This document shows positions 1 to 64,000 of a DNA stretch of 64,000 nucleotides, piece after piece. Made by a program: the position numbers and the translations under genes. Under the pieces are notes generated by a model, which searched no databases, was not told where the DNA came from, and worked only from the letters and a program-made list of their open reading frames with translations. Numbering within the stretch: the first letter of the stretch is position 1; each line of letters opens with the position of its first letter. Source of the DNA: an uncultured Selenomonadaceae bacterium (GTDB lineage: Bacteria; Bacillota; Negativicutes; Selenomonadales; Selenomonadaceae); assembly GCA_905234175.1 (NCBI GenBank), contig CAJOGX010000004.1, positions 27,401-91,400 on the forward strand, written 5' to 3'.

Positions 1-798
1 GGTCGCGATACCGTCAACGGCGTTGAAACTTCTACCATTGAAAATACAACCACCTTCACCACGGACAGCGCAATTTTCGCAGCGGGCGTTGAAGAAACGG
101 ACAGCCTGGCGAATTACGCGCAGCGTAAGATCGAATCCATTTACGTCAAGTCCCTCAACAGCCTCGTTATGGCGAATGACAACGTTGGTATCGTTCCGGC
201 GGACAGCGTAACGAAGACCGTCGACAAGTACAAAGGGCTCACGGTTACGGCGGCTAATGGCGGTTTGAACGGGCAGATTTCCGGTCTGGCTATTAATATA
301 ACGAACAGCGAAGGGCAAAACCGCAAATCCGTCAACGAGTTCCTCAACGGCTTCAAGACCACGATTTTCGCGGCAAACGAATCCAGCGACCATTCGCTCA
401 ACATTCACGTTGGCGCGGAAGCTAACCTGTCAATCGCAATCGGCATGATGGATATGCGCGCGGCGGCTCTTGGTCTTAAGGGCACCGACGGCTCCGTTAT
501 CAGCCTTGCAACGCTCGAACAGGCGAACGCCGCAATTTCCGTCTTTGAAAACGCACTCCAGAAAGCGCTCGACCAGCAGACAACCATTGGCGCAATTCTC
601 GCCCGCCTCGAATACACCGCAAGCAACCTCACCACTTCCAGTGAGAACGTCCAGGCGGCAGAATCCACAATCCGCGACGCAGATATGGCAAAAGAAATGA
701 CCGACTACACAAAGAGCAACGTTTTGCTGCAGGCGGCGCAGTCCATGCTCGCGCAGGCAAACCAGAACTCCAGCGCAGTGCTCAGCCTCCTCCAGTAA
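1..798 (+). CDS. flagellin, C-terminal part (5' end outside window; frame is open from base 1)
   Basis: Frame 1 is open from position 1; C-terminus AAESTIRDADMAKEMTDYTKSNVLLQAAQSMLAQANQNSSAVLSLLQ is typical flagellin C domain. Confidence 0.95.
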   Translation, partial: GRDTVNGVETSTIENTTTFTTDSAIFAAGVEETDSLANYAQRKIESIYVKSLNSLVMANDNVGIVPADSVTKTVDKYKGLTVTAANGGLNGQISGLAINITNSEGQNRKSVNEFLNGFKTTIFAANESSDHSLNIHVGAEANLSIAIGMMDMRAAALGLKGTDGSVISLATLEQANAAISVFENALQKALDQQTTIGAILARLEYTASNLTTSSENVQAAESTIRDADMAKEMTDYTKSNVLLQAAQSMLAQANQNSSAVLSLLQ

Positions 799-842
799 TC
801 TCAGCCTCGTCTCTGACGGCGCTACCAACACCATTTATTTCT

Positions 843-873
843 CCCTTGCCCACCGGCAGGGGATTTTTTTTTT
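843..873 (+). terminator. Rho-independent terminator after flagellin
   Basis: CCCTTGCC-CACC-GGCAGGGG stem (8 bp) followed by A and T9-10. Confidence 0.85.
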
Positions 874-980
874 GCCGTGAAGAAATTCGCCGGATTTGAC
901 GATAATTTAGTAGAATTGCAAACAAAAAAGCCGCGTGATATAATGCGGCTACAGGAATTTTTTTCTAGGGAGGGAGCACT

Positions 981-1400
981 ATGGCAATTCCGATAAATCT
1001 GGTAAACGCGTCGATGTGGGTACCGAGAGTCATTGAGCATACGCCGCTGGACGGCGGGCTCGTGCCGACGAACATGGAGCAGAACCGGCAGATTTTTCAG
1101 GGAGGACTCATGGCGGTTTCAGAAAGAATGTACGCCGCCCGCGACCCCGTTTCCAATTTCGGCACAGAAACGCATATCGGCAAGGGCGATTTCAGCCAGA
1201 TCAGCCGCGAACTTATGGAGGCGTCCGTCGAAAGTATCGCCAGAATCATGGAAAAGGACGACGAATTTGAAGGCTCGAACATGGGCGAATATTCCCCAAT
1301 GGGGCCTATGGGCATTAAGGAAATTAACGACCGCTCTTTCGAGAAACAGCAGCAAATTGCCGCCAACGCCCAGAAATTTGTCGCCAACTACGGCGCTTAG
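981..1400 (+). CDS. hypothetical protein, 139 aa
   Basis: RBS gggagggag upstream of ATG; followed by terminator hairpin. Confidence 0.7.
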   Translation: MAIPINLVNASMWVPRVIEHTPLDGGLVPTNMEQNRQIFQGGLMAVSERMYAARDPVSNFGTETHIGKGDFSQISRELMEASVESIARIMEKDDEFEGSNMGEYSPMGPMGIKEINDRSFEKQQQIAANAQKFVANYGA

Positions 1401-1419
1401 AATACCGCGAAACTCGGCA

Positions 1420-1452
1420 AAGTCGTCGCCTTCGGAAGCGGCGGCTTTTTTT
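1420..1452 (+). terminator. Rho-independent terminator
   Basis: AAGTCGTCG / CGGCGGCTT stem then T-run. Confidence 0.7.
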
Positions 1453-2434
1453 AGTTTGTGCCGAGCTGACGGTTGAACTCAGCGATTTCCTCCGGCGAAA
1501 ATTCGTTGCGCATAGACTTCCAGCGGTCGTGCAGCCAGAACCATTCCTCTGGATACCGGCGAATGTGCTCTTCAGTCAGCGCCGCCAGTTTCTGCGTCAT
1601 TTCCCAAATATCCGCGCGCTTGTCTTTGGAACGCTCGACGTAAAGCGGCGGCTGAACTTCCAGCGTATGAGTTCCGTCGGGGTTTCTGTGCATGAACGCG
1701 GGGAAAATCGGCACGCCTTTAAACCTTGACATTGACGCAGCGCCAGTCACGTAATTTGTCGCGCGGTTGAAAAATTTCACTATAACGCCGTCGTGCCGCC
1801 CGACGTCCTGATCCATAATCAAGCCAATGAAATGCCCGTCGTCAAGCAGCTGGTACATTTCGCGAACGCCGCTGTGGTAAGTGATGTGCATGCCGATATT
1901 CGTGCGGAACTCGTTGATAAATTTGTCCGCGCCGTCGGATTTCTGCTTTTTCGCGACGCCGACGAGCGGAATACCGTACTGCGCGAAGGCGCCGCCCATT
2001 AGCTCCCAGTTATCGCTGTGGCTTGTCATGATAACCGCGCCGCGCCCTTTCCTTTCGGCGGAACTAAAGTAACGCGTGAGTTGTTCCAGCCCGACGATTT
2101 TGACATGGCTTTTCATATTTTTCTTAAGCTCAGGGAAGCGGAGGACTTCGACGAAAATATTTCCGAAATTAATCGCGCTGGCTTTGGCGATTTTTTCAGC
2201 AGTCAAAGTGTCGACGCCGAGGCATTTTTGAACGTTGTCCCGCGCGAGTTTTTTGCGCCTGGCGGGGACGAAAAGCCAGACTAAATGCGCCAGCGCGCGC
2301 CCTAAAGTTACGGCGAGGCTGAAGGGCAAAAGGCATGTCAGCCAGCTCAAAAGTTTTAAAAATGTGTACGTGGTAGCGCCTCCCTGAAATAAAATAAAGC
2401 CCGAGGAAGTCCCCAGGCTTTGAAGGTTACTCAA
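1451..2434 (-). CDS. lysophospholipid/lauroyl acyltransferase family protein (LpxL/HtrB-like)
   Basis: 327 aa; MTSHSDNWELMG, MDQDVGRHDGV motifs and EEWFWLHDRWK C-terminal motif typical of the lipid A acyltransferase family. Confidence 0.85.
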   Translation of the reverse strand: MSNLQSLGTSSGFILFQGGATTYTFLKLLSWLTCLLPFSLAVTLGRALAHLVWLFVPARRKKLARDNVQKCLGVDTLTAEKIAKASAINFGNIFVEVLRFPELKKNMKSHVKIVGLEQLTRYFSSAERKGRGAVIMTSHSDNWELMGGAFAQYGIPLVGVAKKQKSDGADKFINEFRTNIGMHITYHSGVREMYQLLDDGHFIGLIMDQDVGRHDGVIVKFFNRATNYVTGAASMSRFKGVPIFPAFMHRNPDGTHTLEVQPPLYVERSKDKRADIWEMTQKLAALTEEHIRRYPEEWFWLHDRWKSMRNEFSPEEIAEFNRQLGTN

Positions 2435-2473
2435 TTTATCGGCAAAACTCGTGCAACGCGCCGACTGACCGCC

Positions 2474-2788
2474 TTACGCTCTTGCGGGGCGGTGTTTGGA
2501 AAAGCAGTCGCGGCAGTAGACCGGACGCTCATTTCTCGGCTCGAAGGGAACTTCAGTTTCCTTGCCGCAGTCAGCGCAAATGACGGTGAACATCTGGCGG
2601 TGTTCGTTGCCATCGCGGTTGCGGCGGCGTTTGTCGCGGCAGTCACGGCAACGGGTGGGTTCGTTCTCGAAGCCTTTTTCGGCGTAGAATTCCTGTTCGC
2701 CCGCGCTGAAGATAAATTCCTTGCCGCAGTCCTTGCATACGAGTGTTTTGTCTTCGAAAGTCATTAAAAAAATCTCCTTACAGATCAA
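2474..2788 (-). CDS. zinc-ribbon domain protein (CxxC motifs)
   Basis: Cys pairs CKDCGKEF, CRDC, CADCGKE, YCRDCF. Confidence 0.75.
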   Translation of the reverse strand: MICKEIFLMTFEDKTLVCKDCGKEFIFSAGEQEFYAEKGFENEPTRCRDCRDKRRRNRDGNEHRQMFTVICADCGKETEVPFEPRNERPVYCRDCFSKHRPARA

Positions 2789-2964
2789 AAAATTTCCGTT
2801 CGCTGAGCTAAAAGTATCAACTCAACGCTTTGACATTATACCACGTTTTATAAAAAAATCAAGTATTAATTAACTTGATAAACTGCGGCGAATTGTGTAA
2901 AATTGGCGCGTCAAAAAAATTTTTTTAAGGGAGTGACTGGCGCGGCGATTTTCCGCACCGACCT

Positions 2965-4437
2965 ATGAAAAAAAGTTTAGCAAAAAAAATTCTGGCGGCG
3001 GTATCAATAATTTTCGCCACGAACTTCAGCGCGTCTGAAGCGGCAGTTCCTTTGACCTTACAACAAAGCATAGATTTGGCGCTCACCAACGACGAACAAA
3101 TTGCTGCGGCGCTGGCTGATACGAAATCTGCGCGCTGGAGTTTGTCAAGCGCCCGCCGTGCCACGGGTCCTGTAATCGGCTGGACTTCGCAGGCACTGAA
3201 AATCGGCGGCAGGGATCACCGCGCCTCTAACGACGCTCACAACGCTTACGGCAACGAGGGCGCCTTTGTTTATGAGAACGGATATTATCGCTACGCCGCC
3301 GGCTCGACCGCGTACAACAACACTTTCGCGAATACTTTCAGCCTGGAAATTCCGCTGTACAGCGGCGGGCAGCTTGAAGAAAGAATTAAATCGCGCGGGT
3401 ATCAGCTTAACGCGGCGGATTTGACGCTGGAAAATACCAAGCAGACGATTCGCTATCAGACAATCGCCGCCTATTACGAAGTTCTTCAGCAGCAAAATCT
3501 TTTGAACGTCGCGGAAGGCGCCGTGCGAATGGCAACCGAGCAGCTCAACATAATTCAAATTCAGTTCGAGGAAGGCGTGGTTGCGAAGTCGGACGTTTTA
3601 CAAATGCAGGTACAGCTGGCGGATTACCGGCAGAATTTAGTTTCGATACAGGGAAATTTGAAAGTCGCCCTGGCAACTCTGCTGAACACAGTCGGCCTGC
3701 CGGAGGACACGGATATTGACGTGACGGATAATTTTTCCTACGCGCCGTTTCCGTTCACGCTCGACGAATGTCTGGCTTATGCGCTGGAAAATCGTCCTGA
3801 CGGTGCCGCCGCGCTCTATACCGTCAAAAATGCTGAGGCGCAGGCAGAGGCCGCTAAGTCAGGCGACCGCCCCAGCGTTACCGGCGTCGCCAGCAAGTCC
3901 ATCTCCGCGAACGGCGCCTTTCAGCAGGAACGCAGCGCGAACTGGCAGATTGGCTTGCGGCTGAACTGGAGCGTTTTCGATAACAACGTTACCAAAGCCA
4001 GCGTCAATTCCGCGAAGGCCGCCGTTGAAAGCGCGCAGGCTAATTTTGAACGCGTCGAAAAAAATATCCGCCTGCAGACACGCAGCGCCTATACGCATAT
4101 GAAGTCCGCCGAGGAAAATATCCGCTCGACTTCCACCGCAGTTAAGCAGGCTGAGGAAAGCAGCGTTATCGCGCGCGTCCGCTACGAGGAAGGCGTTGAC
4201 ATTCTGCTTACCGTTACCAACGCGCAGGAAAAGCTCAATCAGGCGCGCACGAATTATTTTACCGCGCTCTACCAGTACAATTTGTACAAGGCGCAGCTCG
4301 AAAAGGCGATTGGCATTCCCGTCGACATCAACACGCCGATTTATATGGAAAATGTTCGCGAAGGCAGATACACCAACAAAGCCCTTGAGGCCGCCGCGCT
4401 CCATTCAGACGCCAGCGAAACTTTTGAGGCTAAGTGA
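2965..4437 (+). CDS. TolC family outer membrane efflux protein
   Basis: 490 aa, signal peptide, duplicated helical OEP repeats, N-terminal LTLQQSIDLAL. Confidence 0.9.
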   Translation: MKKSLAKKILAAVSIIFATNFSASEAAVPLTLQQSIDLALTNDEQIAAALADTKSARWSLSSARRATGPVIGWTSQALKIGGRDHRASNDAHNAYGNEGAFVYENGYYRYAAGSTAYNNTFANTFSLEIPLYSGGQLEERIKSRGYQLNAADLTLENTKQTIRYQTIAAYYEVLQQQNLLNVAEGAVRMATEQLNIIQIQFEEGVVAKSDVLQMQVQLADYRQNLVSIQGNLKVALATLLNTVGLPEDTDIDVTDNFSYAPFPFTLDECLAYALENRPDGAAALYTVKNAEAQAEAAKSGDRPSVTGVASKSISANGAFQQERSANWQIGLRLNWSVFDNNVTKASVNSAKAAVESAQANFERVEKNIRLQTRSAYTHMKSAEENIRSTSTAVKQAEESSVIARVRYEEGVDILLTVTNAQEKLNQARTNYFTALYQYNLYKAQLEKAIGIPVDINTPIYMENVREGRYTNKALEAAALHSDASETFEAK

Positions 4438-4458
4438 TTGACTGTTCAGGAGGGCACT

Positions 4459-5664
4459 ATGAATCAAGAAGAAATGTTGAAAAAAGTCAATCCAACTTAC
4501 CTCAGCGCGAAGGGCGTCCTTAGTCTTTTGTCGAAGACCGGCAATTCGGACATCATGTGCTTTTACAATGACCTCGATAAAGAGGCGCTGGGTAAATCTT
4601 CTACACTGGAGCCTGCAATTATTCGGAGCTGGAGAATTTCCCTTGAGGCGCGCTATAACTTTTGGACTGCGATTACTGAGGAAACCGACTGCAAAATAAT
4701 AGTGGATTTGCCATGCGGGTACCTGCCGCAGTGTCTTAAGGCGGCGCGACTGAATAAAAAATATTACGGGCTCGATTTGCCGATTGTAACCGAAGAAGTC
4801 AGCCGTATCGCCTTCAAGCATTTGGACGGGCGCCAGAAAAATCTGGTACAGTATCACGGCGTTGACGCGACGAATTATGACTCTCTGCGAAACGCGCTGA
4901 AAGACGCGCAGGGAAAAATTTGTATTATCACGGACGGATTTCTGGGATATTTCAACCTTCACGACCTGAAGGCGATTTGCGAAAATATTTATCGGCTGCT
5001 GCGAGAGTTCGGCGGGCACTGGTACACTTCGGATTCGCAGTTCCCTGAATTGATGGAGCTCACGCACGCCGTAATTACCGGCGACGAAAGCGAGGAAATA
5101 TCAGTGGCGATTTCGCTGGGCGCCAGTCGTATCGCCGATTCTAATCTCAGCGACCACCTGTTCATGGGGGGGACTCTCGAAGAGCGCAGAAAGTTTATGG
5201 AGGAGTGCGGTTTCTCCGTTAAAAGTTTCCGTTATTCCGACAAGTTGCGCGTAATTCCTTCCCTGAAAGAAAATCCCGCCCTCATGGAAAAACTTTTGTC
5301 GGCGTACAACGGAATAGAAGAATGGGTTCTGACTGCGAAAGAAACGCCCGCCGCTGAAAAGACGCCAGATATTCCCTTCGCGCAGGAATTTTCCTCAGCG
5401 GGCGGCGTACTTTCCATTAGGATAAGCGGGCGGCTGGATACGATTACGGCGCCGGAATTTCTTCAAAAAGTCGAAGAGTTGCGCGCAAAAAATTCGTTCA
5501 CAGAAATAAAATTCGACGCGGCAAACCTCAGCTATATTTCTTATGCCGGAGTGCGCGCGCTTCAGATTCTGCAAGAGTCCTGCAGCAGTTTCAGGATAAG
5601 CAGCGCGAGCGGCGAAGTACGCAAAATTTTAACTGAGAATTTTCCGGCAGCGCTGGAACAGTAA
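4459..5664 (+). CDS. LCMT-like SAM-dependent methyltransferase fused to C-terminal STAS domain
   Basis: Start ATG at 4459 preceded by caggaggg; IIVDLPCGYLPQCLKAARLNKKYYGLDLP resembles a SAM-binding motif; C-terminal LSIRISGRLDTITAPEFLQKVEEL...KFDAANLSYISYAGVRALQIL is STAS-like. Confidence 0.75.
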   Translation: MNQEEMLKKVNPTYLSAKGVLSLLSKTGNSDIMCFYNDLDKEALGKSSTLEPAIIRSWRISLEARYNFWTAITEETDCKIIVDLPCGYLPQCLKAARLNKKYYGLDLPIVTEEVSRIAFKHLDGRQKNLVQYHGVDATNYDSLRNALKDAQGKICIITDGFLGYFNLHDLKAICENIYRLLREFGGHWYTSDSQFPELMELTHAVITGDESEEISVAISLGASRIADSNLSDHLFMGGTLEERRKFMEECGFSVKSFRYSDKLRVIPSLKENPALMEKLLSAYNGIEEWVLTAKETPAAEKTPDIPFAQEFSSAGGVLSIRISGRLDTITAPEFLQKVEELRAKNSFTEIKFDAANLSYISYAGVRALQILQESCSSFRISSASGEVRKILTENFPAALEQ

Positions 5665-5689
5665 ATTTAAGCGGAAGTTAAATAAATCT

Positions 5690-5737
5690 GCAAAAAAATA
5701 GCGTCGGCATTTTCAGCACCGGCGCTTTTAAATTTAT
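5690..5737. terminator. probable bidirectional terminator between convergent genes
   Basis: aaaaaaatagcgtcggca-ttttcag-caccggcgctttt hairpin with A-tract and T-tract. Confidence 0.55.
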
Positions 5738-5747
5738 CTGGAAAAGT

Positions 5748-6107
5748 TTAATCGAGAATCAGCGGCTTGTTTTTGAGAATTTCGAGGCCAGGCGTGCAGG
5801 CTCCGCAGTCGCAGAATTTAGCGCCGCTGGCTTTGAGTTCGTCGGCGTGCGCCGCAAATTTTTTCTGCCCTTCGACGCCGAAATACTGAACGGCAATGTC
5901 GGAATGCGCAAAAGCTACAAGGTGGTCGATGTCGGTAACGTCGCCTTCGAGTTCCTCAACGAGCTTGCGGGCGAGTTCCTTTTCTTTGTCGGTGCCGAGC
6001 GCGTCGAGCCAGGCCTGAGTAGCCGCCTTGAGCGGGGCACAGCAGCTGGGCGCGGCAATCATCTGCTTCGCGAGTTCGATAACATTTTCCTTAGTCACGG
6101 TAAACAC
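5748..6107 (-). CDS. hypothetical small Cys-containing protein
   Basis: 119 aa; PSCC and FCDCGAC motifs; RBS gaggagtg upstream on the minus strand. Confidence 0.6.
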   Translation of the reverse strand: MFTVTKENVIELAKQMIAAPSCCAPLKAATQAWLDALGTDKEKELARKLVEELEGDVTDIDHLVAFAHSDIAVQYFGVEGQKKFAAHADELKASGAKFCDCGACTPGLEILKNKPLILD

Positions 6108-6110
6108 TCC

Positions 6111-6572
6111 TCATTTTTTATTTGGGGCTAATTTGTCAAGAATTTCAGCGTATCGGTTACTGCGAGCCTCGGAGGCGTCCGCGTCGGCTTTGAGCCAGGC
6201 ACGATTTTCGTCGTTAATCACGTCAGCCATGGATTTGGCTTCGAGAATGTAGTCGGCGATAATCGAGCGTCCGAGTTCGATACCGGCGGTTTTCGCTTCG
6301 GGGTCGTTTTCCAGTTTGCTCACAAAATCGTTGAACTCAGCTTCGTCGAATTTTGCTCCGAAGGCGTTCAAAACATCGCGCATATTTTTTTCAACGTAAG
6401 CATTTTGTTCAGGAACGCTCATTGTGACGTACTGGCGGAACTCTGATTCCTTAGCTTTGAAAGCTTCCTCCATTCGGCTGCTGGCGCTCATGACTACGAG
6501 TGCAAAACCGACAACGACGAGCGCCGCCAAAATTCCAACGCCGATTAAAACTTTTTTCAACATGTACAGCAA
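6111..6572 (-). CDS. hypothetical membrane-anchored protein
   Basis: 153 aa with N-terminal hydrophobic segment. Confidence 0.6.
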   Translation of the reverse strand: MLYMLKKVLIGVGILAALVVVGFALVVMSASSRMEEAFKAKESEFRQYVTMSVPEQNAYVEKNMRDVLNAFGAKFDEAEFNDFVSKLENDPEAKTAGIELGRSIIADYILEAKSMADVINDENRAWLKADADASEARSNRYAEILDKLAPNKK

Positions 6573-6579
6573 AACTCCT

Positions 6580-9500
6580 TCAACTTGCGAGCGATTTTTT
6601 AGCGACGGCGAGCATGAGTTTCAGGCGATTGAGCTGATTGACTTCGGAAGAACCCGCGTCGCAGTCGATAGCGACAATATTAGCATTTTTGTAGCTTTCG
6701 CGCAAGCTGTGCATGACGCCCTTGCCGGTTATGTGGTTGGGCAGGCAACCGAAGGGTTGCAGACATACGATATTTTCAACGCCCTCCTCGATTAGCTTGA
6801 CCATTTCGCCGGTGAGGAACCAGCCTTCGCCAGCCATATTTCCAACGCTGACGTGGCGGCCTGCGAGCGCGGCAGTCTCCTTAATCGAGTGCGGCGCGCG
6901 GAAATGCACGGACTCTTTGAGCGCGTTTTTCATGGGGCGGCGGAAAAATTCTATGAACTGGATAAAAATTTCGGCGAAAAGTTTATCCCTGCGACTGCCG
7001 CCGAGAAGTTTACGCCGCGAAATTTCGTCGTATGCTCCGTACAGGAAAAAGTCTATCAGATCCGGCATGACGACTTCCGCGCCCTCAGCCGCCAGAACTT
7101 TTTCCAGCTGATTATTCGCAACGGGGTGGTACTTCACCAGAATTTCGCCGACGATACCGACTTTCGGCTTTTCGAGCGTTTCATCAATCGGAATTGCGTC
7201 GAACTGCGCGACGATATTTTTCACGTTGCGGCGGAAACTCAGATAATTTCCGTTAAGCAGGTCGCCGCGCACAATCGCCATCCAGTTTTCGTAGAGCCGG
7301 TCAGTTTCTCCCGCGCGAAGTTCGTAGGGGCGCATACGGTTTGAAACGTTCATGAGCAAATCGCCATAAACCGCCGCCTTAATCGCGTCCATTAAACAAT
7401 CGCGGCTGAGCTCGAAGTCGTCAGTTTCCAGCCCGTAGCACGCAAAAACCGGCACCTGTCCGAAGCCGGCGAACTTCAGCGCGCGCCGCAGAACGCTGAT
7501 ATAATTCGTCGCGCGGCAGGCTCCGCAGGTCTGAAACATCATAATCGACGTGTTGTCGGGGTCGTAGTCGCCGGATTTGAGCGCGGCAAGCAGCTGGCCG
7601 ATAACCACAATCGCGGGGTAGCACATGTCGTTGTTGACGTAGCGGAGTCCCAAATCAATCGCCGCCTTGTCGGGCATTTCGGGAATAACCACGCGGTAGC
7701 CGTATTTTCGCATGACGGTTTGAACCAGCTCGAAATGAATTGGCGACATCTGCGGAGCCAGAATCGTGTGCGTTTCCTTACAGTTTGCGGTAAATCTGGG
7801 GCGCGGCCTGAACTCAACCGGCACGTAAGCGGCTGGCTTTTTGCGTTTGAGCGCCGCCAAAAGTGAACGCAGCCTTATTCGCGCGGCGCCCAGGTTTGAA
7901 ACTTCGTCGAGCTTTATCATCGTGTAAATTCTGCCGTGCGCCTCGACAATTTCTTTGACCTGCTCGGTTGTCAGCGCGTCGAGTCCGCAGCCGAAGGAAC
8001 TCAGCTGAATCAGCGTAACGTTGGAATGTTCCGCCGCGAAGTGCGCCGCGTGGTAAAGCCTTGCGTGGTAGCTCCACTGATTGACGACGGAAATGCTGTC
8101 GGAGTTAGTCGGCAGGTGGTAAATCGCGTCTTCGGAAATTATCGGAAGGCCGTAAGACTGAATCATTTCGGAAATCCCGTGGTTAATTTCTGGGTCGACG
8201 TGGTAGGGTCTGCCAACCAGCAAAATTGCCTGCTCGTCGGTTTTTTCTATGCGCGCCAAAGTTTCTTCGCCGAATTTCCGAACGTCCGCGCGATATTTTT
8301 CCAGCTCCAGCGCCGCCGCGTCTACCGCCTCCGAAATTTCCTGCGCAGAAATATTTTCAGACGCCAGCTCCTCCGCCAGCCGCCGCTTGAGTTTTTTCAT
8401 GTCGTGCACTGGCAAAAAAGGCTGCAGGAATTTTATTTTTTTCTCGCGCAGAATATCCATGTTCCCGCGAATATTTTCTGGGTAGCTCGCCACAATCGGG
8501 CAGTTGTAAAAGTTATCCGACCGCGTGTCAAAATTGTACGGCTCGCACGGATAGAAAATTTTCGTGACGCCGCGCTCAATCAAATCCATAACGTGACCGT
8601 GCGCCAGCTTCGCGGGGTAGCAAAGCGAATCGCTCGGAATCGTCGAAATGCCCTTGTAGAAAATTTCCGCGTTGGACTTCGCCGACAGCTCGACGCGATA
8701 GCCCAGCGCCGTGAAAAACGTGTGCCAGAACGGATAATCTTCGTAAATGTTCAGCACGCGCGGAATGCCAATCGTGCCGCGCCGAGGATTTTCCAGCGGC
8801 TGATAATCGAACACGCGCTGATATTTGTAAGCGTACGCGTTGGGAATTTCCTTCGACGCAGAAACTTTTCCGCCGACGCCGCGTTCACAGCGGTTGCCCG
8901 TGAAAAATTTGCCGCCGTCAGGGAATTTCTGCATCGTTATCAGACAGTTGTTGCCGCACCGCCCGCAGCGGTAGGATTTCGTCACCACGTCAAAATTTTC
9001 CAGCGCGTCAGCCGTCAGCAGGTTGGAAATTTTATCGTCGTCCGTTTCCAGCGCAAGAATCGCCGCGCCGTAAGCGCCCATCAAGCCAGCAATGTCCGGC
9101 CGAATGACTTCCCTGCCGAGAATTTCCTCAATCGCGCGGAGCACGGCGTCGTTGTAGAAAGTGCCGCCCTGCACGACAATATTTTCGCCGAGGTCTTCGA
9201 CGTTGCGGAGCTGCATGACTTTGAACAGCGCGTTCTTGATAACGCTGAGCGCAATGCCCGCCGAAATATCGCTGACGCTCGCGCCGTCCTTCTGCGCCTG
9301 CTTAACCTTCGAGTTCATAAAAACGGTACAGCGCGTGCCCAAATCAACCGGCGCTTCCGAAGTCAAAGCCTTGCCAGCGAACTCGCCAACGCTCATGTTC
9401 AAGCCCTGCGCGAAATTCTGAATGAAACTGCCGCAGCCCGCACTGCACGCCTCGTTGAGCGTGATGTTGCCAATCGTGCCGTCCCTGACGAAAAAGCATT

Positions 9501-10767
9501 TCATGTCCTGCCCGCCAATGTCCAGCACGAAGCTGACGTTGGGACAAAATTCCTGCGCCGCCGTCAAGTGCGCGAAAGTTTCAACCTCGGAACCGTCCGC
9601 GTGCAGCGCCGCCTTAACAATCTGTTCGCCATAGCCCGTCGTGAAAACTTTGCCAACTTCGACGCCCGCCGGAAGATTTTCGTACAGCGCGCGAATCTGC
9701 GCAACGACGGTTTTCAGAGGCGAGCCGCCGTTCGAGCCGTAAGCCGTGTACAAAATTTCCCTGTTCCTGCCAATCGCGCAGATTTTGGTTGTAGTGGAAC
9801 CGGCGTCAATCCCAAGGAAAATTTTTCCGCGATAAGTTTGCAAATTGCCGCGTCGGACTTTTGCCAGTTCGTGGCGCGCGCGGAAATTCTGATAATCGCT
9901 ATGATTCCTGAACAAAATAAAATCTGCCTTGCGCGTCTCGGCTTTAGCGGCGGCGTCAGATTTTTTGATAGACGCTTCGAGTTCGGCGACGGAAATGTTT
10001 TGAGCTTCGTCGCTGAGCGCGGCGCCGGCGGCAACGAAATAATTCCCGTTATCGGTTTCGACAACCTGTTCCGGCGCAAGTTTCAGCGTCTCAACGAATC
10101 TTTTTTTGAGTTCCGGCAGAAAGTGCAGCGGCCCGCCTAAAAACGCTACAACGCCGTCAATCGGTCTGCCCTGCGCGAGGTTGCCAATCGTCTGATTAAC
10201 CACCGCCTGAAAAATCGAAAGGGCAATGTCCGCTTTTTTGGCGCCGTCGTTCATGAGCGCCTGAATGTCGGTCTTAGCGAAGACTCCGCAGCGGGAAGCG
10301 ATTGTGTAAATCTGCCTGCCCTTTTCGGCAAGCGCGTTCAAACCCAGCGCGTCGGTGGAAAGGAGCGCCGCCATGTGGTCGATAAAAGAGCCCGTACCGC
10401 CCGCGCAGACGCCGTTCATTCGCACTTCGGGCGTGCCTTTAAGGTAAATAATTTTCGCGTCCTCGCCGCCGAGTTCGACGACGGTTTCGGTGCGCGGGAT
10501 AAATTCTTCGACGGCGGTGCGGCAGGCAATGACTTCCTGCACGAACGGCAGCGAAATTTTTTTAGCAATGCCCATACCGGCGGAACCGGCCAGCGCGATT
10601 TTGAATTTCGTCTCGCCAACAAATTCCCTGAGCGTCGAAAGGGTATTCGTGAGCGCGGCGCCAATTTCCGAGAAGTGCCGCGAATAATCCTTGTGTAGAA
10701 TCGTCTTGTCGTCGTCCATGACAACGTATTTGATCGTCGTGGAGCCGATGTCAATTCCGACCTTCAT
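6580..10767 (-). CDS. 2-hydroxyacyl-CoA dehydratase activator/ATPase-type protein (BadF/BadG/BcrA/BcrD family, tandem ASKHA domains plus dehydratase-like C-terminal region)
   Basis: 1395 aa; GIDIGSTTIKYVV and GIDAGSTTTKICAIG phosphate motifs, CAGGTGSFIDHMA and CSAGCGSFIQNFA Cys-Gly motifs. Confidence 0.9.
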   Translation of the reverse strand: MKVGIDIGSTTIKYVVMDDDKTILHKDYSRHFSEIGAALTNTLSTLREFVGETKFKIALAGSAGMGIAKKISLPFVQEVIACRTAVEEFIPRTETVVELGGEDAKIIYLKGTPEVRMNGVCAGGTGSFIDHMAALLSTDALGLNALAEKGRQIYTIASRCGVFAKTDIQALMNDGAKKADIALSIFQAVVNQTIGNLAQGRPIDGVVAFLGGPLHFLPELKKRFVETLKLAPEQVVETDNGNYFVAAGAALSDEAQNISVAELEASIKKSDAAAKAETRKADFILFRNHSDYQNFRARHELAKVRRGNLQTYRGKIFLGIDAGSTTTKICAIGRNREILYTAYGSNGGSPLKTVVAQIRALYENLPAGVEVGKVFTTGYGEQIVKAALHADGSEVETFAHLTAAQEFCPNVSFVLDIGGQDMKCFFVRDGTIGNITLNEACSAGCGSFIQNFAQGLNMSVGEFAGKALTSEAPVDLGTRCTVFMNSKVKQAQKDGASVSDISAGIALSVIKNALFKVMQLRNVEDLGENIVVQGGTFYNDAVLRAIEEILGREVIRPDIAGLMGAYGAAILALETDDDKISNLLTADALENFDVVTKSYRCGRCGNNCLITMQKFPDGGKFFTGNRCERGVGGKVSASKEIPNAYAYKYQRVFDYQPLENPRRGTIGIPRVLNIYEDYPFWHTFFTALGYRVELSAKSNAEIFYKGISTIPSDSLCYPAKLAHGHVMDLIERGVTKIFYPCEPYNFDTRSDNFYNCPIVASYPENIRGNMDILREKKIKFLQPFLPVHDMKKLKRRLAEELASENISAQEISEAVDAAALELEKYRADVRKFGEETLARIEKTDEQAILLVGRPYHVDPEINHGISEMIQSYGLPIISEDAIYHLPTNSDSISVVNQWSYHARLYHAAHFAAEHSNVTLIQLSSFGCGLDALTTEQVKEIVEAHGRIYTMIKLDEVSNLGAARIRLRSLLAALKRKKPAAYVPVEFRPRPRFTANCKETHTILAPQMSPIHFELVQTVMRKYGYRVVIPEMPDKAAIDLGLRYVNNDMCYPAIVVIGQLLAALKSGDYDPDNTSIMMFQTCGACRATNYISVLRRALKFAGFGQVPVFACYGLETDDFELSRDCLMDAIKAAVYGDLLMNVSNRMRPYELRAGETDRLYENWMAIVRGDLLNGNYLSFRRNVKNIVAQFDAIPIDETLEKPKVGIVGEILVKYHPVANNQLEKVLAAEGAEVVMPDLIDFFLYGAYDEISRRKLLGGSRRDKLFAEIFIQFIEFFRRPMKNALKESVHFRAPHSIKETAALAGRHVSVGNMAGEGWFLTGEMVKLIEEGVENIVCLQPFGCLPNHITGKGVMHSLRESYKNANIVAIDCDAGSSEVNQLNRLKLMLAVAKKSLAS

Positions 10768-10845
10768 AGAAAAATCACCTCTGCCAAATTTTATAATTCG
10801 GCGGCGAGCTTGTCAATCAAGCGCGGTTTCATACGCAGAGGAACT

Positions 10846-11283
10846 TTAGCCCACGTCGCCCAGCAGCGGCAGTTCGCCCGACGCCAGCAAAAGTTCATTG
10901 GTCTCGTTTACGCTCAGCTGATTTTCCAGCGCGAAAAAAATAATGCTGTCCCATTCGCTGCGGACGTAAAGTTTTTCGACGCCGGCGTAGTACAAAAGAT
11001 AATTGGTTTCCTTTGGCGAAAGCCCCAGCGCCACGGCAACCGCAATTATTTTCGGTCGTGCGGGCTTTTTTGTTATGCCGGAAAAAATTCTGTAGACGTA
11101 GGTTGCGTCGAGCTGCGAGCGCTGAATCACGTCGAGCTTAGTCAAACTTTTTTCCGCCAGCAGTTTATTCAGATACTCTGCGAGCGTGAAACTGCGAAAA
11201 TTTTCCGCGTTGTCAGCTAAGAAATCTTCGACGCGCTTAGCCTCGGCGAGCTCATTCTCAAGCTCCTCGGTGTCTTTCTGCAA
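10846..11283 (-). CDS. helix-turn-helix (XRE-like) transcriptional regulator
   Basis: 145 aa; LAEKSLTKLDVIQRSQLDATYVYRIFSGITKKPARPKIIAVAVALGLSPKETNYLL. Confidence 0.7.
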   Translation of the reverse strand: MQKDTEELENELAEAKRVEDFLADNAENFRSFTLAEYLNKLLAEKSLTKLDVIQRSQLDATYVYRIFSGITKKPARPKIIAVAVALGLSPKETNYLLYYAGVEKLYVRSEWDSIIFFALENQLSVNETNELLLASGELPLLGDVG

Positions 11284-11322
11284 AAAATTTCACTCCTTGT
11301 GTTAAAATTCGCGCGGGAGGCG

Positions 11323-12693
11323 ATGAACTTGAAACCGAACGTTGCGGCGTATTTGAACTTCCGCTTCGAGAAACTGCGGTTGCTGAAAAAATCTGCGAAA
11401 GGCGAAGTCTGGCTGGCGCTGAACAAATCTACCAGCGAGCCGGTCGTCATGAAAATCGTGAACTACAGCGGCCTTCCCTATGCGAAACTCAAAGCTAATC
11501 CGCACGCGCTTTTCGCGAAAATTTTTTACTGTGCCGAGTCCGAGAGCGATACCGTCGTTGTCGAAGAATTTATTCAGGGCGAAACTTTGGAAGGGCGCGT
11601 TCTCAGCGAAACTGACGCGCGGAAATTTTTACTGCAGGTTTGCGACGGTCTGAAGTTCCTGCACGTCCTTGGAATTGTCCACCGCGACATTAAGCCGACG
11701 AATATGATTTTGCAAAGCGGCGGGATTATCCGGCTGATAGACTTCGACGCCGCCCGCACCGTCAAGGAAAATCAGCGCGAAGATACGAAATTCCTGGGCA
11801 CGAAAGGCTACGCGCCGCCCGAACAGTACGGCTTCGGGCAGACGGACGCCAGAAGTGACATTTATTCGCTAGGCAAAACTTTCCTCGAACTCACCGGCGA
11901 AAACTGTGGCAGTCAGCTCAAAAAAATTCTGCTGAAATGCGTGGAAGTCGACCCGAAAAATCGCTGGCAGTCCGCTGACGAACTCCGCGCCGCGCTCACC
12001 AAAAATAATCACATCGCGTTGAAAATCGGCGCAATTCTCTCCGCCGCCGCCGGTATTTTCCACTTCGTTAATTCGACGCCCGCGCCAGATGTTCCCGCCG
12101 AATCTGAAAATATTCCCGCCGAAGTCGAAGAAATTCCAACGCCAGAAATTGTCGAAACGCCAGCGCCGGAACCGGAGCCGGAACCAACGCCGGAAATTGT
12201 TGAGCCAGCGCCAGAGCCGGAACCCGCGCCGGAAATTAATGAAACGCTTGAGCCGGAACCCGTTGAACCGCCAGCGCCTTCGCAGGGTACAGAAAATTTC
12301 CAGCCATCATTTCCTGACAGCGCGCCCAGCCTTGAAAATTTTCAGCCGTCGTTCCCAGTCGTCAGTCAAACTCCGCAGGAACTTGGCGGCGTCCACCTTG
12401 GCGAGGAAATTTCAGCCAGCGACGGGCAGCACAGCTACGAAAATCTTACCGTGACCGTAAAAGATAACGCCGTGGTTGCGATTAGTACCGATTCGCCGGA
12501 AATTCAGACGCCCGAAGGCATTCGCGTCGGCATGGCTTTTTTCAACGTCATTTCGGCTTACGGAATAAATTTTCGCAAGCAGTTCAGCGGCGACGGTACG
12601 ATTTACATTTACCGGCAGGGCGACGCTGAAGTTATTTTCGTCGAACGTAACGGCTCCGTCGCCTCAATCAGCCTGAATTTACCTGCGCGGTAA
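11323..12693 (+). CDS. membrane-anchored eukaryotic-like serine/threonine protein kinase with Pro/Glu-rich spacer
   Basis: VHRDIKPTN and LIDFD motifs, GTKGYAPPEQYG; single TM; (P-E)n spacer; start ATG 11323 after gcgggagg. Confidence 0.85.
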   Translation: MNLKPNVAAYLNFRFEKLRLLKKSAKGEVWLALNKSTSEPVVMKIVNYSGLPYAKLKANPHALFAKIFYCAESESDTVVVEEFIQGETLEGRVLSETDARKFLLQVCDGLKFLHVLGIVHRDIKPTNMILQSGGIIRLIDFDAARTVKENQREDTKFLGTKGYAPPEQYGFGQTDARSDIYSLGKTFLELTGENCGSQLKKILLKCVEVDPKNRWQSADELRAALTKNNHIALKIGAILSAAAGIFHFVNSTPAPDVPAESENIPAEVEEIPTPEIVETPAPEPEPEPTPEIVEPAPEPEPAPEINETLEPEPVEPPAPSQGTENFQPSFPDSAPSLENFQPSFPVVSQTPQELGGVHLGEEISASDGQHSYENLTVTVKDNAVVAISTDSPEIQTPEGIRVGMAFFNVISAYGINFRKQFSGDGTIYIYRQGDAEVIFVERNGSVASISLNLPAR

Positions 12694-12757
12694 TGATTTT
12701 CCAAATCCCGCTCGCTAAAATTAAGCTAGAATAAAACTGCGAAGGGAGGTAGGTTGA

Positions 12758-13120
12758 ATGAAAAAATTTTTCGCAGTGGCGGCGCTCGTGCTCGGAATTT
12801 TTGTCGCGCAGATTTCAGCGGCTGAGGCGTATGATCATCACGTTGGCGAATGGAACGGCGGCTGGAAGGCGTACCTCATGACGGAGACGATTAGCATTAA
12901 GAGCCGTGAATACATGGATTACAGCTGCACGGTTAAGGCGATACGCGGCAACGACGTGATTTATGTCAAATACAATTTTTGGGAAGACCGCTCACGCAGG
13001 TTGATTGAGCATTTCACAAATGACCAGGGTCATAGCGGCATGTTTACCGTCTCCGACGCGAACGGCTTTTATATCGAGTATAACATCGACGATTACGTCA
13101 GCAAGAATTATTACGAGTGA
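12758..13120 (+). CDS. hypothetical secreted protein, 120 aa
   Basis: Signal peptide MKKFFAVAALVLGIFVAQISAAEA; RBS gggaggtagg. Confidence 0.7.
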   Translation: MKKFFAVAALVLGIFVAQISAAEAYDHHVGEWNGGWKAYLMTETISIKSREYMDYSCTVKAIRGNDVIYVKYNFWEDRSRRLIEHFTNDQGHSGMFTVSDANGFYIEYNIDDYVSKNYYE

Positions 13121-13130
13121 GGTGATTCGC

Positions 13131-13388
13131 ATGAAAAAAGTTTTAGCGATAGCGGCGGTCGTACTGGGAATCCTGAGCTTTCAAACGGTGCACCTTGAGG
13201 CGGGCGTTAAAGGAACGGTCTGGCGTTGCTCGTGGTGCAAGCAGGAACTTAAAATGCCGCCCTACGAAAACCCTGGCGACTACCGCGAATACAAAGGCGG
13301 CTGCTCACGCGCGCCTTTCGGCGACCGGCACCAATGGAAACCCTGCGGCTATCATTTTTCAGACGGCTCAGTTAGCTACACCAATTAA
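13131..13388 (+). CDS. hypothetical secreted Cys-rich small protein, 85 aa
   Basis: ATG 13131 after gaggtgat; signal peptide then CSWCKQEL...GGCSRAPFGDRHQWKPCGYHF. Confidence 0.65.
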   Translation: MKKVLAIAAVVLGILSFQTVHLEAGVKGTVWRCSWCKQELKMPPYENPGDYREYKGGCSRAPFGDRHQWKPCGYHFSDGSVSYTN

Positions 13389-13413
13389 TTCAAATTTGTG
13401 CGAGGTGATTCAA

Positions 13414-13608
13414 ATGGCAACGGCAATCAAAGGCGCGGTTATCGCGGGCGAAAAGGGCAGTACGGTCGATTATTATCGCAAGTGCGAGGCGTGCGGCTAC
13501 ACTTCTTCCAGCAAGTACAACACGGCGCATTTGGCGTACAAGTACCGCCACTCCTTCAAGTGCCCGAAGTGCGGCAACAAGCAGGACATCGAAATTAACG
13601 TTGACTGA
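13414..13608 (+). CDS. small zinc-ribbon-like protein, 64 aa
   Basis: ATG 13414 after cgaggtgatt; CEACGYTS...CPKCGNKQ. Confidence 0.65.
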   Translation: MATAIKGAVIAGEKGSTVDYYRKCEACGYTSSSKYNTAHLAYKYRHSFKCPKCGNKQDIEINVD

Positions 13609-13633
13609 AAAATTTTCTGCGCAAAAAAAAATT

Positions 13634-13662
13634 AAGCCGGTCAAATCGACTGGCTTTTTTAT
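13634..13662. terminator. bidirectional terminator
   Basis: AAGCCGGTC-AAATC-GACTGGCTT stem flanked by A8 and T6. Confidence 0.8.
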
Positions 13663-14519
13663 TTGAGTTCGTTTAGTAACGCAAGATAACTTTCGTAGCG
13701 TTCGCGCAGGATTTTGCCAGCGTCCGCCGCCGCTTTGACGCCGCAGCTCGGTTCGTGGCTGTGACTGCAGCCGTTCAGGAATTTGCAGTCGTACGCGAAA
13801 TCGGTGAACTCCTTAAAACATTCGCGCAGATTTTCAGCGGTAATTCCCAGCTCGCTCAAGTCAACGGCGCTGAAACCTGGTGTGTCAACCAGATAGCCGC
13901 CGCCAAATTCAATCAGCTCGGCGACGCGCGTGGTATGCTTTCCGCGCAGAATTTTTTCGCTGACTGAGCCGGTTTTGAGTTTCAAACGCGTATCAATTCT
14001 ATTCAGCAGGGAACTTTTACCGACGCCGCTGGGGCCCGCGAAAACCGTCACGCCGCTGGAAATAGTTTCGCGCAGATTTTCAATGCCGGTGCCGTCCAGC
14101 GCGGAAGTGCGGACGATTTCGTAAAGATTTTCGTACTCGGCGAGGAAATTTTTATCGGCCGCCAGATCTATTTTATTAATGCAAAGAATAATTTCGGTGA
14201 GCCGTGAAAATTCCGCCAGCGCGAGGAAACGGTTAAAGAGCAGGCGGTTCAAATCTGGCTGGGCGGCGGCGAAAGTCAGAATGATTCGGTCGACGTTAGC
14301 GACGGCTGGGCGGCTGAGCAGACTTTTACGCGGCTGAATTTTTTCGATAACGCCGGAGCCGTCCCTGAGCTTTGAAATTTCTACGAAGTCGCCAGGAGCA
14401 ACCGCACTGCCGGAATTTTTGTCGCGCTTGAGAAGTCCGCGCAGCTTGCAGGGAATGAGCTCGCTTTCAGCCTGAACGAAAAAAAAGCTGTTATAAAATT
14501 TTATGACGCGCCCAATCAT
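13659..14519 (-). CDS. rsgA: ribosome small subunit-dependent GTPase A
   Basis: Circularly permuted GTPase: CINKIDL, GPSGVGKSSLLN, VDTPGF and C-terminal Cys/His cluster. Confidence 0.95.
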   Translation of the reverse strand: MIGRVIKFYNSFFFVQAESELIPCKLRGLLKRDKNSGSAVAPGDFVEISKLRDGSGVIEKIQPRKSLLSRPAVANVDRIILTFAAAQPDLNRLLFNRFLALAEFSRLTEIILCINKIDLAADKNFLAEYENLYEIVRTSALDGTGIENLRETISSGVTVFAGPSGVGKSSLLNRIDTRLKLKTGSVSEKILRGKHTTRVAELIEFGGGYLVDTPGFSAVDLSELGITAENLRECFKEFTDFAYDCKFLNGCSHSHEPSCGVKAAADAGKILRERYESYLALLNELK

Positions 14520-16351
14520 CTTTTGCTAAGCCCGTCAATTTCTGGAAAGTCAAAATTCTGCTCGAACGGCGCCTCGACAATTTCGCTGTCGGCGTAGAGA
14601 TTTTCGATTTCGGGGTTGGCGGAAAAATCTTCGTGGCGCGAAACGATAAGGTCAATGGACGTGCCGTGTTCGACGTAAGCGGCGGGCAGCGGGTTCTGGT
14701 TTAAAACGGTGCCGTCGTTTTGAATGCTCTCGCGGTAGTTCACGGTGCCGACTTTCAAGCCGCGCTGTTCGATATTGGATTTGGCGGTGTCAAGCAGAAT
14801 ATTTTGCACGTCGGGAACGTAAGTCATTTCGACTGGCGTTGGACGGGGCGCGGCGGCGGCCTCAGCGCGACCGGAACGGCTGGCGACGTTGGTACCGCGC
14901 GAAACTACCAGGTCGATAACCTGCCCGCGATTGATTTTCGTGCCAATAATCGGGTCGTGCGAAAGGATTGTGCCAGGCTCAAACTCAGAATCTTTTTCGT
15001 AGATAGCGCCGAGCTGGAGGCCGAGCTTCCTTAACCGCTCGACAGCGTGATATTTTTTCAAGCCGATAAGGTCGGGCATGTCGATAACTTCGCCGCCCTT
15101 GCTGACGTAAATCGTGACGCGGCGTTCGGCCTTGACGTTCCTGCCCGCAACGGGATCCTGCGTGACAACCTGACCGGCGGGGACGGTTGCGTCGTAAATT
15201 TCGGCGATACTGACGCGGAGCCTTCCGTCTTCAAGAATCTGGCGCGCAAGACCGAGCTGCTTACCGGCGACGTTTGGCACAGCAACTTCCTCGCCGTCGG
15301 AAATTTGCCCGAACGCCATGATAAAGCCGGCGCCGAATCCTGCAATGAGTACCAGAATAAGTCCAAAAATAAATGCTTTTGAGCGCAGGAAAAATTTTTC
15401 GGTCGGCTTGGCTTTTGGCTTTGAATCGATAATTTTGACGGCGTTTTCGCGAATGTTACGGCGCGGCGGGAGCGTGGAGGCTTTGGCGCGCGGCAGAATT
15501 TTCGTAGCGTCGGGGTCGTCGAGCTGCGCGACGCTCAAATTTGCTTCGATGTTCGACAGCGCCTGAATCATGTCGAAACTCGATGGGCGATGTTCGGGGT
15601 CTTTGTTCATTGCGCGCAGGACGATTGCTTCAAGCATTGACGGGATTTGCGGGCGGAGCGAAACTGGCGGCGCGGGGTCTTCCTCCACGTGTTTCATTGC
15701 GATTGCCAGCGCGTTTTCCCCGTTGAACGGCAGGCGGTTAGTCAGCATTTCGTACATGACAATTCCCAGCGAGTAAACGTCAGATTTCGGCGTAACGGTG
15801 CCGCCCTGCGCCTGCTCCGGCGAAAAATAATGGACGGAGCCGATAACATTCCCGTCGTAAGTCATAGTTGATTCGGAAATGGCGCGCGCAATTCCAAAGT
15901 CAGCAATTTTCGCGTGACCTTCGGGCGTCATCAAAATGTTGTGCGGCTTAATATCGCAGTGCACGAGATTGTTGGCGTGGGCGTGCGCTAAACCGCTGGC
16001 GATGTCCCTGGCGATTTTCACGGCGTCGATAATTTCCAGCGGCCCTTCCTCGCGAATTTTGTCCTTGAGCGAACTGCCAGGAATGAGCTCCATAACAATG
16101 AAGTGGTCGATTTCGTCAATGCCTACGTCGTAAACGTTGACGATATTGGGGTGAGAAAGCCGAGCCGCCGCCTGAGCTTCGCGCTCGAATTTTTCTACGA
16201 AGGCGGCGTCCGAGCGGTAAGCTTCGTGAAGAATTTTCACGGCGACGGGGCGGTCAAGGAGTTTATCGTGCGCGCGGTAAACTTCAGCCATGCCGCCGCT
16301 GCCGATTTTTTCTTCGAGTTCGTAGCGCCCGCACAAAACTCGTCCTAACAT
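14516..16351 (-). CDS. PASTA-domain serine/threonine protein kinase (Stk/PrkC type)
   Basis: GSGGMAEVYRA, HCDIKPHNIL, ADFGIAR; TM segment; three PASTA repeats. Confidence 0.95.
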   Translation of the reverse strand: MLGRVLCGRYELEEKIGSGGMAEVYRAHDKLLDRPVAVKILHEAYRSDAAFVEKFEREAQAAARLSHPNIVNVYDVGIDEIDHFIVMELIPGSSLKDKIREEGPLEIIDAVKIARDIASGLAHAHANNLVHCDIKPHNILMTPEGHAKIADFGIARAISESTMTYDGNVIGSVHYFSPEQAQGGTVTPKSDVYSLGIVMYEMLTNRLPFNGENALAIAMKHVEEDPAPPVSLRPQIPSMLEAIVLRAMNKDPEHRPSSFDMIQALSNIEANLSVAQLDDPDATKILPRAKASTLPPRRNIRENAVKIIDSKPKAKPTEKFFLRSKAFIFGLILVLIAGFGAGFIMAFGQISDGEEVAVPNVAGKQLGLARQILEDGRLRVSIAEIYDATVPAGQVVTQDPVAGRNVKAERRVTIYVSKGGEVIDMPDLIGLKKYHAVERLRKLGLQLGAIYEKDSEFEPGTILSHDPIIGTKINRGQVIDLVVSRGTNVASRSGRAEAAAAPRPTPVEMTYVPDVQNILLDTAKSNIEQRGLKVGTVNYRESIQNDGTVLNQNPLPAAYVEHGTSIDLIVSRHEDFSANPEIENLYADSEIVEAPFEQNFDFPEIDGLSKR

Positions 16352-16366
16352 AAAAATCCTCCTTTC

Positions 16367-17065
16367 CTAAACTGCGACGACAATCGCGGAAATATTATCG
16401 TGCCCGCCGTTTTGGAGCGCGGCGTCAATCAGCTCGTCGACGGGGCTGGCACTGCGCGACAGAATTTCAGCGATTGCCCTGTCGCTGACCATGTTGGTAA
16501 GGCCGTCGGTGCACAAAAGGTAAATATCGCCCGCCGCCACGGAAAAGCTGGCGGTGTCGACTGTGATTTCCTCAACGACGCCGACCGCCTGCGTGAGAAG
16601 ATTTTTCAGCGGGTGGACGCGGGCTTCCTCCGGCGTGAGCCTGCCGCGCCGCACGAGATCTTCAACGTAGGAATGATCTTCGGTGATTTGTTCCAGCAGA
16701 TTATTTCTGAGCCGGTAGAGCCTGCTGTCGCCGACGTGAGCGAAATATGCGCGCCCGTCATACAGGTGAAGAATCGTGGCGGTCGTGCCCATGCCGCGAT
16801 AACTTTCGTTGCTTCGCGCGGTGCGGAGAATTGCGGCGTTGGCTTTTAAAATCGCTTTCTGCAAAATATCTTCGTGCCAGGGTTTGGGGACGCTGGGCAG
16901 AAAATCTTCGACGGTTTCAACGAGCATACGGCTGGCGATTTCACCGGCGGCGGCTCCGCCCATTCCGTCAGCCACGACGAACGTATCCGGCTCGATAAAA
17001 ATCAGCGCGTCCTCGTTATTTTTGCGAACTTTGCCGACGCTGGTTGCGTGGAAAACTTTGGACAT
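16367..17065 (-). CDS. PP2C-family serine/threonine phosphatase (Stp/PrpC type)
   Basis: RKNNEDALIF, VADGMGGAAAGEIAS, GDSRLYRL, LCTDGLTNMV. Confidence 0.95.
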   Translation of the reverse strand: MSKVFHATSVGKVRKNNEDALIFIEPDTFVVADGMGGAAAGEIASRMLVETVEDFLPSVPKPWHEDILQKAILKANAAILRTARSNESYRGMGTTATILHLYDGRAYFAHVGDSRLYRLRNNLLEQITEDHSYVEDLVRRGRLTPEEARVHPLKNLLTQAVGVVEEITVDTASFSVAAGDIYLLCTDGLTNMVSDRAIAEILSRSASPVDELIDAALQNGGHDNISAIVVAV

Positions 17066-17077
17066 TGCAGCCCCTCC

Positions 17078-17869
17078 TTAGAGAACTTTATAAATCAGCG
17101 TGGTGCTGCCGATTAGAATTTTGTCGCCGTGTCGCAGATCGCAGCGCGTGACGGACTTTTTGTTTACGAAGGTACCGTTCAGACTTCCGGCGTCGCGCAG
17201 AACGTGGCGGTGGCGCTCGTAGGAAATGTACGCGTGAATCCTCGACGCGCCGTCGTCCTTCAAAACAAAATCGTTGGTTTCCTTGCGCCCAAGGTAAACC
17301 TGACTTTCGCCCAGCACGATTTCCGAAGTTTCGGAGTCGGTGATAACCGCGATGTGGTAGGAAATTTTCCGCGTGGAAGTTTTCATGGACGCCGTGATTT
17401 TGGTTTTGTCCGCGATAACCGTATCGCTGTTGGTGGCGTCGCCGTTTTCCAGCAGCGTTTGCGAGAGCACGTCATTTTCCAGGTCGATTGTATCTTCGGC
17501 GGCCTCAGTTTCAGCGACGTATTTGGACTTGACGACGATAGCGGCGTCGCCCTCGGAAATTTTTTCAATGCGAACTTTCAGCGTGCCGTCCATGAAACAG
17601 TTTTCGCGAATGGTTTTGCGTTCAACTGCTTCGTAGAGGGCTTTCAGCACGCGGTCGGCGCTAAGGCGGTGGCAGTCGTCTTCGCTCAGGAAAATCGTGT
17701 AGTCATTCGGCACCACGTGCACGCCGTCGACTGTTTTTTTCTGCCGGACAATTTCCCGCTCAAGCGCCTTGACGAGTTCCGGCGGCTCAATTTCGCCGCG
17801 CTTCTGAAATAAATTCGCCAGCTGATCGCTGAGTACGCCTGCAAAGCTCAAAGCCGCTCGCCTCCCCAT
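17078..17869 (-). CDS. DUF3662-like + FHA domain protein (FhaA-like); TTG at 17851 behind GGGGAGG may be the true start
   Basis: C-terminal VYLGRKETNDFVLKDDGASRIHAYI...LNGTFVN FHA motif; N-terminal EIEPPELVKALEREI. Confidence 0.85.
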   Translation of the reverse strand: MGRRAALSFAGVLSDQLANLFQKRGEIEPPELVKALEREIVRQKKTVDGVHVVPNDYTIFLSEDDCHRLSADRVLKALYEAVERKTIRENCFMDGTLKVRIEKISEGDAAIVVKSKYVAETEAAEDTIDLENDVLSQTLLENGDATNSDTVIADKTKITASMKTSTRKISYHIAVITDSETSEIVLGESQVYLGRKETNDFVLKDDGASRIHAYISYERHRHVLRDAGSLNGTFVNKKSVTRCDLRHGDKILIGSTTLIYKVL

Positions 17870-18005
17870 AAATTTTCGGCGTCATTATAGCACAGTTGTC
17901 AATTAATGGTAACCCCTTTCTGAAAAAAATTTGAAATTATTTTTCGCTTGAATACCTGTAACTGGCTGTGATAAAATTGGAAAAAATTTTCAGGGAGGTA
18001 GTGTT

Positions 18006-20357
18006 ATGAAACTCAAAAAAAAGGCGGTGCTCGGAATTTGCGCAATGGTCTCGGCGGGGATTCTGAGCAGCGGGCTGGCGAGCGCGGCGGATTATTCGAT
18101 TGTCAACAACTACGGCGGTCCGCAGCTTGGGTATTCGCCAACTTCCGGCGTCAAGATTTTGAACGTCGGCGGGCAGTACTTCAAGGACATGAACCGCAAC
18201 GGGAGGCTTGACCGGTTTGAGGACTGGCGTTTAACGCCGCAGCAGCGCGCGGAGGATTTGGCGCAGCAGATCAGCATTGACCAGATTGCGGGGCTGATGC
18301 TTTACAGTATGCACCAGCGGCAGATGTCGACGGAGCTTAACGACGAGCAGAAAAAAATGCTGGGCGTGGACAACATTCGCACGGTACTGAACGCGGACAC
18401 TTCCGCCAGCGCTAAACTTACGGCGCAGTGGAACAACGCTTTGCAGGCTTATGCGGAAAGTTTGCCCTTCGCAATTCCCGCCAATACGAGTTCCGACCCG
18501 CGCAATGACGCTCGCGGCAACGGCATTTACCTCAAAACTGCGGAAGATAACGTTTCGCGCTGGCCGAGCAACCTTGGACTTGCGGCGACCTTCGACCCCG
18601 AAATTGTCCGCGACTTTTCCGCAACCTACGCGAAAGAGTACCGGCTCATGGGAATTGGCACGGGGCTTTCTCCGCAGATTGACCTTGCGACTGACCCGCG
18701 CTGGACGAGGAACTACGGCACCTTCGGCGAAGACCCTGCGCTGGCTCGTGACATGGCGGCGGCGTCGATTTACGGCGCGCAGGAAACCATTAGAAACGGC
18801 GTCGATACCGGCTGGGGCGAATACAGCATTAACGCTATGATGAAACATTTCCCTGGCGACGGCGTCGGTGAAGGCGGGCGCGAGGCTCATTCCCGCTACG
18901 GCAAATACGCGGTTTACCCTGGCGGCGCGTTCCGCACGCAGCTCATTCCCTTTGAAGCGGCGATGAACGACGGCGGCGCGGCGGGTATGCCTTCTGCCGT
19001 CATGATGTCCTATTCGATTGCGTGGAGCAACGACGGCTCGCTCGGTGAAAAAGTTGGTAGCGCGTACAGCAAGTACAAAATAGACCTCCTGCGCAACAAG
19101 TACAACTACGACGGCGTAATTTGTACCGACTGGTGTGTTACGTGGGACACCGACAAGCGCCTTTCAATGGCGTGGGGTGTCGAAAACATTTCCGAAGTTG
19201 AGCGCCACTACCGCGCGCTGATGGCTGGCGTTGACCAGTTCGGCGGCAACAACGATAAGCAGCCGGTGCTTGACGCTTATCAAATGGGCGTGCGCGAACA
19301 CGGCGAAAGTTTCATGAACCGGCGCTTCCGCCAATCCGCCGTGCGTCTGCTCAGAAATATTTTCCAGCTCGGACTTTTTGAAAATCCCTATCTCGACGTG
19401 GAAAAAACCGCCCGCGAAGTTGGCAACGCTGACGATTTGCGGCGCGGCTACGAGGCTCAGCTCAAATCTATCGTCATGCTCAAAAACAAAAACGGAATTA
19501 TTCATCAGGCGACTTACTACAGCAAGCCCACGGTTTACATTCCCATGGTTTACCGCAAGGCGACCGAAGTCAAGCCCTTCAACGCCTACACGCCCGCCAG
19601 CTGGTCTCTGCCCGTTGACCTCAACGTCGTCCAGCAATATTTCAACGTCGTCACTGACAGGGTTTGGCGTCTGAGCGGCACCGACCGCGACGGCAAGCCC
19701 ATGGCAATGCCCGAAGATATTATCCGCCTCTCGCCCGAAAGAATTAATCAGTGCGATATGGTTCTGGCGTTTATCAGCAACCCGATTCCTGTCGGTAACC
19801 AGTTCGACGGCATTGGCTACGACCCGAAGGAAGGATACATTCCCATTTCCCTGCAGTACGGCAACTACATCGCAAATTCGCCCGCCGTCCGCAGAGTTTC
19901 TATCGCCGGCGACCCTGGCGAAAACCGTTCCTACTATGGCAAGACCGCGCAGATTGTCAACCCGCTCGATTCCGAGAGCGTCAACTACAGCCGCGAATGC
20001 GTCAACACGTCCGGCAGGGAAATTCCCGTTATCGCTGTTATCGCCGCTGATAAGCCTATGATTTTCAGCGAAATTGAGCCCGCCGCCGACGCAATTCTCG
20101 TTGGCTACGGCGTCAGCGACCGCGCGTTCTGCGATATTATTACCGGTAAGTTCGAGCCGCAGGGTCTCCTTCCTATGCAGCAGCCCCGCGATATGATTAC
20201 CGTCGAGGCGCAGTTCGAGGACGTTCCGCGCGATATGATTTGCTACACCGACAGCGAGGGCAACACTTACGATTTCGCCTTCGGTCTCAACTGGCGCGGC
20301 GTCATCAGCGATTCGCGTACCGCTAAATATAAAGTTCCGGCTATTGTTTTAAGGTAA
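18006..20357 (+). CDS. glycoside hydrolase family 3 protein (beta-glucosidase-like), secreted
   Basis: 783 aa; signal peptide; KHFPGDGVGEGG and CTDW motifs; RBS gggaggtag. Confidence 0.9.
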   Translation: MKLKKKAVLGICAMVSAGILSSGLASAADYSIVNNYGGPQLGYSPTSGVKILNVGGQYFKDMNRNGRLDRFEDWRLTPQQRAEDLAQQISIDQIAGLMLYSMHQRQMSTELNDEQKKMLGVDNIRTVLNADTSASAKLTAQWNNALQAYAESLPFAIPANTSSDPRNDARGNGIYLKTAEDNVSRWPSNLGLAATFDPEIVRDFSATYAKEYRLMGIGTGLSPQIDLATDPRWTRNYGTFGEDPALARDMAAASIYGAQETIRNGVDTGWGEYSINAMMKHFPGDGVGEGGREAHSRYGKYAVYPGGAFRTQLIPFEAAMNDGGAAGMPSAVMMSYSIAWSNDGSLGEKVGSAYSKYKIDLLRNKYNYDGVICTDWCVTWDTDKRLSMAWGVENISEVERHYRALMAGVDQFGGNNDKQPVLDAYQMGVREHGESFMNRRFRQSAVRLLRNIFQLGLFENPYLDVEKTAREVGNADDLRRGYEAQLKSIVMLKNKNGIIHQATYYSKPTVYIPMVYRKATEVKPFNAYTPASWSLPVDLNVVQQYFNVVTDRVWRLSGTDRDGKPMAMPEDIIRLSPERINQCDMVLAFISNPIPVGNQFDGIGYDPKEGYIPISLQYGNYIANSPAVRRVSIAGDPGENRSYYGKTAQIVNPLDSESVNYSRECVNTSGREIPVIAVIAADKPMIFSEIEPAADAILVGYGVSDRAFCDIITGKFEPQGLLPMQQPRDMITVEAQFEDVPRDMICYTDSEGNTYDFAFGLNWRGVISDSRTAKYKVPAIVLR

Positions 20358-20372
20358 AGGTTGCTTTGTGCC

Positions 20373-20471
20373 TAACTTTCTTTCTGGCGCAGAAAGAAAG
20401 TTACAAAGAAAGGCAGGGCCGAGTGACGCCATCCAGGCGTCAGTGCGGCCCGCGCCCCGTCCATGGGGCGC
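20373..20471 (+). repeat. interspersed triple-hairpin repeat, copy A
   Basis: TAACTTTCTTTCT-GGCGC-AGAAAGAAAGTTA; linker CAAAGAAAG; GGGCCG(TGACGCC..GGCGTCA)CGGCCC; GCGCCCC-GTCCAT-GGGGCGC; followed by T8. Confidence 0.9.
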
Positions 20472-20485
20472 CTCTTTTTTTTGTC

Positions 20486-21517
20486 TTATTTAAAAATGCG
20501 ACGGTTCCTAAGCTGCCCGCACGCCGCGTCAATCCCCGCGCCAAATTCTTTGCGTACTGTCACGTTAATGTTATGCGTTTCAAGGAAGTGGAAAAATTTC
20601 TGCACGGCATTATGGCTGGGGCGGCTGAACTTCCTCTCGTCAACGGGGTTGATTGGAATCAGGTTGACGTTGCAGAGCTGACCGGCAAGAATTTTCGCAA
20701 GCTGGCGCGCGTGCTCCTCGGTATCGTTGACGCCGCCAATCAGAATATATTCGTAGGTGACGCGGCGCCCCGTCGCCTGCGCGTAGTCATTACCGGCGCC
20801 CAACACTTCGTCCAGTTCAAAGGCCGCATTTATCGGCATGAGTTCTGAACGAAGTTTATTATTTGGCGCGTGCAGAGAAATTGACAGCGTGACGGGAATT
20901 TTTTCATCAATCAGCCGGTAAATCGCCGGAACAATCCCGCACGTCGAAATTGTAACTTTGCGGTAGCTCAAACCGAGAGTGTAGGGCTCGTGCAGGAGTT
21001 TCAGCATTTTCAACAGGTTGTCGAAATTTGTGAGCGGCTCGCCGGTGCCCATGACGACGAGCGTGTCAACTTTTTTATTTTCAGCGCGCAGGAAATCGTT
21101 GACGAAAATAATTTCGCTGAGCATTTCGCCGGAAGTCAAATTTCTGTCGAGCCCGTTGAGCGTCGAGGCGCAGAATTTGCAGCCCATCTGGCAGCCGACC
21201 TGCGTAGAAATGCAGACGCTGTTGCCGTAGTCGTGGCGCATTAGCACAGTTTCAACCGCCGCGCCGTCCGCGAACTGCAACAGAAATTTTGTCGTCAAGC
21301 CGTCGTCGGAGTCGAGCTGAGCGATAACTTTCGGCGTGGAAATTTCGTAGCGGTTGGAAAGTTCTGCGCGAAGATTTTTGGAAAGGTCAGTCATGGCGTC
21401 AAAGGATTGGGCGCCGCGCTGATAGAGCCACGCCGCTATTTGTTTCGCGCGGAATTTCGGCAGGTCAGCCAGTTCAAGTTCGAGTTCCTGCAGGGTCAGT
21501 CCGAATAAATTTTTCAC
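20486..21517 (-). CDS. rlmN: 23S rRNA (adenine(2503)-C(2))-methyltransferase
   Basis: Radical SAM CQMGCKFCAS; 343 aa typical RlmN. Confidence 0.95.
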   Translation of the reverse strand: MKNLFGLTLQELELELADLPKFRAKQIAAWLYQRGAQSFDAMTDLSKNLRAELSNRYEISTPKVIAQLDSDDGLTTKFLLQFADGAAVETVLMRHDYGNSVCISTQVGCQMGCKFCASTLNGLDRNLTSGEMLSEIIFVNDFLRAENKKVDTLVVMGTGEPLTNFDNLLKMLKLLHEPYTLGLSYRKVTISTCGIVPAIYRLIDEKIPVTLSISLHAPNNKLRSELMPINAAFELDEVLGAGNDYAQATGRRVTYEYILIGGVNDTEEHARQLAKILAGQLCNVNLIPINPVDERKFSRPSHNAVQKFFHFLETHNINVTVRKEFGAGIDAACGQLRNRRIFK

Positions 21518-21518
21518 G

Positions 21519-22787
21519 TTAAGCCTCCCGAATCATTTTGGCGAGGAAAAAGCCGTCGGTGCCGTCGACGTGCGGCAGGAGATTTTTTTTCTCAGCCAGC
21601 GTAAAATTTTTATGCGCGGTGAGGAAATTTTTCACTATATCTTCATTCTCGCGGCGTATAATCGTGCACGTGCTGTAAACGAGGGCGCCGCCGATTTTGA
21701 CGGCTTTGGCGGCACTTTCAAGAATTTCGCGCTGGAGTTTTGGCAGCTCAGCAATTTCGTCGGGAGTTTTTTTCCAGCGAATATCAGCCTTGCGCCTTAG
21801 CACGCCCAAACCGGAGCACGGCGCGTCCACCAGAACTTTATCCGCCTGCGCAGGAAATTTATCGCCAGTTTCGCGGGCGTCGAGCAGCACCGGCTCAATG
21901 ATTTTTATACCGAGGCGCGCGGCATTCTGGCGAATGTGTTCGAGTTTCGTCTCGTAAATGTCGGCGGCGATAATCCTGCCGCGATTTTTCATGAGCTCGG
22001 CAATGTGCGTGGCCTTACCGCCAGGCGCGGCGCAACAGTCTATAACAAACTCGTTTTCGCGCGGGTCTAAAATTCTGGCGGCAAGCATGGAACTTTCGTC
22101 CTGCACCTGACACGCGCCGGTTTTGAGCGGCCTGAATTTATCGAGAGCGCCGTGTTTGCGGCAGATAATACCTTCGGGCGCCAGCCTGGATTCTTCAGCA
22201 ACGGCGCCGGTTTTCACAAGCTCAGCGAGAATTTCCGCGCGAGTGGCTTTTAAAAAGTTGACGCGCAGGCAGAGCGGCGGCTCGACGTTATTGGCAGCGC
22301 AAATTTTTTCAGCGGTCTCGGCGCCAAATTCTTCGACGAAAAGTTTTATAAGCCACGCTGGGTGAAAGGTATTCAGCGCCAAATCGTCAGCGGGAAAATC
22401 AGATTTGTGCGGGTTACGGACGGCAGCGCGCATAACACCGTTGACGAACTTCGACGCGCCGACGCTCACGAAACTTTTGGCGATTTCGACGGACTCATTA
22501 ACGGCGGCGGAGTTGGGAACTCTGTCCATAAAAAAAATCTGATAGAAACCGACGCGCAGGACAGCCTTCGTTTTGGCGTCGACTTCGCGGCTGACGTAGC
22601 GGGAAATTTTCCAGTCGAGAGAGGCGCCGGCTCGAACGGTTCCATAAACCAGCTCGGTGCAGAAACGGCGGTCGAGGTCGTTTAGTTTTTCGCTGCGCAA
22701 AATCTGCGCGAGGGCGACGTTAGCGTAGGCGCCTTCGGTTTCGGCGGCGTAGACGGTTTTGATGGCGGCGAATCTTGCCTTGTCCAA
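21519..22787 (-). CDS. rsmB: 16S rRNA (cytosine(967)-C(5))-methyltransferase; TTG start at 22787
   Basis: NusB-like N-terminus, DAPCSGLGVLRRKADIRW and VYSTCTI motifs; RBS TAGGAGTGAG 5' of TTG. Confidence 0.92.
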   Translation of the reverse strand: MDKARFAAIKTVYAAETEGAYANVALAQILRSEKLNDLDRRFCTELVYGTVRAGASLDWKISRYVSREVDAKTKAVLRVGFYQIFFMDRVPNSAAVNESVEIAKSFVSVGASKFVNGVMRAAVRNPHKSDFPADDLALNTFHPAWLIKLFVEEFGAETAEKICAANNVEPPLCLRVNFLKATRAEILAELVKTGAVAEESRLAPEGIICRKHGALDKFRPLKTGACQVQDESSMLAARILDPRENEFVIDCCAAPGGKATHIAELMKNRGRIIAADIYETKLEHIRQNAARLGIKIIEPVLLDARETGDKFPAQADKVLVDAPCSGLGVLRRKADIRWKKTPDEIAELPKLQREILESAAKAVKIGGALVYSTCTIIRRENEDIVKNFLTAHKNFTLAEKKNLLPHVDGTDGFFLAKMIREA

Positions 22788-22797
22788 AATCTCACTC

Positions 22798-23058
22798 CTA
22801 ATAAATGTGATATTCCTTCCACGGAATCTGGTCGAGGCGGACGGTTTTGAGAAACTCCACAATGTCTCGGCGCCCGTAATAGTGCGGCGTGCCCGACGAA
22901 TCCTGCGACATGAGAATTATCGGCATGTTCGGGAAGAAATACTGCAGTTGCTGCCGCGTCTGAATTATGCGCGAAGTGTAATTCGTAACCGACTGCCTGA
23001 CGACGACGATTGCGAAGGTCACGCCCTGTTCAATTATCACCGCGCCCTGGATTTTCAT
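22798..23058 (-). CDS. hypothetical protein, 86 aa
   Basis: RBS GGAAGGAG upstream of ATG; located directly upstream of rsmB. Confidence 0.6.
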   Translation of the reverse strand: MKIQGAVIIEQGVTFAIVVVRQSVTNYTSRIIQTRQQLQYFFPNMPIILMSQDSSGTPHYYGRRDIVEFLKTVRLDQIPWKEYHIY

Positions 23059-23120
23059 GGCGCCCAGCTCCTTCCAAAATTTTTTCTAATCCTACACCAA
23101 CCGCGCAAAATTTGCAATAA

Positions 23121-23147
23121 AAAAACCGCCACGAATGGCGGCGAAAT
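23121..23147 (-). terminator. Rho-independent terminator (minus strand)
   Basis: CCGCCATTCGTGGCGG followed by T7 on minus strand. Confidence 0.8.
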
Positions 23148-23166
23148 TTTATGGTGGTGAAAGATT

Positions 23167-23832
23167 TTAACTGCGGTGGAAGTTATGCGGACGGTGTTCG
23201 CCGAAAAGTTTCTTTGCGTCAACGTTGAACTCTTTCGCAACGTCCGCCCAGCTGTTATTGATTTTGCGCTTATTCAGTACGCTCTTGATGTTTTTGCCGG
23301 ACTCGCTGGCGATAATTCCTGCGGCGCTGATGTCGCGCGGGTTGTAGCCTTCGTCGAGGAGTTTCTGAACGGTATTTTTATCGAGCCTGTATTTTTGAGC
23401 GAGCCCGCTGAGCATTTCGTCCTTCATGAAGGTATCGAACTGCTCAAGCGTGACGCCGAGTTTTTCAGCGACCTGGTGCCAGTCGTTTTTCATGGCGAGG
23501 ACTTCAGAAAAAGACCTGCCGCTGAGTTTAGCGAGAGTCGCCGCCTGCTTAATGTCGCCGAAGTGCGTATTTTCGCGGAGCGCCGTTTCAATTTCAGCCT
23601 GATTAACGCCGTAGTAGTCAGCGACTTTTTTGGAGAACTCCGCAATTTGTTCATCGGTGAACTGCGGGCGTTCGTGCTGCCCGTCGAACTGTTCAAAGTG
23701 CGGTCTGTTATTGCCGTGGAAATGTGCCGCATGAGCCTGCGCGTCGTTGAAGGCGATTCCGCCGCTCAGTAAAATTGCGCCGCTCAAAATTCCGGCGAGG
23801 AGTTTCTTTTTAAGCTTCATCATGATAATCAT
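23167..23832 (-). CDS. hypothetical secreted protein with internal duplication
   Basis: Signal peptide; two related ~45 aa segments. Confidence 0.7.
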   Translation of the reverse strand: MIIMMKLKKKLLAGILSGAILLSGGIAFNDAQAHAAHFHGNNRPHFEQFDGQHERPQFTDEQIAEFSKKVADYYGVNQAEIETALRENTHFGDIKQAATLAKLSGRSFSEVLAMKNDWHQVAEKLGVTLEQFDTFMKDEMLSGLAQKYRLDKNTVQKLLDEGYNPRDISAAGIIASESGKNIKSVLNKRKINNSWADVAKEFNVDAKKLFGEHRPHNFHRS

Positions 23833-23920
23833 CCTCCTGTTTAGCGCAAGTATAGCAAAAAATTTTCCGCGCGTCTTTAGATTTTCATTAAAAAATTTTA
23901 GCGCAGAATGAAAATAAATC

Positions 23921-23949
23921 TTGCATTTTGAAAACTTATGGTTTATACT
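23921..23949 (+). promoter_or_regulatory. sigma70-type promoter candidate
   Basis: TTGCAT-N17-TATACT upstream of CDS at 23990. Confidence 0.6.
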
Positions 23950-23989
23950 CTAACTGGTAAATGAAATTTTTGTGAAAACGAGGTGTTTG

Positions 23990-24823
23990 ATGTTGGAAAG
24001 TAAACGGTTGCGGAAACTGGTGGCGCTGCTTGCCATCGGTGCGTTTGCGGCTTCGGGCGCCGTTAGCGCGGACGCAAAAAGAGTTCATGACCCGAAAGTT
24101 TCAACGAAAGCGGAGGTGAGAGAGGGCACGGAGCGCGTGGAAAAAAATGCGCCGATTGGCTCGGTATTTCGGCAGGAAATTCCGCCGCACGCGATTTTGA
24201 ATCCGGACGAGGGCGCCAGCGTGATTTTGAATCCGGTGGAGCTGGAGCCGGAGCTCGACGAGGCGAATCTGGGACCGTACGAAGGGGAAGTTTACGTGCG
24301 GCAGACGGTTTCGCCGTACGACACGTCGATAATCGGGACGCCAATGGCGAGCCAGGAGCAGTGCGTGCGGTATCTGCTGCGGAACAATCCGGCGCCGAAT
24401 CTGCCGGTATCTGCTGAAGAAATTGTGGCGTACTACTACGAGGAGGGCGCGCGCGAAGGAATAAGACCGGACGTGGCCTTTGCGCAGGCGCTCAAGGAAA
24501 CGGGCTTTTTCCGCTACGGCGGCGACGTGGTACCTGAGCAGAACAATTACTGCGGCTTGGGCACGACCGGCGGCGGCGTCAAGGGCGAATACTTTGCAAG
24601 CCCACAATTAGGCGTACGCGCTCACATTCAGCATCTTCTGGCATATTCTTCGACGCGCAGACCTACCACGCCGATTATCGACCCGCGCTATCACATTGTT
24701 CGCAAGGCTTACGGCGCGCGCACTCTCGGCGACTGGCAGGATTTGAACGGCCGCTGGGCTGTCCCTGGCAATTTCTACGGGCAGGAAATTCTTTCCATAT
24801 TCAAGGCGATTCTTGTGCAATAA
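23990..24823 (+). CDS. glucosaminidase-domain cell-wall hydrolase, secreted
   Basis: EGIRPDVAFAQALKETGFFRYGGDVVPEQNNYCGLGTTGGG typical of the GH73-like/glucosaminidase fold. Confidence 0.75.
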   Translation: MLESKRLRKLVALLAIGAFAASGAVSADAKRVHDPKVSTKAEVREGTERVEKNAPIGSVFRQEIPPHAILNPDEGASVILNPVELEPELDEANLGPYEGEVYVRQTVSPYDTSIIGTPMASQEQCVRYLLRNNPAPNLPVSAEEIVAYYYEEGAREGIRPDVAFAQALKETGFFRYGGDVVPEQNNYCGLGTTGGGVKGEYFASPQLGVRAHIQHLLAYSSTRRPTTPIIDPRYHIVRKAYGARTLGDWQDLNGRWAVPGNFYGQEILSIFKAILVQ

Positions 24824-24867
24824 TTTATTCATAAAATTTATACCTGAGCGGGCACCGGCTGAACTTC

Positions 24868-24896
24868 TTGACCTCGCTTAAACATTCCTGTAAAAT
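24868..24896 (+). promoter_or_regulatory. sigma70-type promoter candidate
   Basis: TTGACC-N17-TAAAAT upstream of MgtC-family gene. Confidence 0.6.
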
Positions 24897-24944
24897 TTTC
24901 GGGCGGCGCAGACCGTCTCCACGATAAAATTTTTTCAAGCCACG

Positions 24945-25619
24945 GTGATAGATTTGATTTCGGAATGGGAACTATTTTTCAGACTGGCGCTTTCATGCAT
25001 ACTGGGCGGCGTGATAGGGTACGAGCGGCAGAGTCGGCGGAAGTCGGCGGGCTTGCGGACGAACATGCTGGTTTGTCTGGGTTCGTGCCTTATCATGGTG
25101 CTCAGCGAGGCGCTCTACTTCAACGTTGAAGGGCGCACGAACGCGGATCCCGCGCGATTGGCGGCGCAGGTCGTCAGCGGAATTGGATTTCTGGGCGCGG
25201 GCGCAATTATGAAAGAGGGCGTGACTGTCACCGGCTTGACAACTGCGGCTTCGATTTGGGCGGTATCGGGCGTCGGCTTAGCGGTCGGCGCAGGCTATTA
25301 TTCCGGCGCGCTTTTTACTACCGCGCTGATTTTCTCGACGCTCGGTACCCTCAGCCGCATTGACGAATGGGTTATGCACGAAAAAAATCTCTACCTGACG
25401 ATTCACACGCACGACAGGCCTGGTCAGCTCATGCATATCAGTTCCTGCATTGACGATTTACAGCTGAAAGTTCGCGGCGTCAAAGTCAAGGCGGACGAGG
25501 AGCATTCCGGCATTTTGTGCATAGATTTTGAAGTGTATAACCACCGAAGTTTGAAAAGTGTCGTCGTCGTGGACGCGATTAAGCGCATTGAGGGCGTCGT
25601 CAGCGTCGACGTTAATTGA
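24945..25619 (+). CDS. MgtC/SapB family membrane protein
   Basis: GGVIGYERQSRRKSAGLRTNMLVCLGS and GIGFLGAGAIMKEG. Confidence 0.92.
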   Translation: MIDLISEWELFFRLALSCILGGVIGYERQSRRKSAGLRTNMLVCLGSCLIMVLSEALYFNVEGRTNADPARLAAQVVSGIGFLGAGAIMKEGVTVTGLTTAASIWAVSGVGLAVGAGYYSGALFTTALIFSTLGTLSRIDEWVMHEKNLYLTIHTHDRPGQLMHISSCIDDLQLKVRGVKVKADEEHSGILCIDFEVYNHRSLKSVVVVDAIKRIEGVVSVDVN

Positions 25620-25635
25620 TAAATCGAGGGCGGAA

Positions 25636-26409
25636 ATGATAGACGTACAGAACGAAAAGGATTCGCGCGGAATAAAAATTCAGCGGACAGGTGTGACGCG
25701 CGTGCACCTGCCGTTTTTAATTTTGAGCGGCGGAAAAGTGCAGCAGGTTTTAGCGACGATTCGGTTCACGGTCTCGCTGAGCGAAAAAATTCGCGGCACG
25801 CACATGAGTCGGCTCATGGAAATTCTGACGGACTGGGCGTCGACGCCGATAGCAATTTCCGACGTTGAAAAAATTCTGGCGGACGCAATAGAAAAGCTCG
25901 GCACAGATTTCGCGGCGATTCAGCTGGCGTTCAAATATTTCGTCAGCCGGACGGCGCCGGTAACCGGTCGAGCGGCACTTCTGGACGTTGACTGCGAATT
26001 TATCGGCGAACTTTCGCGCGGCGCTAAGATGAATTTTACGCTGGGCTTAGCGGTGCCGTTTACGTCGCTCTGTCCCTGCAGCAGGGAAATTTCGGACTAC
26101 GGCGCGCATAATCAGCGGTCGGTCTGCCGCGTCAAAATTAATTTCGCCAGCGCTGAAAACTGCGAGCTTGAAAAAATTATCAGTGTTATCGAGGCGCAGG
26201 GCTCCAGCAAAATTTTTCCCATCCTCAAGCGCGAAGATGAAAAGTTCGTCACCGAGGCCGCCTACGAAAATCCCAAGTTCGTCGAAGATATTCTGCGCGA
26301 TGTCGTGCTGGCCGTTCGCGCTCTGGAAAATGTTTCCGGCTTCGAGGTCGAGTGCGAAAATTTTGAGTCGATTCATAACCACAACGCTTTTGCCAGCCAC
26401 CGCGAATAA
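25636..26409 (+). CDS. folE2: GTP cyclohydrolase FolE2 (type IB)
   Basis: GTHMSRLME, SLCPCSREISDYGAHNQRS; ATG 25636. Confidence 0.92.
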   Translation: MIDVQNEKDSRGIKIQRTGVTRVHLPFLILSGGKVQQVLATIRFTVSLSEKIRGTHMSRLMEILTDWASTPIAISDVEKILADAIEKLGTDFAAIQLAFKYFVSRTAPVTGRAALLDVDCEFIGELSRGAKMNFTLGLAVPFTSLCPCSREISDYGAHNQRSVCRVKINFASAENCELEKIISVIEAQGSSKIFPILKREDEKFVTEAAYENPKFVEDILRDVVLAVRALENVSGFEVECENFESIHNHNAFASHRE

Positions 26410-26414
26410 ATTTT

Positions 26415-27143
26415 TCATACAGCGAAGAACAACTTTTTCATTTCAGGGGATTGAAAAACTTCGTCGACGGTTCCGCGCCTCAGCACGCGCTTGTTGAGCA
26501 GGATAACCTGGTCGGCGTATTTTTTTACCATTTCCAAATCGTGCGAAATCAGCAGAATCGCCATGTCCTCGTCCGCGCAGAGTTTCGCCGCCAGCTCGTA
26601 GAAAATTTCCATGCCAACTTTGTCGACGCCGCTTACTGGCTCGTCAAGTAACAGCAAATCCGGCAGCGGCTCCAGCGCCAGCGCCAGCAAAACCCGTTGC
26701 AGTTCGCCGCCCGACAGCGCTCCCAGCCGCCGGTCGATTAAATATTCCGCCTGCACGCGCCGCAAAATTTTTTCAACCTTTTCGCGTACCGCGCCCGCCG
26801 AGCACAGCCACACCGGCTTCCACGTCAGGCACGCCATGAACAAATCCAGCACTGAGGTCGGCGAAGTCGCATCGAACTTGAGCGTTTGCGGCACGTAGCC
26901 GATTATTGGGCGCAAATGTTTGCCCTTCGCGTCAAAATAATTCAGCGTTCCCGTATGCGAAACTTCTCCCAAAATTGATTTTAACAGCGTGGATTTTCCC
27001 GCGCCGTTCGGTCCGATAAGCGCCGTCAGTTCCCCGCACTGCAGCGTAAAATTTACGTCGCTGAAAATTTCCAGTTCCCCGACCCGCACGCCGAAATTTT
27101 CAACTTTCGTTTCGCAAAGCCGCGCGCTGTGATGTTTGCGCAA
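26415..27143 (-). CDS. ABC transporter ATP-binding protein (metal-uptake-like ATPase)
   Basis: GPNGAGKST, LSGGELQRVLLALAL, LLLLDEP; starts at TTG directly after permease stop. Confidence 0.85.
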   Translation of the reverse strand: MRKHHSARLCETKVENFGVRVGELEIFSDVNFTLQCGELTALIGPNGAGKSTLLKSILGEVSHTGTLNYFDAKGKHLRPIIGYVPQTLKFDATSPTSVLDLFMACLTWKPVWLCSAGAVREKVEKILRRVQAEYLIDRRLGALSGGELQRVLLALALEPLPDLLLLDEPVSGVDKVGMEIFYELAAKLCADEDMAILLISHDLEMVKKYADQVILLNKRVLRRGTVDEVFQSPEMKKLFFAV

Positions 27144-27875
27144 TCAGTCCACCAGCTTTTCAAATTCTCTGCACGATAAAAAAACCAGAAGCGCCGCGTA
27201 GAAAATCAGCACCGCCAGCGAAACCGCGTCGAAGCCCGTCCGCAAAAGCGCGCTCGTATGCGTCAGCGGCAGAATTTCTATCGCCAGCCGCACGAACTCC
27301 GGCAGTTGCGCCGTGCTGAAAAATGTCCCGCACAAAAAGCTCATCGGCATTAACAAATACGTGTTGACCTGCGCGAGTTCCTCGTACGTTTGAACTTTCA
27401 GCGCCGCGCAAAATCCGACGCCCGCGAAAATTACCGCGTTCAAAATTACCACGGGCAGAAATTCCACCGACAGATTTAATTTCGCGCCGAAAACTGCCGC
27501 CACGCACAAAATCAGCGCCGTTGAAATCAGCGCACGCAAAACCGCTGAGCTTAATTTTCCGGCGACGTACGCCAGCGGAGAAATTGGCGCGCTCAGATAT
27601 TCTTCCAGACTTTTGTGGTAAACTTTTTCCGCGTGGACGGTTGTTGCGCTCATGTAGCTGACGTTCATTGAGTTCAGCGCGACAATTCCAGGGACGAGAA
27701 AATCCATGTAACTGCTGCCGTCGAGCGTGATACTCTTGCCTAAGCCCCAGCCGAAAGCGACAAGGTACAGCACCGGCGTTACGAGCCGCGACAGGATAAA
27801 TTTTTTGAGCCGCCGCCGCAAAACTATCCAGTCGCGCCAGAAAACTGTGCCCGCGTCGAAAAAAAATCTAGGCAT
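27144..27875 (-). CDS. ABC-2 type transporter permease
   Basis: Six hydrophobic segments; SYMDFLVPGIVALNSMNVSY and MSFLCGTFFS motifs. Confidence 0.85.
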   Translation of the reverse strand: MPRFFFDAGTVFWRDWIVLRRRLKKFILSRLVTPVLYLVAFGWGLGKSITLDGSSYMDFLVPGIVALNSMNVSYMSATTVHAEKVYHKSLEEYLSAPISPLAYVAGKLSSAVLRALISTALILCVAAVFGAKLNLSVEFLPVVILNAVIFAGVGFCAALKVQTYEELAQVNTYLLMPMSFLCGTFFSTAQLPEFVRLAIEILPLTHTSALLRTGFDAVSLAVLIFYAALLVFLSCREFEKLVD

Positions 27876-28233
27876 TTTTCATGGCGTTAAGGCGTTCGAG
27901 CTCAGCCCTGTGGCGTTGCAGAGCGAAACCGATTCGCTGATGTTCCTCGTCGTCGAAGTCGGGATTTTCGTACGCCGCCTGAATTTTTTCGAGCCGCGCG
28001 GAAACTTCCTCAATTTCCTTATCCAGCGCGAATTTATCTTTGAGCGCCAGCCCGTAAACGTCTTTAATCTGCTTGCGGACGGTGCTGGCGTATTTTTTTT
28101 CGCCGGAAATTTCGCCGAGAATTTCAGCCAGTTCCAGAATAATTTCGAGCGGATTTTTCGCCATGCTTATGGAATTGTTGAGCGCAGTGCGGAGGCGTTC
28201 AGCGGCGCCGAATTTGAAATCTTTATCAGCCAC
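27868..28233 (-). CDS. hypothetical coiled-coil protein, 121 aa
   Basis: ATG with RBS aaaggaat on minus strand; charged helical sequence. Confidence 0.6.
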   Translation of the reverse strand: MADKDFKFGAAERLRTALNNSISMAKNPLEIILELAEILGEISGEKKYASTVRKQIKDVYGLALKDKFALDKEIEEVSARLEKIQAAYENPDFDDEEHQRIGFALQRHRAELERLNAMKNA

Positions 28234-28254
28234 GGTAAATTCCTTTCTAAACTA

Positions 28255-28283
28255 AGAAAGCGCCCGCAGGCGCCTTGATTTTA
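28255..28283 (-). terminator. terminator-like hairpin downstream of tmRNA
   Basis: minus strand AAGGCGCC-TGC-GGGCGCTTTCTT. Confidence 0.5.
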
Positions 28284-28284
28284 G

Positions 28285-28629
28285 TGGAGATGGCGGGAGT
28301 CGAACCCGCGTCCGAAAATGACGTTACCCGACTTTCTCCGAGCGCAGTCAGTGATTGTTTTTCAGCCGCGCCGAGTTCGCTGACAAACTTTGCGCAGCCA
28401 AGCGCCGAAAGAAATTCCCAGACCGTTATGGCGCGTTAGAGTCTGGTATCTCGCGTTGACCCCCGACCCGACTCAGCGAGAATCAGTCGGCGGAGGCTGG
28501 CTTATGCTGCCAGAGCGTATTCTTCATTCGCGTTTATTTTCAAAACACTTGCCCCTTGATAAACCGGTTCAGGGCGCCGGTGCTCGCTTATCAAATCCCA
28601 TCTATCCCCGTCGAAACCGGTGCATCCCC
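28285..28629 (-). ncRNA. ssrA: transfer-messenger RNA; encoded tag ANEEYALAA (plus the tRNA-borne Ala); 3' CCA not encoded
   Basis: 5' GGGGATGCACCGGTTTCGACGGGGATAGATG and 3' CGGACGCGGGTTCGACTCCCGCCATCTCCA; internal GCG AAT GAA GAA TAC GCT CTG GCA GCA TAA. Confidence 0.97.
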
Positions 28630-28686
28630 GTAGCTGGAATTTGTAGAAGTCTGTGCAGTTTATCACAAAAAATTTTTGCTGTCAAA

Positions 28687-30027
28687 TTATTCTTCGTCGA
28701 GGTCGCTGGCGAGGGAGCCGAAGCGCATGCATTCCTTATCGAACTGCAGGCTGATATTGGTCGTGGGGCCGTTGCGGTTTTTGGCGATAATCAGCTCGGC
28801 GGTGTTGGCGTTTTCGGTTTCCTTGTCGTAATATTCTTCGCGGTAGAGGAACATGACCAAATCGGCGTCCTGCTCAAGGGAGCCGCTTTCGCGCAAATCG
28901 CTGAGCATTGGGCGCTTATCTGCGCGCAGTTCGACGCTACGGGAAAGCTGGCTTAGCGCTAAGATTGGAACTTTCAATTCGCGGGCGAGCGCCTTGAGGT
29001 TGCGGGAAATCTCGGAAATTTCCTGCTGGCGGTTGTAGTCGAAGCCCCTGCGCGATTCGCCCTGCATGAGCTGAAGGTAGTCGATAACGATAAAGTCCAG
29101 ACCGTACGAGTTTTTAATCTGGCGCGCCTTCGAGCGCAAATCCATGACGGAAATGCCGGCGGTATCGTCGATAAAAAGATTCGATTCGACAATGTGTTCG
29201 AGCGCGTCAACCAGGTCTCTGAACTCAGCGATAGAAATTTTGCCGGTACTGAGGCTGTGGGAATTTATCCCGCTGTAGGAACTCAAAAGGCGGTGGCCGA
29301 GCTGTTCCTTGCTCATTTCGAGGGAAAAAATTGCCACAATGTTATCCTTCAGCGCGGCGTTCATCGCCATATTAAGAGCGAGCGCAGTTTTTCCCATGGA
29401 CGGGCGCGCGGCAAGTAAAATCAGGTCGGATTTTTGAAAGCCGCTGGTGAGCCTGTCGAGGTCGACGAAACTTGTCTCGACGCCGGTAAAGCCCTTAGGA
29501 TTTTCCATCGCGCGGCGGATTCTGTCAAAAGAGCGCATGACGATTGGGCGGACGTGTTCAAAGGTTGAAGTTTCGCCGTCGGAGGTTATCTCAAAAATTT
29601 TTTTTTCCGCATTGTCCAGAATATCCTTGAACGGTTCCTTATCTTCGTAAGCAATTTTTGTAATTTCCTCGCCGGCGCGCGCCAGGTCTCGAAGCGTCGC
29701 CTTTTCCTTGATAGCTTTGGCGTAGGTCTCGACGTAAGCAGTCGTATTGGCAAATTCCGTCAGCGAGTAGAGAAATTCTATGCCAATTTCTTCGAGCTTG
29801 CCGGATTTCCGCAGTTCGTCCATAACCGAAAGGATATTCGGCACGATTTTCTGGTTATAGAGTTTAACAATCACGTCGAAAACGATTCGGTGCTGTGGAC
29901 GATAAAAATTTTCGGTTTTCAAAATCGAGGTGACAAGCGGGATTATTTCGCCCTCGCGGATTAGCATTGCGCTAAGGACGAACTTCTCCATTTCCACGAT
30001 TTGTGAAAGATTTGCCGGTTCGCGCAA
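28687..30027 (-). CDS. dnaB: replicative DNA helicase
   Basis: LILLAARPSMGKTALALN, DYLQLM, SREL-type helicase motifs; TTG start behind GGGAGG. Confidence 0.95.
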   Translation of the reverse strand: MREPANLSQIVEMEKFVLSAMLIREGEIIPLVTSILKTENFYRPQHRIVFDVIVKLYNQKIVPNILSVMDELRKSGKLEEIGIEFLYSLTEFANTTAYVETYAKAIKEKATLRDLARAGEEITKIAYEDKEPFKDILDNAEKKIFEITSDGETSTFEHVRPIVMRSFDRIRRAMENPKGFTGVETSFVDLDRLTSGFQKSDLILLAARPSMGKTALALNMAMNAALKDNIVAIFSLEMSKEQLGHRLLSSYSGINSHSLSTGKISIAEFRDLVDALEHIVESNLFIDDTAGISVMDLRSKARQIKNSYGLDFIVIDYLQLMQGESRRGFDYNRQQEISEISRNLKALARELKVPILALSQLSRSVELRADKRPMLSDLRESGSLEQDADLVMFLYREEYYDKETENANTAELIIAKNRNGPTTNISLQFDKECMRFGSLASDLDEE

Positions 30028-30066
30028 AAAAATTCGCCTCCCTGCTGTAACAATTCTACAAAATCT

Positions 30067-30096
30067 TTGTAATTCCTATCGTGCATGTGGTATAAT
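30067..30096 (+). promoter_or_regulatory. sigma70-type promoter candidate
   Basis: TTGTAA-N18-TATAAT. Confidence 0.55.
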
Positions 30097-30131
30097 TATT
30101 TTTAATTTCCGCCACGAAAGGACGTGATAAT

Positions 30132-30863
30132 TTGAAAGACCTTTTGGACGTTCACACTCACACGTTTGCAAGCGGGCACGCTTACAGCAGCCTTCGCGAA
30201 AATATTTCCGCCGCGAAAAATCTGGGGCTGGAGCTCATTGGAATTTCTGAGCACGCTCCGCGAATGCCTGGCAGCTGTCACGATTTTTATTTTCTGAACA
30301 CGAGCGTCATTCCGCGCGACGCTTACGGGATTAAGCTGGTTATCGGCGTGGAGCTGAACATTCTGGATTACAGCGGCAGCACTGATTTGCCGGAACAGGT
30401 TTTGCGGAGACTGGATTACGCCATTGCCAGCCTGCACGAACCGTGCATAGATTCCGGCAGCGTCGCTGAAAATACCGCCGCACTGATTGGTGCCATGAAA
30501 AATCCCCACGTCGTCATTATCGGGCACCCCGACAATCCGCATTACCACGTTGACTTCGATAAACTTGCCTCCGCCGCTAAGGAAAATCACGTCCTGCTGG
30601 AAGTCAACAACAGTTCTTACAAGCCCAGCAGCTACCGCTCAGGCTCGCGCGATAACGCTACTGAAATGCTGGCGGCGTGCAAAAAATACGGCGCGGAAGT
30701 TATCATGGGCAGCGACGCGCATATAGATTGGGACGTTGGCAACCACAAATTCGCGCAGGAAGTTCTTCAGCAAAATAATTTTCCGGCGGAGCTCGTCGTA
30801 AACTCAGACCCAGTGAAATTTTTTGAGTGCGTGCAGTTCAGAAAATCGCTGGCGCCGAAATGA
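30132..30863 (+). CDS. PHP-domain phosphatase family protein
   Basis: DVHTHTFASGHAYSS, GISEHAP, GSDAHIDWDVGN. Confidence 0.9.
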   Translation: MKDLLDVHTHTFASGHAYSSLRENISAAKNLGLELIGISEHAPRMPGSCHDFYFLNTSVIPRDAYGIKLVIGVELNILDYSGSTDLPEQVLRRLDYAIASLHEPCIDSGSVAENTAALIGAMKNPHVVIIGHPDNPHYHVDFDKLASAAKENHVLLEVNNSSYKPSSYRSGSRDNATEMLAACKKYGAEVIMGSDAHIDWDVGNHKFAQEVLQQNNFPAELVVNSDPVKFFECVQFRKSLAPK

Positions 30864-30877
30864 AAGGAGATCTTAAT

Positions 30878-32311
30878 TTGTTAGTCCACGAAATTTTAAA
30901 CCAGGGGCACGGCTCCGACATAGCCATTGTCGACGAGGGGCGCCGCTTTACCTACGCTGATTTCGCGCAGAATGTAAAAATTTTCCGCAACCGCCTTTAC
31001 GCGTTGGGCGTCCGTGAAGGTGACCGCATAGGAATTTTTTCGCGTAACAGCGCTGAATTTGTTTTCGCGTACTTCGCAACGGCGTCGCTCGGCGCTATCA
31101 ACGTCCCGATAAATTTTCAGCTCAGCGCCCGCGAAACTAATTACATTCTCGAAAATTCCGAAGTCAAATTCGTACTGACCTATGAAAAACTCGACACGAA
31201 TTTCACGCAGTACGACATTGCCACTTTCGGCGAAATGCCCTGCGACGTGACTGCGCCGGAACTTCCCGCCGACTTCGACGAAAACAGTCCCTGCGTAATA
31301 ATTTACACTTCCGGCACGACCGGCAACCCCAAAGGCGCCGTGCTCTCCCACAGAAATCTTGTCCACAATACCAGGCAGTGCAGCGTTTTCAAGTGCCACC
31401 GCGAATGCAAAGTGCTCTGCGTCCTGCCAATGTATCACTGCTTTGAATGGACGTGCGCCGTGCTCAACACTTTCTATCGCGGCGCCGAAGCTCACGTTGT
31501 CCGCGTGTTCAAGCCCAAGGAAGTCGTTGACATGATTCGCGAGCACGGAATTACCGACGTGATAATTGTGCCGTCGATTTTCAAGCTGATAACCGCGCTG
31601 GCTAAGCCCGAAGATTTTAAGACCGTCCGTTTCGCAATGAGCGGCGGCACGACCCTGCCCGATAAAATTATTCAGGAGTTCACCGACAAATTCGGTTTGC
31701 CGATCGCTGAAGGCTACGGCCTGTCCGAGGCGTCGCCCTGCGTCTTCCTTACCACGCACGGCGAAGAGCGCGCCGGTTCCTGCGGCAAAATTCTCGACGG
31801 CGAAGAAATCAGAATCGTCGACCCCGACGGTAACGACGCGCCCATTGGTGAACTTCTCGTTCGCGGAGGGCAGGTTATGCTCGGCTACTGGAAAAATCCG
31901 CAGGCTACCGTTGAGGCTATCGACAGGGACGGCTGGCTCCATACCGGCGACGTGGCGAAGTTCGACGCCGACGGCTACGCGTATATCGTCAACCGTATCA
32001 AGGAAATGATTATCAGCATGGGCGAAAATATTTACCCGCGCGAAGTCGAGGAGGTCGTTTACGATTTCCCTGGAATCAAGGACGCGGCGGTTATCGGCGT
32101 CGAAGATAAACTGCGCGGACAGGTCGGCGCGTGCTTTTACGAGGTGCGCGAAGGCGAAAAGGTTGACCCGCGCGAGCTTAAAAAGTTCCTGCAGAAAAAT
32201 CTTGCGCTCTACAAAGTCCCGCGCGAGTTCCATGAGCTGGCAGAAATTCCCCGCACGTCCACTGGGAAAATTTCTAAGCGGCAGATTCTGGAGGATTTTC
32301 TCAAGGCGTAG
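30878..32311 (+). CDS. AMP-binding acyl-CoA ligase (long-chain-fatty-acid-CoA ligase-like)
   Basis: IIYTSGTTGNPKGAVLSHRN; GWLHTGDVAKFDADGY; TTG start at 30878 behind aaaggagat. Confidence 0.92.
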   Translation: MLVHEILNQGHGSDIAIVDEGRRFTYADFAQNVKIFRNRLYALGVREGDRIGIFSRNSAEFVFAYFATASLGAINVPINFQLSARETNYILENSEVKFVLTYEKLDTNFTQYDIATFGEMPCDVTAPELPADFDENSPCVIIYTSGTTGNPKGAVLSHRNLVHNTRQCSVFKCHRECKVLCVLPMYHCFEWTCAVLNTFYRGAEAHVVRVFKPKEVVDMIREHGITDVIIVPSIFKLITALAKPEDFKTVRFAMSGGTTLPDKIIQEFTDKFGLPIAEGYGLSEASPCVFLTTHGEERAGSCGKILDGEEIRIVDPDGNDAPIGELLVRGGQVMLGYWKNPQATVEAIDRDGWLHTGDVAKFDADGYAYIVNRIKEMIISMGENIYPREVEEVVYDFPGIKDAAVIGVEDKLRGQVGACFYEVREGEKVDPRELKKFLQKNLALYKVPREFHELAEIPRTSTGKISKRQILEDFLKA

Positions 32312-32316
32312 GGAAT

Positions 32317-32416
32317 CTACTTTCTTTGTGCCGACAAAGAAAGTAGCAAAGAAAGCTCGCCCGCTTAGGTCGCTTCCGGCGACCACACGCGGGCAGGCGC
32401 CCCATCCTTGGGGCGC
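32317..32416 (+). repeat. interspersed triple-hairpin repeat, copy B
   Basis: CTACTTTCTTTGT-GCCG-ACAAAGAAAGTAG; CAAAGAAAG; GCCCGC(GGTCGC..GCGACC)GCGGGC; GCGCCCC-ATCCTT-GGGGCGC. Confidence 0.9.
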
Positions 32417-32436
32417 TTCTATGCGCGTAAGTTGTC

Positions 32437-33453
32437 CTAACACGGCGATTCATTAAAAATATTCGCGGCTTCTGCGTTCATGTGAGCGTAACCGGCTTCA
32501 GTCACAACCCTGCCGCGCGGCGTCCGCATGATAAAGCCCAGCTGCAACAGGTACGGTTCGTAAATATCTTCAATCGTTTCGCGAGTCTCGCTAATCGACG
32601 CGGCAATCGTGTCGAGCCCGACGGGACCTCCGCGAAATTTTTTTATCATAGCCTCTAACATTCGCCTGTCGGTAGAGTCCAAACCAACGCTGTCAATTTC
32701 CAACGCCGCCAGCGCCCTGTCAGCAATTTCCGCTGAAATTTTCGAGCTGCCCTCAAATTCCGCGAAATCCCGCACGCGTTTAAGCAGTCTGTTAGCGACG
32801 CGCGGCGTTCCCCGTGAGCGCCTTGCAATTTCCAGCGCGCCGGTTTTTTCTATCGGGATTTTCAAAATTTCTGCCGCCCGCGTCACAATTTCAACAAGCG
32901 CTTCCGTCGAATAATATTCCAGCCGCGAAATGACGCCGAATCTGTCCCGCAACGGCGGCGATAAATTTCCTGCCTTCGTCGTCGCGCCAATCAGCGTGAA
33001 TGGCGCTATGTCCAGCCGAATGCTCCGCGCGCTCGGCCCCTTGCCTATGATTATGTCAAGCGAAAAATCTTCCATCGCCGAGTACAGAATTTCTTCGAGC
33101 TGCCGCGACAGCCGGTGAATTTCGTCGATGAACAGCACGTCGCGTTCCTGCAAATTCGTCAGCAGTGCCGCCAAATCGCCGCTCCGTTCAATCGCTGGCG
33201 CCGAAGTCGGGCGGAAGTTCACGCCCAGTTCGTTCGCAATTATTCCCGCCAGCGTCGTTTTCCCCAAGCCTGGTGGTCCGTAAAGTAAAACGTGGTCGAG
33301 CGCCTCCCTGCGCGAAAGTGCCGCCTGCACGAAAACTTTCAGGTTGGCTTTAACTTTTTCCTGCCCGATGTACTCGCTCAGTCGGCGCGGCCGCAAGCTG
33401 TACTGCCAATCGTCCGCCGCCTGCTCGTCCGTCGCGATTATCCGTTCCTCCAT
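32437..33453 (-). CDS. ruvB: Holliday junction branch migration DNA helicase
   Basis: [42 protein letters not shown]. Confidence 0.96.
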
Positions 33454-33461
33454 AAAAAACC

Positions 33462-34361
33462 TCAGTCAAAATTCCCAGCGACTTTGTGCCCGCGCAAATA
33501 ATTTCCCGCGTCGAGTTTTCTGGAATTGGGCGCCTGTATTTCTAAAATTTCCAGCGCGTCACTCCCAGTTCCAACGAAAAATTTTCCGCCAGCAGTTTTA
33601 ATTTCGCCAGCCGACAGATTTTGCTCAGCGAGTTTCGTACGCCAGATTTTAAATTTTTCGCCGCCGATAAAGCTGAACGCGCCGCCGTACAAACCTCTGA
33701 CCAGATTGTGAATTTCTCGCGCGGGCTTGCTCCAGTCGATTTTGCCGGTATCTTTTTTGAGCATTGGCGCATAGTTCGACTGCGAATCGTCCTGCTTAAC
33801 CGGCGTGATACTTTCCAGATTCTGAACGGTCTCTACGATAAGTTCCGCGCCGATTTGCTGAAGTTTTTCGCGCAGTTCCGGCAAAATCATTTCGCCGCCA
33901 ATTTCAACTTCGCGCCGGAGGAGCATGTCGCCGGTATCCAAACCCGCGTCCATTTTCATCGTGGTAATGCCGGTAATTTTTTCGCCGTTAATCAGACTCC
34001 ACTCGACAGGCGCGGCGCCGCGATATTTCGGCAGGAGCGACGCGTGGACGTTGACGCAGCCGAATTTTGGTAAATCTAAAACTGCCTGCGATAAAATTTG
34101 CCCGAACGCCACGACCACGATTAAATCTGCGTGAAATTTTTCCAGCTCGGCGACGACTTCCGGCGCCTTGATTTTAACCGGCTGAAGCACCGGCAGATTT
34201 TTTTCCGTGGCGAAAATTTTGACTGGCGACGGCTGAAGTTTCTGCCCGCGCCCCTTCGGCTTGTCCGGCTGAGTTACCACGCAGACTATTTCCGAAATTT
34301 CGTGGAGCGCCGCCAGACTCGGCACGGCAAATTCCGGCGTTCCCATAAAAATCACGCGCAT
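33462..34361 (-). CDS. fmt: methionyl-tRNA formyltransferase (true start ATG 34361)
   Basis: [33 protein letters not shown]. Confidence 0.95.
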
Positions 34362-34362
34362 T

Positions 34363-34842
34363 TCAGCTTTCCTTTCCTTCGCGATTGGGCTTGCCCTTCT
34401 GGATATTCTGCGCGATGTCGATAAAAAGCCGCCCGTCAAGGTGGTCAATCTCGTGCTGAATGCAGCGCGCCAGCAAACCTTCCGCCTCAATTTCGCGTTC
34501 CCTGTGGTAGCGGCTGGTGTATTTGACGCGAATTTTCGCCGCGCGCTCCACGTCGCCAAAAAGATTCGGGCAGGAAAGGCAGCCTTCCACGTCGACGGCG
34601 CTCCCTTCGCGGTAAGTGATTTCGGGATTAATCATATCGAAGCGGCGCTGTTCAACGTCAACGACAATCGCGCGGATTGAAACGCCAACCTGCGGCGCAG
34701 CAATTCCAACGCCTTCGGTCGCGTACATGGTCTCCGCCATATCGTCGAGCAATTTTTTAATGCGCTTATCGATTTTCTTAACGGGCGCGGCGATTTTTTT
34801 CAAAACGGGGTCGCCGGCGGTTTTAACTTCGAGTACAGCCAT
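34363..34842 (-). CDS. def: peptide deformylase
   Basis: GVGIAAPQVG, EGCLSCP, QHEIDHLDG. Confidence 0.96.
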   Translation of the reverse strand: MAVLEVKTAGDPVLKKIAAPVKKIDKRIKKLLDDMAETMYATEGVGIAAPQVGVSIRAIVVDVEQRRFDMINPEITYREGSAVDVEGCLSCPNLFGDVERAAKIRVKYTSRYHREREIEAEGLLARCIQHEIDHLDGRLFIDIAQNIQKGKPNREGKES

Positions 34843-34854
34843 AAAATTCTCCTT

Positions 34855-35877
34855 TCAGACGGCGTAGGGCAGGCCGAGCGCCTCTTCGTTGCCGTGAATG
34901 TTGAGCGCGCTGAGCATATCTGCCTTGCTGACGGCGTAGGTGCCGGATTTTGAAACGACGATACCGGCGGCGATATTGGTTATGTAAGCGCCGTCGGTCG
35001 GCTTGAGCCCGCCAGCCAGCGCCATGGAAAAAACTGCCGCCACGGTATCAGCCACGCCCGCGCTGTCGTAAACTTCCTGCGACTTGGTTGGAACGTTCGT
35101 CGTTTCGTTTTCGGTTACGAGAGAAATTCCGTGAGCCGAGCGCGTGGCGAGAACGTTTTTAATTTTGAACTTGCGCATAATGTATCGACCGGCGCGCTCC
35201 ACGGAGTCATCGTCGTCACTGCTGATTGGCGCGAGCATGATTTTGTTAATCTTGGCGACGTTGGGCGTGACGTAATCGGCCTGCGCGTACTTAATCCAGC
35301 GCTGCCCGTAAGGCATGACGGTGACGGGCACACCGTGATTGTGCGCATTTTTTATAACCGCGTCGCAGAAAAATTCGGTGCAGACGCCCTTTTCGTAGTC
35401 AGCGATAACAACGGCGTCGAGGCTGTCGTTCAAAAGGCGGCGGATATATTTTTCGAGCGCGGCGTAGTATTCGTCGGGCTTGGCGGAGCTGTCTTCAAAA
35501 TCCATGCGAAACATTTGCTGATGACCGCTGATAACGCGAACTTTGGTCGTGGTCGGCGAAGGAGTTTTAATTAAGCCGTCCTGATTAATTTTGCGTTCAG
35601 CGAGCTGTTCGGAAAGCGTTTCAAAATTGTGGTCGTCGCCAACGAAACCGGCAAGATAAGTCTGACAGCCCAGCAGTGCAAGATTGTTCGCAACGTTAGC
35701 GGCGGCGCCTAAAGACGAACGGCGCCTGACGATTTTCGCAACGGGAACCGGCGCGTCGCTGGCAAATTTGTGAACTTCGCCGTGATAGTACTTGTCAATC
35801 ATAACATCGCCGACGACCAGAATTTTACAGCGCGGCACCCGCCTCTCGAAGAAATTTTTCCAATCCGTTTTATCCAT
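34855..35877 (-). CDS. PfkB-family carbohydrate kinase (heptose-7-phosphate kinase, RfaE1/HldE-N-like)
   Basis: VGDVMIDKYYHGEVHKFASDAPVPV, GAAANVANNLALLG, start ATG 35877. Confidence 0.82.
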   Translation of the reverse strand: MDKTDWKNFFERRVPRCKILVVGDVMIDKYYHGEVHKFASDAPVPVAKIVRRRSSLGAAANVANNLALLGCQTYLAGFVGDDHNFETLSEQLAERKINQDGLIKTPSPTTTKVRVISGHQQMFRMDFEDSSAKPDEYYAALEKYIRRLLNDSLDAVVIADYEKGVCTEFFCDAVIKNAHNHGVPVTVMPYGQRWIKYAQADYVTPNVAKINKIMLAPISSDDDDSVERAGRYIMRKFKIKNVLATRSAHGISLVTENETTNVPTKSQEVYDSAGVADTVAAVFSMALAGGLKPTDGAYITNIAAGIVVSKSGTYAVSKADMLSALNIHGNEEALGLPYAV

Positions 35878-35928
35878 GACGCCTCTCCAATCTGAATTTT
35901 TGCCAATTATATCACACGCGTCAAATAA

Positions 35929-35962
35929 AAAAAGCCCCGACATTTTCTGCCGAGGCGAAGGA
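35929..35962 (-). terminator. terminator of the low-complexity gene at 35981-36472
   Basis: minus strand GCCTCGGCA-GAAAA-TGTCGGGGC-TTTTTTT. Confidence 0.8.
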
Positions 35963-35980
35963 ATGCTTTAGGAAATTGTT

Positions 35981-36472
35981 TTATTTCTGCTGCTGAGGCT
36001 GATTCTGGGAGAACTGTCTGCCGCCGAAAGTGGGCTGGCTCATACCGCCGAAGCCGCCGAAGTCGCCGCCGAAATTGTTTTCGCCGAAGCCCAGCGAAAT
36101 TTCAAAGCGGTTTTCGGTGCCGAGAATTTCGCCCATGTCGTTCGGTTTAGCGAAATTGTTGTCGGCGATAAGTTCGTCGTTGGAGAGATCGTCTTCGTTG
36201 CTGCCCCAGAAATTCCTGTCGAAACGTCCGCCGAAAGTCGGGGGTTCAGGGCGTTCGGAATCGTCGTCGCCTTCGCCGAAAGTCGGAGGTTCAGAGCGTT
36301 CAGAATCGTCGTCGCCTTCGCCGAAAGTCGGAGCTGCGGGGCGATTGGTTTCGTCGAGTTCAGTGTCGCTGTCGAAAGTGGGCGGCTACTGCGGACGGTT
36401 GCCGTCGTGTTTGCCGAAACCTTTGCCGAAACCTTTGTTGTTGCCTTTGCCCATGTTGAAGTTCTTAATCAT
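35981..36472 (-). pseudogene. low-complexity acidic repeat protein gene interrupted by in-frame TAG at codon 29 (36386-36388)
   Basis: Minus-strand ATG at 36472 with AAGGAG RBS; MIKNFNMGKGNNKGFGKGFGKHDGNRPQ*PPTFDSDTELDETNRPAAPTFGEGDDDSERSEPPTFGEGDDDSERPEPPTFGG...QNQPQQQK*; 164 codons; own terminator. Confidence 0.7.
36240..36345 (-). repeat. 45-bp (15-codon) tandem repeat inside the low-complexity gene
   Basis: PTFGEGDDDSER(S/P)EP unit present twice plus partial flanking units. Confidence 0.75.
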
Positions 36473-36602
36473 TGATGATCTCTCCTTGAAAGTTTTTTCA
36501 GTATTTTTATTTTTTAGTAGCCTTTGTTTGCTACTTTCTACATAATCTTTTTCGGAGTTTCCAAAAGGTTTCTTAAGCGCTGATTAAAAAATTTTTTTCT
36601 CA

Positions 36603-36630
36603 CTAAAAAAGCCCGCCGAAGCGAGCCGTG
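36603..36630 (-). terminator. Rho-independent terminator after dicarboxylate transporter
   Basis: minus strand GGCTCGCTTCGGCGGGCTTTTTTAG. Confidence 0.7.
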
Positions 36631-36638
36631 AAATTCGT

Positions 36639-37988
36639 TTAAAGCACGATATGCGCCATGATAAAGCCGACGACGCAGCCGCTGATAACGCCAATCAGGC
36701 CAGGAATCATGAACGAATGGTTCAAAATGTATTTGCCGATTCGCGTGGTACCGGAGCGGTCGAAGCCGATACAGGCAAGGTCGGAAGGATAAGTCGGCAG
36801 GAAGAAATAGCCGTAGCAGGCGCTGATAAACGACATGACGATAACGGGATCCATGCCGACGCCGAGCGCCATTGGGAAGACGATAGCGATAGCCGCCGCC
36901 TGAGAGTTGACGAGTTTAGAGGTTAAGAAGGCGATAACCGCGAACGCCCACGGATATTCAGCGACAGCGTTGCCGAGAAATTCGCGCAGGAAAGTCATGT
37001 GCGCGCCGAAGAAAGTGTTCGCCATCCACGCGACGCCGTAAACCGAAACCAGCGCGACGATACCAGATTTGAAAACCTGGCTGTTGCCAACGTCCTTCGC
37101 CTTGACTTTGCAGACGAACAGAATTACCGCCGCAACCAGCAGCATGACCATTTGGATAACTGCCGTCATCGAAATTGCCTTCATTGCGCCTTTCGCGTCG
37201 GGGAAGTGCGGCAGGAGGTCGGGGAAGTTGCCCAGCGCCGCAATTACTAAAATTCCACAGAAGAAAATATACATTGCGTGAAAATAACTTTTCGGCAACT
37301 GCTGTCCCTGCAAAGATTCGGAGTCGCCGTAAACGTACGCGCGGTTTTCTGGGTCTTTAATAAATTCCTGGAAGCGCTCGTCTTTGTCCAAATCCTTGCC
37401 GCGCCGGTAACTCCACAGCGCCGCGAAAAGTACGCCCAGACCCGTCGCCGGAACTGAAACCGCTAAAATCTGCAAAACTGTATAATGATAGCCCGCCGTC
37501 GCCATGAAGCCGACAATTGACACGATAGCGACCGAGACCGGCGACGCACAAATTCCCATCTGAGACGCGACCGACGCCACCGCCATTGGTCGCTCCGGCC
37601 TTATGTTCTGCTTTATCGCTATGTCGTAGATTATCGGGAACATCGTGTAGACGACGTGCCCCGTGCCGCACAAAACCGTTAGAAACCACGTTGTCAGCGG
37701 CGCCAGAATCGTGACCTGTTTCGGGTTGTTGCGCAGAAACCTTTCCGCGTACTGCAGCATGACCGTCAACCCGCCGGAAGTTTGCAGGAAGCCCGCGCAC
37801 GTTACCACCGCCAGAATCGTCAGCATTACGTCTATCGGCGGCGAACCAGGCTTGTACCCAAATACAAATACGAATACTACAAGTCCTATGCCGCTTATCA
37901 CGGCAAGCCCGATTCCGCCGTGCCGCACGCCTATCAAAAGGCACAGCAGCAGTACGACGAAACCTAAAAACATTTCCATAAATTTCAC
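36639..37988 (-). CDS. anaerobic C4-dicarboxylate transporter (DcuA/DcuB-like)
   Basis: 449 aa multi-TM; ISACYGYFFLPTYPSDLACIGFDRSGTTRIGKYILNHSFMIPGL. Confidence 0.93.
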   Translation of the reverse strand: MKFMEMFLGFVVLLLCLLIGVRHGGIGLAVISGIGLVVFVFVFGYKPGSPPIDVMLTILAVVTCAGFLQTSGGLTVMLQYAERFLRNNPKQVTILAPLTTWFLTVLCGTGHVVYTMFPIIYDIAIKQNIRPERPMAVASVASQMGICASPVSVAIVSIVGFMATAGYHYTVLQILAVSVPATGLGVLFAALWSYRRGKDLDKDERFQEFIKDPENRAYVYGDSESLQGQQLPKSYFHAMYIFFCGILVIAALGNFPDLLPHFPDAKGAMKAISMTAVIQMVMLLVAAVILFVCKVKAKDVGNSQVFKSGIVALVSVYGVAWMANTFFGAHMTFLREFLGNAVAEYPWAFAVIAFLTSKLVNSQAAAIAIVFPMALGVGMDPVIVMSFISACYGYFFLPTYPSDLACIGFDRSGTTRIGKYILNHSFMIPGLIGVISGCVVGFIMAHIVL

Positions 37989-38065
37989 CCTCTCCCAGAA
38001 TTTTTACGCTGAAAATATTCTAGTTTCAACAAACATTTCCTGCCGCAAGAAATTTTCAAAGGGTC

Positions 38066-38094
38066 TTGACTTTTTGTCTAATTAGTGCTAATCT
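38066..38094 (+). promoter_or_regulatory. sigma70-type promoter of grpE-dnaK, with palindrome ATTAGTGCTAAT overlapping the -10 region
   Basis: TTGACT-N17-TAATCT; palindrome at 38081-38092. Confidence 0.75.
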
Positions 38095-38124
38095 TTAGCC
38101 CTACCGAAGAAAGGGGCTGAGGAA

Positions 38125-38691
38125 TTGGCGGAAGATAAAAAGATAACTGTAGAGAACGAGGACGGTGACAGCGCGGAGATTAGCGGAAATCTGGCGTCGT
38201 CGCCGGAAGAAATAAAATCTGACAACAACGATTTGAATTTACTGGCGGATTTGGAAAAGCTCAAAACTGAGCTCGCCACGAAGAATGACAGGCTGCTAAG
38301 GTTGCAGGCGGACTTTGACAATTTCCGCAAGCGCGCGGCGAAAGAGCGTACTGGGCTGGCGGCGAATATTGAGCAAAACTTTTTGAAGGATTTGCTGCCG
38401 CTGCTGGATAATCTTGATCGCGCGATTAGTCAAGAAAATCCCGACGTTGAGGCGATGGCAAAAGGTTTCGCGCTGATTCGTCAGCAGGCTTACGATATTT
38501 GCTACGCGCATTCGCTCCAACCGATTGACGTTGCCGGCAAAAGTTTCGACCCGAATTTTCATCAGGCGGTTGGAACTGTGCAGGACGAGGCTAAGGAAGA
38601 CGGCGCGATTGCGGCGGAATTTCAGCGCGGCTATACGGCTCACGGCAAGGTTATTCGCCCCAGCATGGTGCAGGTCGTCAACAATTCGTGA
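38125..38691 (+). CDS. grpE: nucleotide exchange factor GrpE
   Basis: RLQADFDNFRKRA, LPLLDNLDRA, HQAVGTV; TTG start. Confidence 0.94.
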   Translation: MAEDKKITVENEDGDSAEISGNLASSPEEIKSDNNDLNLLADLEKLKTELATKNDRLLRLQADFDNFRKRAAKERTGLAANIEQNFLKDLLPLLDNLDRAISQENPDVEAMAKGFALIRQQAYDICYAHSLQPIDVAGKSFDPNFHQAVGTVQDEAKEDGAIAAEFQRGYTAHGKVIRPSMVQVVNNS

Positions 38692-38733
38692 AAGATTTTC
38701 CACGTGAACTAAAATTTTTTGGAGGAATTTAAA

Positions 38734-40575
38734 ATGAGTAAAGTTATTGGCATAGATTTGGGAACTACTAACAGCGTCGTCAGCGTTCTGGAGGGCGGCG
38801 AGCCGACGGTTATTACCAACCCCGAAGGCAGCAGAATCACGCCTTCAGTTGTTGGTTTTACTAAAGACGGTCAGCGTCTTGTCGGGCAGCTTGCAAAGCG
38901 TCAGGCTGTTTCAAACCCCGACAGGACAGTTTCTTCGATTAAGCGCCACATGGGCGAACAGTACAAAGTTACGATTGACGGCAAGGACTACACGCCGCCG
39001 GAAATTTCCGCAATGGTTCTGCAGAAGCTCAAGGCGGACGCGGAAGCTTACCTTGGCGAAACCGTCACGCAGGCAGTTATTACCGTTCCTGCGTACTTCA
39101 ACGACAGCCAGCGCCAGGCGACTAAGGACGCCGGTAAAATCGCCGGTCTCGAAGTTCTGCGCATAATCAACGAACCGACGGCGGCGGCGCTCGCTTACGG
39201 GCTCGACAAAGACAACGACGAAACGATTCTGGTTTTCGACCTCGGCGGCGGCACGTTCGACGTTTCGATTCTGGAACTCACCGAAGGAACTTTCGACGTG
39301 CAGGCGACCAACGGCGACACGCACCTTGGCGGCGACGATTTCGACAAAAAAGTTATGGACTGGATGGTTGCCGAGTTCAAAAAGGAAAACGGCATTGACC
39401 TTTCCAAAGACAAAATGGCGGCGCAGCGTCTGATTGAGGCGGCGGAAAAAGCTAAGATTGAGCTCAGCTCCATGACTTCCACGAATATCAATCTGCCCTT
39501 CGTGACGGCGGACGCCAGCGGTCCCAAGCATTTGGATTTGACGCTGACCCGCGCGAAATTCGACGAACTCACCCGCGATTTGGTTGAACGCACAATGGGT
39601 CCGACGAAACTCGCTATGAAAGACGCCGGCCTCAGCGGCAACGACATCGATAAAATTATTCTCGTTGGCGGCTCCACGCGCATTCCCGCCGTTCAGAATG
39701 CGATTCGCGAAATTCTCGGCAAGGAACCTTCTAAGGGCATTAACCCCGACGAATGCGTTTCCGTCGGCGCGGCGATTCAGGGCGGCGTGCTCTCCGGCGA
39801 AGTCAAAGACGTGCTGCTCCTTGACGTTACGCCGCTGTCCCTCGGTATCGAAACTCTCGGCGGCGTCTGCACAAAAATTATCGAGCGCAACACCACCATT
39901 CCTACGCAGAAATCGCAGGTCTTCAGCACTGCCGCTGACAATCAGACGACCGTTGAAATTCACGTGCTGCAGGGCGAACGCGAAATGGCGGCGCATAACA
40001 AGACGCTCGGCAGATTTACGCTGACTGACATTCCGCCCGCGCCGCGCGGAGTTCCGCAGATTGAAGTTACCTTCGACATCGACGCAAACGGTATCGTCAA
40101 CGTTTCCGCGAAAGACAAGGGCACCGGCCGCGAACAGAAAATCACGATTCAATCTTCCAGCGGCATGAGCAAGGACGACATCGACCGCATGGTTAAGGAA
40201 GCGCAGGCGCACGAGGCTGAAGATAAAAAGCAGCGCGAGGCGGCTGACGCTAAGAACGACGCCGAACAGACCGTTTATCAGGCGGAAAAAACCTGCAAGG
40301 ACTTCGAGGGCAAGGTTGACGATTCGCTGATTAAGGAAGTTCGCGCGGCGGCTGATTCTCTCAAAAACGATTTGAACAGCGACGACGTTGAGGCGCTCAA
40401 GAAAAAGACTGAGGACGTTCGTCAGGCGCTTTACAAACTCAGCTCGGCGGCTTATCAGAGCGGCGCAGCTAATCAGAATTACAAGGCCGGCGGCGAAACT
40501 CAGCAGGAAAATACTTCCGGCAGCAGCAAAAACGACGACGGCACGATTGACGCTGAATATACCGAAAAGAAATAA
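38734..40575 (+). CDS. dnaK: molecular chaperone DnaK
   Basis: [35 protein letters not shown]. Confidence 0.98.
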
Positions 40576-40609
40576 ACCACGAAAAATTTTACACCGGATT
40601 TGAACTGAA

Positions 40610-40645
40610 TCGGGGAGGGAGCTCGAAATTCTCTCCCCGATATTT
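40610..40645 (+). terminator. hairpin downstream of dnaK, possible terminator/attenuator
   Basis: CGGGGAGGGAG-CTCGAAATT-CTCTCCCCG; T-run not immediate. Confidence 0.4.
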
Positions 40646-40712
40646 GCGTAGAGGTTTTTTAACAGATAAAAAATTTATAGGAGGTGAAGCCCGTTACTGA
40701 AAAACTTTTATG

Positions 40713-40741
40713 TTGACTTGCTCTGCTCCACTTCGTATAAT
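40713..40741 (+). promoter_or_regulatory. near-consensus sigma70 promoter between dnaK and dnaJ
   Basis: TTGACT-N17-TATAAT; overlaps inverted repeat TCCCAAC-N13-GTTGGGA at 40741-40767. Confidence 0.8.
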
Positions 40742-40992
40742 CCCAACGGCTCTTTGAAAAGTTGGGATATGCGGTTGGCAACTCGTGGGCGTTGTTGTCG
40801 TAAAATCCCGAGCGCAGTTAAGATGAAATGCAGGAGATTTCACGTTCAAGGAAACCTGCATATGTACCCGTACGTTAGCGGGGAATTTAAGCCTGTGGAG
40901 CGTCATACCAACGCAAGTAGTTTCGATCAAAGCGGACGCGGTGAAGCAGGAATGGGACATAAAAGTTTTTTACTTTTTATAAGTTCTCAGTA
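40741..40992 (+). mobile_element. putative IS200/IS605 tnpB 3'-end / omega-RNA-like remnant
   Basis: One frame (ending TAA ~40980) reads ..ETCICTRTLAGNLSLWSVIPTQVVSIKADAVKQEWDIKVFYFL*, resembling TnpB C-termini; nested stems ATGCAGG/CCTGCAT, TGAAAT/ATTTCA, CCCG/CGGG; no left end or catalytic core. Confidence 0.5.
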
Positions 40993-41003
40993 ACGGTGGG
41001 ACT

Positions 41004-42173
41004 ATGGCTGACAAACCGAAAGACCTGTATGAAATTCTCGGCGTGAACAAAAACGCCACTGACGACGAGCTCAAGAAGGCTTATAAAAAGCTCGCGAAAA
41101 AATATCACCCCGACTTGAACCGCGACGATCCTAAGACTGCCGAGGCGAAGATGAAGGAAATTAACGTCGCCTATGACATTTTGAAAGACCCGCAGAAACG
41201 CGCTCAGTACGACCAGTTCGGACACGCGGCGTTCCAGCCTGGCGGCGGAGGCGGTGAAGCTGGCGGCGGTTTCGACTTCAACGACATTTTTGGCGGCGGC
41301 GCTGGCGGCTTCGATATGGGCGACATTTTTGACCAGTTCTTCGGCGGCGGAGCCAGACGCGCTCGCAACCGTCAGCCTGGCCCCGAACGCGGCGCCGATT
41401 TGCGCTACGATTTGACAATCAATTTTGAGGACGCCGCTTTTGGCAGGGAAATGGATATTAAAGTTCCGCGAATGGAAAACTGTACCGAATGCGACGGCAC
41501 CGGCGCGGCTAAGGGCACGACGCCCGAAACCTGCCCCGACTGCCAAGGCTCCGGCATGCGCCAGACGACCACCCGCACGCCTTTCGGTATGATTTCCAAC
41601 GCCCGCCCCTGCGACCGCTGTCACGGCACCGGCAAAATTATCAAGACGCCCTGCGCTCACTGCCACGGCTCCGGCAAAACTCGCGTCGAGCGCCAGATTC
41701 ACATTAACATTCCAAAAGGCGTCGACAACGGCAACCGGCTCCGCATTGCGAACGGCGGGCAGCAGGGCACGCGCGGCGGCGCTGACGGCGACCTCTACGT
41801 TTACATCAATATCAAGCCGCACCCGATTTTCACGCGCGACGGAATTGATGTACACTGCGAAATTCCTATAACCTTCGTGCAGGCGGCGCTCGGCGCTAAC
41901 GTTGACGCTCCGACGCTCGACGGAAAAATTGAACTCAAAATTCCTGAAGGCACGCAGTCCGGCGCCGTTTTAAAAATTCGCGGCAAGGGCATTCCTAAAC
42001 TGCGCGGCGAAGGACGCGGTGACGAACTCGTTAAAGTCAAAGTTCTCACGCCGAAAAACCTCTCAGCGTACCAGCGAAAACTCCTGCAGGATTTTGAAAA
42101 GGGCGGCAACGATAACAACAACCCCGAACAGAAATCCTTCCTCGATAAACTCAAGGGACTGTTCAGCAACTGA
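41004..42173 (+). CDS. dnaJ: molecular chaperone DnaJ
   Basis: J-domain YHPDLN, Gly/Phe region, four CxxCxGxG motifs. Confidence 0.97.
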
Positions 42174-43249
42174 TGGAGGCGCTGGCACGCAGGCTGACGC
42201 TGATATTTTTAATGCTGGCGGTTTCGGCGGCGGGTTTCTGCGGCTTCTTCCTGAAGTGGTCATTCCGCGACGACGCGCCGCAATTCGGCTTTACGGCGAT
42301 AATGGAAAACGCGTCAGTCAAGCCGTTCATCTACCGGCAGCTTATTCCGCAGACCGTCAAAACAATTTCCGCCGCAATTTCCGAACCGGCGAAAGAAAAG
42401 CTGGCGGCGGCGCTGACAGAAAAGCGGCACATCGAGGAACGATTCGCGCGCGCAGAAATTCCGCCGAAGTACGTCGTAGAATATCATTTAATGTTCGCGC
42501 TGTGCTTTTTGATTTTTTTCGCGGCGATATGGATTTTGCGGGCACTGCTTATTGAAGTCGCGCGGGACGAAGTTGCTGGAACGCTCGGCGCAATGCTGTT
42601 CGCAGTAATTTTCCCGTTTTTTGAAGTGCTGGGCGGCTACTACTACGATTTGGGCGAAGTTTTCTTTTTATTTCTGGCGGCACTGTTGGCGGTACGCGGA
42701 AAATTTTTCGCGCTGTTGCTCGTGACGCCGCTGGCGACGCTTAACAAGGAATCATTTTTATTTTTCTTAGCGACGCTGTTTCCGCTGGTGCGGCTGCGGC
42801 TCGACGCGAAAAAATCTGCGGCGGTAACTTTGGGCGCAATGTTTCTGTCGGGCGTGACTTATCTGGGCGTGCAGGAAGTTTTTTCAGCGAATGCGGGCGG
42901 CGCGGCGGACTGGCGCCTGACGGAGCACTTTGAAAATATTTTAAGAGTGAGCTCGTACTTCCAGACGGACGCGATTTACGGCGTACCGCTCGGCGCGCGG
43001 TTTTTCCTGCCATACTTTATCTGCGTGGCGTGGCTGGTAAAAAATTCGTGGCAAAGTTTAAGCGGGGCGTGGAAACTTCACGCGAAAATTGCGCTGGCGA
43101 TAAACGGCGCGCTGTATTTTCTGTTCGTAGTGCCAGGCGAGCTGCGGGATTTGAGCATGTTGTACGTCACGCTGATGATTCTGGCGGCGAGCTGCCTGCG
43201 CGAAAGTTTCAGGCGGCACTACAAAAATTTTGAGGAGCGGTCGACGTGA
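42173..43249 (+). CDS. hypothetical polytopic membrane protein
   Basis: 358 aa, many hydrophobic helices; ATG overlaps dnaJ stop by one base. Confidence 0.7.
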   Translation: MEALARRLTLIFLMLAVSAAGFCGFFLKWSFRDDAPQFGFTAIMENASVKPFIYRQLIPQTVKTISAAISEPAKEKLAAALTEKRHIEERFARAEIPPKYVVEYHLMFALCFLIFFAAIWILRALLIEVARDEVAGTLGAMLFAVIFPFFEVLGGYYYDLGEVFFLFLAALLAVRGKFFALLLVTPLATLNKESFLFFLATLFPLVRLRLDAKKSAAVTLGAMFLSGVTYLGVQEVFSANAGGAADWRLTEHFENILRVSSYFQTDAIYGVPLGARFFLPYFICVAWLVKNSWQSLSGAWKLHAKIALAINGALYFLFVVPGELRDLSMLYVTLMILAASCLRESFRRHYKNFEERST

Positions 43250-43809
43250 TTTACCTGCAATTATTTTTCGAGTTCGCGAAAATCAGTTTGGTCTGCGTGG
43301 GCGGCGGCTATGCGTCAATGCCGCTGATTCAGGGCGTCGTGGTTGACTCTTACCACTGGCTGACGCTGCCGGAATTTATCGACGTGTTCACAATTTCGCA
43401 GATGACGCCAGGACCGATTGGCGTAAACGCGGCGACGTTCGCGGGAATGAAAACTGCGGGAATTGGCGGAGCAATCTGCGCGACAATGGGTTTCGTGACG
43501 CCGAGTTTATTTCTGTGCATAGCGCTGGCGAAAATAATTTTCAAGTACGGGGAACTGGGCGCAATACAGGGAATTTTAAACGGCCTGCGTCCAGCGGTTA
43601 TCGCATTAATCGCGGCGGCGTGCATAAGTTTTGTACTGCTGGCGGTCTGGGACGTGGAGGAAATTCCGGCAGATTTTTCGTCGACGTTCAGTCCGGCGGG
43701 CGCAATAATTCTGATTGGCGCGCTGACAGCCGTGCGAATGAAAGTCGGCGTGATAAAAGTTTTGGTAGCGGCGGGCGCGGCAGGATTGGTTTTGGGACAT
43801 GTTTTTTGA
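43246..43809 (+). CDS. chromate transporter family protein (single ChrA-type domain)
   Basis: VCVGGGYASMPLIQ, FTISQMTPGPIGVNAATFAG. Confidence 0.9.
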   Translation: MIYLQLFFEFAKISLVCVGGGYASMPLIQGVVVDSYHWLTLPEFIDVFTISQMTPGPIGVNAATFAGMKTAGIGGAICATMGFVTPSLFLCIALAKIIFKYGELGAIQGILNGLRPAVIALIAAACISFVLLAVWDVEEIPADFSSTFSPAGAIILIGALTAVRMKVGVIKVLVAAGAAGLVLGHVF

Positions 43810-43818
43810 GGAACGGCG

Positions 43819-44049
43819 ATGCTTGAGATTTTCAGATTTGTATTCGAGGTAAACTTTTTCGTGTTCCCGATAAGCGCGGGCTGGCTGACGTGGCGGAAAC
43901 TGCGCGGGAAACCGGCGGGGCGGCCGCTGCGAATGATGATTATGAGCCTGATAATGATGGTGCTGACTTTCGTTGGGATTTTGGTAAACGAGACGCCGGA
44001 AAACAAAGCGCGCGTCCTTGGGAACATTCACCACATGCTGGGAGATTAG
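43819..44049 (+). CDS. small membrane protein, 76 aa
   Basis: Located in tight operon; hydrophobic segments. Confidence 0.5.
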   Translation: MLEIFRFVFEVNFFVFPISAGWLTWRKLRGKPAGRPLRMMIMSLIMMVLTFVGILVNETPENKARVLGNIHHMLGD

Positions 44050-44052
44050 GCG

Positions 44053-44994
44053 ATGTTCAGCAACTTTGTCGTAGCGCTGAGCGCGGTCGTGCCGCTGTTC
44101 TGTCTTATGGCGATTGGCGCGTTCGTCAGGCTGAGCAGACTGCTCACGGAGACGGAACTGAATCACATGAACCGAATGGTTTTCCGCGTGTTTTTTTTCT
44201 TCATGCTCTTCCACAGCATTTACACGGCAGATTTGGCGTCAACTTTCCGCCCGAAACTGATGATATTTGGCGCGGGCACCGTGCTGATAATTTTCGCGCT
44301 GCTGATGATTTTTATTCCGAAAATCGAGAAGGATAACCGGCGTCGCGGCGTCATGGTGCAGGCGATTTTCCGCAGTAATTTTGTAATAATGGGCGTGCCG
44401 ATAGTTGCAAACATTTTTGGCGACGAAAATATAGCTGTCACGACGATGATGATTGCCGTGATAATTCCAATGTATAATATTCTGGCGGTCTTCGCGCTGG
44501 AAACTTTTCGCGGCGGGAAAATTTCACCGCTGCCGATACTGGCTGGGATTTTAAAAAATCCAATGATACTCGGCGCAGTTTCCGCCGCCGCTTTACTGGA
44601 ACTGGGCGTACACGTACCCGCGCCAATTTTAAAACCGATTGGACAGATTTCCGCCGCAACGACGCCGGTCGCGCTGATAATTTTGGGCGCGTCGTTCAAA
44701 CTCGGCAGTATTCAGGCGCATACTCAGCAGCTGGTAAAATGCGTGCTGGGACGACTTATTTTAGTGCCTGCAGTGGTTTTGACGATAGCGATAATTTTGG
44801 GATTCCGTGGAATAGATTTCGTGACGCTGGTAGCGATTTTCGCGGCACCGACGGCGATTGTCTCCTTCGCGATGGCGCAGCAGATGAACGGCGACGCGGA
44901 TTTGGCGGGTAATTGCGTGGTATTCAGCTCGGCGCTGTCGTGCGTAACGATTTTCTGCTGGCTGTTGCTCTTCAGGACGCTGGGGATTTTCTGA
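44053..44994 (+). CDS. AEC family (auxin efflux carrier-like) transporter
   Basis: 313 aa multi-TM; IFRSNFVIMGVPIVANIFG, LIILGASF. Confidence 0.88.
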   Translation: MFSNFVVALSAVVPLFCLMAIGAFVRLSRLLTETELNHMNRMVFRVFFFFMLFHSIYTADLASTFRPKLMIFGAGTVLIIFALLMIFIPKIEKDNRRRGVMVQAIFRSNFVIMGVPIVANIFGDENIAVTTMMIAVIIPMYNILAVFALETFRGGKISPLPILAGILKNPMILGAVSAAALLELGVHVPAPILKPIGQISAATTPVALIILGASFKLGSIQAHTQQLVKCVLGRLILVPAVVLTIAIILGFRGIDFVTLVAIFAAPTAIVSFAMAQQMNGDADLAGNCVVFSSALSCVTIFCWLLLFRTLGIF

Positions 44995-45001
44995 AACGTG
45001 C

Positions 45002-46780
45002 TCAGTTTTTGTTAATCGGCGGGTAAGCGCGTTTCAGTTTCAGCTGTTCGGCAGTCATATTTTTATCCGCCTTCGTGAACCAGCTGAGCGCGTAAGAGGC
45101 GGCGGAATTGTAGTCGATAGCGTATTCGTTCGTCGACCACGAAGAAAGAACGTCAAGGTACGCCTTCGCGGGGGGAATATTTTCGCGCTCAAGGTATTTG
45201 GTCTGGTCGGGGTCGCCGCCGGAAACAAAATTCGGACCGCCGACAACCAGGCCAGGTACGTAAGCGCCGGTGCTCTCGTGAATCCGATTGTGCGGGTGTT
45301 CGGGAGGATTAGCACCGGCTCCCGTCATGAAACTGCGGTTAAGCGCGTTGCGCCCGAAAAGGTAGTGGATTTGATCCAGCGCGCCTTCGACGTATTCCGT
45401 TTTGGGCGAAATCTGATTTGCCATGAGGAGAATGTCGCCCTTCGTCAGCGTATTCTTAGTCGAAGCCCAGGTGTACTCGCTCCTGGTTAGCGCGCAGTGG
45501 TAGCCATCAGCTGCGATTTGGGCAGAAATTTCGTCCGCATAACTGAGGAAGGCGTTTTGAACCTGCGACTTGAAATTCCTGTCGGCGTTTTTAGTCGTCG
45601 CGTAGGTGTACTGCGCCAGCGCGAGCGTGTCGTCCCACGAGAAAAATCCAGGCTTTTGTGTCATAACCGGCTGAGCCTTCAAGTAATTTTCGTAAACTTT
45701 GTCGCCGGTCGTCTTAAAAAGTTCCGCCGCCAGCCAGACGCGTTCCTGAATATCGTTTTCGTCGTTGTAGGGGCCGGAGCCGCCGTCGTGCCCTTCGTAT
45801 GTGCGGTAAACCGGAGCGGGCGTCCGCTCAAGATATTCCCAGACGCGTTTAGCATTCGCCAGCAACTTTTGAGCGTAGGCGCCGTCGAAAGGCTTGTAAA
45901 CTCTGGCGGCGATTGCCAGCGAGGCGCCGTACATTGCCGAAGCCGCCGAGCAGGTGTTGTAAATGTACCTGTCCTGCGTGTCGGTATCCGGCGTAACGTC
46001 GAAGCCAGGCCACTGCGAACCGGCTACCTTGTGGAAAGTCGAGCCGTCGGCGCGCTGCATTTTCTGCACCCAGTCCAGTTCGTACTTGACTTCGCTCAGC
46101 AAATCCGGCAGTCTGCCTTCCACCTTGACGCCTTGCGGGAAAAATAACTGACCGCGCGTGAAGTGCGAAGGGTTTGCCTCGTACGCCAGCATCAGCTGCG
46201 CCGTGGAAATTGCCGCCGTCGTTGTGTATTTGCCGTAGTCTCCGGCGTCGTACCAGCCGCCGCTCATGTCGAAAATTTCGCCCTTTGCGTTCAGTGCGTC
46301 GCTGAAATGTAAAATCGCGCGCTTATCCTGCGGGTGACCTTTTTTTATGACGAGACCGGTTATCGAATCGCTGAGCGGATTGTTACAGCGCGACAGCGTG
46401 TAGGAGCGCAGATTTTTCACCAGCTCCGCCGCGTAAACGTTGTCGCCGATTTTGAACTCGTAGGACTCAAGCCCGCCGACCCAGAGCCGGTACGTGCCGG
46501 ACTTGTTGAACGCGCTGAAGTCAGCCTCACGAATATTTTCGCCGCTCATTTCGTCGAACTTCGCCGCTGAAAGTTTGCCGGTAAAAACTGTATCGCCCGT
46601 GCTCACGTCCAAGAGCCGGAAATTTGTGCCGTCCTCAACTTCGGCGGAGACCATCGCGATTTTCTGGTGGTTCCTCAAGTATCCGACCTGATCCACGTGA
46701 AGGCCGCAGTCCGCCGCAAATGCCGTCACTGCGCTCAAAGCCAGCGGCGCTGCAACGAGACTCCAAATTCTGATTTTCAT
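45002..46780 (-). CDS. glycoside hydrolase family 9 protein (endoglucanase-like), secreted
   Basis: Cellulase N-terminal Ig-like region, GGWYDAGDYGKYTT, FGRNALNRSFMTGAGANPPEHPHNR; signal peptide at MKIRIWSLVAAPLALSAVTAFA. Confidence 0.92.
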   Translation of the reverse strand: MKIRIWSLVAAPLALSAVTAFAADCGLHVDQVGYLRNHQKIAMVSAEVEDGTNFRLLDVSTGDTVFTGKLSAAKFDEMSGENIREADFSAFNKSGTYRLWVGGLESYEFKIGDNVYAAELVKNLRSYTLSRCNNPLSDSITGLVIKKGHPQDKRAILHFSDALNAKGEIFDMSGGWYDAGDYGKYTTTAAISTAQLMLAYEANPSHFTRGQLFFPQGVKVEGRLPDLLSEVKYELDWVQKMQRADGSTFHKVAGSQWPGFDVTPDTDTQDRYIYNTCSAASAMYGASLAIAARVYKPFDGAYAQKLLANAKRVWEYLERTPAPVYRTYEGHDGGSGPYNDENDIQERVWLAAELFKTTGDKVYENYLKAQPVMTQKPGFFSWDDTLALAQYTYATTKNADRNFKSQVQNAFLSYADEISAQIAADGYHCALTRSEYTWASTKNTLTKGDILLMANQISPKTEYVEGALDQIHYLFGRNALNRSFMTGAGANPPEHPHNRIHESTGAYVPGLVVGGPNFVSGGDPDQTKYLERENIPPAKAYLDVLSSWSTNEYAIDYNSAASYALSWFTKADKNMTAEQLKLKRAYPPINKN

Positions 46781-46802
46781 GGTAACCCTCCTCATTTTTT
46801 AT

Positions 46803-47294
46803 TTAAAACAAAGTAAGCTGGACGGGCAGGCGCGGCGTCACTTCCCGATTTTTTTGCGCCTCAGCCTCCGCGCGGGCAAGTGCGTCGCAGCGCTCGTTGA
46901 AAAAGTTTCCGGTGTGCCCGCGTATCCAGTTGAACTTCACGTGGCGGCTTGAAATCAGCGCGTCGAGTTCCAGCCACAAATCTCGGTTAAGCACGGGTTT
47001 TTTCGACGAAGTTTTCCAGCCGTTGCTCTTCCACTTCAAAAGCCAGCTCTGCTCAAACGCATTTTTCAGATACTGGCTGTCAGTGAAAATCTCCGCAAAA
47101 TCGTCCGCCGAAATTTTTTTCAGCGCGATAATCGCCGCCGTCAGTTCCATGCGGTTATTCGTCGTCAGCGCCTCGCCGCCAGAAATTTCCGCGCGAATGC
47201 CAGTCTCGTCCACGAAAACCGCCGCGTAGCCGCCCGCACCAGGATTTCCAATGCACGAACCGTCGGTGTAAATCTTGTACCTGCTCAAACTCAA
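46803..47294 (-). CDS. rnhA: ribonuclease HI
   Basis: IYTDGSCIGNPGAGGYA, TNNRMELTAAI, FTDSQYL. Confidence 0.95.
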   Translation of the reverse strand: MSLSRYKIYTDGSCIGNPGAGGYAAVFVDETGIRAEISGGEALTTNNRMELTAAIIALKKISADDFAEIFTDSQYLKNAFEQSWLLKWKSNGWKTSSKKPVLNRDLWLELDALISSRHVKFNWIRGHTGNFFNERCDALARAEAEAQKNREVTPRLPVQLTLF

Positions 47295-47321
47295 CCCCTC
47301 CTTGACGCCTATGATAAACTA

Positions 47322-49142
47322 TTGGCAGAAAAATTTAAAGCCGCGAGGTCTGCGCTCATGGGAATTTTGGAAGAAAAACTTAAAACGTTGCCCGAATCGC
47401 CTGGCGTCTACATCATGAAAGATTCGCGCGGGAAAATTATTTACGTCGGCAAGGCTGTCGTGCTCAAAAACCGCGTCCGCCAGTACTTCCACGCCAACAA
47501 AAATCATACGCCGAAAGTCAAAGCGATGGTCGCGAAAATCGTCGACTTTGAAACAATCGTCACGGCGTCCGAGCTTGAAGCGCTGATTCTGGAATGTAAC
47601 CTGATTAAAAAGCACCGCCCGCGCTATAACATTCTGCTCAAGGACGACAAAAATTATCCGCATTTGAAACTGACGCTGAACGAAAAATTTCCGCGAATCG
47701 TCATGACGCGGCGGGTCGAAAAAGACGGCGCGCGGTACTTCGGACCGTACACGAGCGGGCTGGCTGTTAAAGAAACGCTGCAACTTTTGCACAAACTTTT
47801 TCCGCTGCGGACGTGCAGACATTTTCCTAACCGCCCGTGTCTGGAATTTCACATTGGCAGATGTTTGGCGCCGTGCGTCGGGAAAATTTCTGAGGAAGAT
47901 TACGCGCAGTTCGTGCAGGCGACGGAAAAATTTCTGGACGGAAAAACTTCGGCGGTCGAGCGGGATTTGGAAAATCGAATGGCGGCGGCGGCTGAGGCTT
48001 TGCAGTTCGAGCTGGCGGCGAAACTGCGCGACGTGCTTTTAGCGGTGCGGAAAATCAGCGAGCGCCAGAAAATTGTAACGGACTCCGGCGATTTGGACGC
48101 GATAGGGCTGGCGCGGCTCAACGCGGAAGTTTGCGCGCAGATATTTTTCGTGCGGGACGGAAAAGTTACGGGGCGCGAAAGTTTTCTGCTCAACGGCGCG
48201 GCGGACGAAACAGATTCGCAGACGGTCGCGGAATTTATCAAGCAGTACTACAGCGAGGCGAAACTCACGGCGGAAGAAATTTTGCTGCCGGTCGAGCTCG
48301 CCGAGGAAGATTCGCAAATTCTTTCGGAATGGCTGGGCGTGAAACTTCTGGCGCCGAAACGCGGCGTAAAATTTTCGCTGGTGGAAATGGCGGCGGAAAA
48401 TGCGCAGAGATTTTTGCAGGAGCGGGCACAGCGCTCGGAACTGCAGACGGCGCAGACGATTGGCGCGGTCGAGGACTTGCAGAAATTTTTACACCTGCCG
48501 AAACTGCCGCGTCGCATGGAATGCTTTGACATTTCGCACTTTCAGGGAATGGAAACGGTGGCGTCGATGGTCGTATTCCAAAATGGCGCGCCGGATAAAA
48601 AAAGTTACCGCCGGTTCAAAATTCGTTCGACGGAGGGCAAGCCGGACGATTTTCTGTCAATGCGCGAAGTCACGGAGCGGCGCTACGGAAAACTTTCGGC
48701 GGAGGAACTGCCGGATTTAATCGTAATTGACGGCGGAATTGGGCAGCTGAACTCGGCGCTGGAAATAATTCGCGGCTTCGGACATGAAGTGCCGGTCGTC
48801 GGCCTGGCAAAACAGTTCGAGCTGATTTTCGTGGAAGGCGAATCGGAGCCGGTGGAACTGCCGCGCGGAAGTCAGGCGCTGTACTTAATGCAGAGAATCC
48901 GCGACGAGGCGCACAGGTTTGCGATAACGTACCACAGAAAATTACGGCGGGCGCGAAATTTGAAATCTGCGCTGGACGGCGTGGCTGGGATTGGCGAAAA
49001 GCGGCGCGCGGAGCTGTTCAAAAAATTCGGCTCGCTGGACAAAATAAAAGCCGCCACACTCGACGAACTGCTGGAAGTTCCAGGCATGAATCGGGCGGCG
49101 GCTGAATCGCTGCGGAGATTTTTCGCTACGTTAGAAATTTAG
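47322..49142 (+). CDS. uvrC: excinuclease ABC subunit UvrC (ATG at 47358 may be the true start)
   Basis: GIY-YIG PGVYIMKD..GKIIYVGKA, CFDISHFQG, C-terminal HhH. Confidence 0.96.
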   Translation: MAEKFKAARSALMGILEEKLKTLPESPGVYIMKDSRGKIIYVGKAVVLKNRVRQYFHANKNHTPKVKAMVAKIVDFETIVTASELEALILECNLIKKHRPRYNILLKDDKNYPHLKLTLNEKFPRIVMTRRVEKDGARYFGPYTSGLAVKETLQLLHKLFPLRTCRHFPNRPCLEFHIGRCLAPCVGKISEEDYAQFVQATEKFLDGKTSAVERDLENRMAAAAEALQFELAAKLRDVLLAVRKISERQKIVTDSGDLDAIGLARLNAEVCAQIFFVRDGKVTGRESFLLNGAADETDSQTVAEFIKQYYSEAKLTAEEILLPVELAEEDSQILSEWLGVKLLAPKRGVKFSLVEMAAENAQRFLQERAQRSELQTAQTIGAVEDLQKFLHLPKLPRRMECFDISHFQGMETVASMVVFQNGAPDKKSYRRFKIRSTEGKPDDFLSMREVTERRYGKLSAEELPDLIVIDGGIGQLNSALEIIRGFGHEVPVVGLAKQFELIFVEGESEPVELPRGSQALYLMQRIRDEAHRFAITYHRKLRRARNLKSALDGVAGIGEKRRAELFKKFGSLDKIKAATLDELLEVPGMNRAAAESLRRFFATLEI

Positions 49143-51043
49143 ACGGGGTTCGGCGTATTGAGAATTTGCGGCGCGTTATCCACGTCATTTTTTTTAGGGA
49201 GCTCGACGGGTTCGGGCTCCATTTTTTTCGTGAGTTCAATCATGGGATTATCCTGCACGCCGAAAACAATTTCGCGCAGTTCGGCGGCGGTCAGCGTTTC
49301 CTTGTCAATGAGCGCCTGCGCGATTCTGTCAAGTTTGTCGCGGTTCTCGTTGATAATGACGCGGCAGGCTTCGTACGCCTCCTCAAGATATTTGTGAACT
49401 TCCTTGTCAATTTCGCTGGCGACTTCTTCGGAATAGTTGCGCTGGCTCTGCCCGAAATACATCTGCGTTTGGTCAGCGCCGTACGCCACGGGGCCGAGCA
49501 CGTCGCTCATTCCGTACTGCATAATCATAGAGCGGACGATTTTGCTGGCCTGCTGAATGTCCTGCGAGGCGCCGGTAGAAATTTCGTTGAGCACAATTTC
49601 TTCAGCGACGCGGCCGCCCATTGAAACTTTCAGCCGGTCGAGAAGTTCAGAGCGCGTGGCGTAATTCCTGTCTTCTTTCGGCAACATCAGCGTGTAGCCG
49701 CCAGCCCGCCCGCGCGGAATAATCGTGACTTTGTGAACTGGGTCGGCGTGCTTGAGCATCATTCCAACAAGCGCGTGCCCGCCTTCGTGGTAAGCCGTCA
49801 GCTTTTTTTCGTCGTCGCTCATGACTTTGGATTTGCGTTCCGGCCCCGCCATGACGCGTTCGATAGATTCTTCCAGCTCAGTCATATTAATTTCGTGTTT
49901 GTTCCTGCGCGCCGCCAGCAGTGCCGCCTCGTTGACAAGGTTAGCCAAATCTGCGCCGGTAAAGCCAGGAGTGCGCCGCGCCAGAATGTCCAAATTCACG
50001 TCGCGGGCAATCGGCTTGCCTTTGCAGTGAACTTTCAAAATCGCAACGCGCCCAGTAACGTCCGGCTTGTCAACAACAATTTGCCGGTCGAATCTGCCTG
50101 GCCTAAGGAGCGCGTGGTCGAGAATATCCGGCCGGTTCGTAGCGGCGATGATAATAATTCCCTCGTTCGCCGCGAAGCCGTCCATTTCAACTAAAAGCTG
50201 ATTCAAAGTCTGTTCGCGTTCGTCGTGCCCGCCGGAAATTCCAGCGCCGCGCTGGCGTCCAACCGCGTCAATCTCGTCGATGAAAATTATGCACGGGGAA
50301 TTTTTCTTAGCCTGCGCGAAAAGGTCTCTGACGCGCGACGCGCCGACGCCTACGAACATTTCAACGAAATCCGAGCCGCTGATTGAGAAAAACGCCACGC
50401 CCGCTTCACCGGCAACCGCCTTCGCCAGCAGAGTTTTACCAGTGCCAGGCGGACCGAAAAGCAGCACGCCCTTCGGAATACGCGCGCCCAGGTCGTTAAA
50501 CTTTTTCGGGTGCTTGAGAAATTCAACAACTTCCTGCAGTTCTTCCTTGGCCTCGTCAGCGCCGGCAACGTCGTTGAAAGTGACTTTAACTTTGTCGCCG
50601 CTGGAAAGTTTCGCGCGGCTTTTACCGAAGGACAGGACTTTCCCGCCGGAGCCGTGCGTCTGATTCATTATGAAGAACCACACGCCAATCAAAATTAAAA
50701 TTGGCAGGAAGGAAGAAAGGAGCGTCATCCACCACGGCGGCTCTTTGGGATTTTGCGCGGTTATTTCGACGCCCTTAGCTTCCAGCTTGCCGACGAGCGA
50801 TTCGTCGCGTACTGGCGAGTCCGGCGCGGTTGTCGTAAATTCTGTGCCGTCTTTTTTCGTGGCTTTTATCGCGTTTTTGGTTAAGACGACCTTAGAAACT
50901 TCGCCCGCGTCCACGCTTTTCAGGAATTGCGAATAGCTGAGTTCCTCGACGGCGTGCGGTTTTATCGAAAAATAATCGTACGCCGTTATCGCGACGAAAA
51001 TCACCAGCAAATAAAAGCCGACGTTGCGTAAAAAACTGTTCAA
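49139..51043 (-). CDS. ftsH: ATP-dependent zinc metalloprotease FtsH
   Basis: [31 protein letters not shown]. Confidence 0.97.
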
Positions 51044-51065
51044 TAGAAACGCTCCTTTTCTTGCC

Positions 51066-51644
51066 TTACATGGCGGCGCGGACTTTGGCGGCGTCCTTAT
51101 CGACTTCCTGCAGGCATTTCTTCAAGCCCTCGACAAGCGCGTCAAATTCGGCGCCGTATCCGTAGCCCGTGCCTGTCATCGTGACGCGTTTGCTGTAGGT
51201 AAATTTCTGCTCAGCGCTCGCCCAGACGCGGAAATCCAGCACGACGTTGACTTTGCTGCTAATCGGGTCGGAAGATTTGACTTCGCTGCTGGAGGTACGC
51301 AGGTAAATCAGGAAGTCGCTGCCCAGGTCTTTGCAGATTTTTTCGAGGTCGGGTCTTTTCAGAAAAGTTTCGGCGCCTTCGAAATTATTTTCTTCGCGGT
51401 AAATCTGAACTGCGCCGGCGGTTTCGTCGATTGACTGAACGCTGAGACTGACGGCGTTTTTAAAAATTTTGTCGACGGTCTGCTGAACGGCGGCGCGAAC
51501 TTTTTCCGGCTGATTGAAACTTTCAACCGGCGGCTCAAGAATTACCGCTGCCTGTCGCACTTCGACGCTGGTTGCCGCCGAAACTGTTCCCGCTAAAAAA
51601 ATTGTCGCCGCAAGTACCGCCGCTGAAAAAATTTTTCTTAGCAT
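51066..51644 (-). CDS. hypothetical secreted protein
   Basis: Signal peptide MLRKIFSAAVLAATIFLAGTVSAATS; 192 aa. Confidence 0.65.
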   Translation of the reverse strand: MLRKIFSAAVLAATIFLAGTVSAATSVEVRQAAVILEPPVESFNQPEKVRAAVQQTVDKIFKNAVSLSVQSIDETAGAVQIYREENNFEGAETFLKRPDLEKICKDLGSDFLIYLRTSSSEVKSSDPISSKVNVVLDFRVWASAEQKFTYSKRVTMTGTGYGYGAEFDALVEGLKKCLQEVDKDAAKVRAAM

Positions 51645-51654
51645 CTGCGCCGCC

Positions 51655-53205
51655 TCATTTGGAATAAACGCTGCGCTTCAAAATTCCGAGGTAGGGCATG
51701 TTGCGATAGTGCTGCGCGAAGTCGAGCCCGTAGCCGACGATAAATTCATCCGGAACTTCAAAGCCGATATAATCAACTTTGACATCGATTTTTCTGCGCG
51801 AAGGCTTGTCGAGGAGCGAGGCGACTTTGACGCTGGCGGCGCCCTTTTCCTTGAAGTAGTTCACGAGATAATTCATCGTCGTGCCGCTGTCAATAATGTC
51901 TTCGACTAGGAGAATGTCGCGGCCTTTGGGGTCGTTGTCGAGGTTTTTAAGAATGTTGACTTTGCCGCTGGTGTGCGTGTTGGCGTCGTAGCTGGAGGCA
52001 ATCATGAAGTCGAAGTTGACGGGAATGCGCAGGTTGCGAACGAGGTCGGTGTAGAAAATAACCGCGCCGTTGAGAATGCCTACGGTCAGCAGCGGCCTGG
52101 TAATATTTTTGTAGTCGTTGGTGATTTGCGCGCTGAGCTCCCTGATGCGCTCGGCGATTTGCTCCTCGGTGTACAGCACGCTTTCAATAAAATCTTCCTT
52201 CGTTTTCAAAGTAACCATTCCTTTCCAATTAGAATCAAAATTTTTGGTAATGCTGAGTTTGCCGCGTTTGAGACTGGCGCGGAAATTTTTTGGCAGTTCA
52301 ACGCCAGCCAGCCCGTTCGCTAGAACTTTTCTAACCGCGTCGAAGTTCGTGAAGCCGAAGTCGGTAACGCCGCCGGTTTGTTCAGCGACAAATTTTTTAA
52401 TAACTTCGCGCTGAATTGCGGGATGGAGTTTCAAAAAATCCTCGCGCAGAATTTCGCCGCTTTGAACGACGCGCGGGAAAATTTTTTCAGTTTCAGCGTC
52501 GAGAAAGTCTGACTCGGCGGCGGAAATTTCTCCGAAGCGGCAGAGAGTTTCAACAATAGCGGGATTAAATTTTTCCAGCGCCGGTAAAAGTTCCAGCCGG
52601 ATTTTGTTACGCGTGGCGGTCGGCTCGAAGTTGGTAGCGTCAACGCGCGGCGTTAAATTTCTTTTGCGGCAGTAATTTTCAAGCTCGCACTTCCTGAATC
52701 GTAAAAGCGGGCGGATAAGTAAACCGTGCGGGGAAGTCGCGCGGAACTTCATTGCTGAAAGTCCCGTTGCCGCCGAGCCGCGCAGCAGCCGCATTAGAAT
52801 TGTTTCCGCCTGGTCGTCCGCGTGGTGAGCCAGCGCTATTGCGTCGAAATTTTTTTGCAACCGTACCCGCGCCAGAAATTCGTAGCGAAGTTCCCGCGCC
52901 GCAGTTTCCAGCGAAATTTTTTTAGCCGCCGCGAAAGTTTGAACGTCGCCGCTCTCGCAGTAAAATTCTGCGCCAAGATTTTCGGCGAAACTTTTTACGT
53001 AAGCCGCGTCGTCTAAGGACGCCTGCCCACGAAGTCCGTGCTCGAAATGCGCTATGCAAAGTTCAAGCTGAAATCTTTGACACGAGCGGTGAAGTAAGTC
53101 AGCCAGCGCGAGAGAGTCAGCGCCGCCGGAAACTGCCACGACGATTTTGCGTGGCGGGAAAATTTTTTCCGTCTGGCAGAGGTCGATAAATTTTTTCAGC
53201 AACAA
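51655..53205 (-). CDS. bifunctional tRNA(Ile)-lysidine synthase / hypoxanthine phosphoribosyltransferase fusion
   Basis: SGGADSLALADLL PP-loop in N-half; LLVEDIIDSGTTMNYL PRPP motif in C-half, one uninterrupted frame of 516 aa. Confidence 0.92.
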   Translation of the reverse strand: MLLKKFIDLCQTEKIFPPRKIVVAVSGGADSLALADLLHRSCQRFQLELCIAHFEHGLRGQASLDDAAYVKSFAENLGAEFYCESGDVQTFAAAKKISLETAARELRYEFLARVRLQKNFDAIALAHHADDQAETILMRLLRGSAATGLSAMKFRATSPHGLLIRPLLRFRKCELENYCRKRNLTPRVDATNFEPTATRNKIRLELLPALEKFNPAIVETLCRFGEISAAESDFLDAETEKIFPRVVQSGEILREDFLKLHPAIQREVIKKFVAEQTGGVTDFGFTNFDAVRKVLANGLAGVELPKNFRASLKRGKLSITKNFDSNWKGMVTLKTKEDFIESVLYTEEQIAERIRELSAQITNDYKNITRPLLTVGILNGAVIFYTDLVRNLRIPVNFDFMIASSYDANTHTSGKVNILKNLDNDPKGRDILLVEDIIDSGTTMNYLVNYFKEKGAASVKVASLLDKPSRRKIDVKVDYIGFEVPDEFIVGYGLDFAQHYRNMPYLGILKRSVYSK

Positions 53206-53240
53206 AAAGCACCCCCTGCTAAAGAAAGTGCAAGGGGCGG

Positions 53241-53684
53241 CTAGTCCGAACGTCTTGAGCCGCGACCGCCGCGTTTGGAGTCCGTTTTCCGTTTCAAGTC
53301 CGTTAGTCGTTCGTCGCTGTCTTTCAGGAATTTGGATAATTTGTCTTCAAATGAGGCTGAAAGCTGCCTGTTCTGTCTGAAATCGCCGCGACCCGCCGGT
53401 TTTCCTGTCCTTGGCGCACGGAAATTTTTATCAGCTTCCTGCGCCGGCGGCTGTTTCGCCTTTTTAATTGACAGGGCGATTTTGCCGCTGGAGTCAATGC
53501 TGATAACCTTCGCCTGAACCGTGTCGCCCTCCTTGAGGAAATCGCTGACGGAGTTTACATATTCGTCGGCGATCTCGGAAATGTGAATCAGCCCGACTTT
53601 TTTCTCCTCCAGCTCGACGAATGCGCCGAAATTCATAATGCGCGTAACTTTTCCCTCAACTACGCTGCCCAATTCAATCGCCAA
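53241..53684 (-). CDS. S1 RNA-binding domain protein
   Basis: GSVVEGKVTRIMNFGAFVELEEKKVGLIHISEIADEYV. Confidence 0.92.
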   Translation of the reverse strand: MAIELGSVVEGKVTRIMNFGAFVELEEKKVGLIHISEIADEYVNSVSDFLKEGDTVQAKVISIDSSGKIALSIKKAKQPPAQEADKNFRAPRTGKPAGRGDFRQNRQLSASFEDKLSKFLKDSDERLTDLKRKTDSKRGGRGSRRSD

Positions 53685-53716
53685 AATACCGTCCTCCCCG
53701 AAAATTTTAGAATATC

Positions 53717-53992
53717 TCAGCGCGCCAGCTGGTAGGGCATTTCGCCTTCCCTGGCGAGCCCCAAATCTTCGCGCGCTATTTTTTCAATGTTTTCCAGATT
53801 TTGCAATTCCTGATACTGCTGTTTGAGTTTTTCGTTTTCCGCCTTCGCCGCCGCCAGCTTTTTATCGGCTATCCGCTGATTTTCGTTGACGTGCGACAGG
53901 TGCAGTTGCTGCGAAATTAAAACCGTGCCGAAGTACGCAACCACGACGAACATCAGCAGTGCGAACCAGTTGAACCCTTTGCGCCGTGTCAT
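53717..53992 (-). CDS. septum formation initiator family protein (FtsB/DivIC-like)
   Basis: 91 aa, one TM plus coiled coil, ENIEKIAREDLGLAREGE. Confidence 0.85.
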   Translation of the reverse strand: MTRRKGFNWFALLMFVVVAYFGTVLISQQLHLSHVNENQRIADKKLAAAKAENEKLKQQYQELQNLENIEKIAREDLGLAREGEMPYQLAR

Positions 53993-54064
53993 TCGTCAGC
54001 CCTCCCAGAATTTTTGCTAATGATAACAGTTACGCCGGAATTTCGCAAGGCTACGCCCGCAGAA

Positions 54065-54538
54065 TTATTTTTCTGACCACTGGAAAAAGTCCGTGCCGGC
54101 GATTTTCCTGAAGACAGATTTGCAGTGCGGGCAGACGAAATGATCCATCGTGTTGGAAAAATCCGGCTTGCCGTCAACAATTTGCACAGGCCCCGCCTCG
54201 ACAAAATCCATACGCTCGCCACAGCGCGGGCAGGCGCATTTGCCGTCGGCTTCGCGTTTCAGCTGCGTAGGCGGAATGTCCCCCGTTGCAATTTTACGCG
54301 GCTCAGCTTTTTTGCGTTCACTGGCTGGCAAGTCGAAAACGTTATAAAATCCGGAGTGCAAAAGTTCACGGTAAAAAACGCCGCACTTGTCGCAAATGTG
54401 CTTCGGGAGAGTTGCGTCCATGTCAACTTTGCCGTTGACGACCGTGACCTGACCGCCTTCCGCGTAGCGTAGTTCCCCGCCACACGTCGGACAAATTTTT
54501 TTCCTGCTGGCGTTCAGCTCAAGCTTTACTAATCCCAT
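54065..54538 (-). CDS. zinc-ribbon protein of unknown function
   Basis: Multiple CxxC: ICPTCGGEL, ICDKCGVFY, ACPRCGERM, VCPHCKSVF. Confidence 0.65.
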   Translation of the reverse strand: MGLVKLELNASRKKICPTCGGELRYAEGGQVTVVNGKVDMDATLPKHICDKCGVFYRELLHSGFYNVFDLPASERKKAEPRKIATGDIPPTQLKREADGKCACPRCGERMDFVEAGPVQIVDGKPDFSNTMDHFVCPHCKSVFRKIAGTDFFQWSEK

Positions 54539-54655
54539 ATCCACCACCAAAACTTCTATAAAATTAATAGCGGTACTAATTTAGCTGGTTATTTCCACAA
54601 AGGTTAAGGCATTTCCTGCCGCGCGGTAAATTTTTCGTTCAGCCAAATAAAAAAC

Positions 54656-54754
54656 GGCATTTCTTTCTTAGAGAAAGAAACGCCTTGCAAAGAAAGACGC
54701 CGCGTGGGGAGGTCGCTTCCGGCGACCTACACGCGGCCTTGGGCGGCCGTCCAT
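54656..54754 (+). repeat. interspersed hairpin repeat, copy C (third hairpin degenerate)
   Basis: GGCATTTCTTTCT-TAG-AGAAAGAAACGCC; CAAAGAAAG; GCCGCGTG(AGGTCGC..GCGACCT)CACGCGGC. Confidence 0.85.
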
Positions 54755-54772
54755 CAGATTCGATTTATTTTT

Positions 54773-55168
54773 TTAGCCGAGGATAACTAAAGATTCGTGG
54801 GCTTTAACGCTCTGACCAGCGGCGACGTTGAATTTTTTGACGGTGCCGTCAGCGTCTGCGGTAATTTCGTTCTGCATTTTCATGGCTTCGAGAATGAGCA
54901 GGACTTCGCCGGCCTTGACAGCCGCGCCTTCGCTTGCGACGAGCTTGACGACTTTGCCAGGCATCGGGGAATCGATAGAATGTTCGCCAGCGCCCGCCGA
55001 AACTTTTGCGGGAGCTGCTGCAGGTGCCGGAGCCGCTGCTGGTTTGGGGGCAGGAGCCGCCGCGCGAGGAGCCGCTGCTGCGGGAGCGCCGCCAGCCGCC
55101 TTGACTTCTTCGACTTCGACTTCGTACGTGGTGCCGTTGACCGTGACGTTGAATTTTTTAGTTGCCAT
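54773..55168 (-). CDS. mmdC: biotin/lipoyl carrier protein, methylmalonyl-CoA decarboxylase gamma subunit-like
   Basis: Ala/Pro-rich linker and [18 protein letters not shown] biotinylation motif; operon context. Confidence 0.88.
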
Positions 55169-55183
55169 TGACTTTACCTCCGA

Positions 55184-55318
55184 TTATTTGACGCGATTTG
55201 CCAGCGTCCAGATTTCGTTGCGCTGTACCTTGACGGCGACGACTTTGCCGCCTTTCGAGACCTGCTGAATCGCCGCGACGATTGCCGCCACGATTTCGGG
55301 TTTAACTTTTTCAGCCAT
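55184..55318 (-). CDS. 44-aa small subunit (epsilon/OadG-C-terminus-like), not in the supplied ORF track
   Basis: ATG 55318 with AAGGAG 9 nt upstream; MAEKVKPEIVAAIVAAIQQVSKGGKVVAVKVQRNEIWTLANRVK; between mmdA and mmdC. Confidence 0.75.
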   Translation of the reverse strand: MAEKVKPEIVAAIVAAIQQVSKGGKVVAVKVQRNEIWTLANRVK

Positions 55319-55334
55319 CGCTGCCATCTCCTTT

Positions 55335-56864
55335 TTAGAGCGGAATGTTACCGTGTTTCTTCGTCGGCGCAGATTCGCGCTTACTGGCGAGAGCGTTGAG
55401 CGCCGTGATAATCAGCGGGCGGGTTTCCTTAGGCTCGATAACCATATCAGCATAGCCGCGCTCCGCCGCCTTGTAGGGCGTTGCAAATTCCTCGACGTAC
55501 TCAGCGGTTTTCTGATCCTTATCGGGGTCTTTGCGGAAAATGATATTCGCCGCGCCAGCCGGACCCATGACGGCAATTTCCGCGCTCGGCCACGCCATAA
55601 CCTGATCCGCACCGAGTTCGCGGCAGCACATTGCGATATAGGAACCGCCGTAAGCCTTGCGCGTGATAACGGTAACTTTCGGGACGGTCGCCTCGCTGTA
55701 GGCGTAGAGCATTTTCGCGCCGTGACGGATAATGCCGCTGTATTCCTGGTCGACGCCTGGCAAAAATCCTGGCACGTCAACGAGATTCACGAGCGGAATG
55801 TTGAACGCGTCGCAGAAACGAATAAAGCGCGCGGATTTGTCGGAGGCGTTCACGTCGAGGCAGCCCGCCATAACCGCCGGCTGATTGGCGATAATTCCAA
55901 CGGTGCGCCCGTCGAAGCGCGCGAAGCAGGTTATGATATTCGTGGCGAAATGCTCGTGGACTTCGTAAAATTCGCCGTTGTCGACGATACCGCGAATGAC
56001 TTCCTTCATGTCATAGGGCGCGTTGGGGTTGTCGGGGATAATCGTGTTGAGGAAATCTTCCTGCCGGTCGGGGTCGTCGCCGGTGTTGACAATCGGCGGG
56101 TCTTCAAGATTGTTGCTGGGCAGGAACGTCAGCAGGTAGCGAATCTGGTTAATACAATCCTGTTCGTCTTCCGCCGCGAAATGCGCCACGCCCGAACGCG
56201 TGTTGTGCGTCATAGCGCCGCCGAGTTCCTCCGCCGTGACTTCTTCCGCCGTGACGGATTTGATAACCGCAGGCCCCGTTATAAACATCTGGCTGGTATT
56301 TTTCACCATGTAGATAAAATCTGTGATAGCCGGCGAGTAAACCGCGCCGCCCGCGCAGGGACCCATTATAACGGAAATTTGCGGAATGACGCCGCTCGCC
56401 GCTGTGTTGCGGAAGAAAATTCCCGCGTAACCGCTGAGCGCGTCGACAGCTTCCTGAATGCGCGCGCCGCCGGAATCGTTAATGCCGATAAGCGGGGCGC
56501 CCATTTTCATCGCCATATCCATGACTTTCCAGATTTTATGCGCGTGCTTTTCGCCGAGGCTGCCGCCCTCAACGGTGAAGTCCTGCGCGAACGCGTAGAC
56601 GAGCCGCCCGTTAACGGTGCCGTAGCCGGTCACGACGCCTTCGCCAGGCAGTTCCTTTTTGTCCTGCCCGAAGTTGGTGCAGCGGTGCTTAACGAACATG
56701 TCAAGCTCAACGAAAGTGCCTTCGTCGAAGAACATTTCAATTCTCTCGCGGGCGGTGAGTTTGCCCTTGGCGTGTTGCGCGTCAATGCGTTTCTGCCCGC
56801 CGCCGAGTAGAATTTTTTCCTTCTTCGCGTGCATTAAATCAATTTTTTCCTGAACTGTCGCCAT
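55335..56864 (-). CDS. mmdA: methylmalonyl-CoA decarboxylase alpha subunit (carboxyltransferase)
   Basis: GARIQEAVDALSGY, GPCAGGAVYSPA, DVPGFLPGVDQEYSGIIRHGAK; ATG 56864 behind AAGGAGTG. Confidence 0.93.
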   Translation of the reverse strand: MATVQEKIDLMHAKKEKILLGGGQKRIDAQHAKGKLTARERIEMFFDEGTFVELDMFVKHRCTNFGQDKKELPGEGVVTGYGTVNGRLVYAFAQDFTVEGGSLGEKHAHKIWKVMDMAMKMGAPLIGINDSGGARIQEAVDALSGYAGIFFRNTAASGVIPQISVIMGPCAGGAVYSPAITDFIYMVKNTSQMFITGPAVIKSVTAEEVTAEELGGAMTHNTRSGVAHFAAEDEQDCINQIRYLLTFLPSNNLEDPPIVNTGDDPDRQEDFLNTIIPDNPNAPYDMKEVIRGIVDNGEFYEVHEHFATNIITCFARFDGRTVGIIANQPAVMAGCLDVNASDKSARFIRFCDAFNIPLVNLVDVPGFLPGVDQEYSGIIRHGAKMLYAYSEATVPKVTVITRKAYGGSYIAMCCRELGADQVMAWPSAEIAVMGPAGAANIIFRKDPDKDQKTAEYVEEFATPYKAAERGYADMVIEPKETRPLIITALNALASKRESAPTKKHGNIPL

Positions 56865-56881
56865 TAAATTCACTCCTTAGA

Positions 56882-57301
56882 TTAGTCGCGCTGGCAAAGT
56901 TCGAGCAAAACGCCGTGGGTTGCTTTGGGGTGAATAAAAGCAATCCTAGCGCCGCCCGCGCCCTTACGCGGTTTCTCGTCGATGAGTTTGACGCCCTTTT
57001 CCTTGAGGTCAGCCAGCGCCGCTTCGAGGTTGTCGACTCTCAACGCGATATGCTGAATGCCGCCACGTCCGCCGTTTTTCTCGATAAATTTTTCAATCGG
57101 GCTGCCGACTTCGCTCGCAACGAGCAATTCAATTTCGCCGTGCTGCTTATCCGCCGTCGTAGGATAAAACGCCGTGGTAACTTTCTGCTCGTCGACGGTC
57201 TCCTCGCCGGTGCATTCCAGCCCCAGCGTCTTCCAAAATTCGCCGTCCGCCAAATCTGTCGACGCAATGCCAATGTGGTCTACACCCAAAATTTTGAACA
57301 T
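56882..57301 (-). CDS. mce: methylmalonyl-CoA epimerase
   Basis: VDHIGIAS..., GGRGGIQHIALRVDN, KGAGGARIAFIHPKATHGVLLELCQ. Confidence 0.93.
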   Translation of the reverse strand: MFKILGVDHIGIASTDLADGEFWKTLGLECTGEETVDEQKVTTAFYPTTADKQHGEIELLVASEVGSPIEKFIEKNGGRGGIQHIALRVDNLEAALADLKEKGVKLIDEKPRKGAGGARIAFIHPKATHGVLLELCQRD

Positions 57302-57376
57302 AATATCAAGCCCTCCTAAAGTTTATAAAAATATTCGTCAGTCACTGTTGCGGGATTGCAAAGTACGCGCCCAGAG

Positions 57377-57472
57377 GCGGCCCATGGACGGGCCGCGGGC
57401 CGCACTGACGCCTGGATGGCGTCACTCGGCCCAGCTTTCTTTGCCGGCGTTTCTTTCACGAAAGAAATGCCG
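57377..57472 (-). repeat. interspersed triple-hairpin repeat, copy D (inverted relative to A-C)
   Basis: minus strand GGCATTTCTTTC-GT-GAAAGAAACGCC; GCAAAGAAAG; GGGCCG(TGACGCC..GGCGTCA)CGGCCC; GCGGCCC-GTCCAT-GGGCCGC. Confidence 0.9.
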
Positions 57473-57492
57473 AACTATGCTTAAGAAAAACT

Positions 57493-58998
57493 TTAGCTCT
57501 TGTGCATGTCGCCGGTCTTGAGGAAACGGGAATGGAAACTCAGCGCCTCGTCAATCAGGTGCGGCGTGTTATTTTTCTTCGTAGCTTCGAGCGCGCGGTT
57601 ATAATAATCCAGCAGAATCGGTTTATAGTCGGGGTGCGCGCACTTATTGATAATTTCGAGCGCGCGGCTTCTGGGTTCGAGCCCTCGCAAATCCGCAATG
57701 CCCTGCTCAGTAATGATAACGTCAACGTCGTGTTCGGTGTGGTCGATATGCGAGCACATCGGGACGACGCTGGAAATTTTTCCGCCCTTGGCAGTCGACG
57801 GCGTATAGAAAATCGTCAGATAAGCGTTGCGGGCGAAGTCGCCGCTGCCGCCAATGCCGTTCATCATTTTCGTGCCGCAGACGTGCGTTGAATTGATATT
57901 GCCGTAAATGTCGACTTCCAGCGCGGTATTCATAGCGATAACGCCGAGGCGGTGGACGACTTCGGGCGAGTTGGAAATTTCTTCGGGGCGGAGCAGAATT
58001 TTCTTGCGGTACTTGTCAACGTCCTTATAAAATCTGTCCATACCTGCGGGCGACGGTGAAAAGGCGGTGCCGCTAGCGATTTTCAGCTTACCGGCGTCGA
58101 TAAGGTCGAGCATTGCGTCCTGAATGACTTCGGTGTAAACAACCAAATCCTGCATGTCGGAATCGACGAAGCCTTCAAGGACGGCGTTCGCGACGTTGCC
58201 TACGCCACTTTGGAGCGGCAGGAGATTTTTCGGCATACGACCGGCAGCAATTTCCCTGTGCAGAAATTCAATCGTGAACTTCGCCATCTGCCTGGAATTT
58301 TCGTCAATCGGCGAAAGGTCGCGGGTGTGGTCTTTCACGTCGCAGGGAACGATAAATTTAATTTTTTCCGGCGTGCAGGGAATGAACGTCGTGCCAATGC
58401 GTTCGTCAGCCTTAACAAGCGGAATTGGCAGACGATTGGGCGGGTCGAGCGGAATGTAAACGTCGTGGATACCTTCCAGCGCGAGCGGCTGCGTGGTATT
58501 GACTTCGACGATAACAATGTCGGCGCTCTGCACGTAGCTGGCGGCGTTGCCGAGGGAAGTCGTCGGAATTAAATTTCCTTCTTCGGTTATCGCGCAGACT
58601 TCAACAATCGCGGCGTCGATTTTGCCGAGGTAGCCAACGCGCGAAAGCTGCGCAGATTCGGACAGGTGCAAATCCAAATAATTAACGGTGCCGTCATTAA
58701 TTTCGGGGCGGAGTTTTGCGTCGGTCTGGTAGGGAAGGCGCTGCTTGATTCCCTTGACTTCAGCCAGCGCGCCGTCGAGTTCGGGGCCGGTTGAAGCGCC
58801 AGTCCAGATGTTCACGGTAAACGGAGTTTTCTTCATGCGTTCGGCGAGCGCCATAGGAATTGCCTTGGGGTAGCCCGACGCCGTGAAGCCGCTGCAGGCC
58901 AGAGTCATGCCTGGCTGAATCCAGTTCGCAACTTCCTCGGCGCTGACAATTTTGCTCTGAAGCTCCTTATTCCGAACGCGGTCGGTAATGTCAATCAT
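57493..58998 (-). CDS. acetyl-CoA hydrolase/transferase family (succinate/propionyl-CoA:CoA transferase-like)
   Basis: GGSGDFARNAYLTIF, EQGIADLRGLEPRSRALEIINKCAHPDYKPIL; ATG 58998. Confidence 0.9.
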   Translation of the reverse strand: MIDITDRVRNKELQSKIVSAEEVANWIQPGMTLACSGFTASGYPKAIPMALAERMKKTPFTVNIWTGASTGPELDGALAEVKGIKQRLPYQTDAKLRPEINDGTVNYLDLHLSESAQLSRVGYLGKIDAAIVEVCAITEEGNLIPTTSLGNAASYVQSADIVIVEVNTTQPLALEGIHDVYIPLDPPNRLPIPLVKADERIGTTFIPCTPEKIKFIVPCDVKDHTRDLSPIDENSRQMAKFTIEFLHREIAAGRMPKNLLPLQSGVGNVANAVLEGFVDSDMQDLVVYTEVIQDAMLDLIDAGKLKIASGTAFSPSPAGMDRFYKDVDKYRKKILLRPEEISNSPEVVHRLGVIAMNTALEVDIYGNINSTHVCGTKMMNGIGGSGDFARNAYLTIFYTPSTAKGGKISSVVPMCSHIDHTEHDVDVIITEQGIADLRGLEPRSRALEIINKCAHPDYKPILLDYYNRALEATKKNNTPHLIDEALSFHSRFLKTGDMHKS

Positions 58999-59135
58999 AA
59001 AAAGTTCACTCTCCTTGAAGCTGATACTACTTTTTATAAATCTTAGCACGTTGAAAATTTTACGTCAACCGTTGCGCGCGCTTTATTTTGTCAAAATCTG
59101 TGGTATAATTTCATAAAAAACTTTGGGGGAATTTT

Positions 59136-60014
59136 ATGCAGGCACGCGGAACGCTGATGTTGCTGGCAGCGTCATTTTTCTGGGGGACAACATTCGTCGC
59201 GCAGATGACGGGAATGCAGGGGCTTGGACCGTTTTCGTACGCGGCGGCGCGGTACTTTTTAGGATTTCTGAGTTTGGTTGCGGTTTTAATCTGGACGCGG
59301 AAAACGCGGGCGAAGGAGCGTCGCGCGGGAAGGTATTCGCACGGATTTTTAGTCGGGCTGGCGTGCGGAATTTTTTTATTCGTGGCGAGTTCAATGCAGC
59401 AGATTTCAATGCTGTACACGACGGCGGGCAAGGCGGCTTTCATAACGTGCCTGTACATAATGTTCGTGCCGCTGGCGGCGAAGATTTTCGGGCGGAAAAT
59501 TTTGCCGGAGAACTGGCTGGGCGCGGCGCTGGCTTTAATTGGCCTGTACCTGCTGGCGGTAAAAGACGCGCTGACGATAAATTTCGGCGACGTGATTTTA
59601 TTTTTCAGCGCGTTCGTGTGGACGGGACAGATTTTGATGATAGACCGATTCGCGGCGAAGGTAGACCCGCTGGAACTTTCTACGGCGCAGATTTTCATAA
59701 CGGCGGTGCTGAGTTTCCTGGCGATGATAGCTTTGGAGGCGCCGACGCTCAGCGCGATAAAAAGCGCGGCGATACCGATAGCTTACGGTGGAATTTTCAG
59801 CGCGGGAGTAGCGTTCACACTGCAGATTTACGGGCAGAAGTACGCGGAACCGGCGGCGGCGGCAATTCTTATGAGCTTCGAGTCGATTTTCGGCGCACTG
59901 GCGAGCTGGCTGTTACTCGGCGAGGAAATGAGCGGGCGGGAAATTTTTGGCTGCGCGCTAATGGTCGCCGGAATTTTTGTTACGCAGTGGCGCGTTATCA
60001 CGGGCAGACGTTGA
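59136..60014 (+). CDS. DMT superfamily (EamA) transporter
   Basis: 292 aa, ten hydrophobic segments, duplicated EamA architecture. Confidence 0.9.
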   Translation: MQARGTLMLLAASFFWGTTFVAQMTGMQGLGPFSYAAARYFLGFLSLVAVLIWTRKTRAKERRAGRYSHGFLVGLACGIFLFVASSMQQISMLYTTAGKAAFITCLYIMFVPLAAKIFGRKILPENWLGAALALIGLYLLAVKDALTINFGDVILFFSAFVWTGQILMIDRFAAKVDPLELSTAQIFITAVLSFLAMIALEAPTLSAIKSAAIPIAYGGIFSAGVAFTLQIYGQKYAEPAAAAILMSFESIFGALASWLLLGEEMSGREIFGCALMVAGIFVTQWRVITGRR

Positions 60015-60074
60015 AGGAAAAAATTTTTCAGCGGCGAATAGTTTATAATTATTACGGAAAGGATTTGGACGGCG

Positions 60075-61193
60075 ATGGCAGAAGTCATTTCGATTAACCA
60101 GATTAGCAACTTGAAGGTCAGTGCGGAAAAGCAGGGCGCGGCTGATAAAAACGCTATTGCGCGCGCCGTCGTGAATATAAAAATTTTCGGCGTGGGCGGC
60201 GGCGGCTGCAGTGCGCTCAAAAGGCTCGTCGAGAGCGATTTTACCGATGTCGAGATGATTGCCGTGAACACCGATTCGCGGGCGCTGAGCAAATTCAACG
60301 GGACGGCGGTGCAGTGCATTCAGATTGGCGCGGCGCTGACGAGAAACAAGGGCGCTGGCGGGAAAATTGAACTTGGCGAGCTGGCGGCTAAGAATGACGC
60401 CGAACGCCTGAAAGATTTGATGAAGGGCGCGGACATGATTTTTATCACGGCGACGATGGGCGGCGGCACTGGTACTGGCGCGGCTCCGATTGTTGCGGCG
60501 ATTGCAAAGCAGCTGGGAATTTTGACCGTGGGCGTCGTCACTTATCCTTTCGGCTTCGAGGGCAACCGCAAGCAGCGCATTGCTAACGAGGGCATTGCGC
60601 GAATGCAGGCGAATATGGACGCGCTGGTTGTCGTCAAGAACGATAATCTGATGAAGTTGCCGGAAAACCGTTCGCTGACAGTCGTCGACGCCTTCAGCGC
60701 CGCTGACACGATTCTCCAGCAGGCCATTCGCTGTATCGCCGAGCTGATTTTGACGACAGGATTTATCAACGTCGACTTCGCGGATGTCAAGACGATTTTC
60801 CAGCAGAGTACGTCCAGCGACGCGATTTTGGGAATTGGCAGGAGCAACCTGAGCGCCGTCAAAGCCGTACAGCAGGCGCTTGAAAGTCCGCTGATTGACC
60901 GTTCGCTGAAAGATTCGCGCGGGATTATTCTGAACGTGACCGCCGACGAAAATCTGACGCTCTACGAAGTCAGCGAGGCGACGGATTACATTGTCCGCCA
61001 GACCGAAGGCGACGTGAATATTATTTTCGGCGTCGTGATTGATAAAAAAATGAACGGCGTGATTCAGGCAATGCTTATCGCCACGGATTTTGCGGACAGC
61101 CTTGCAATTAAGGCGCCGGAAATTCCCAGGGCGCGCGTCATTCCTGAAACCGACAGGAATATTATTTCGCCGTTCAACTTCCCGCGCAAATGA
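60075..61193 (+). CDS. ftsZ: cell division protein FtsZ
   Basis: GVGGGGCSAL, MGGGTGTGAAPIVA, NVDFADVKTIF. Confidence 0.93.
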   Translation: MAEVISINQISNLKVSAEKQGAADKNAIARAVVNIKIFGVGGGGCSALKRLVESDFTDVEMIAVNTDSRALSKFNGTAVQCIQIGAALTRNKGAGGKIELGELAAKNDAERLKDLMKGADMIFITATMGGGTGTGAAPIVAAIAKQLGILTVGVVTYPFGFEGNRKQRIANEGIARMQANMDALVVVKNDNLMKLPENRSLTVVDAFSAADTILQQAIRCIAELILTTGFINVDFADVKTIFQQSTSSDAILGIGRSNLSAVKAVQQALESPLIDRSLKDSRGIILNVTADENLTLYEVSEATDYIVRQTEGDVNIIFGVVIDKKMNGVIQAMLIATDFADSLAIKAPEIPRARVIPETDRNIISPFNFPRK

Positions 61194-61876
61194 TGAGATT
61201 TCAGCGGACGCAGCTTTTACTTGGCGCAGAAAATTTTGCGAAGCTCACGGCGGCGACGGTAGCGGTTTTCGGGATTGGCGGCGTAGGTTCGTTCACGGCG
61301 GAGGCGCTGGCGCGTTCGGGCGTCGGGCATTTGGTTTTAATCGACAAGGACAACGTTGACGTGACGAATATCAACCGTCAGATTCACGCGCTCAGTTCGA
61401 CGGTCGGCAAGCCCAAAGTTGAAGTTATGCGCGACAGGATTCTGGAAATTAATCCGGCGGCGAAAGTCGACACGGTTCAGAAATTTTACCTTCCCGACGA
61501 GCCCGCCGAGAATTTTTTTATTTGCGAATACGATTACGCCGTGGACGCGATTGACACAGTCAGCGCGAAGATTGAACTTGCCGTCGAGTGCCAGCGCAGG
61601 AAAATTCCGCTCGTCAGCAGCATGGGCGCGGGCAATAAGCTCGACCCGACGCGCTTTAAAGTTGCTGACATTTTTCAAACGAGCGTCGACCCGCTTGCTA
61701 AGGTTATGCGAAAAAAACTGCGCGAACGCGGCGTCGAACGGCTTAAAGTTGTCTATTCTGAGGAAGTTCCGCTTAAAATTAATGCTGGCGAAAAAGTTAT
61801 TGGCAGCGCGGCGTTTGTACCGTCAGTCGCCGGCCTGATTCTGGCGGCGGAAGTTGTCAAGGATTTAATGGAGTGA
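61190..61876 (+). CDS. tcdA: tRNA threonylcarbamoyladenosine dehydratase (ThiF/E1-like)
   Basis: VFGIGGVGSFTAEALARSGVGHLVLIDKDNVDVTNINRQ. Confidence 0.9.
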   Translation: MMRFQRTQLLLGAENFAKLTAATVAVFGIGGVGSFTAEALARSGVGHLVLIDKDNVDVTNINRQIHALSSTVGKPKVEVMRDRILEINPAAKVDTVQKFYLPDEPAENFFICEYDYAVDAIDTVSAKIELAVECQRRKIPLVSSMGAGNKLDPTRFKVADIFQTSVDPLAKVMRKKLRERGVERLKVVYSEEVPLKINAGEKVIGSAAFVPSVAGLILAAEVVKDLME

Positions 61877-61880
61877 TTTT

Positions 61881-62873
61881 ATGGACGACAATCAGAGAAT
61901 TTTTATTGAGCAGGTGAAAAATTTTATCGAGCAGAAGATAGCCGTGCGCAAAGACTGTCTGTACATTTTTCAGCCATTCAGCATCGGAGATTTTTTTTAT
62001 GCCGGCGGGCTTTCTCAGGCGGTGCAGAAGCGTAAAAATAAATCTGCAACCGTACTTGTAGTAAAGGAGCACATGAAAAATCTTCACGTGACGTATAAAA
62101 ATTTCGCGCAGATTCTTTACCTCAACAATGAAACTATGACCGCTGTTCAAAATTATTTTTACCTGTCGGGAAATTACGAGGCGGACAATTATATTTACGG
62201 GCATTTTAAACCTAAAGCTGGCGGCGGCTGGATTGTTAGCGACGAAACGATTCATCTTATTGACCGCTACAAAAAAGATGTGTTTAACATACCGCTTAAC
62301 ACGCCGTTCGTTCCGCCGGTCGTCGAAAGAATTTCCGCTGAAGATGAACAGGAGCTTGAAAAACGCTACGCGCTAGACAGGGACAGGACGATAATAATTT
62401 CGCCTTATGTTCATTCTTCTAAGCAACTGCCGCTGACTTTCTGGGAAAATCTGGTAGTTCACCTTAAACAGCGCGGCTGCGTCGTCTACACGAATACCGA
62501 CGGATTTTCTGAACAGCCCGTTGCCGGCACTGAAGCTATAACTACAAATTTTCCCCAGCTTTATTTCGTCGCCGGAAAGATAAAATGTTTCGTGGGCTCG
62601 CGCAACGGCGTCTTCGATTTCCTTGGAATGACTAAAACAAAATTGGTAAACATAAATACTTTTCTCGACTGGCTTTGGGATGTCAGCGCGCTTTACCCGA
62701 AGAGCAACAACCGCACTCTTTACAACGCGATTGACTATATTTCGCCCGTCACAGAATATTTCAGAAAATCTGGCGTAACTGCTACAATTTCTCTCGCTCA
62801 TGAAAAAATCAGGAGCTCGGACATAGTTTACGATTATGACACACTGCTCAGGGAAATTTTGAACTCGATTTAA
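61881..62873 (+). CDS. hypothetical protein (glycosyltransferase family 9-like features)
   Basis: 330 aa; FQPFSIGDFFYAGGL and late CFVGSRNGVFDFLGM region; weak similarity only. Confidence 0.5.
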   Translation: MDDNQRIFIEQVKNFIEQKIAVRKDCLYIFQPFSIGDFFYAGGLSQAVQKRKNKSATVLVVKEHMKNLHVTYKNFAQILYLNNETMTAVQNYFYLSGNYEADNYIYGHFKPKAGGGWIVSDETIHLIDRYKKDVFNIPLNTPFVPPVVERISAEDEQELEKRYALDRDRTIIISPYVHSSKQLPLTFWENLVVHLKQRGCVVYTNTDGFSEQPVAGTEAITTNFPQLYFVAGKIKCFVGSRNGVFDFLGMTKTKLVNINTFLDWLWDVSALYPKSNNRTLYNAIDYISPVTEYFRKSGVTATISLAHEKIRSSDIVYDYDTLLREILNSI

Positions 62874-62894
62874 TAATTTCAGAGGAGATGGAAA

Positions 62895-63935
62895 TTGAGC
62901 ATGACGAAAAAAGCTTTAATTACCGGCGTCACTGGGCAGGACGGCTCCTATCTCGCTGAACTTTTGCTTGAAAAGGGCTACGAAGTTCACGGCTTAATTC
63001 GCCGCCACAGCACGCCCTGCACCGAGAGGATTGAACATCTTATCAGCGCGGAAAATTTTTTCCTGCACTACGGCGATATGACTGATTCAAGCGGGCTGGC
63101 AAATCTGATTCGCGAAACGCAGCCGGACGAAATTTACAATCTGGCGGCGCAGTCTCACGTTGGAATTTCTTTCGAGGTGCCGGAATACACGGCGGAAGTT
63201 ACCGGCGTCGGCACGATTAAACTTCTTGAGGCGGTTCGTCAGGTTAAGCCCAGCGCGAAATTTTATCAGGCGTCCACTTCGGAACTCTTCGGCGGCATTT
63301 CAGAAACCGCGCCGCAAAGCGAAACTACGCCGTTCTATCCAAAAAGTCCCTACGGCGTCGCCAAACTCTACGCTTACTGGATAACCGTCAATTACCGCGA
63401 GGCTTACGGAATTTTCGCCTGCAACGGGATTTTGTTCAACCACGAATCGCCCAGACGCGGCGAGGAATTTGTCACGCGCAAAATTACTGTCGCCGTCGCA
63501 AAGATTATGGCGGGTAAGCAGGAAAAACTTTCGCTCGGCAACCTTAATGCGAAGCGCGACTGGGGCTACGCCGGCGATTACGTCGAGGGAATGTGGCGCA
63601 TTCTTCAACGCGATAAGGCTGACGATTACGTTTTGGCGACCGGTGAAACTCATACCGTCCGCGAATTTGTTGAGGCGGCGTTCAGGGAAGTCGGAATTGA
63701 AATTGTCTGGCGCGGCTCTGGCGTCGACGAAAAAGGTTACGACGCTAAGACCGGCAAAGTTTTGGTGGACGTTGACCCGAAATTTTTCCGCCCCGCTGAA
63801 GTCGATTTACTTTTGGGCGACCCCGCTAAGGCGGAACGCGAACTCGGCTGGCAGCGCAAGGTTTCTTTTGTGGAGCTGGTAAAAATTATGGTTCGCGCAG
63901 ACCTTGAAAAATACGGAGGGAAAATCTCAGAATGA
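62895..63935 (+). CDS. gmd: GDP-mannose 4,6-dehydratase
   Basis: [62 protein letters not shown] start. Confidence 0.96.
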
Positions 63936-64000
63936 ACAATTTAATGACGGCGGACGAAATTGTCGCACTGATTCAGAAAACTATCAGCGACTGGCACGTC
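63932..64000 (+). CDS. unknown CDS truncated by window end
   Basis: ATG overlapping gmd stop; [23 protein letters not shown]... Confidence 0.5.

Follow-up and report, generated by a model that had tools for sequence, protein, structure and literature searches.

Four copies of a multi-hairpin intergenic element in the window

The window analyzed here, the whole 64,000-nt stretch of DNA from an uncultured Selenomonadaceae bacterium, carries four copies (A to D) of an intergenic element that folds into several hairpins, which raises the question of whether selection acts on the folded form and whether that form belongs to RNA or to single-stranded DNA. All four copies were found where the initial annotation had placed them, in the order of hairpin 1 (H1), the linker CAAAGAAAG, a two-part hairpin 2 (H2), and hairpin 3 (H3) (Table 1). 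The common layout is complete in copies A, B, and D, but copy C has lost hairpin 3, reading GGCGGCC GTCCAT and then CAGATTC.

Table 1 Features of the window, with positions counted from its first letter
Feature	Position	Strand	Parts and remarks
Copy A	20373-20471	+	H1 20373-20403, predicted third strand 20404-20412, H2 20416-20451, H3 20452-20471, then a T-run
Copy A linker, CAAAGAAAG	20404-20412	+	Putative third strand along the part of H1 nearest the loop, read from the mirror-image covariation in the family
Copy B	32317-32416	+	H1 32317-32346 (CTACTTTCTTTG type), CAAAGAAAG 32347-32355, H2 32359-32394, H3 32397-32416
Copy C	54656-54754	+	H1, linker 54688-54696, H2; H3 without its 3′ arm
Copy D	57377-57472	-	H1 from 57472, CAAAGAAAG 57443-57435, H3 57396-57377
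One-piece tmRNA	28282-28629	-	Tag ANEEYALAA
RAGATH-18 RNA match	40892-40952	+	67.1 bits, E 3.4e-11; upstream of gene 41004-42173

A stop codon in the sense orientation lies 15, 5, and 20 nt ahead of the start of copies A, B, and D, respectively, and the neighboring genes are of ordinary kinds. Copy A has a family-3 glycosyl hydrolase gene and an rlmN-like gene as its neighbors, and copy B lies between the convergent genes of an AMP-binding enzyme (the one that stops 5 nt before it) and ruvB. Copy D follows an acetyl-CoA hydrolase/transferase gene and precedes a glyoxalase-family (epimerase-like) gene, and copy C is antisense, between two minus-strand genes. Beyond hairpin 3, the copies of this genome have a weakly conserved tail of about 20 nt that is TGCGYGTAAGTT-like.

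Copy number and stem covariation

The host genome (G000; 1.99 Mb, about 82% complete) gave 43 BLAST matches with copy A and 26 with copy B, and the covariance-model search that the initial annotation had proposed, with a model built from 11 copies, found at least 47 distinct copies. Covariance-model matches were present in 49 of the 59 genomes searched in the genus, at 0 to >140 per genome, some of these matches being the palindromic hairpin 1 read on the opposite strand. In 400 kb of one congener, a sequence unselected for copies, there were 31 strong matches. The copies proved to be mosaics that combine in many ways a few types each of hairpin 1, the H2 outer stem, the H2 inner stem, and hairpin 3, with loops that retain RTCC or RTCAC-like motifs. 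Upstream of the epimerase gene, at locus L211, one element has a second hairpin-1 type nested within its own hairpin 1.

Among 115 distinct copies, 94.1% of the cells paired, compared with 65.6% after shuffling and about 50% with slid partners, and the covariation score was 0.650, compared with 0.169 after shuffling and no more than 0.083 after sliding; because the alignment was itself made to fit the structure, the unslid values come out too high in comparison with the slid ones, and the margin is somewhat overstated. Double-sided compensatory changes were found at 34 of the 34 base pairs of the fold, counted over related copies and hence not as independent events, and the family is in this respect what it had been taken for, i.e., multicopy with compensatory changes. 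G-T pairs were nearly absent (15 of 2,928 cells, or 0.5%, in H1, H2-inner, and H3; 0 of 798 in H2-inner), about 17 times rarer than G·U in tRNA (26 of 292, or 8.9%, in 14 tRNAs from the fetched loci), and nearly every pair nonetheless showed two to four Watson-Crick types. The stems thus change as complete Watson-Crick modules, a pattern more in keeping with DNA-level palindromes than with an RNA drifting via G·U. Stem compensation alone is no proof of selection on the fold, because palindrome-templated repair can also produce such changes.

The linker covaries with hairpin 1 as a putative third strand

The linker had been described as invariant and unpaired. It is invariant among the four window copies, but in other copies it covaries with the hairpin-1 arm in a third-strand-like manner. 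Congeners with other hairpin-1 arms have other linkers too, such as arm TTTTTCTTTT with linker AAAAAGAAAA, TTTCTTTTTTT with AAAGAAAAAAA, and TTTTCTTT with AAAAGAAA. In each case the linker reads parallel to the 5′ arm, i.e., as the mirror image of the 3′ arm, under the rule of A on T-A and G on C-G. An ad hoc scan of all sequence examined found 39 distinct asymmetric heads (hairpin 1 with its linker) that have a mirror linker and none that have an identical one; 22 further heads match neither exactly, and in several of these the arms continue further at the base and the linker spans the part next to the loop. The arm types among the mirror heads (53 heads in a rerun) were (4,3), (3,4), (4,2), (5,4), (5,3), and (3,5).

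A prediction written before the search was examined in 50 whole genomes of several phyla, which were the sources of the loci from the head-pattern search. The arm TTTTCTTTG followed by the mirror AAAAGAAAG gave 444 matches in 19 of these genomes, whereas the same arm followed by the identical AAAGAAAAG gave 1 match in 1 genome, which is itself a 4,4 linker. Two Burkholderiaceae account for 314 of the mirror matches, and the rest are spread over 17 genomes, including Bacteroidota, Desulfobulbaceae, and Gammaproteobacteria.

Judged from the sequences, the mirror code is that of an R·R:Y triple helix. Mirror repeats cannot arise by templated copying, yet they covary, which is most naturally explained by selection on the folded head. 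The earlier proposal that the folded form is selected is thereby supported, with the mirror third strand as a better argument than the stem changes. Two other roles for the linker were considered and set aside. A switch, in which the linker competes with the 3′ arm, is out, with an identical linker in 0 of the 39 asymmetric heads and in 1 of the 50 genomes, and a multiloop closed by the linker and the T-run would be possible only in the copies that have a T-run. Type-II hairpin 1 has a conserved A-C mismatch (49 of 111 copies). This mismatch (CATTTC/GAAACG) sits at the base of the presumed triplex part, is kept in distant phyla, e.g., at loci L026 and L062 (Prevotella), L095, and L142, and reads as a G-U pair on the other strand.

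Pairing between the hairpin-1 loop and the tail

Outside the genus, the hairpin-1 loop pairs with the bases directly 3′ of the linker (at least 4 contiguous pairs) in 53 of 63 distinct loop/tail combinations, e.g., TCGC with GCGA, GTGTCC with GGACAC, and GCGTC with GACGC. The controls gave 1 to 10 at other offsets and a mean of 11.9 (maximum, 20) with shuffled loops. Within the genus, the pairing was found in 21 of 41 cases with loops of at least 6 nt, and the short-loop types, including window copies A, C, and D, are without it. From the turn at the base of the stem, the third strand would run up to the loop, where the tail pairs, giving one consistent pseudoknot. H-type pseudoknots with a triple helix are found in telomerase RNA and in the SAM-II and preQ1 riboswitches. 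The head resembles them in the topology of stem, loop pairing, and strand along the stem; it differs from them in being part of a dispersed repeat, and its purine-motif reading favors DNA.

Distribution and genomic placement

The head pattern occurs, among the matches listed, in Burkholderiaceae, Xanthomonadaceae, Neisseriaceae, Desulfuromonadales, Bacteroidota, Negativicutes, and others, and also in Ilyobacter (Fusobacteriota) and in Pasteurella multocida replicons, and the head motif is thus part of a wider class, as had been suspected. The query head had no match in the phages searched, leaving phage carriage unsupported, and a T/A-type head query had none in the E. coli collection. Paired heads, oriented toward each other on either side of a long hairpin, were seen in Caballeronia, Paraburkholderia, and Pasteurella. 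At the Caballeronia/Paraburkholderia loci L061, L067, L091, L119, and L122 and similar ones, convergent heads about 450 to 660 bp apart enclose long imperfect palindromes as a composite element, and in a P. multocida replicon (L322, 3001-3430) inverted heads flank a hairpin of about 350 nt, 13 nt past dapF.

In a mixed set of own and congener copies, 77 of about 97 assigned copies lay downstream of a sense gene, at a median of 13 nt past the stop. By gene arrangement, 46 copies of this set were between convergent genes, 31 were in tandem sense and 11 in tandem antisense orientation, 8 were divergent, and 1 was divergent and overlapped a called gene. In the unselected 400-kb congener sample, convergent spaces were enriched about fourfold (P = 0.009), but the tandem copies were 10 sense and 9 antisense, so that the sense bias of the mixed set was not reproduced; the gene calls were home-made, and the caller in the unselected sample was crude (94% coding). 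The 3′ space is favored, which bears out the 3′ intergenic placement of the family, and strict transcript orientation is not. In a search for replication-strand bias in congener G034, the GC skew was too weak for strand assignment.

At the ruvB site, where copy B lies, four to five congeners have the element with different stem sequences and the others have a plain terminator or nothing; the plain terminator seen in several of the congeners without the element is CGCCTTCGGGCG followed by a T-run. Upstream of the epimerase gene, the element is present in two congeners and the site is empty in a third. A T-run directly 3′ of hairpin 3 was found in about 16 of 44 own-genome copies (about a third), most copies being without one.

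Search for a dispersal machinery

The initial annotation had named a REP/RAYT-like enzyme as a candidate and a Y1 transposase (RAYT/TnpA_REP) as the gene to search for, and the search speaks against it. The Y1_Tnp domain (PF01797) was absent from the host genome and from nearly all copy-rich congeners, including G004 (93% complete), G006 (99%), G022 (94%), G044 (95%), G020, G033, G034, and further genomes that carry dozens of copies, and was present as fragments in two copy-rich congeners, G002 and G028. No conserved tetranucleotide tag, GTAG or CGTC, was seen 5′ of hairpin 1 in 44 copies, and the GTAG at the arm end of B-type copies is part of the stem. REPs and REPINs with a RAYT (TnpA-REP) resemble the element as short, palindromic, high-copy intergenic repeats that form inverted pairs in some taxa and have a conserved stem mismatch; in contrast to them, the element lacks a Y1 transposase resident in the genome in most of the copy-rich cases, has no GTAG tag, and has a putative third strand. 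Since neither the RAYT nor the tag was found when looked for, we do not class the element as a REP.

Reverse transcriptase (PF00078) was likewise absent from 10 of 13 copy-rich genomes, including G000, G006, and G034. Among 2,519 clustered ORF fragments beside the heads in other phyla, no gene with the look of a dedicated enzyme recurred, and the largest cluster seems to consist of spurious GC-rich frames. The element had no Rfam match at the gathering score. Around the host-genome copies, we saw no terminal inverted ends and no exact insertion boundary or target duplication; TIR-like ends were found only in congener G025 and in one copy of G038. In G025 (loci L326 to L340), the element lies inside a MITE-like unit of about 206 to 217 bp with TAGGGCGTGTTGA ends, and in G022 (L346, 185-964), an IS4/5-family transposase lies between similar ends. 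IS5-type MITEs are comparable in this G025 unit, but were rejected as a general carrier, the TAGGGCGTGTTGA ends being absent from the host genome (one chance-level hit) and from the other copy-rich congeners. The G025 unit is a local capture, because its ends are missing in the host genome. A MITE-like family with TAGGGCGTGTTGA ends has >400 ends in G038.

Comparison with intrastrand triplex motifs

Bacterial intrastrand triplex motifs have been known since about 2000. The head has the order of class II, with a pyrimidine arm, a purine arm, and a reverse-Hoogsteen purine run on one strand, and follows the class II rule that the third strand runs antiparallel to the purine arm and forms A-A-T and G-G-C triplets (39:0 in the scan; 444:1 in the prediction). 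As far as sequence goes, it fits the definition of a class II intrastrand triplex (PIT/ITxF) motif (Holder et al. 2015, PMC4666352). It has in common with PIT elements such as TM_ECO/BoxC (PMC4666352) a pyrimidine arm, a loop, a purine arm, a short second loop, and a second purine run, and it is like PIT elements in being abundant in bacterial genomes and in having a copy number that differs between close relatives. It falls outside the TM_ECO/BoxC subfamily (CCCTCNCCC N3-6 GGGNGAGGG N3 GGGNGAGGG), having a T/A-rich core.

The element's own features in this comparison are the T/A-rich core, an exact mirror third strand covarying across phyla, the loop pseudoknot, and extra RTCC-loop hairpins. 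Relative to that study (PMC4666352), in which the word pseudoknot does not occur, what is new is a T/A-rich family with three-strand covariation, a loop pseudoknot, and a composite with RTCC hairpins. The head sequences were not found in a bacterial-repeat context in the literature searched. According to the same study (PMC4666352), class II purine-motif intrastrand triplexes do not form in RNA, and there was no stable in vivo triplex for the motif under study there.

A proposed single-stranded DNA repeat and its alternatives

On balance, we think it somewhat probable that the element is a noncoding, nonautonomous intergenic DNA repeat with a triplex head that acts when one strand is single-stranded. 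The head would consist of a pyrimidine arm, a loop, a purine arm, a short turn, and a second purine run laid back as a third strand, which would make the folded head an intrastrand triple helix of the class II, purine-motif kind. Where the head has its more widespread form, the 4 to 6 bases after this run pair with the hairpin loop and would lock a pseudoknot, and in the genus form two further hairpins with RTCC loops follow. The fold may form as single-stranded DNA, e.g., during replication, a trans-acting host or mobile-element protein may recognize the head and loops and spread the copies, and the copies may persist since 3′ spaces tolerate them. The near absence of G-T pairs, together with the statement that class II triplexes do not form in RNA (PMC4666352), favors DNA, and dispersal is indicated by the 0 to >140 matches per congener, the 31 matches in the unselected 400 kb, and the empty versus filled epimerase site. 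Against this reading, purine runs rich in A/T are nothing unusual, and a pyrimidine-motif triplex, a type that RNA can adopt, could form on the complementary strand; which strand acts is something that we only infer. The element kept at the ruvB site in four to five congeners fits a host role as well as spread. The absence of a stable in vivo triplex for the motif of Holder et al. (PMC4666352) also counts against it, as do the failure to find an enzyme or an exact boundary or target duplication and the lack of loop pairing in window copies A, C, and D.

The element might instead work as a 3′-UTR RNA, with transcript hairpins that terminate transcription or protect the 3′ end and with the linker as the A-rich loop-3 strand of an H-type RNA pseudoknot. 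This we consider rather unlikely. The placement of 77 of about 97 copies after a sense gene and the tandem sense bias, both from the mixed set, the T-run straight after hairpin 3 in about a third of the own copies, and the terminator that several element-free congeners bear at the ruvB site would all agree with it, but the tandem copies of the unselected sample are balanced, most copies are without a T-run, G-U pairs are nearly absent, a minor-groove strand is not expected to track an exact A/G stem code, and Rfam has no match. If the functional RNA came from the opposite strand, the major groove of the hairpin would hold a U-rich strand (U-A-U, C+-G-C), much as in telomerase-type pseudoknots; read on the opposite strand, the covariation follows the rule for pyrimidine triplexes, a type of fold that is accessible to RNA, and the A-C mismatch of type-II hairpin 1 becomes a G-U pair there. 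The tandem copies, however, have no antisense bias, and both G-U and A-C pairs are nearly absent from H2-inner and H3 in both senses, and we regard this explanation as improbable.

It seems quite improbable to us that there is no selection on the fold at all, and that the copies are decaying repeats whose stems stay perfect through palindrome-templated repair and gene conversion. Stems swapped as whole perfect modules, almost without G-T intermediates, and modules shuffled among copies are what such a process would leave behind, but it cannot make a mirror third strand track the arms in 19 genomes, nor can it yield loop pairing across phyla. A classical REP mobilized by the genome's own RAYT (TnpA-REP), since lost or missing from the assembly, would account for the high copy number, the palindromes, the intergenic placement, and the conserved stem mismatch, yet PF01797 is absent from G000 and from most copy-rich congeners, including the 99% complete G006, and no conserved GTAG tag stands 5′ of hairpin 1; we rate this as highly improbable. 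We prefer a repeat acting at the level of single-stranded DNA over a 3′-UTR RNA, as the evidence leans to DNA. More tentatively, the heads could represent a multi-phylum repeat superfamily under selection for folding, in single-stranded DNA, into a pseudoknotted intrastrand triple helix, with recognition and dispersal by machinery other than a Y1 transposase or a reverse transcriptase; we hold this to be possible rather than probable.

Third-strand covariation in 19 genomes of several phyla, together with the loop-tail pairing, is evolutionary evidence for a selected triple-stranded fold. The family makes the proposed folded DNA, and the relevance of its third strand in cells, testable, with defined mutants in which the mirror rule is broken while the hairpin is kept and is then restored. 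It also points to a factor that may spread such repeats without a RAYT.
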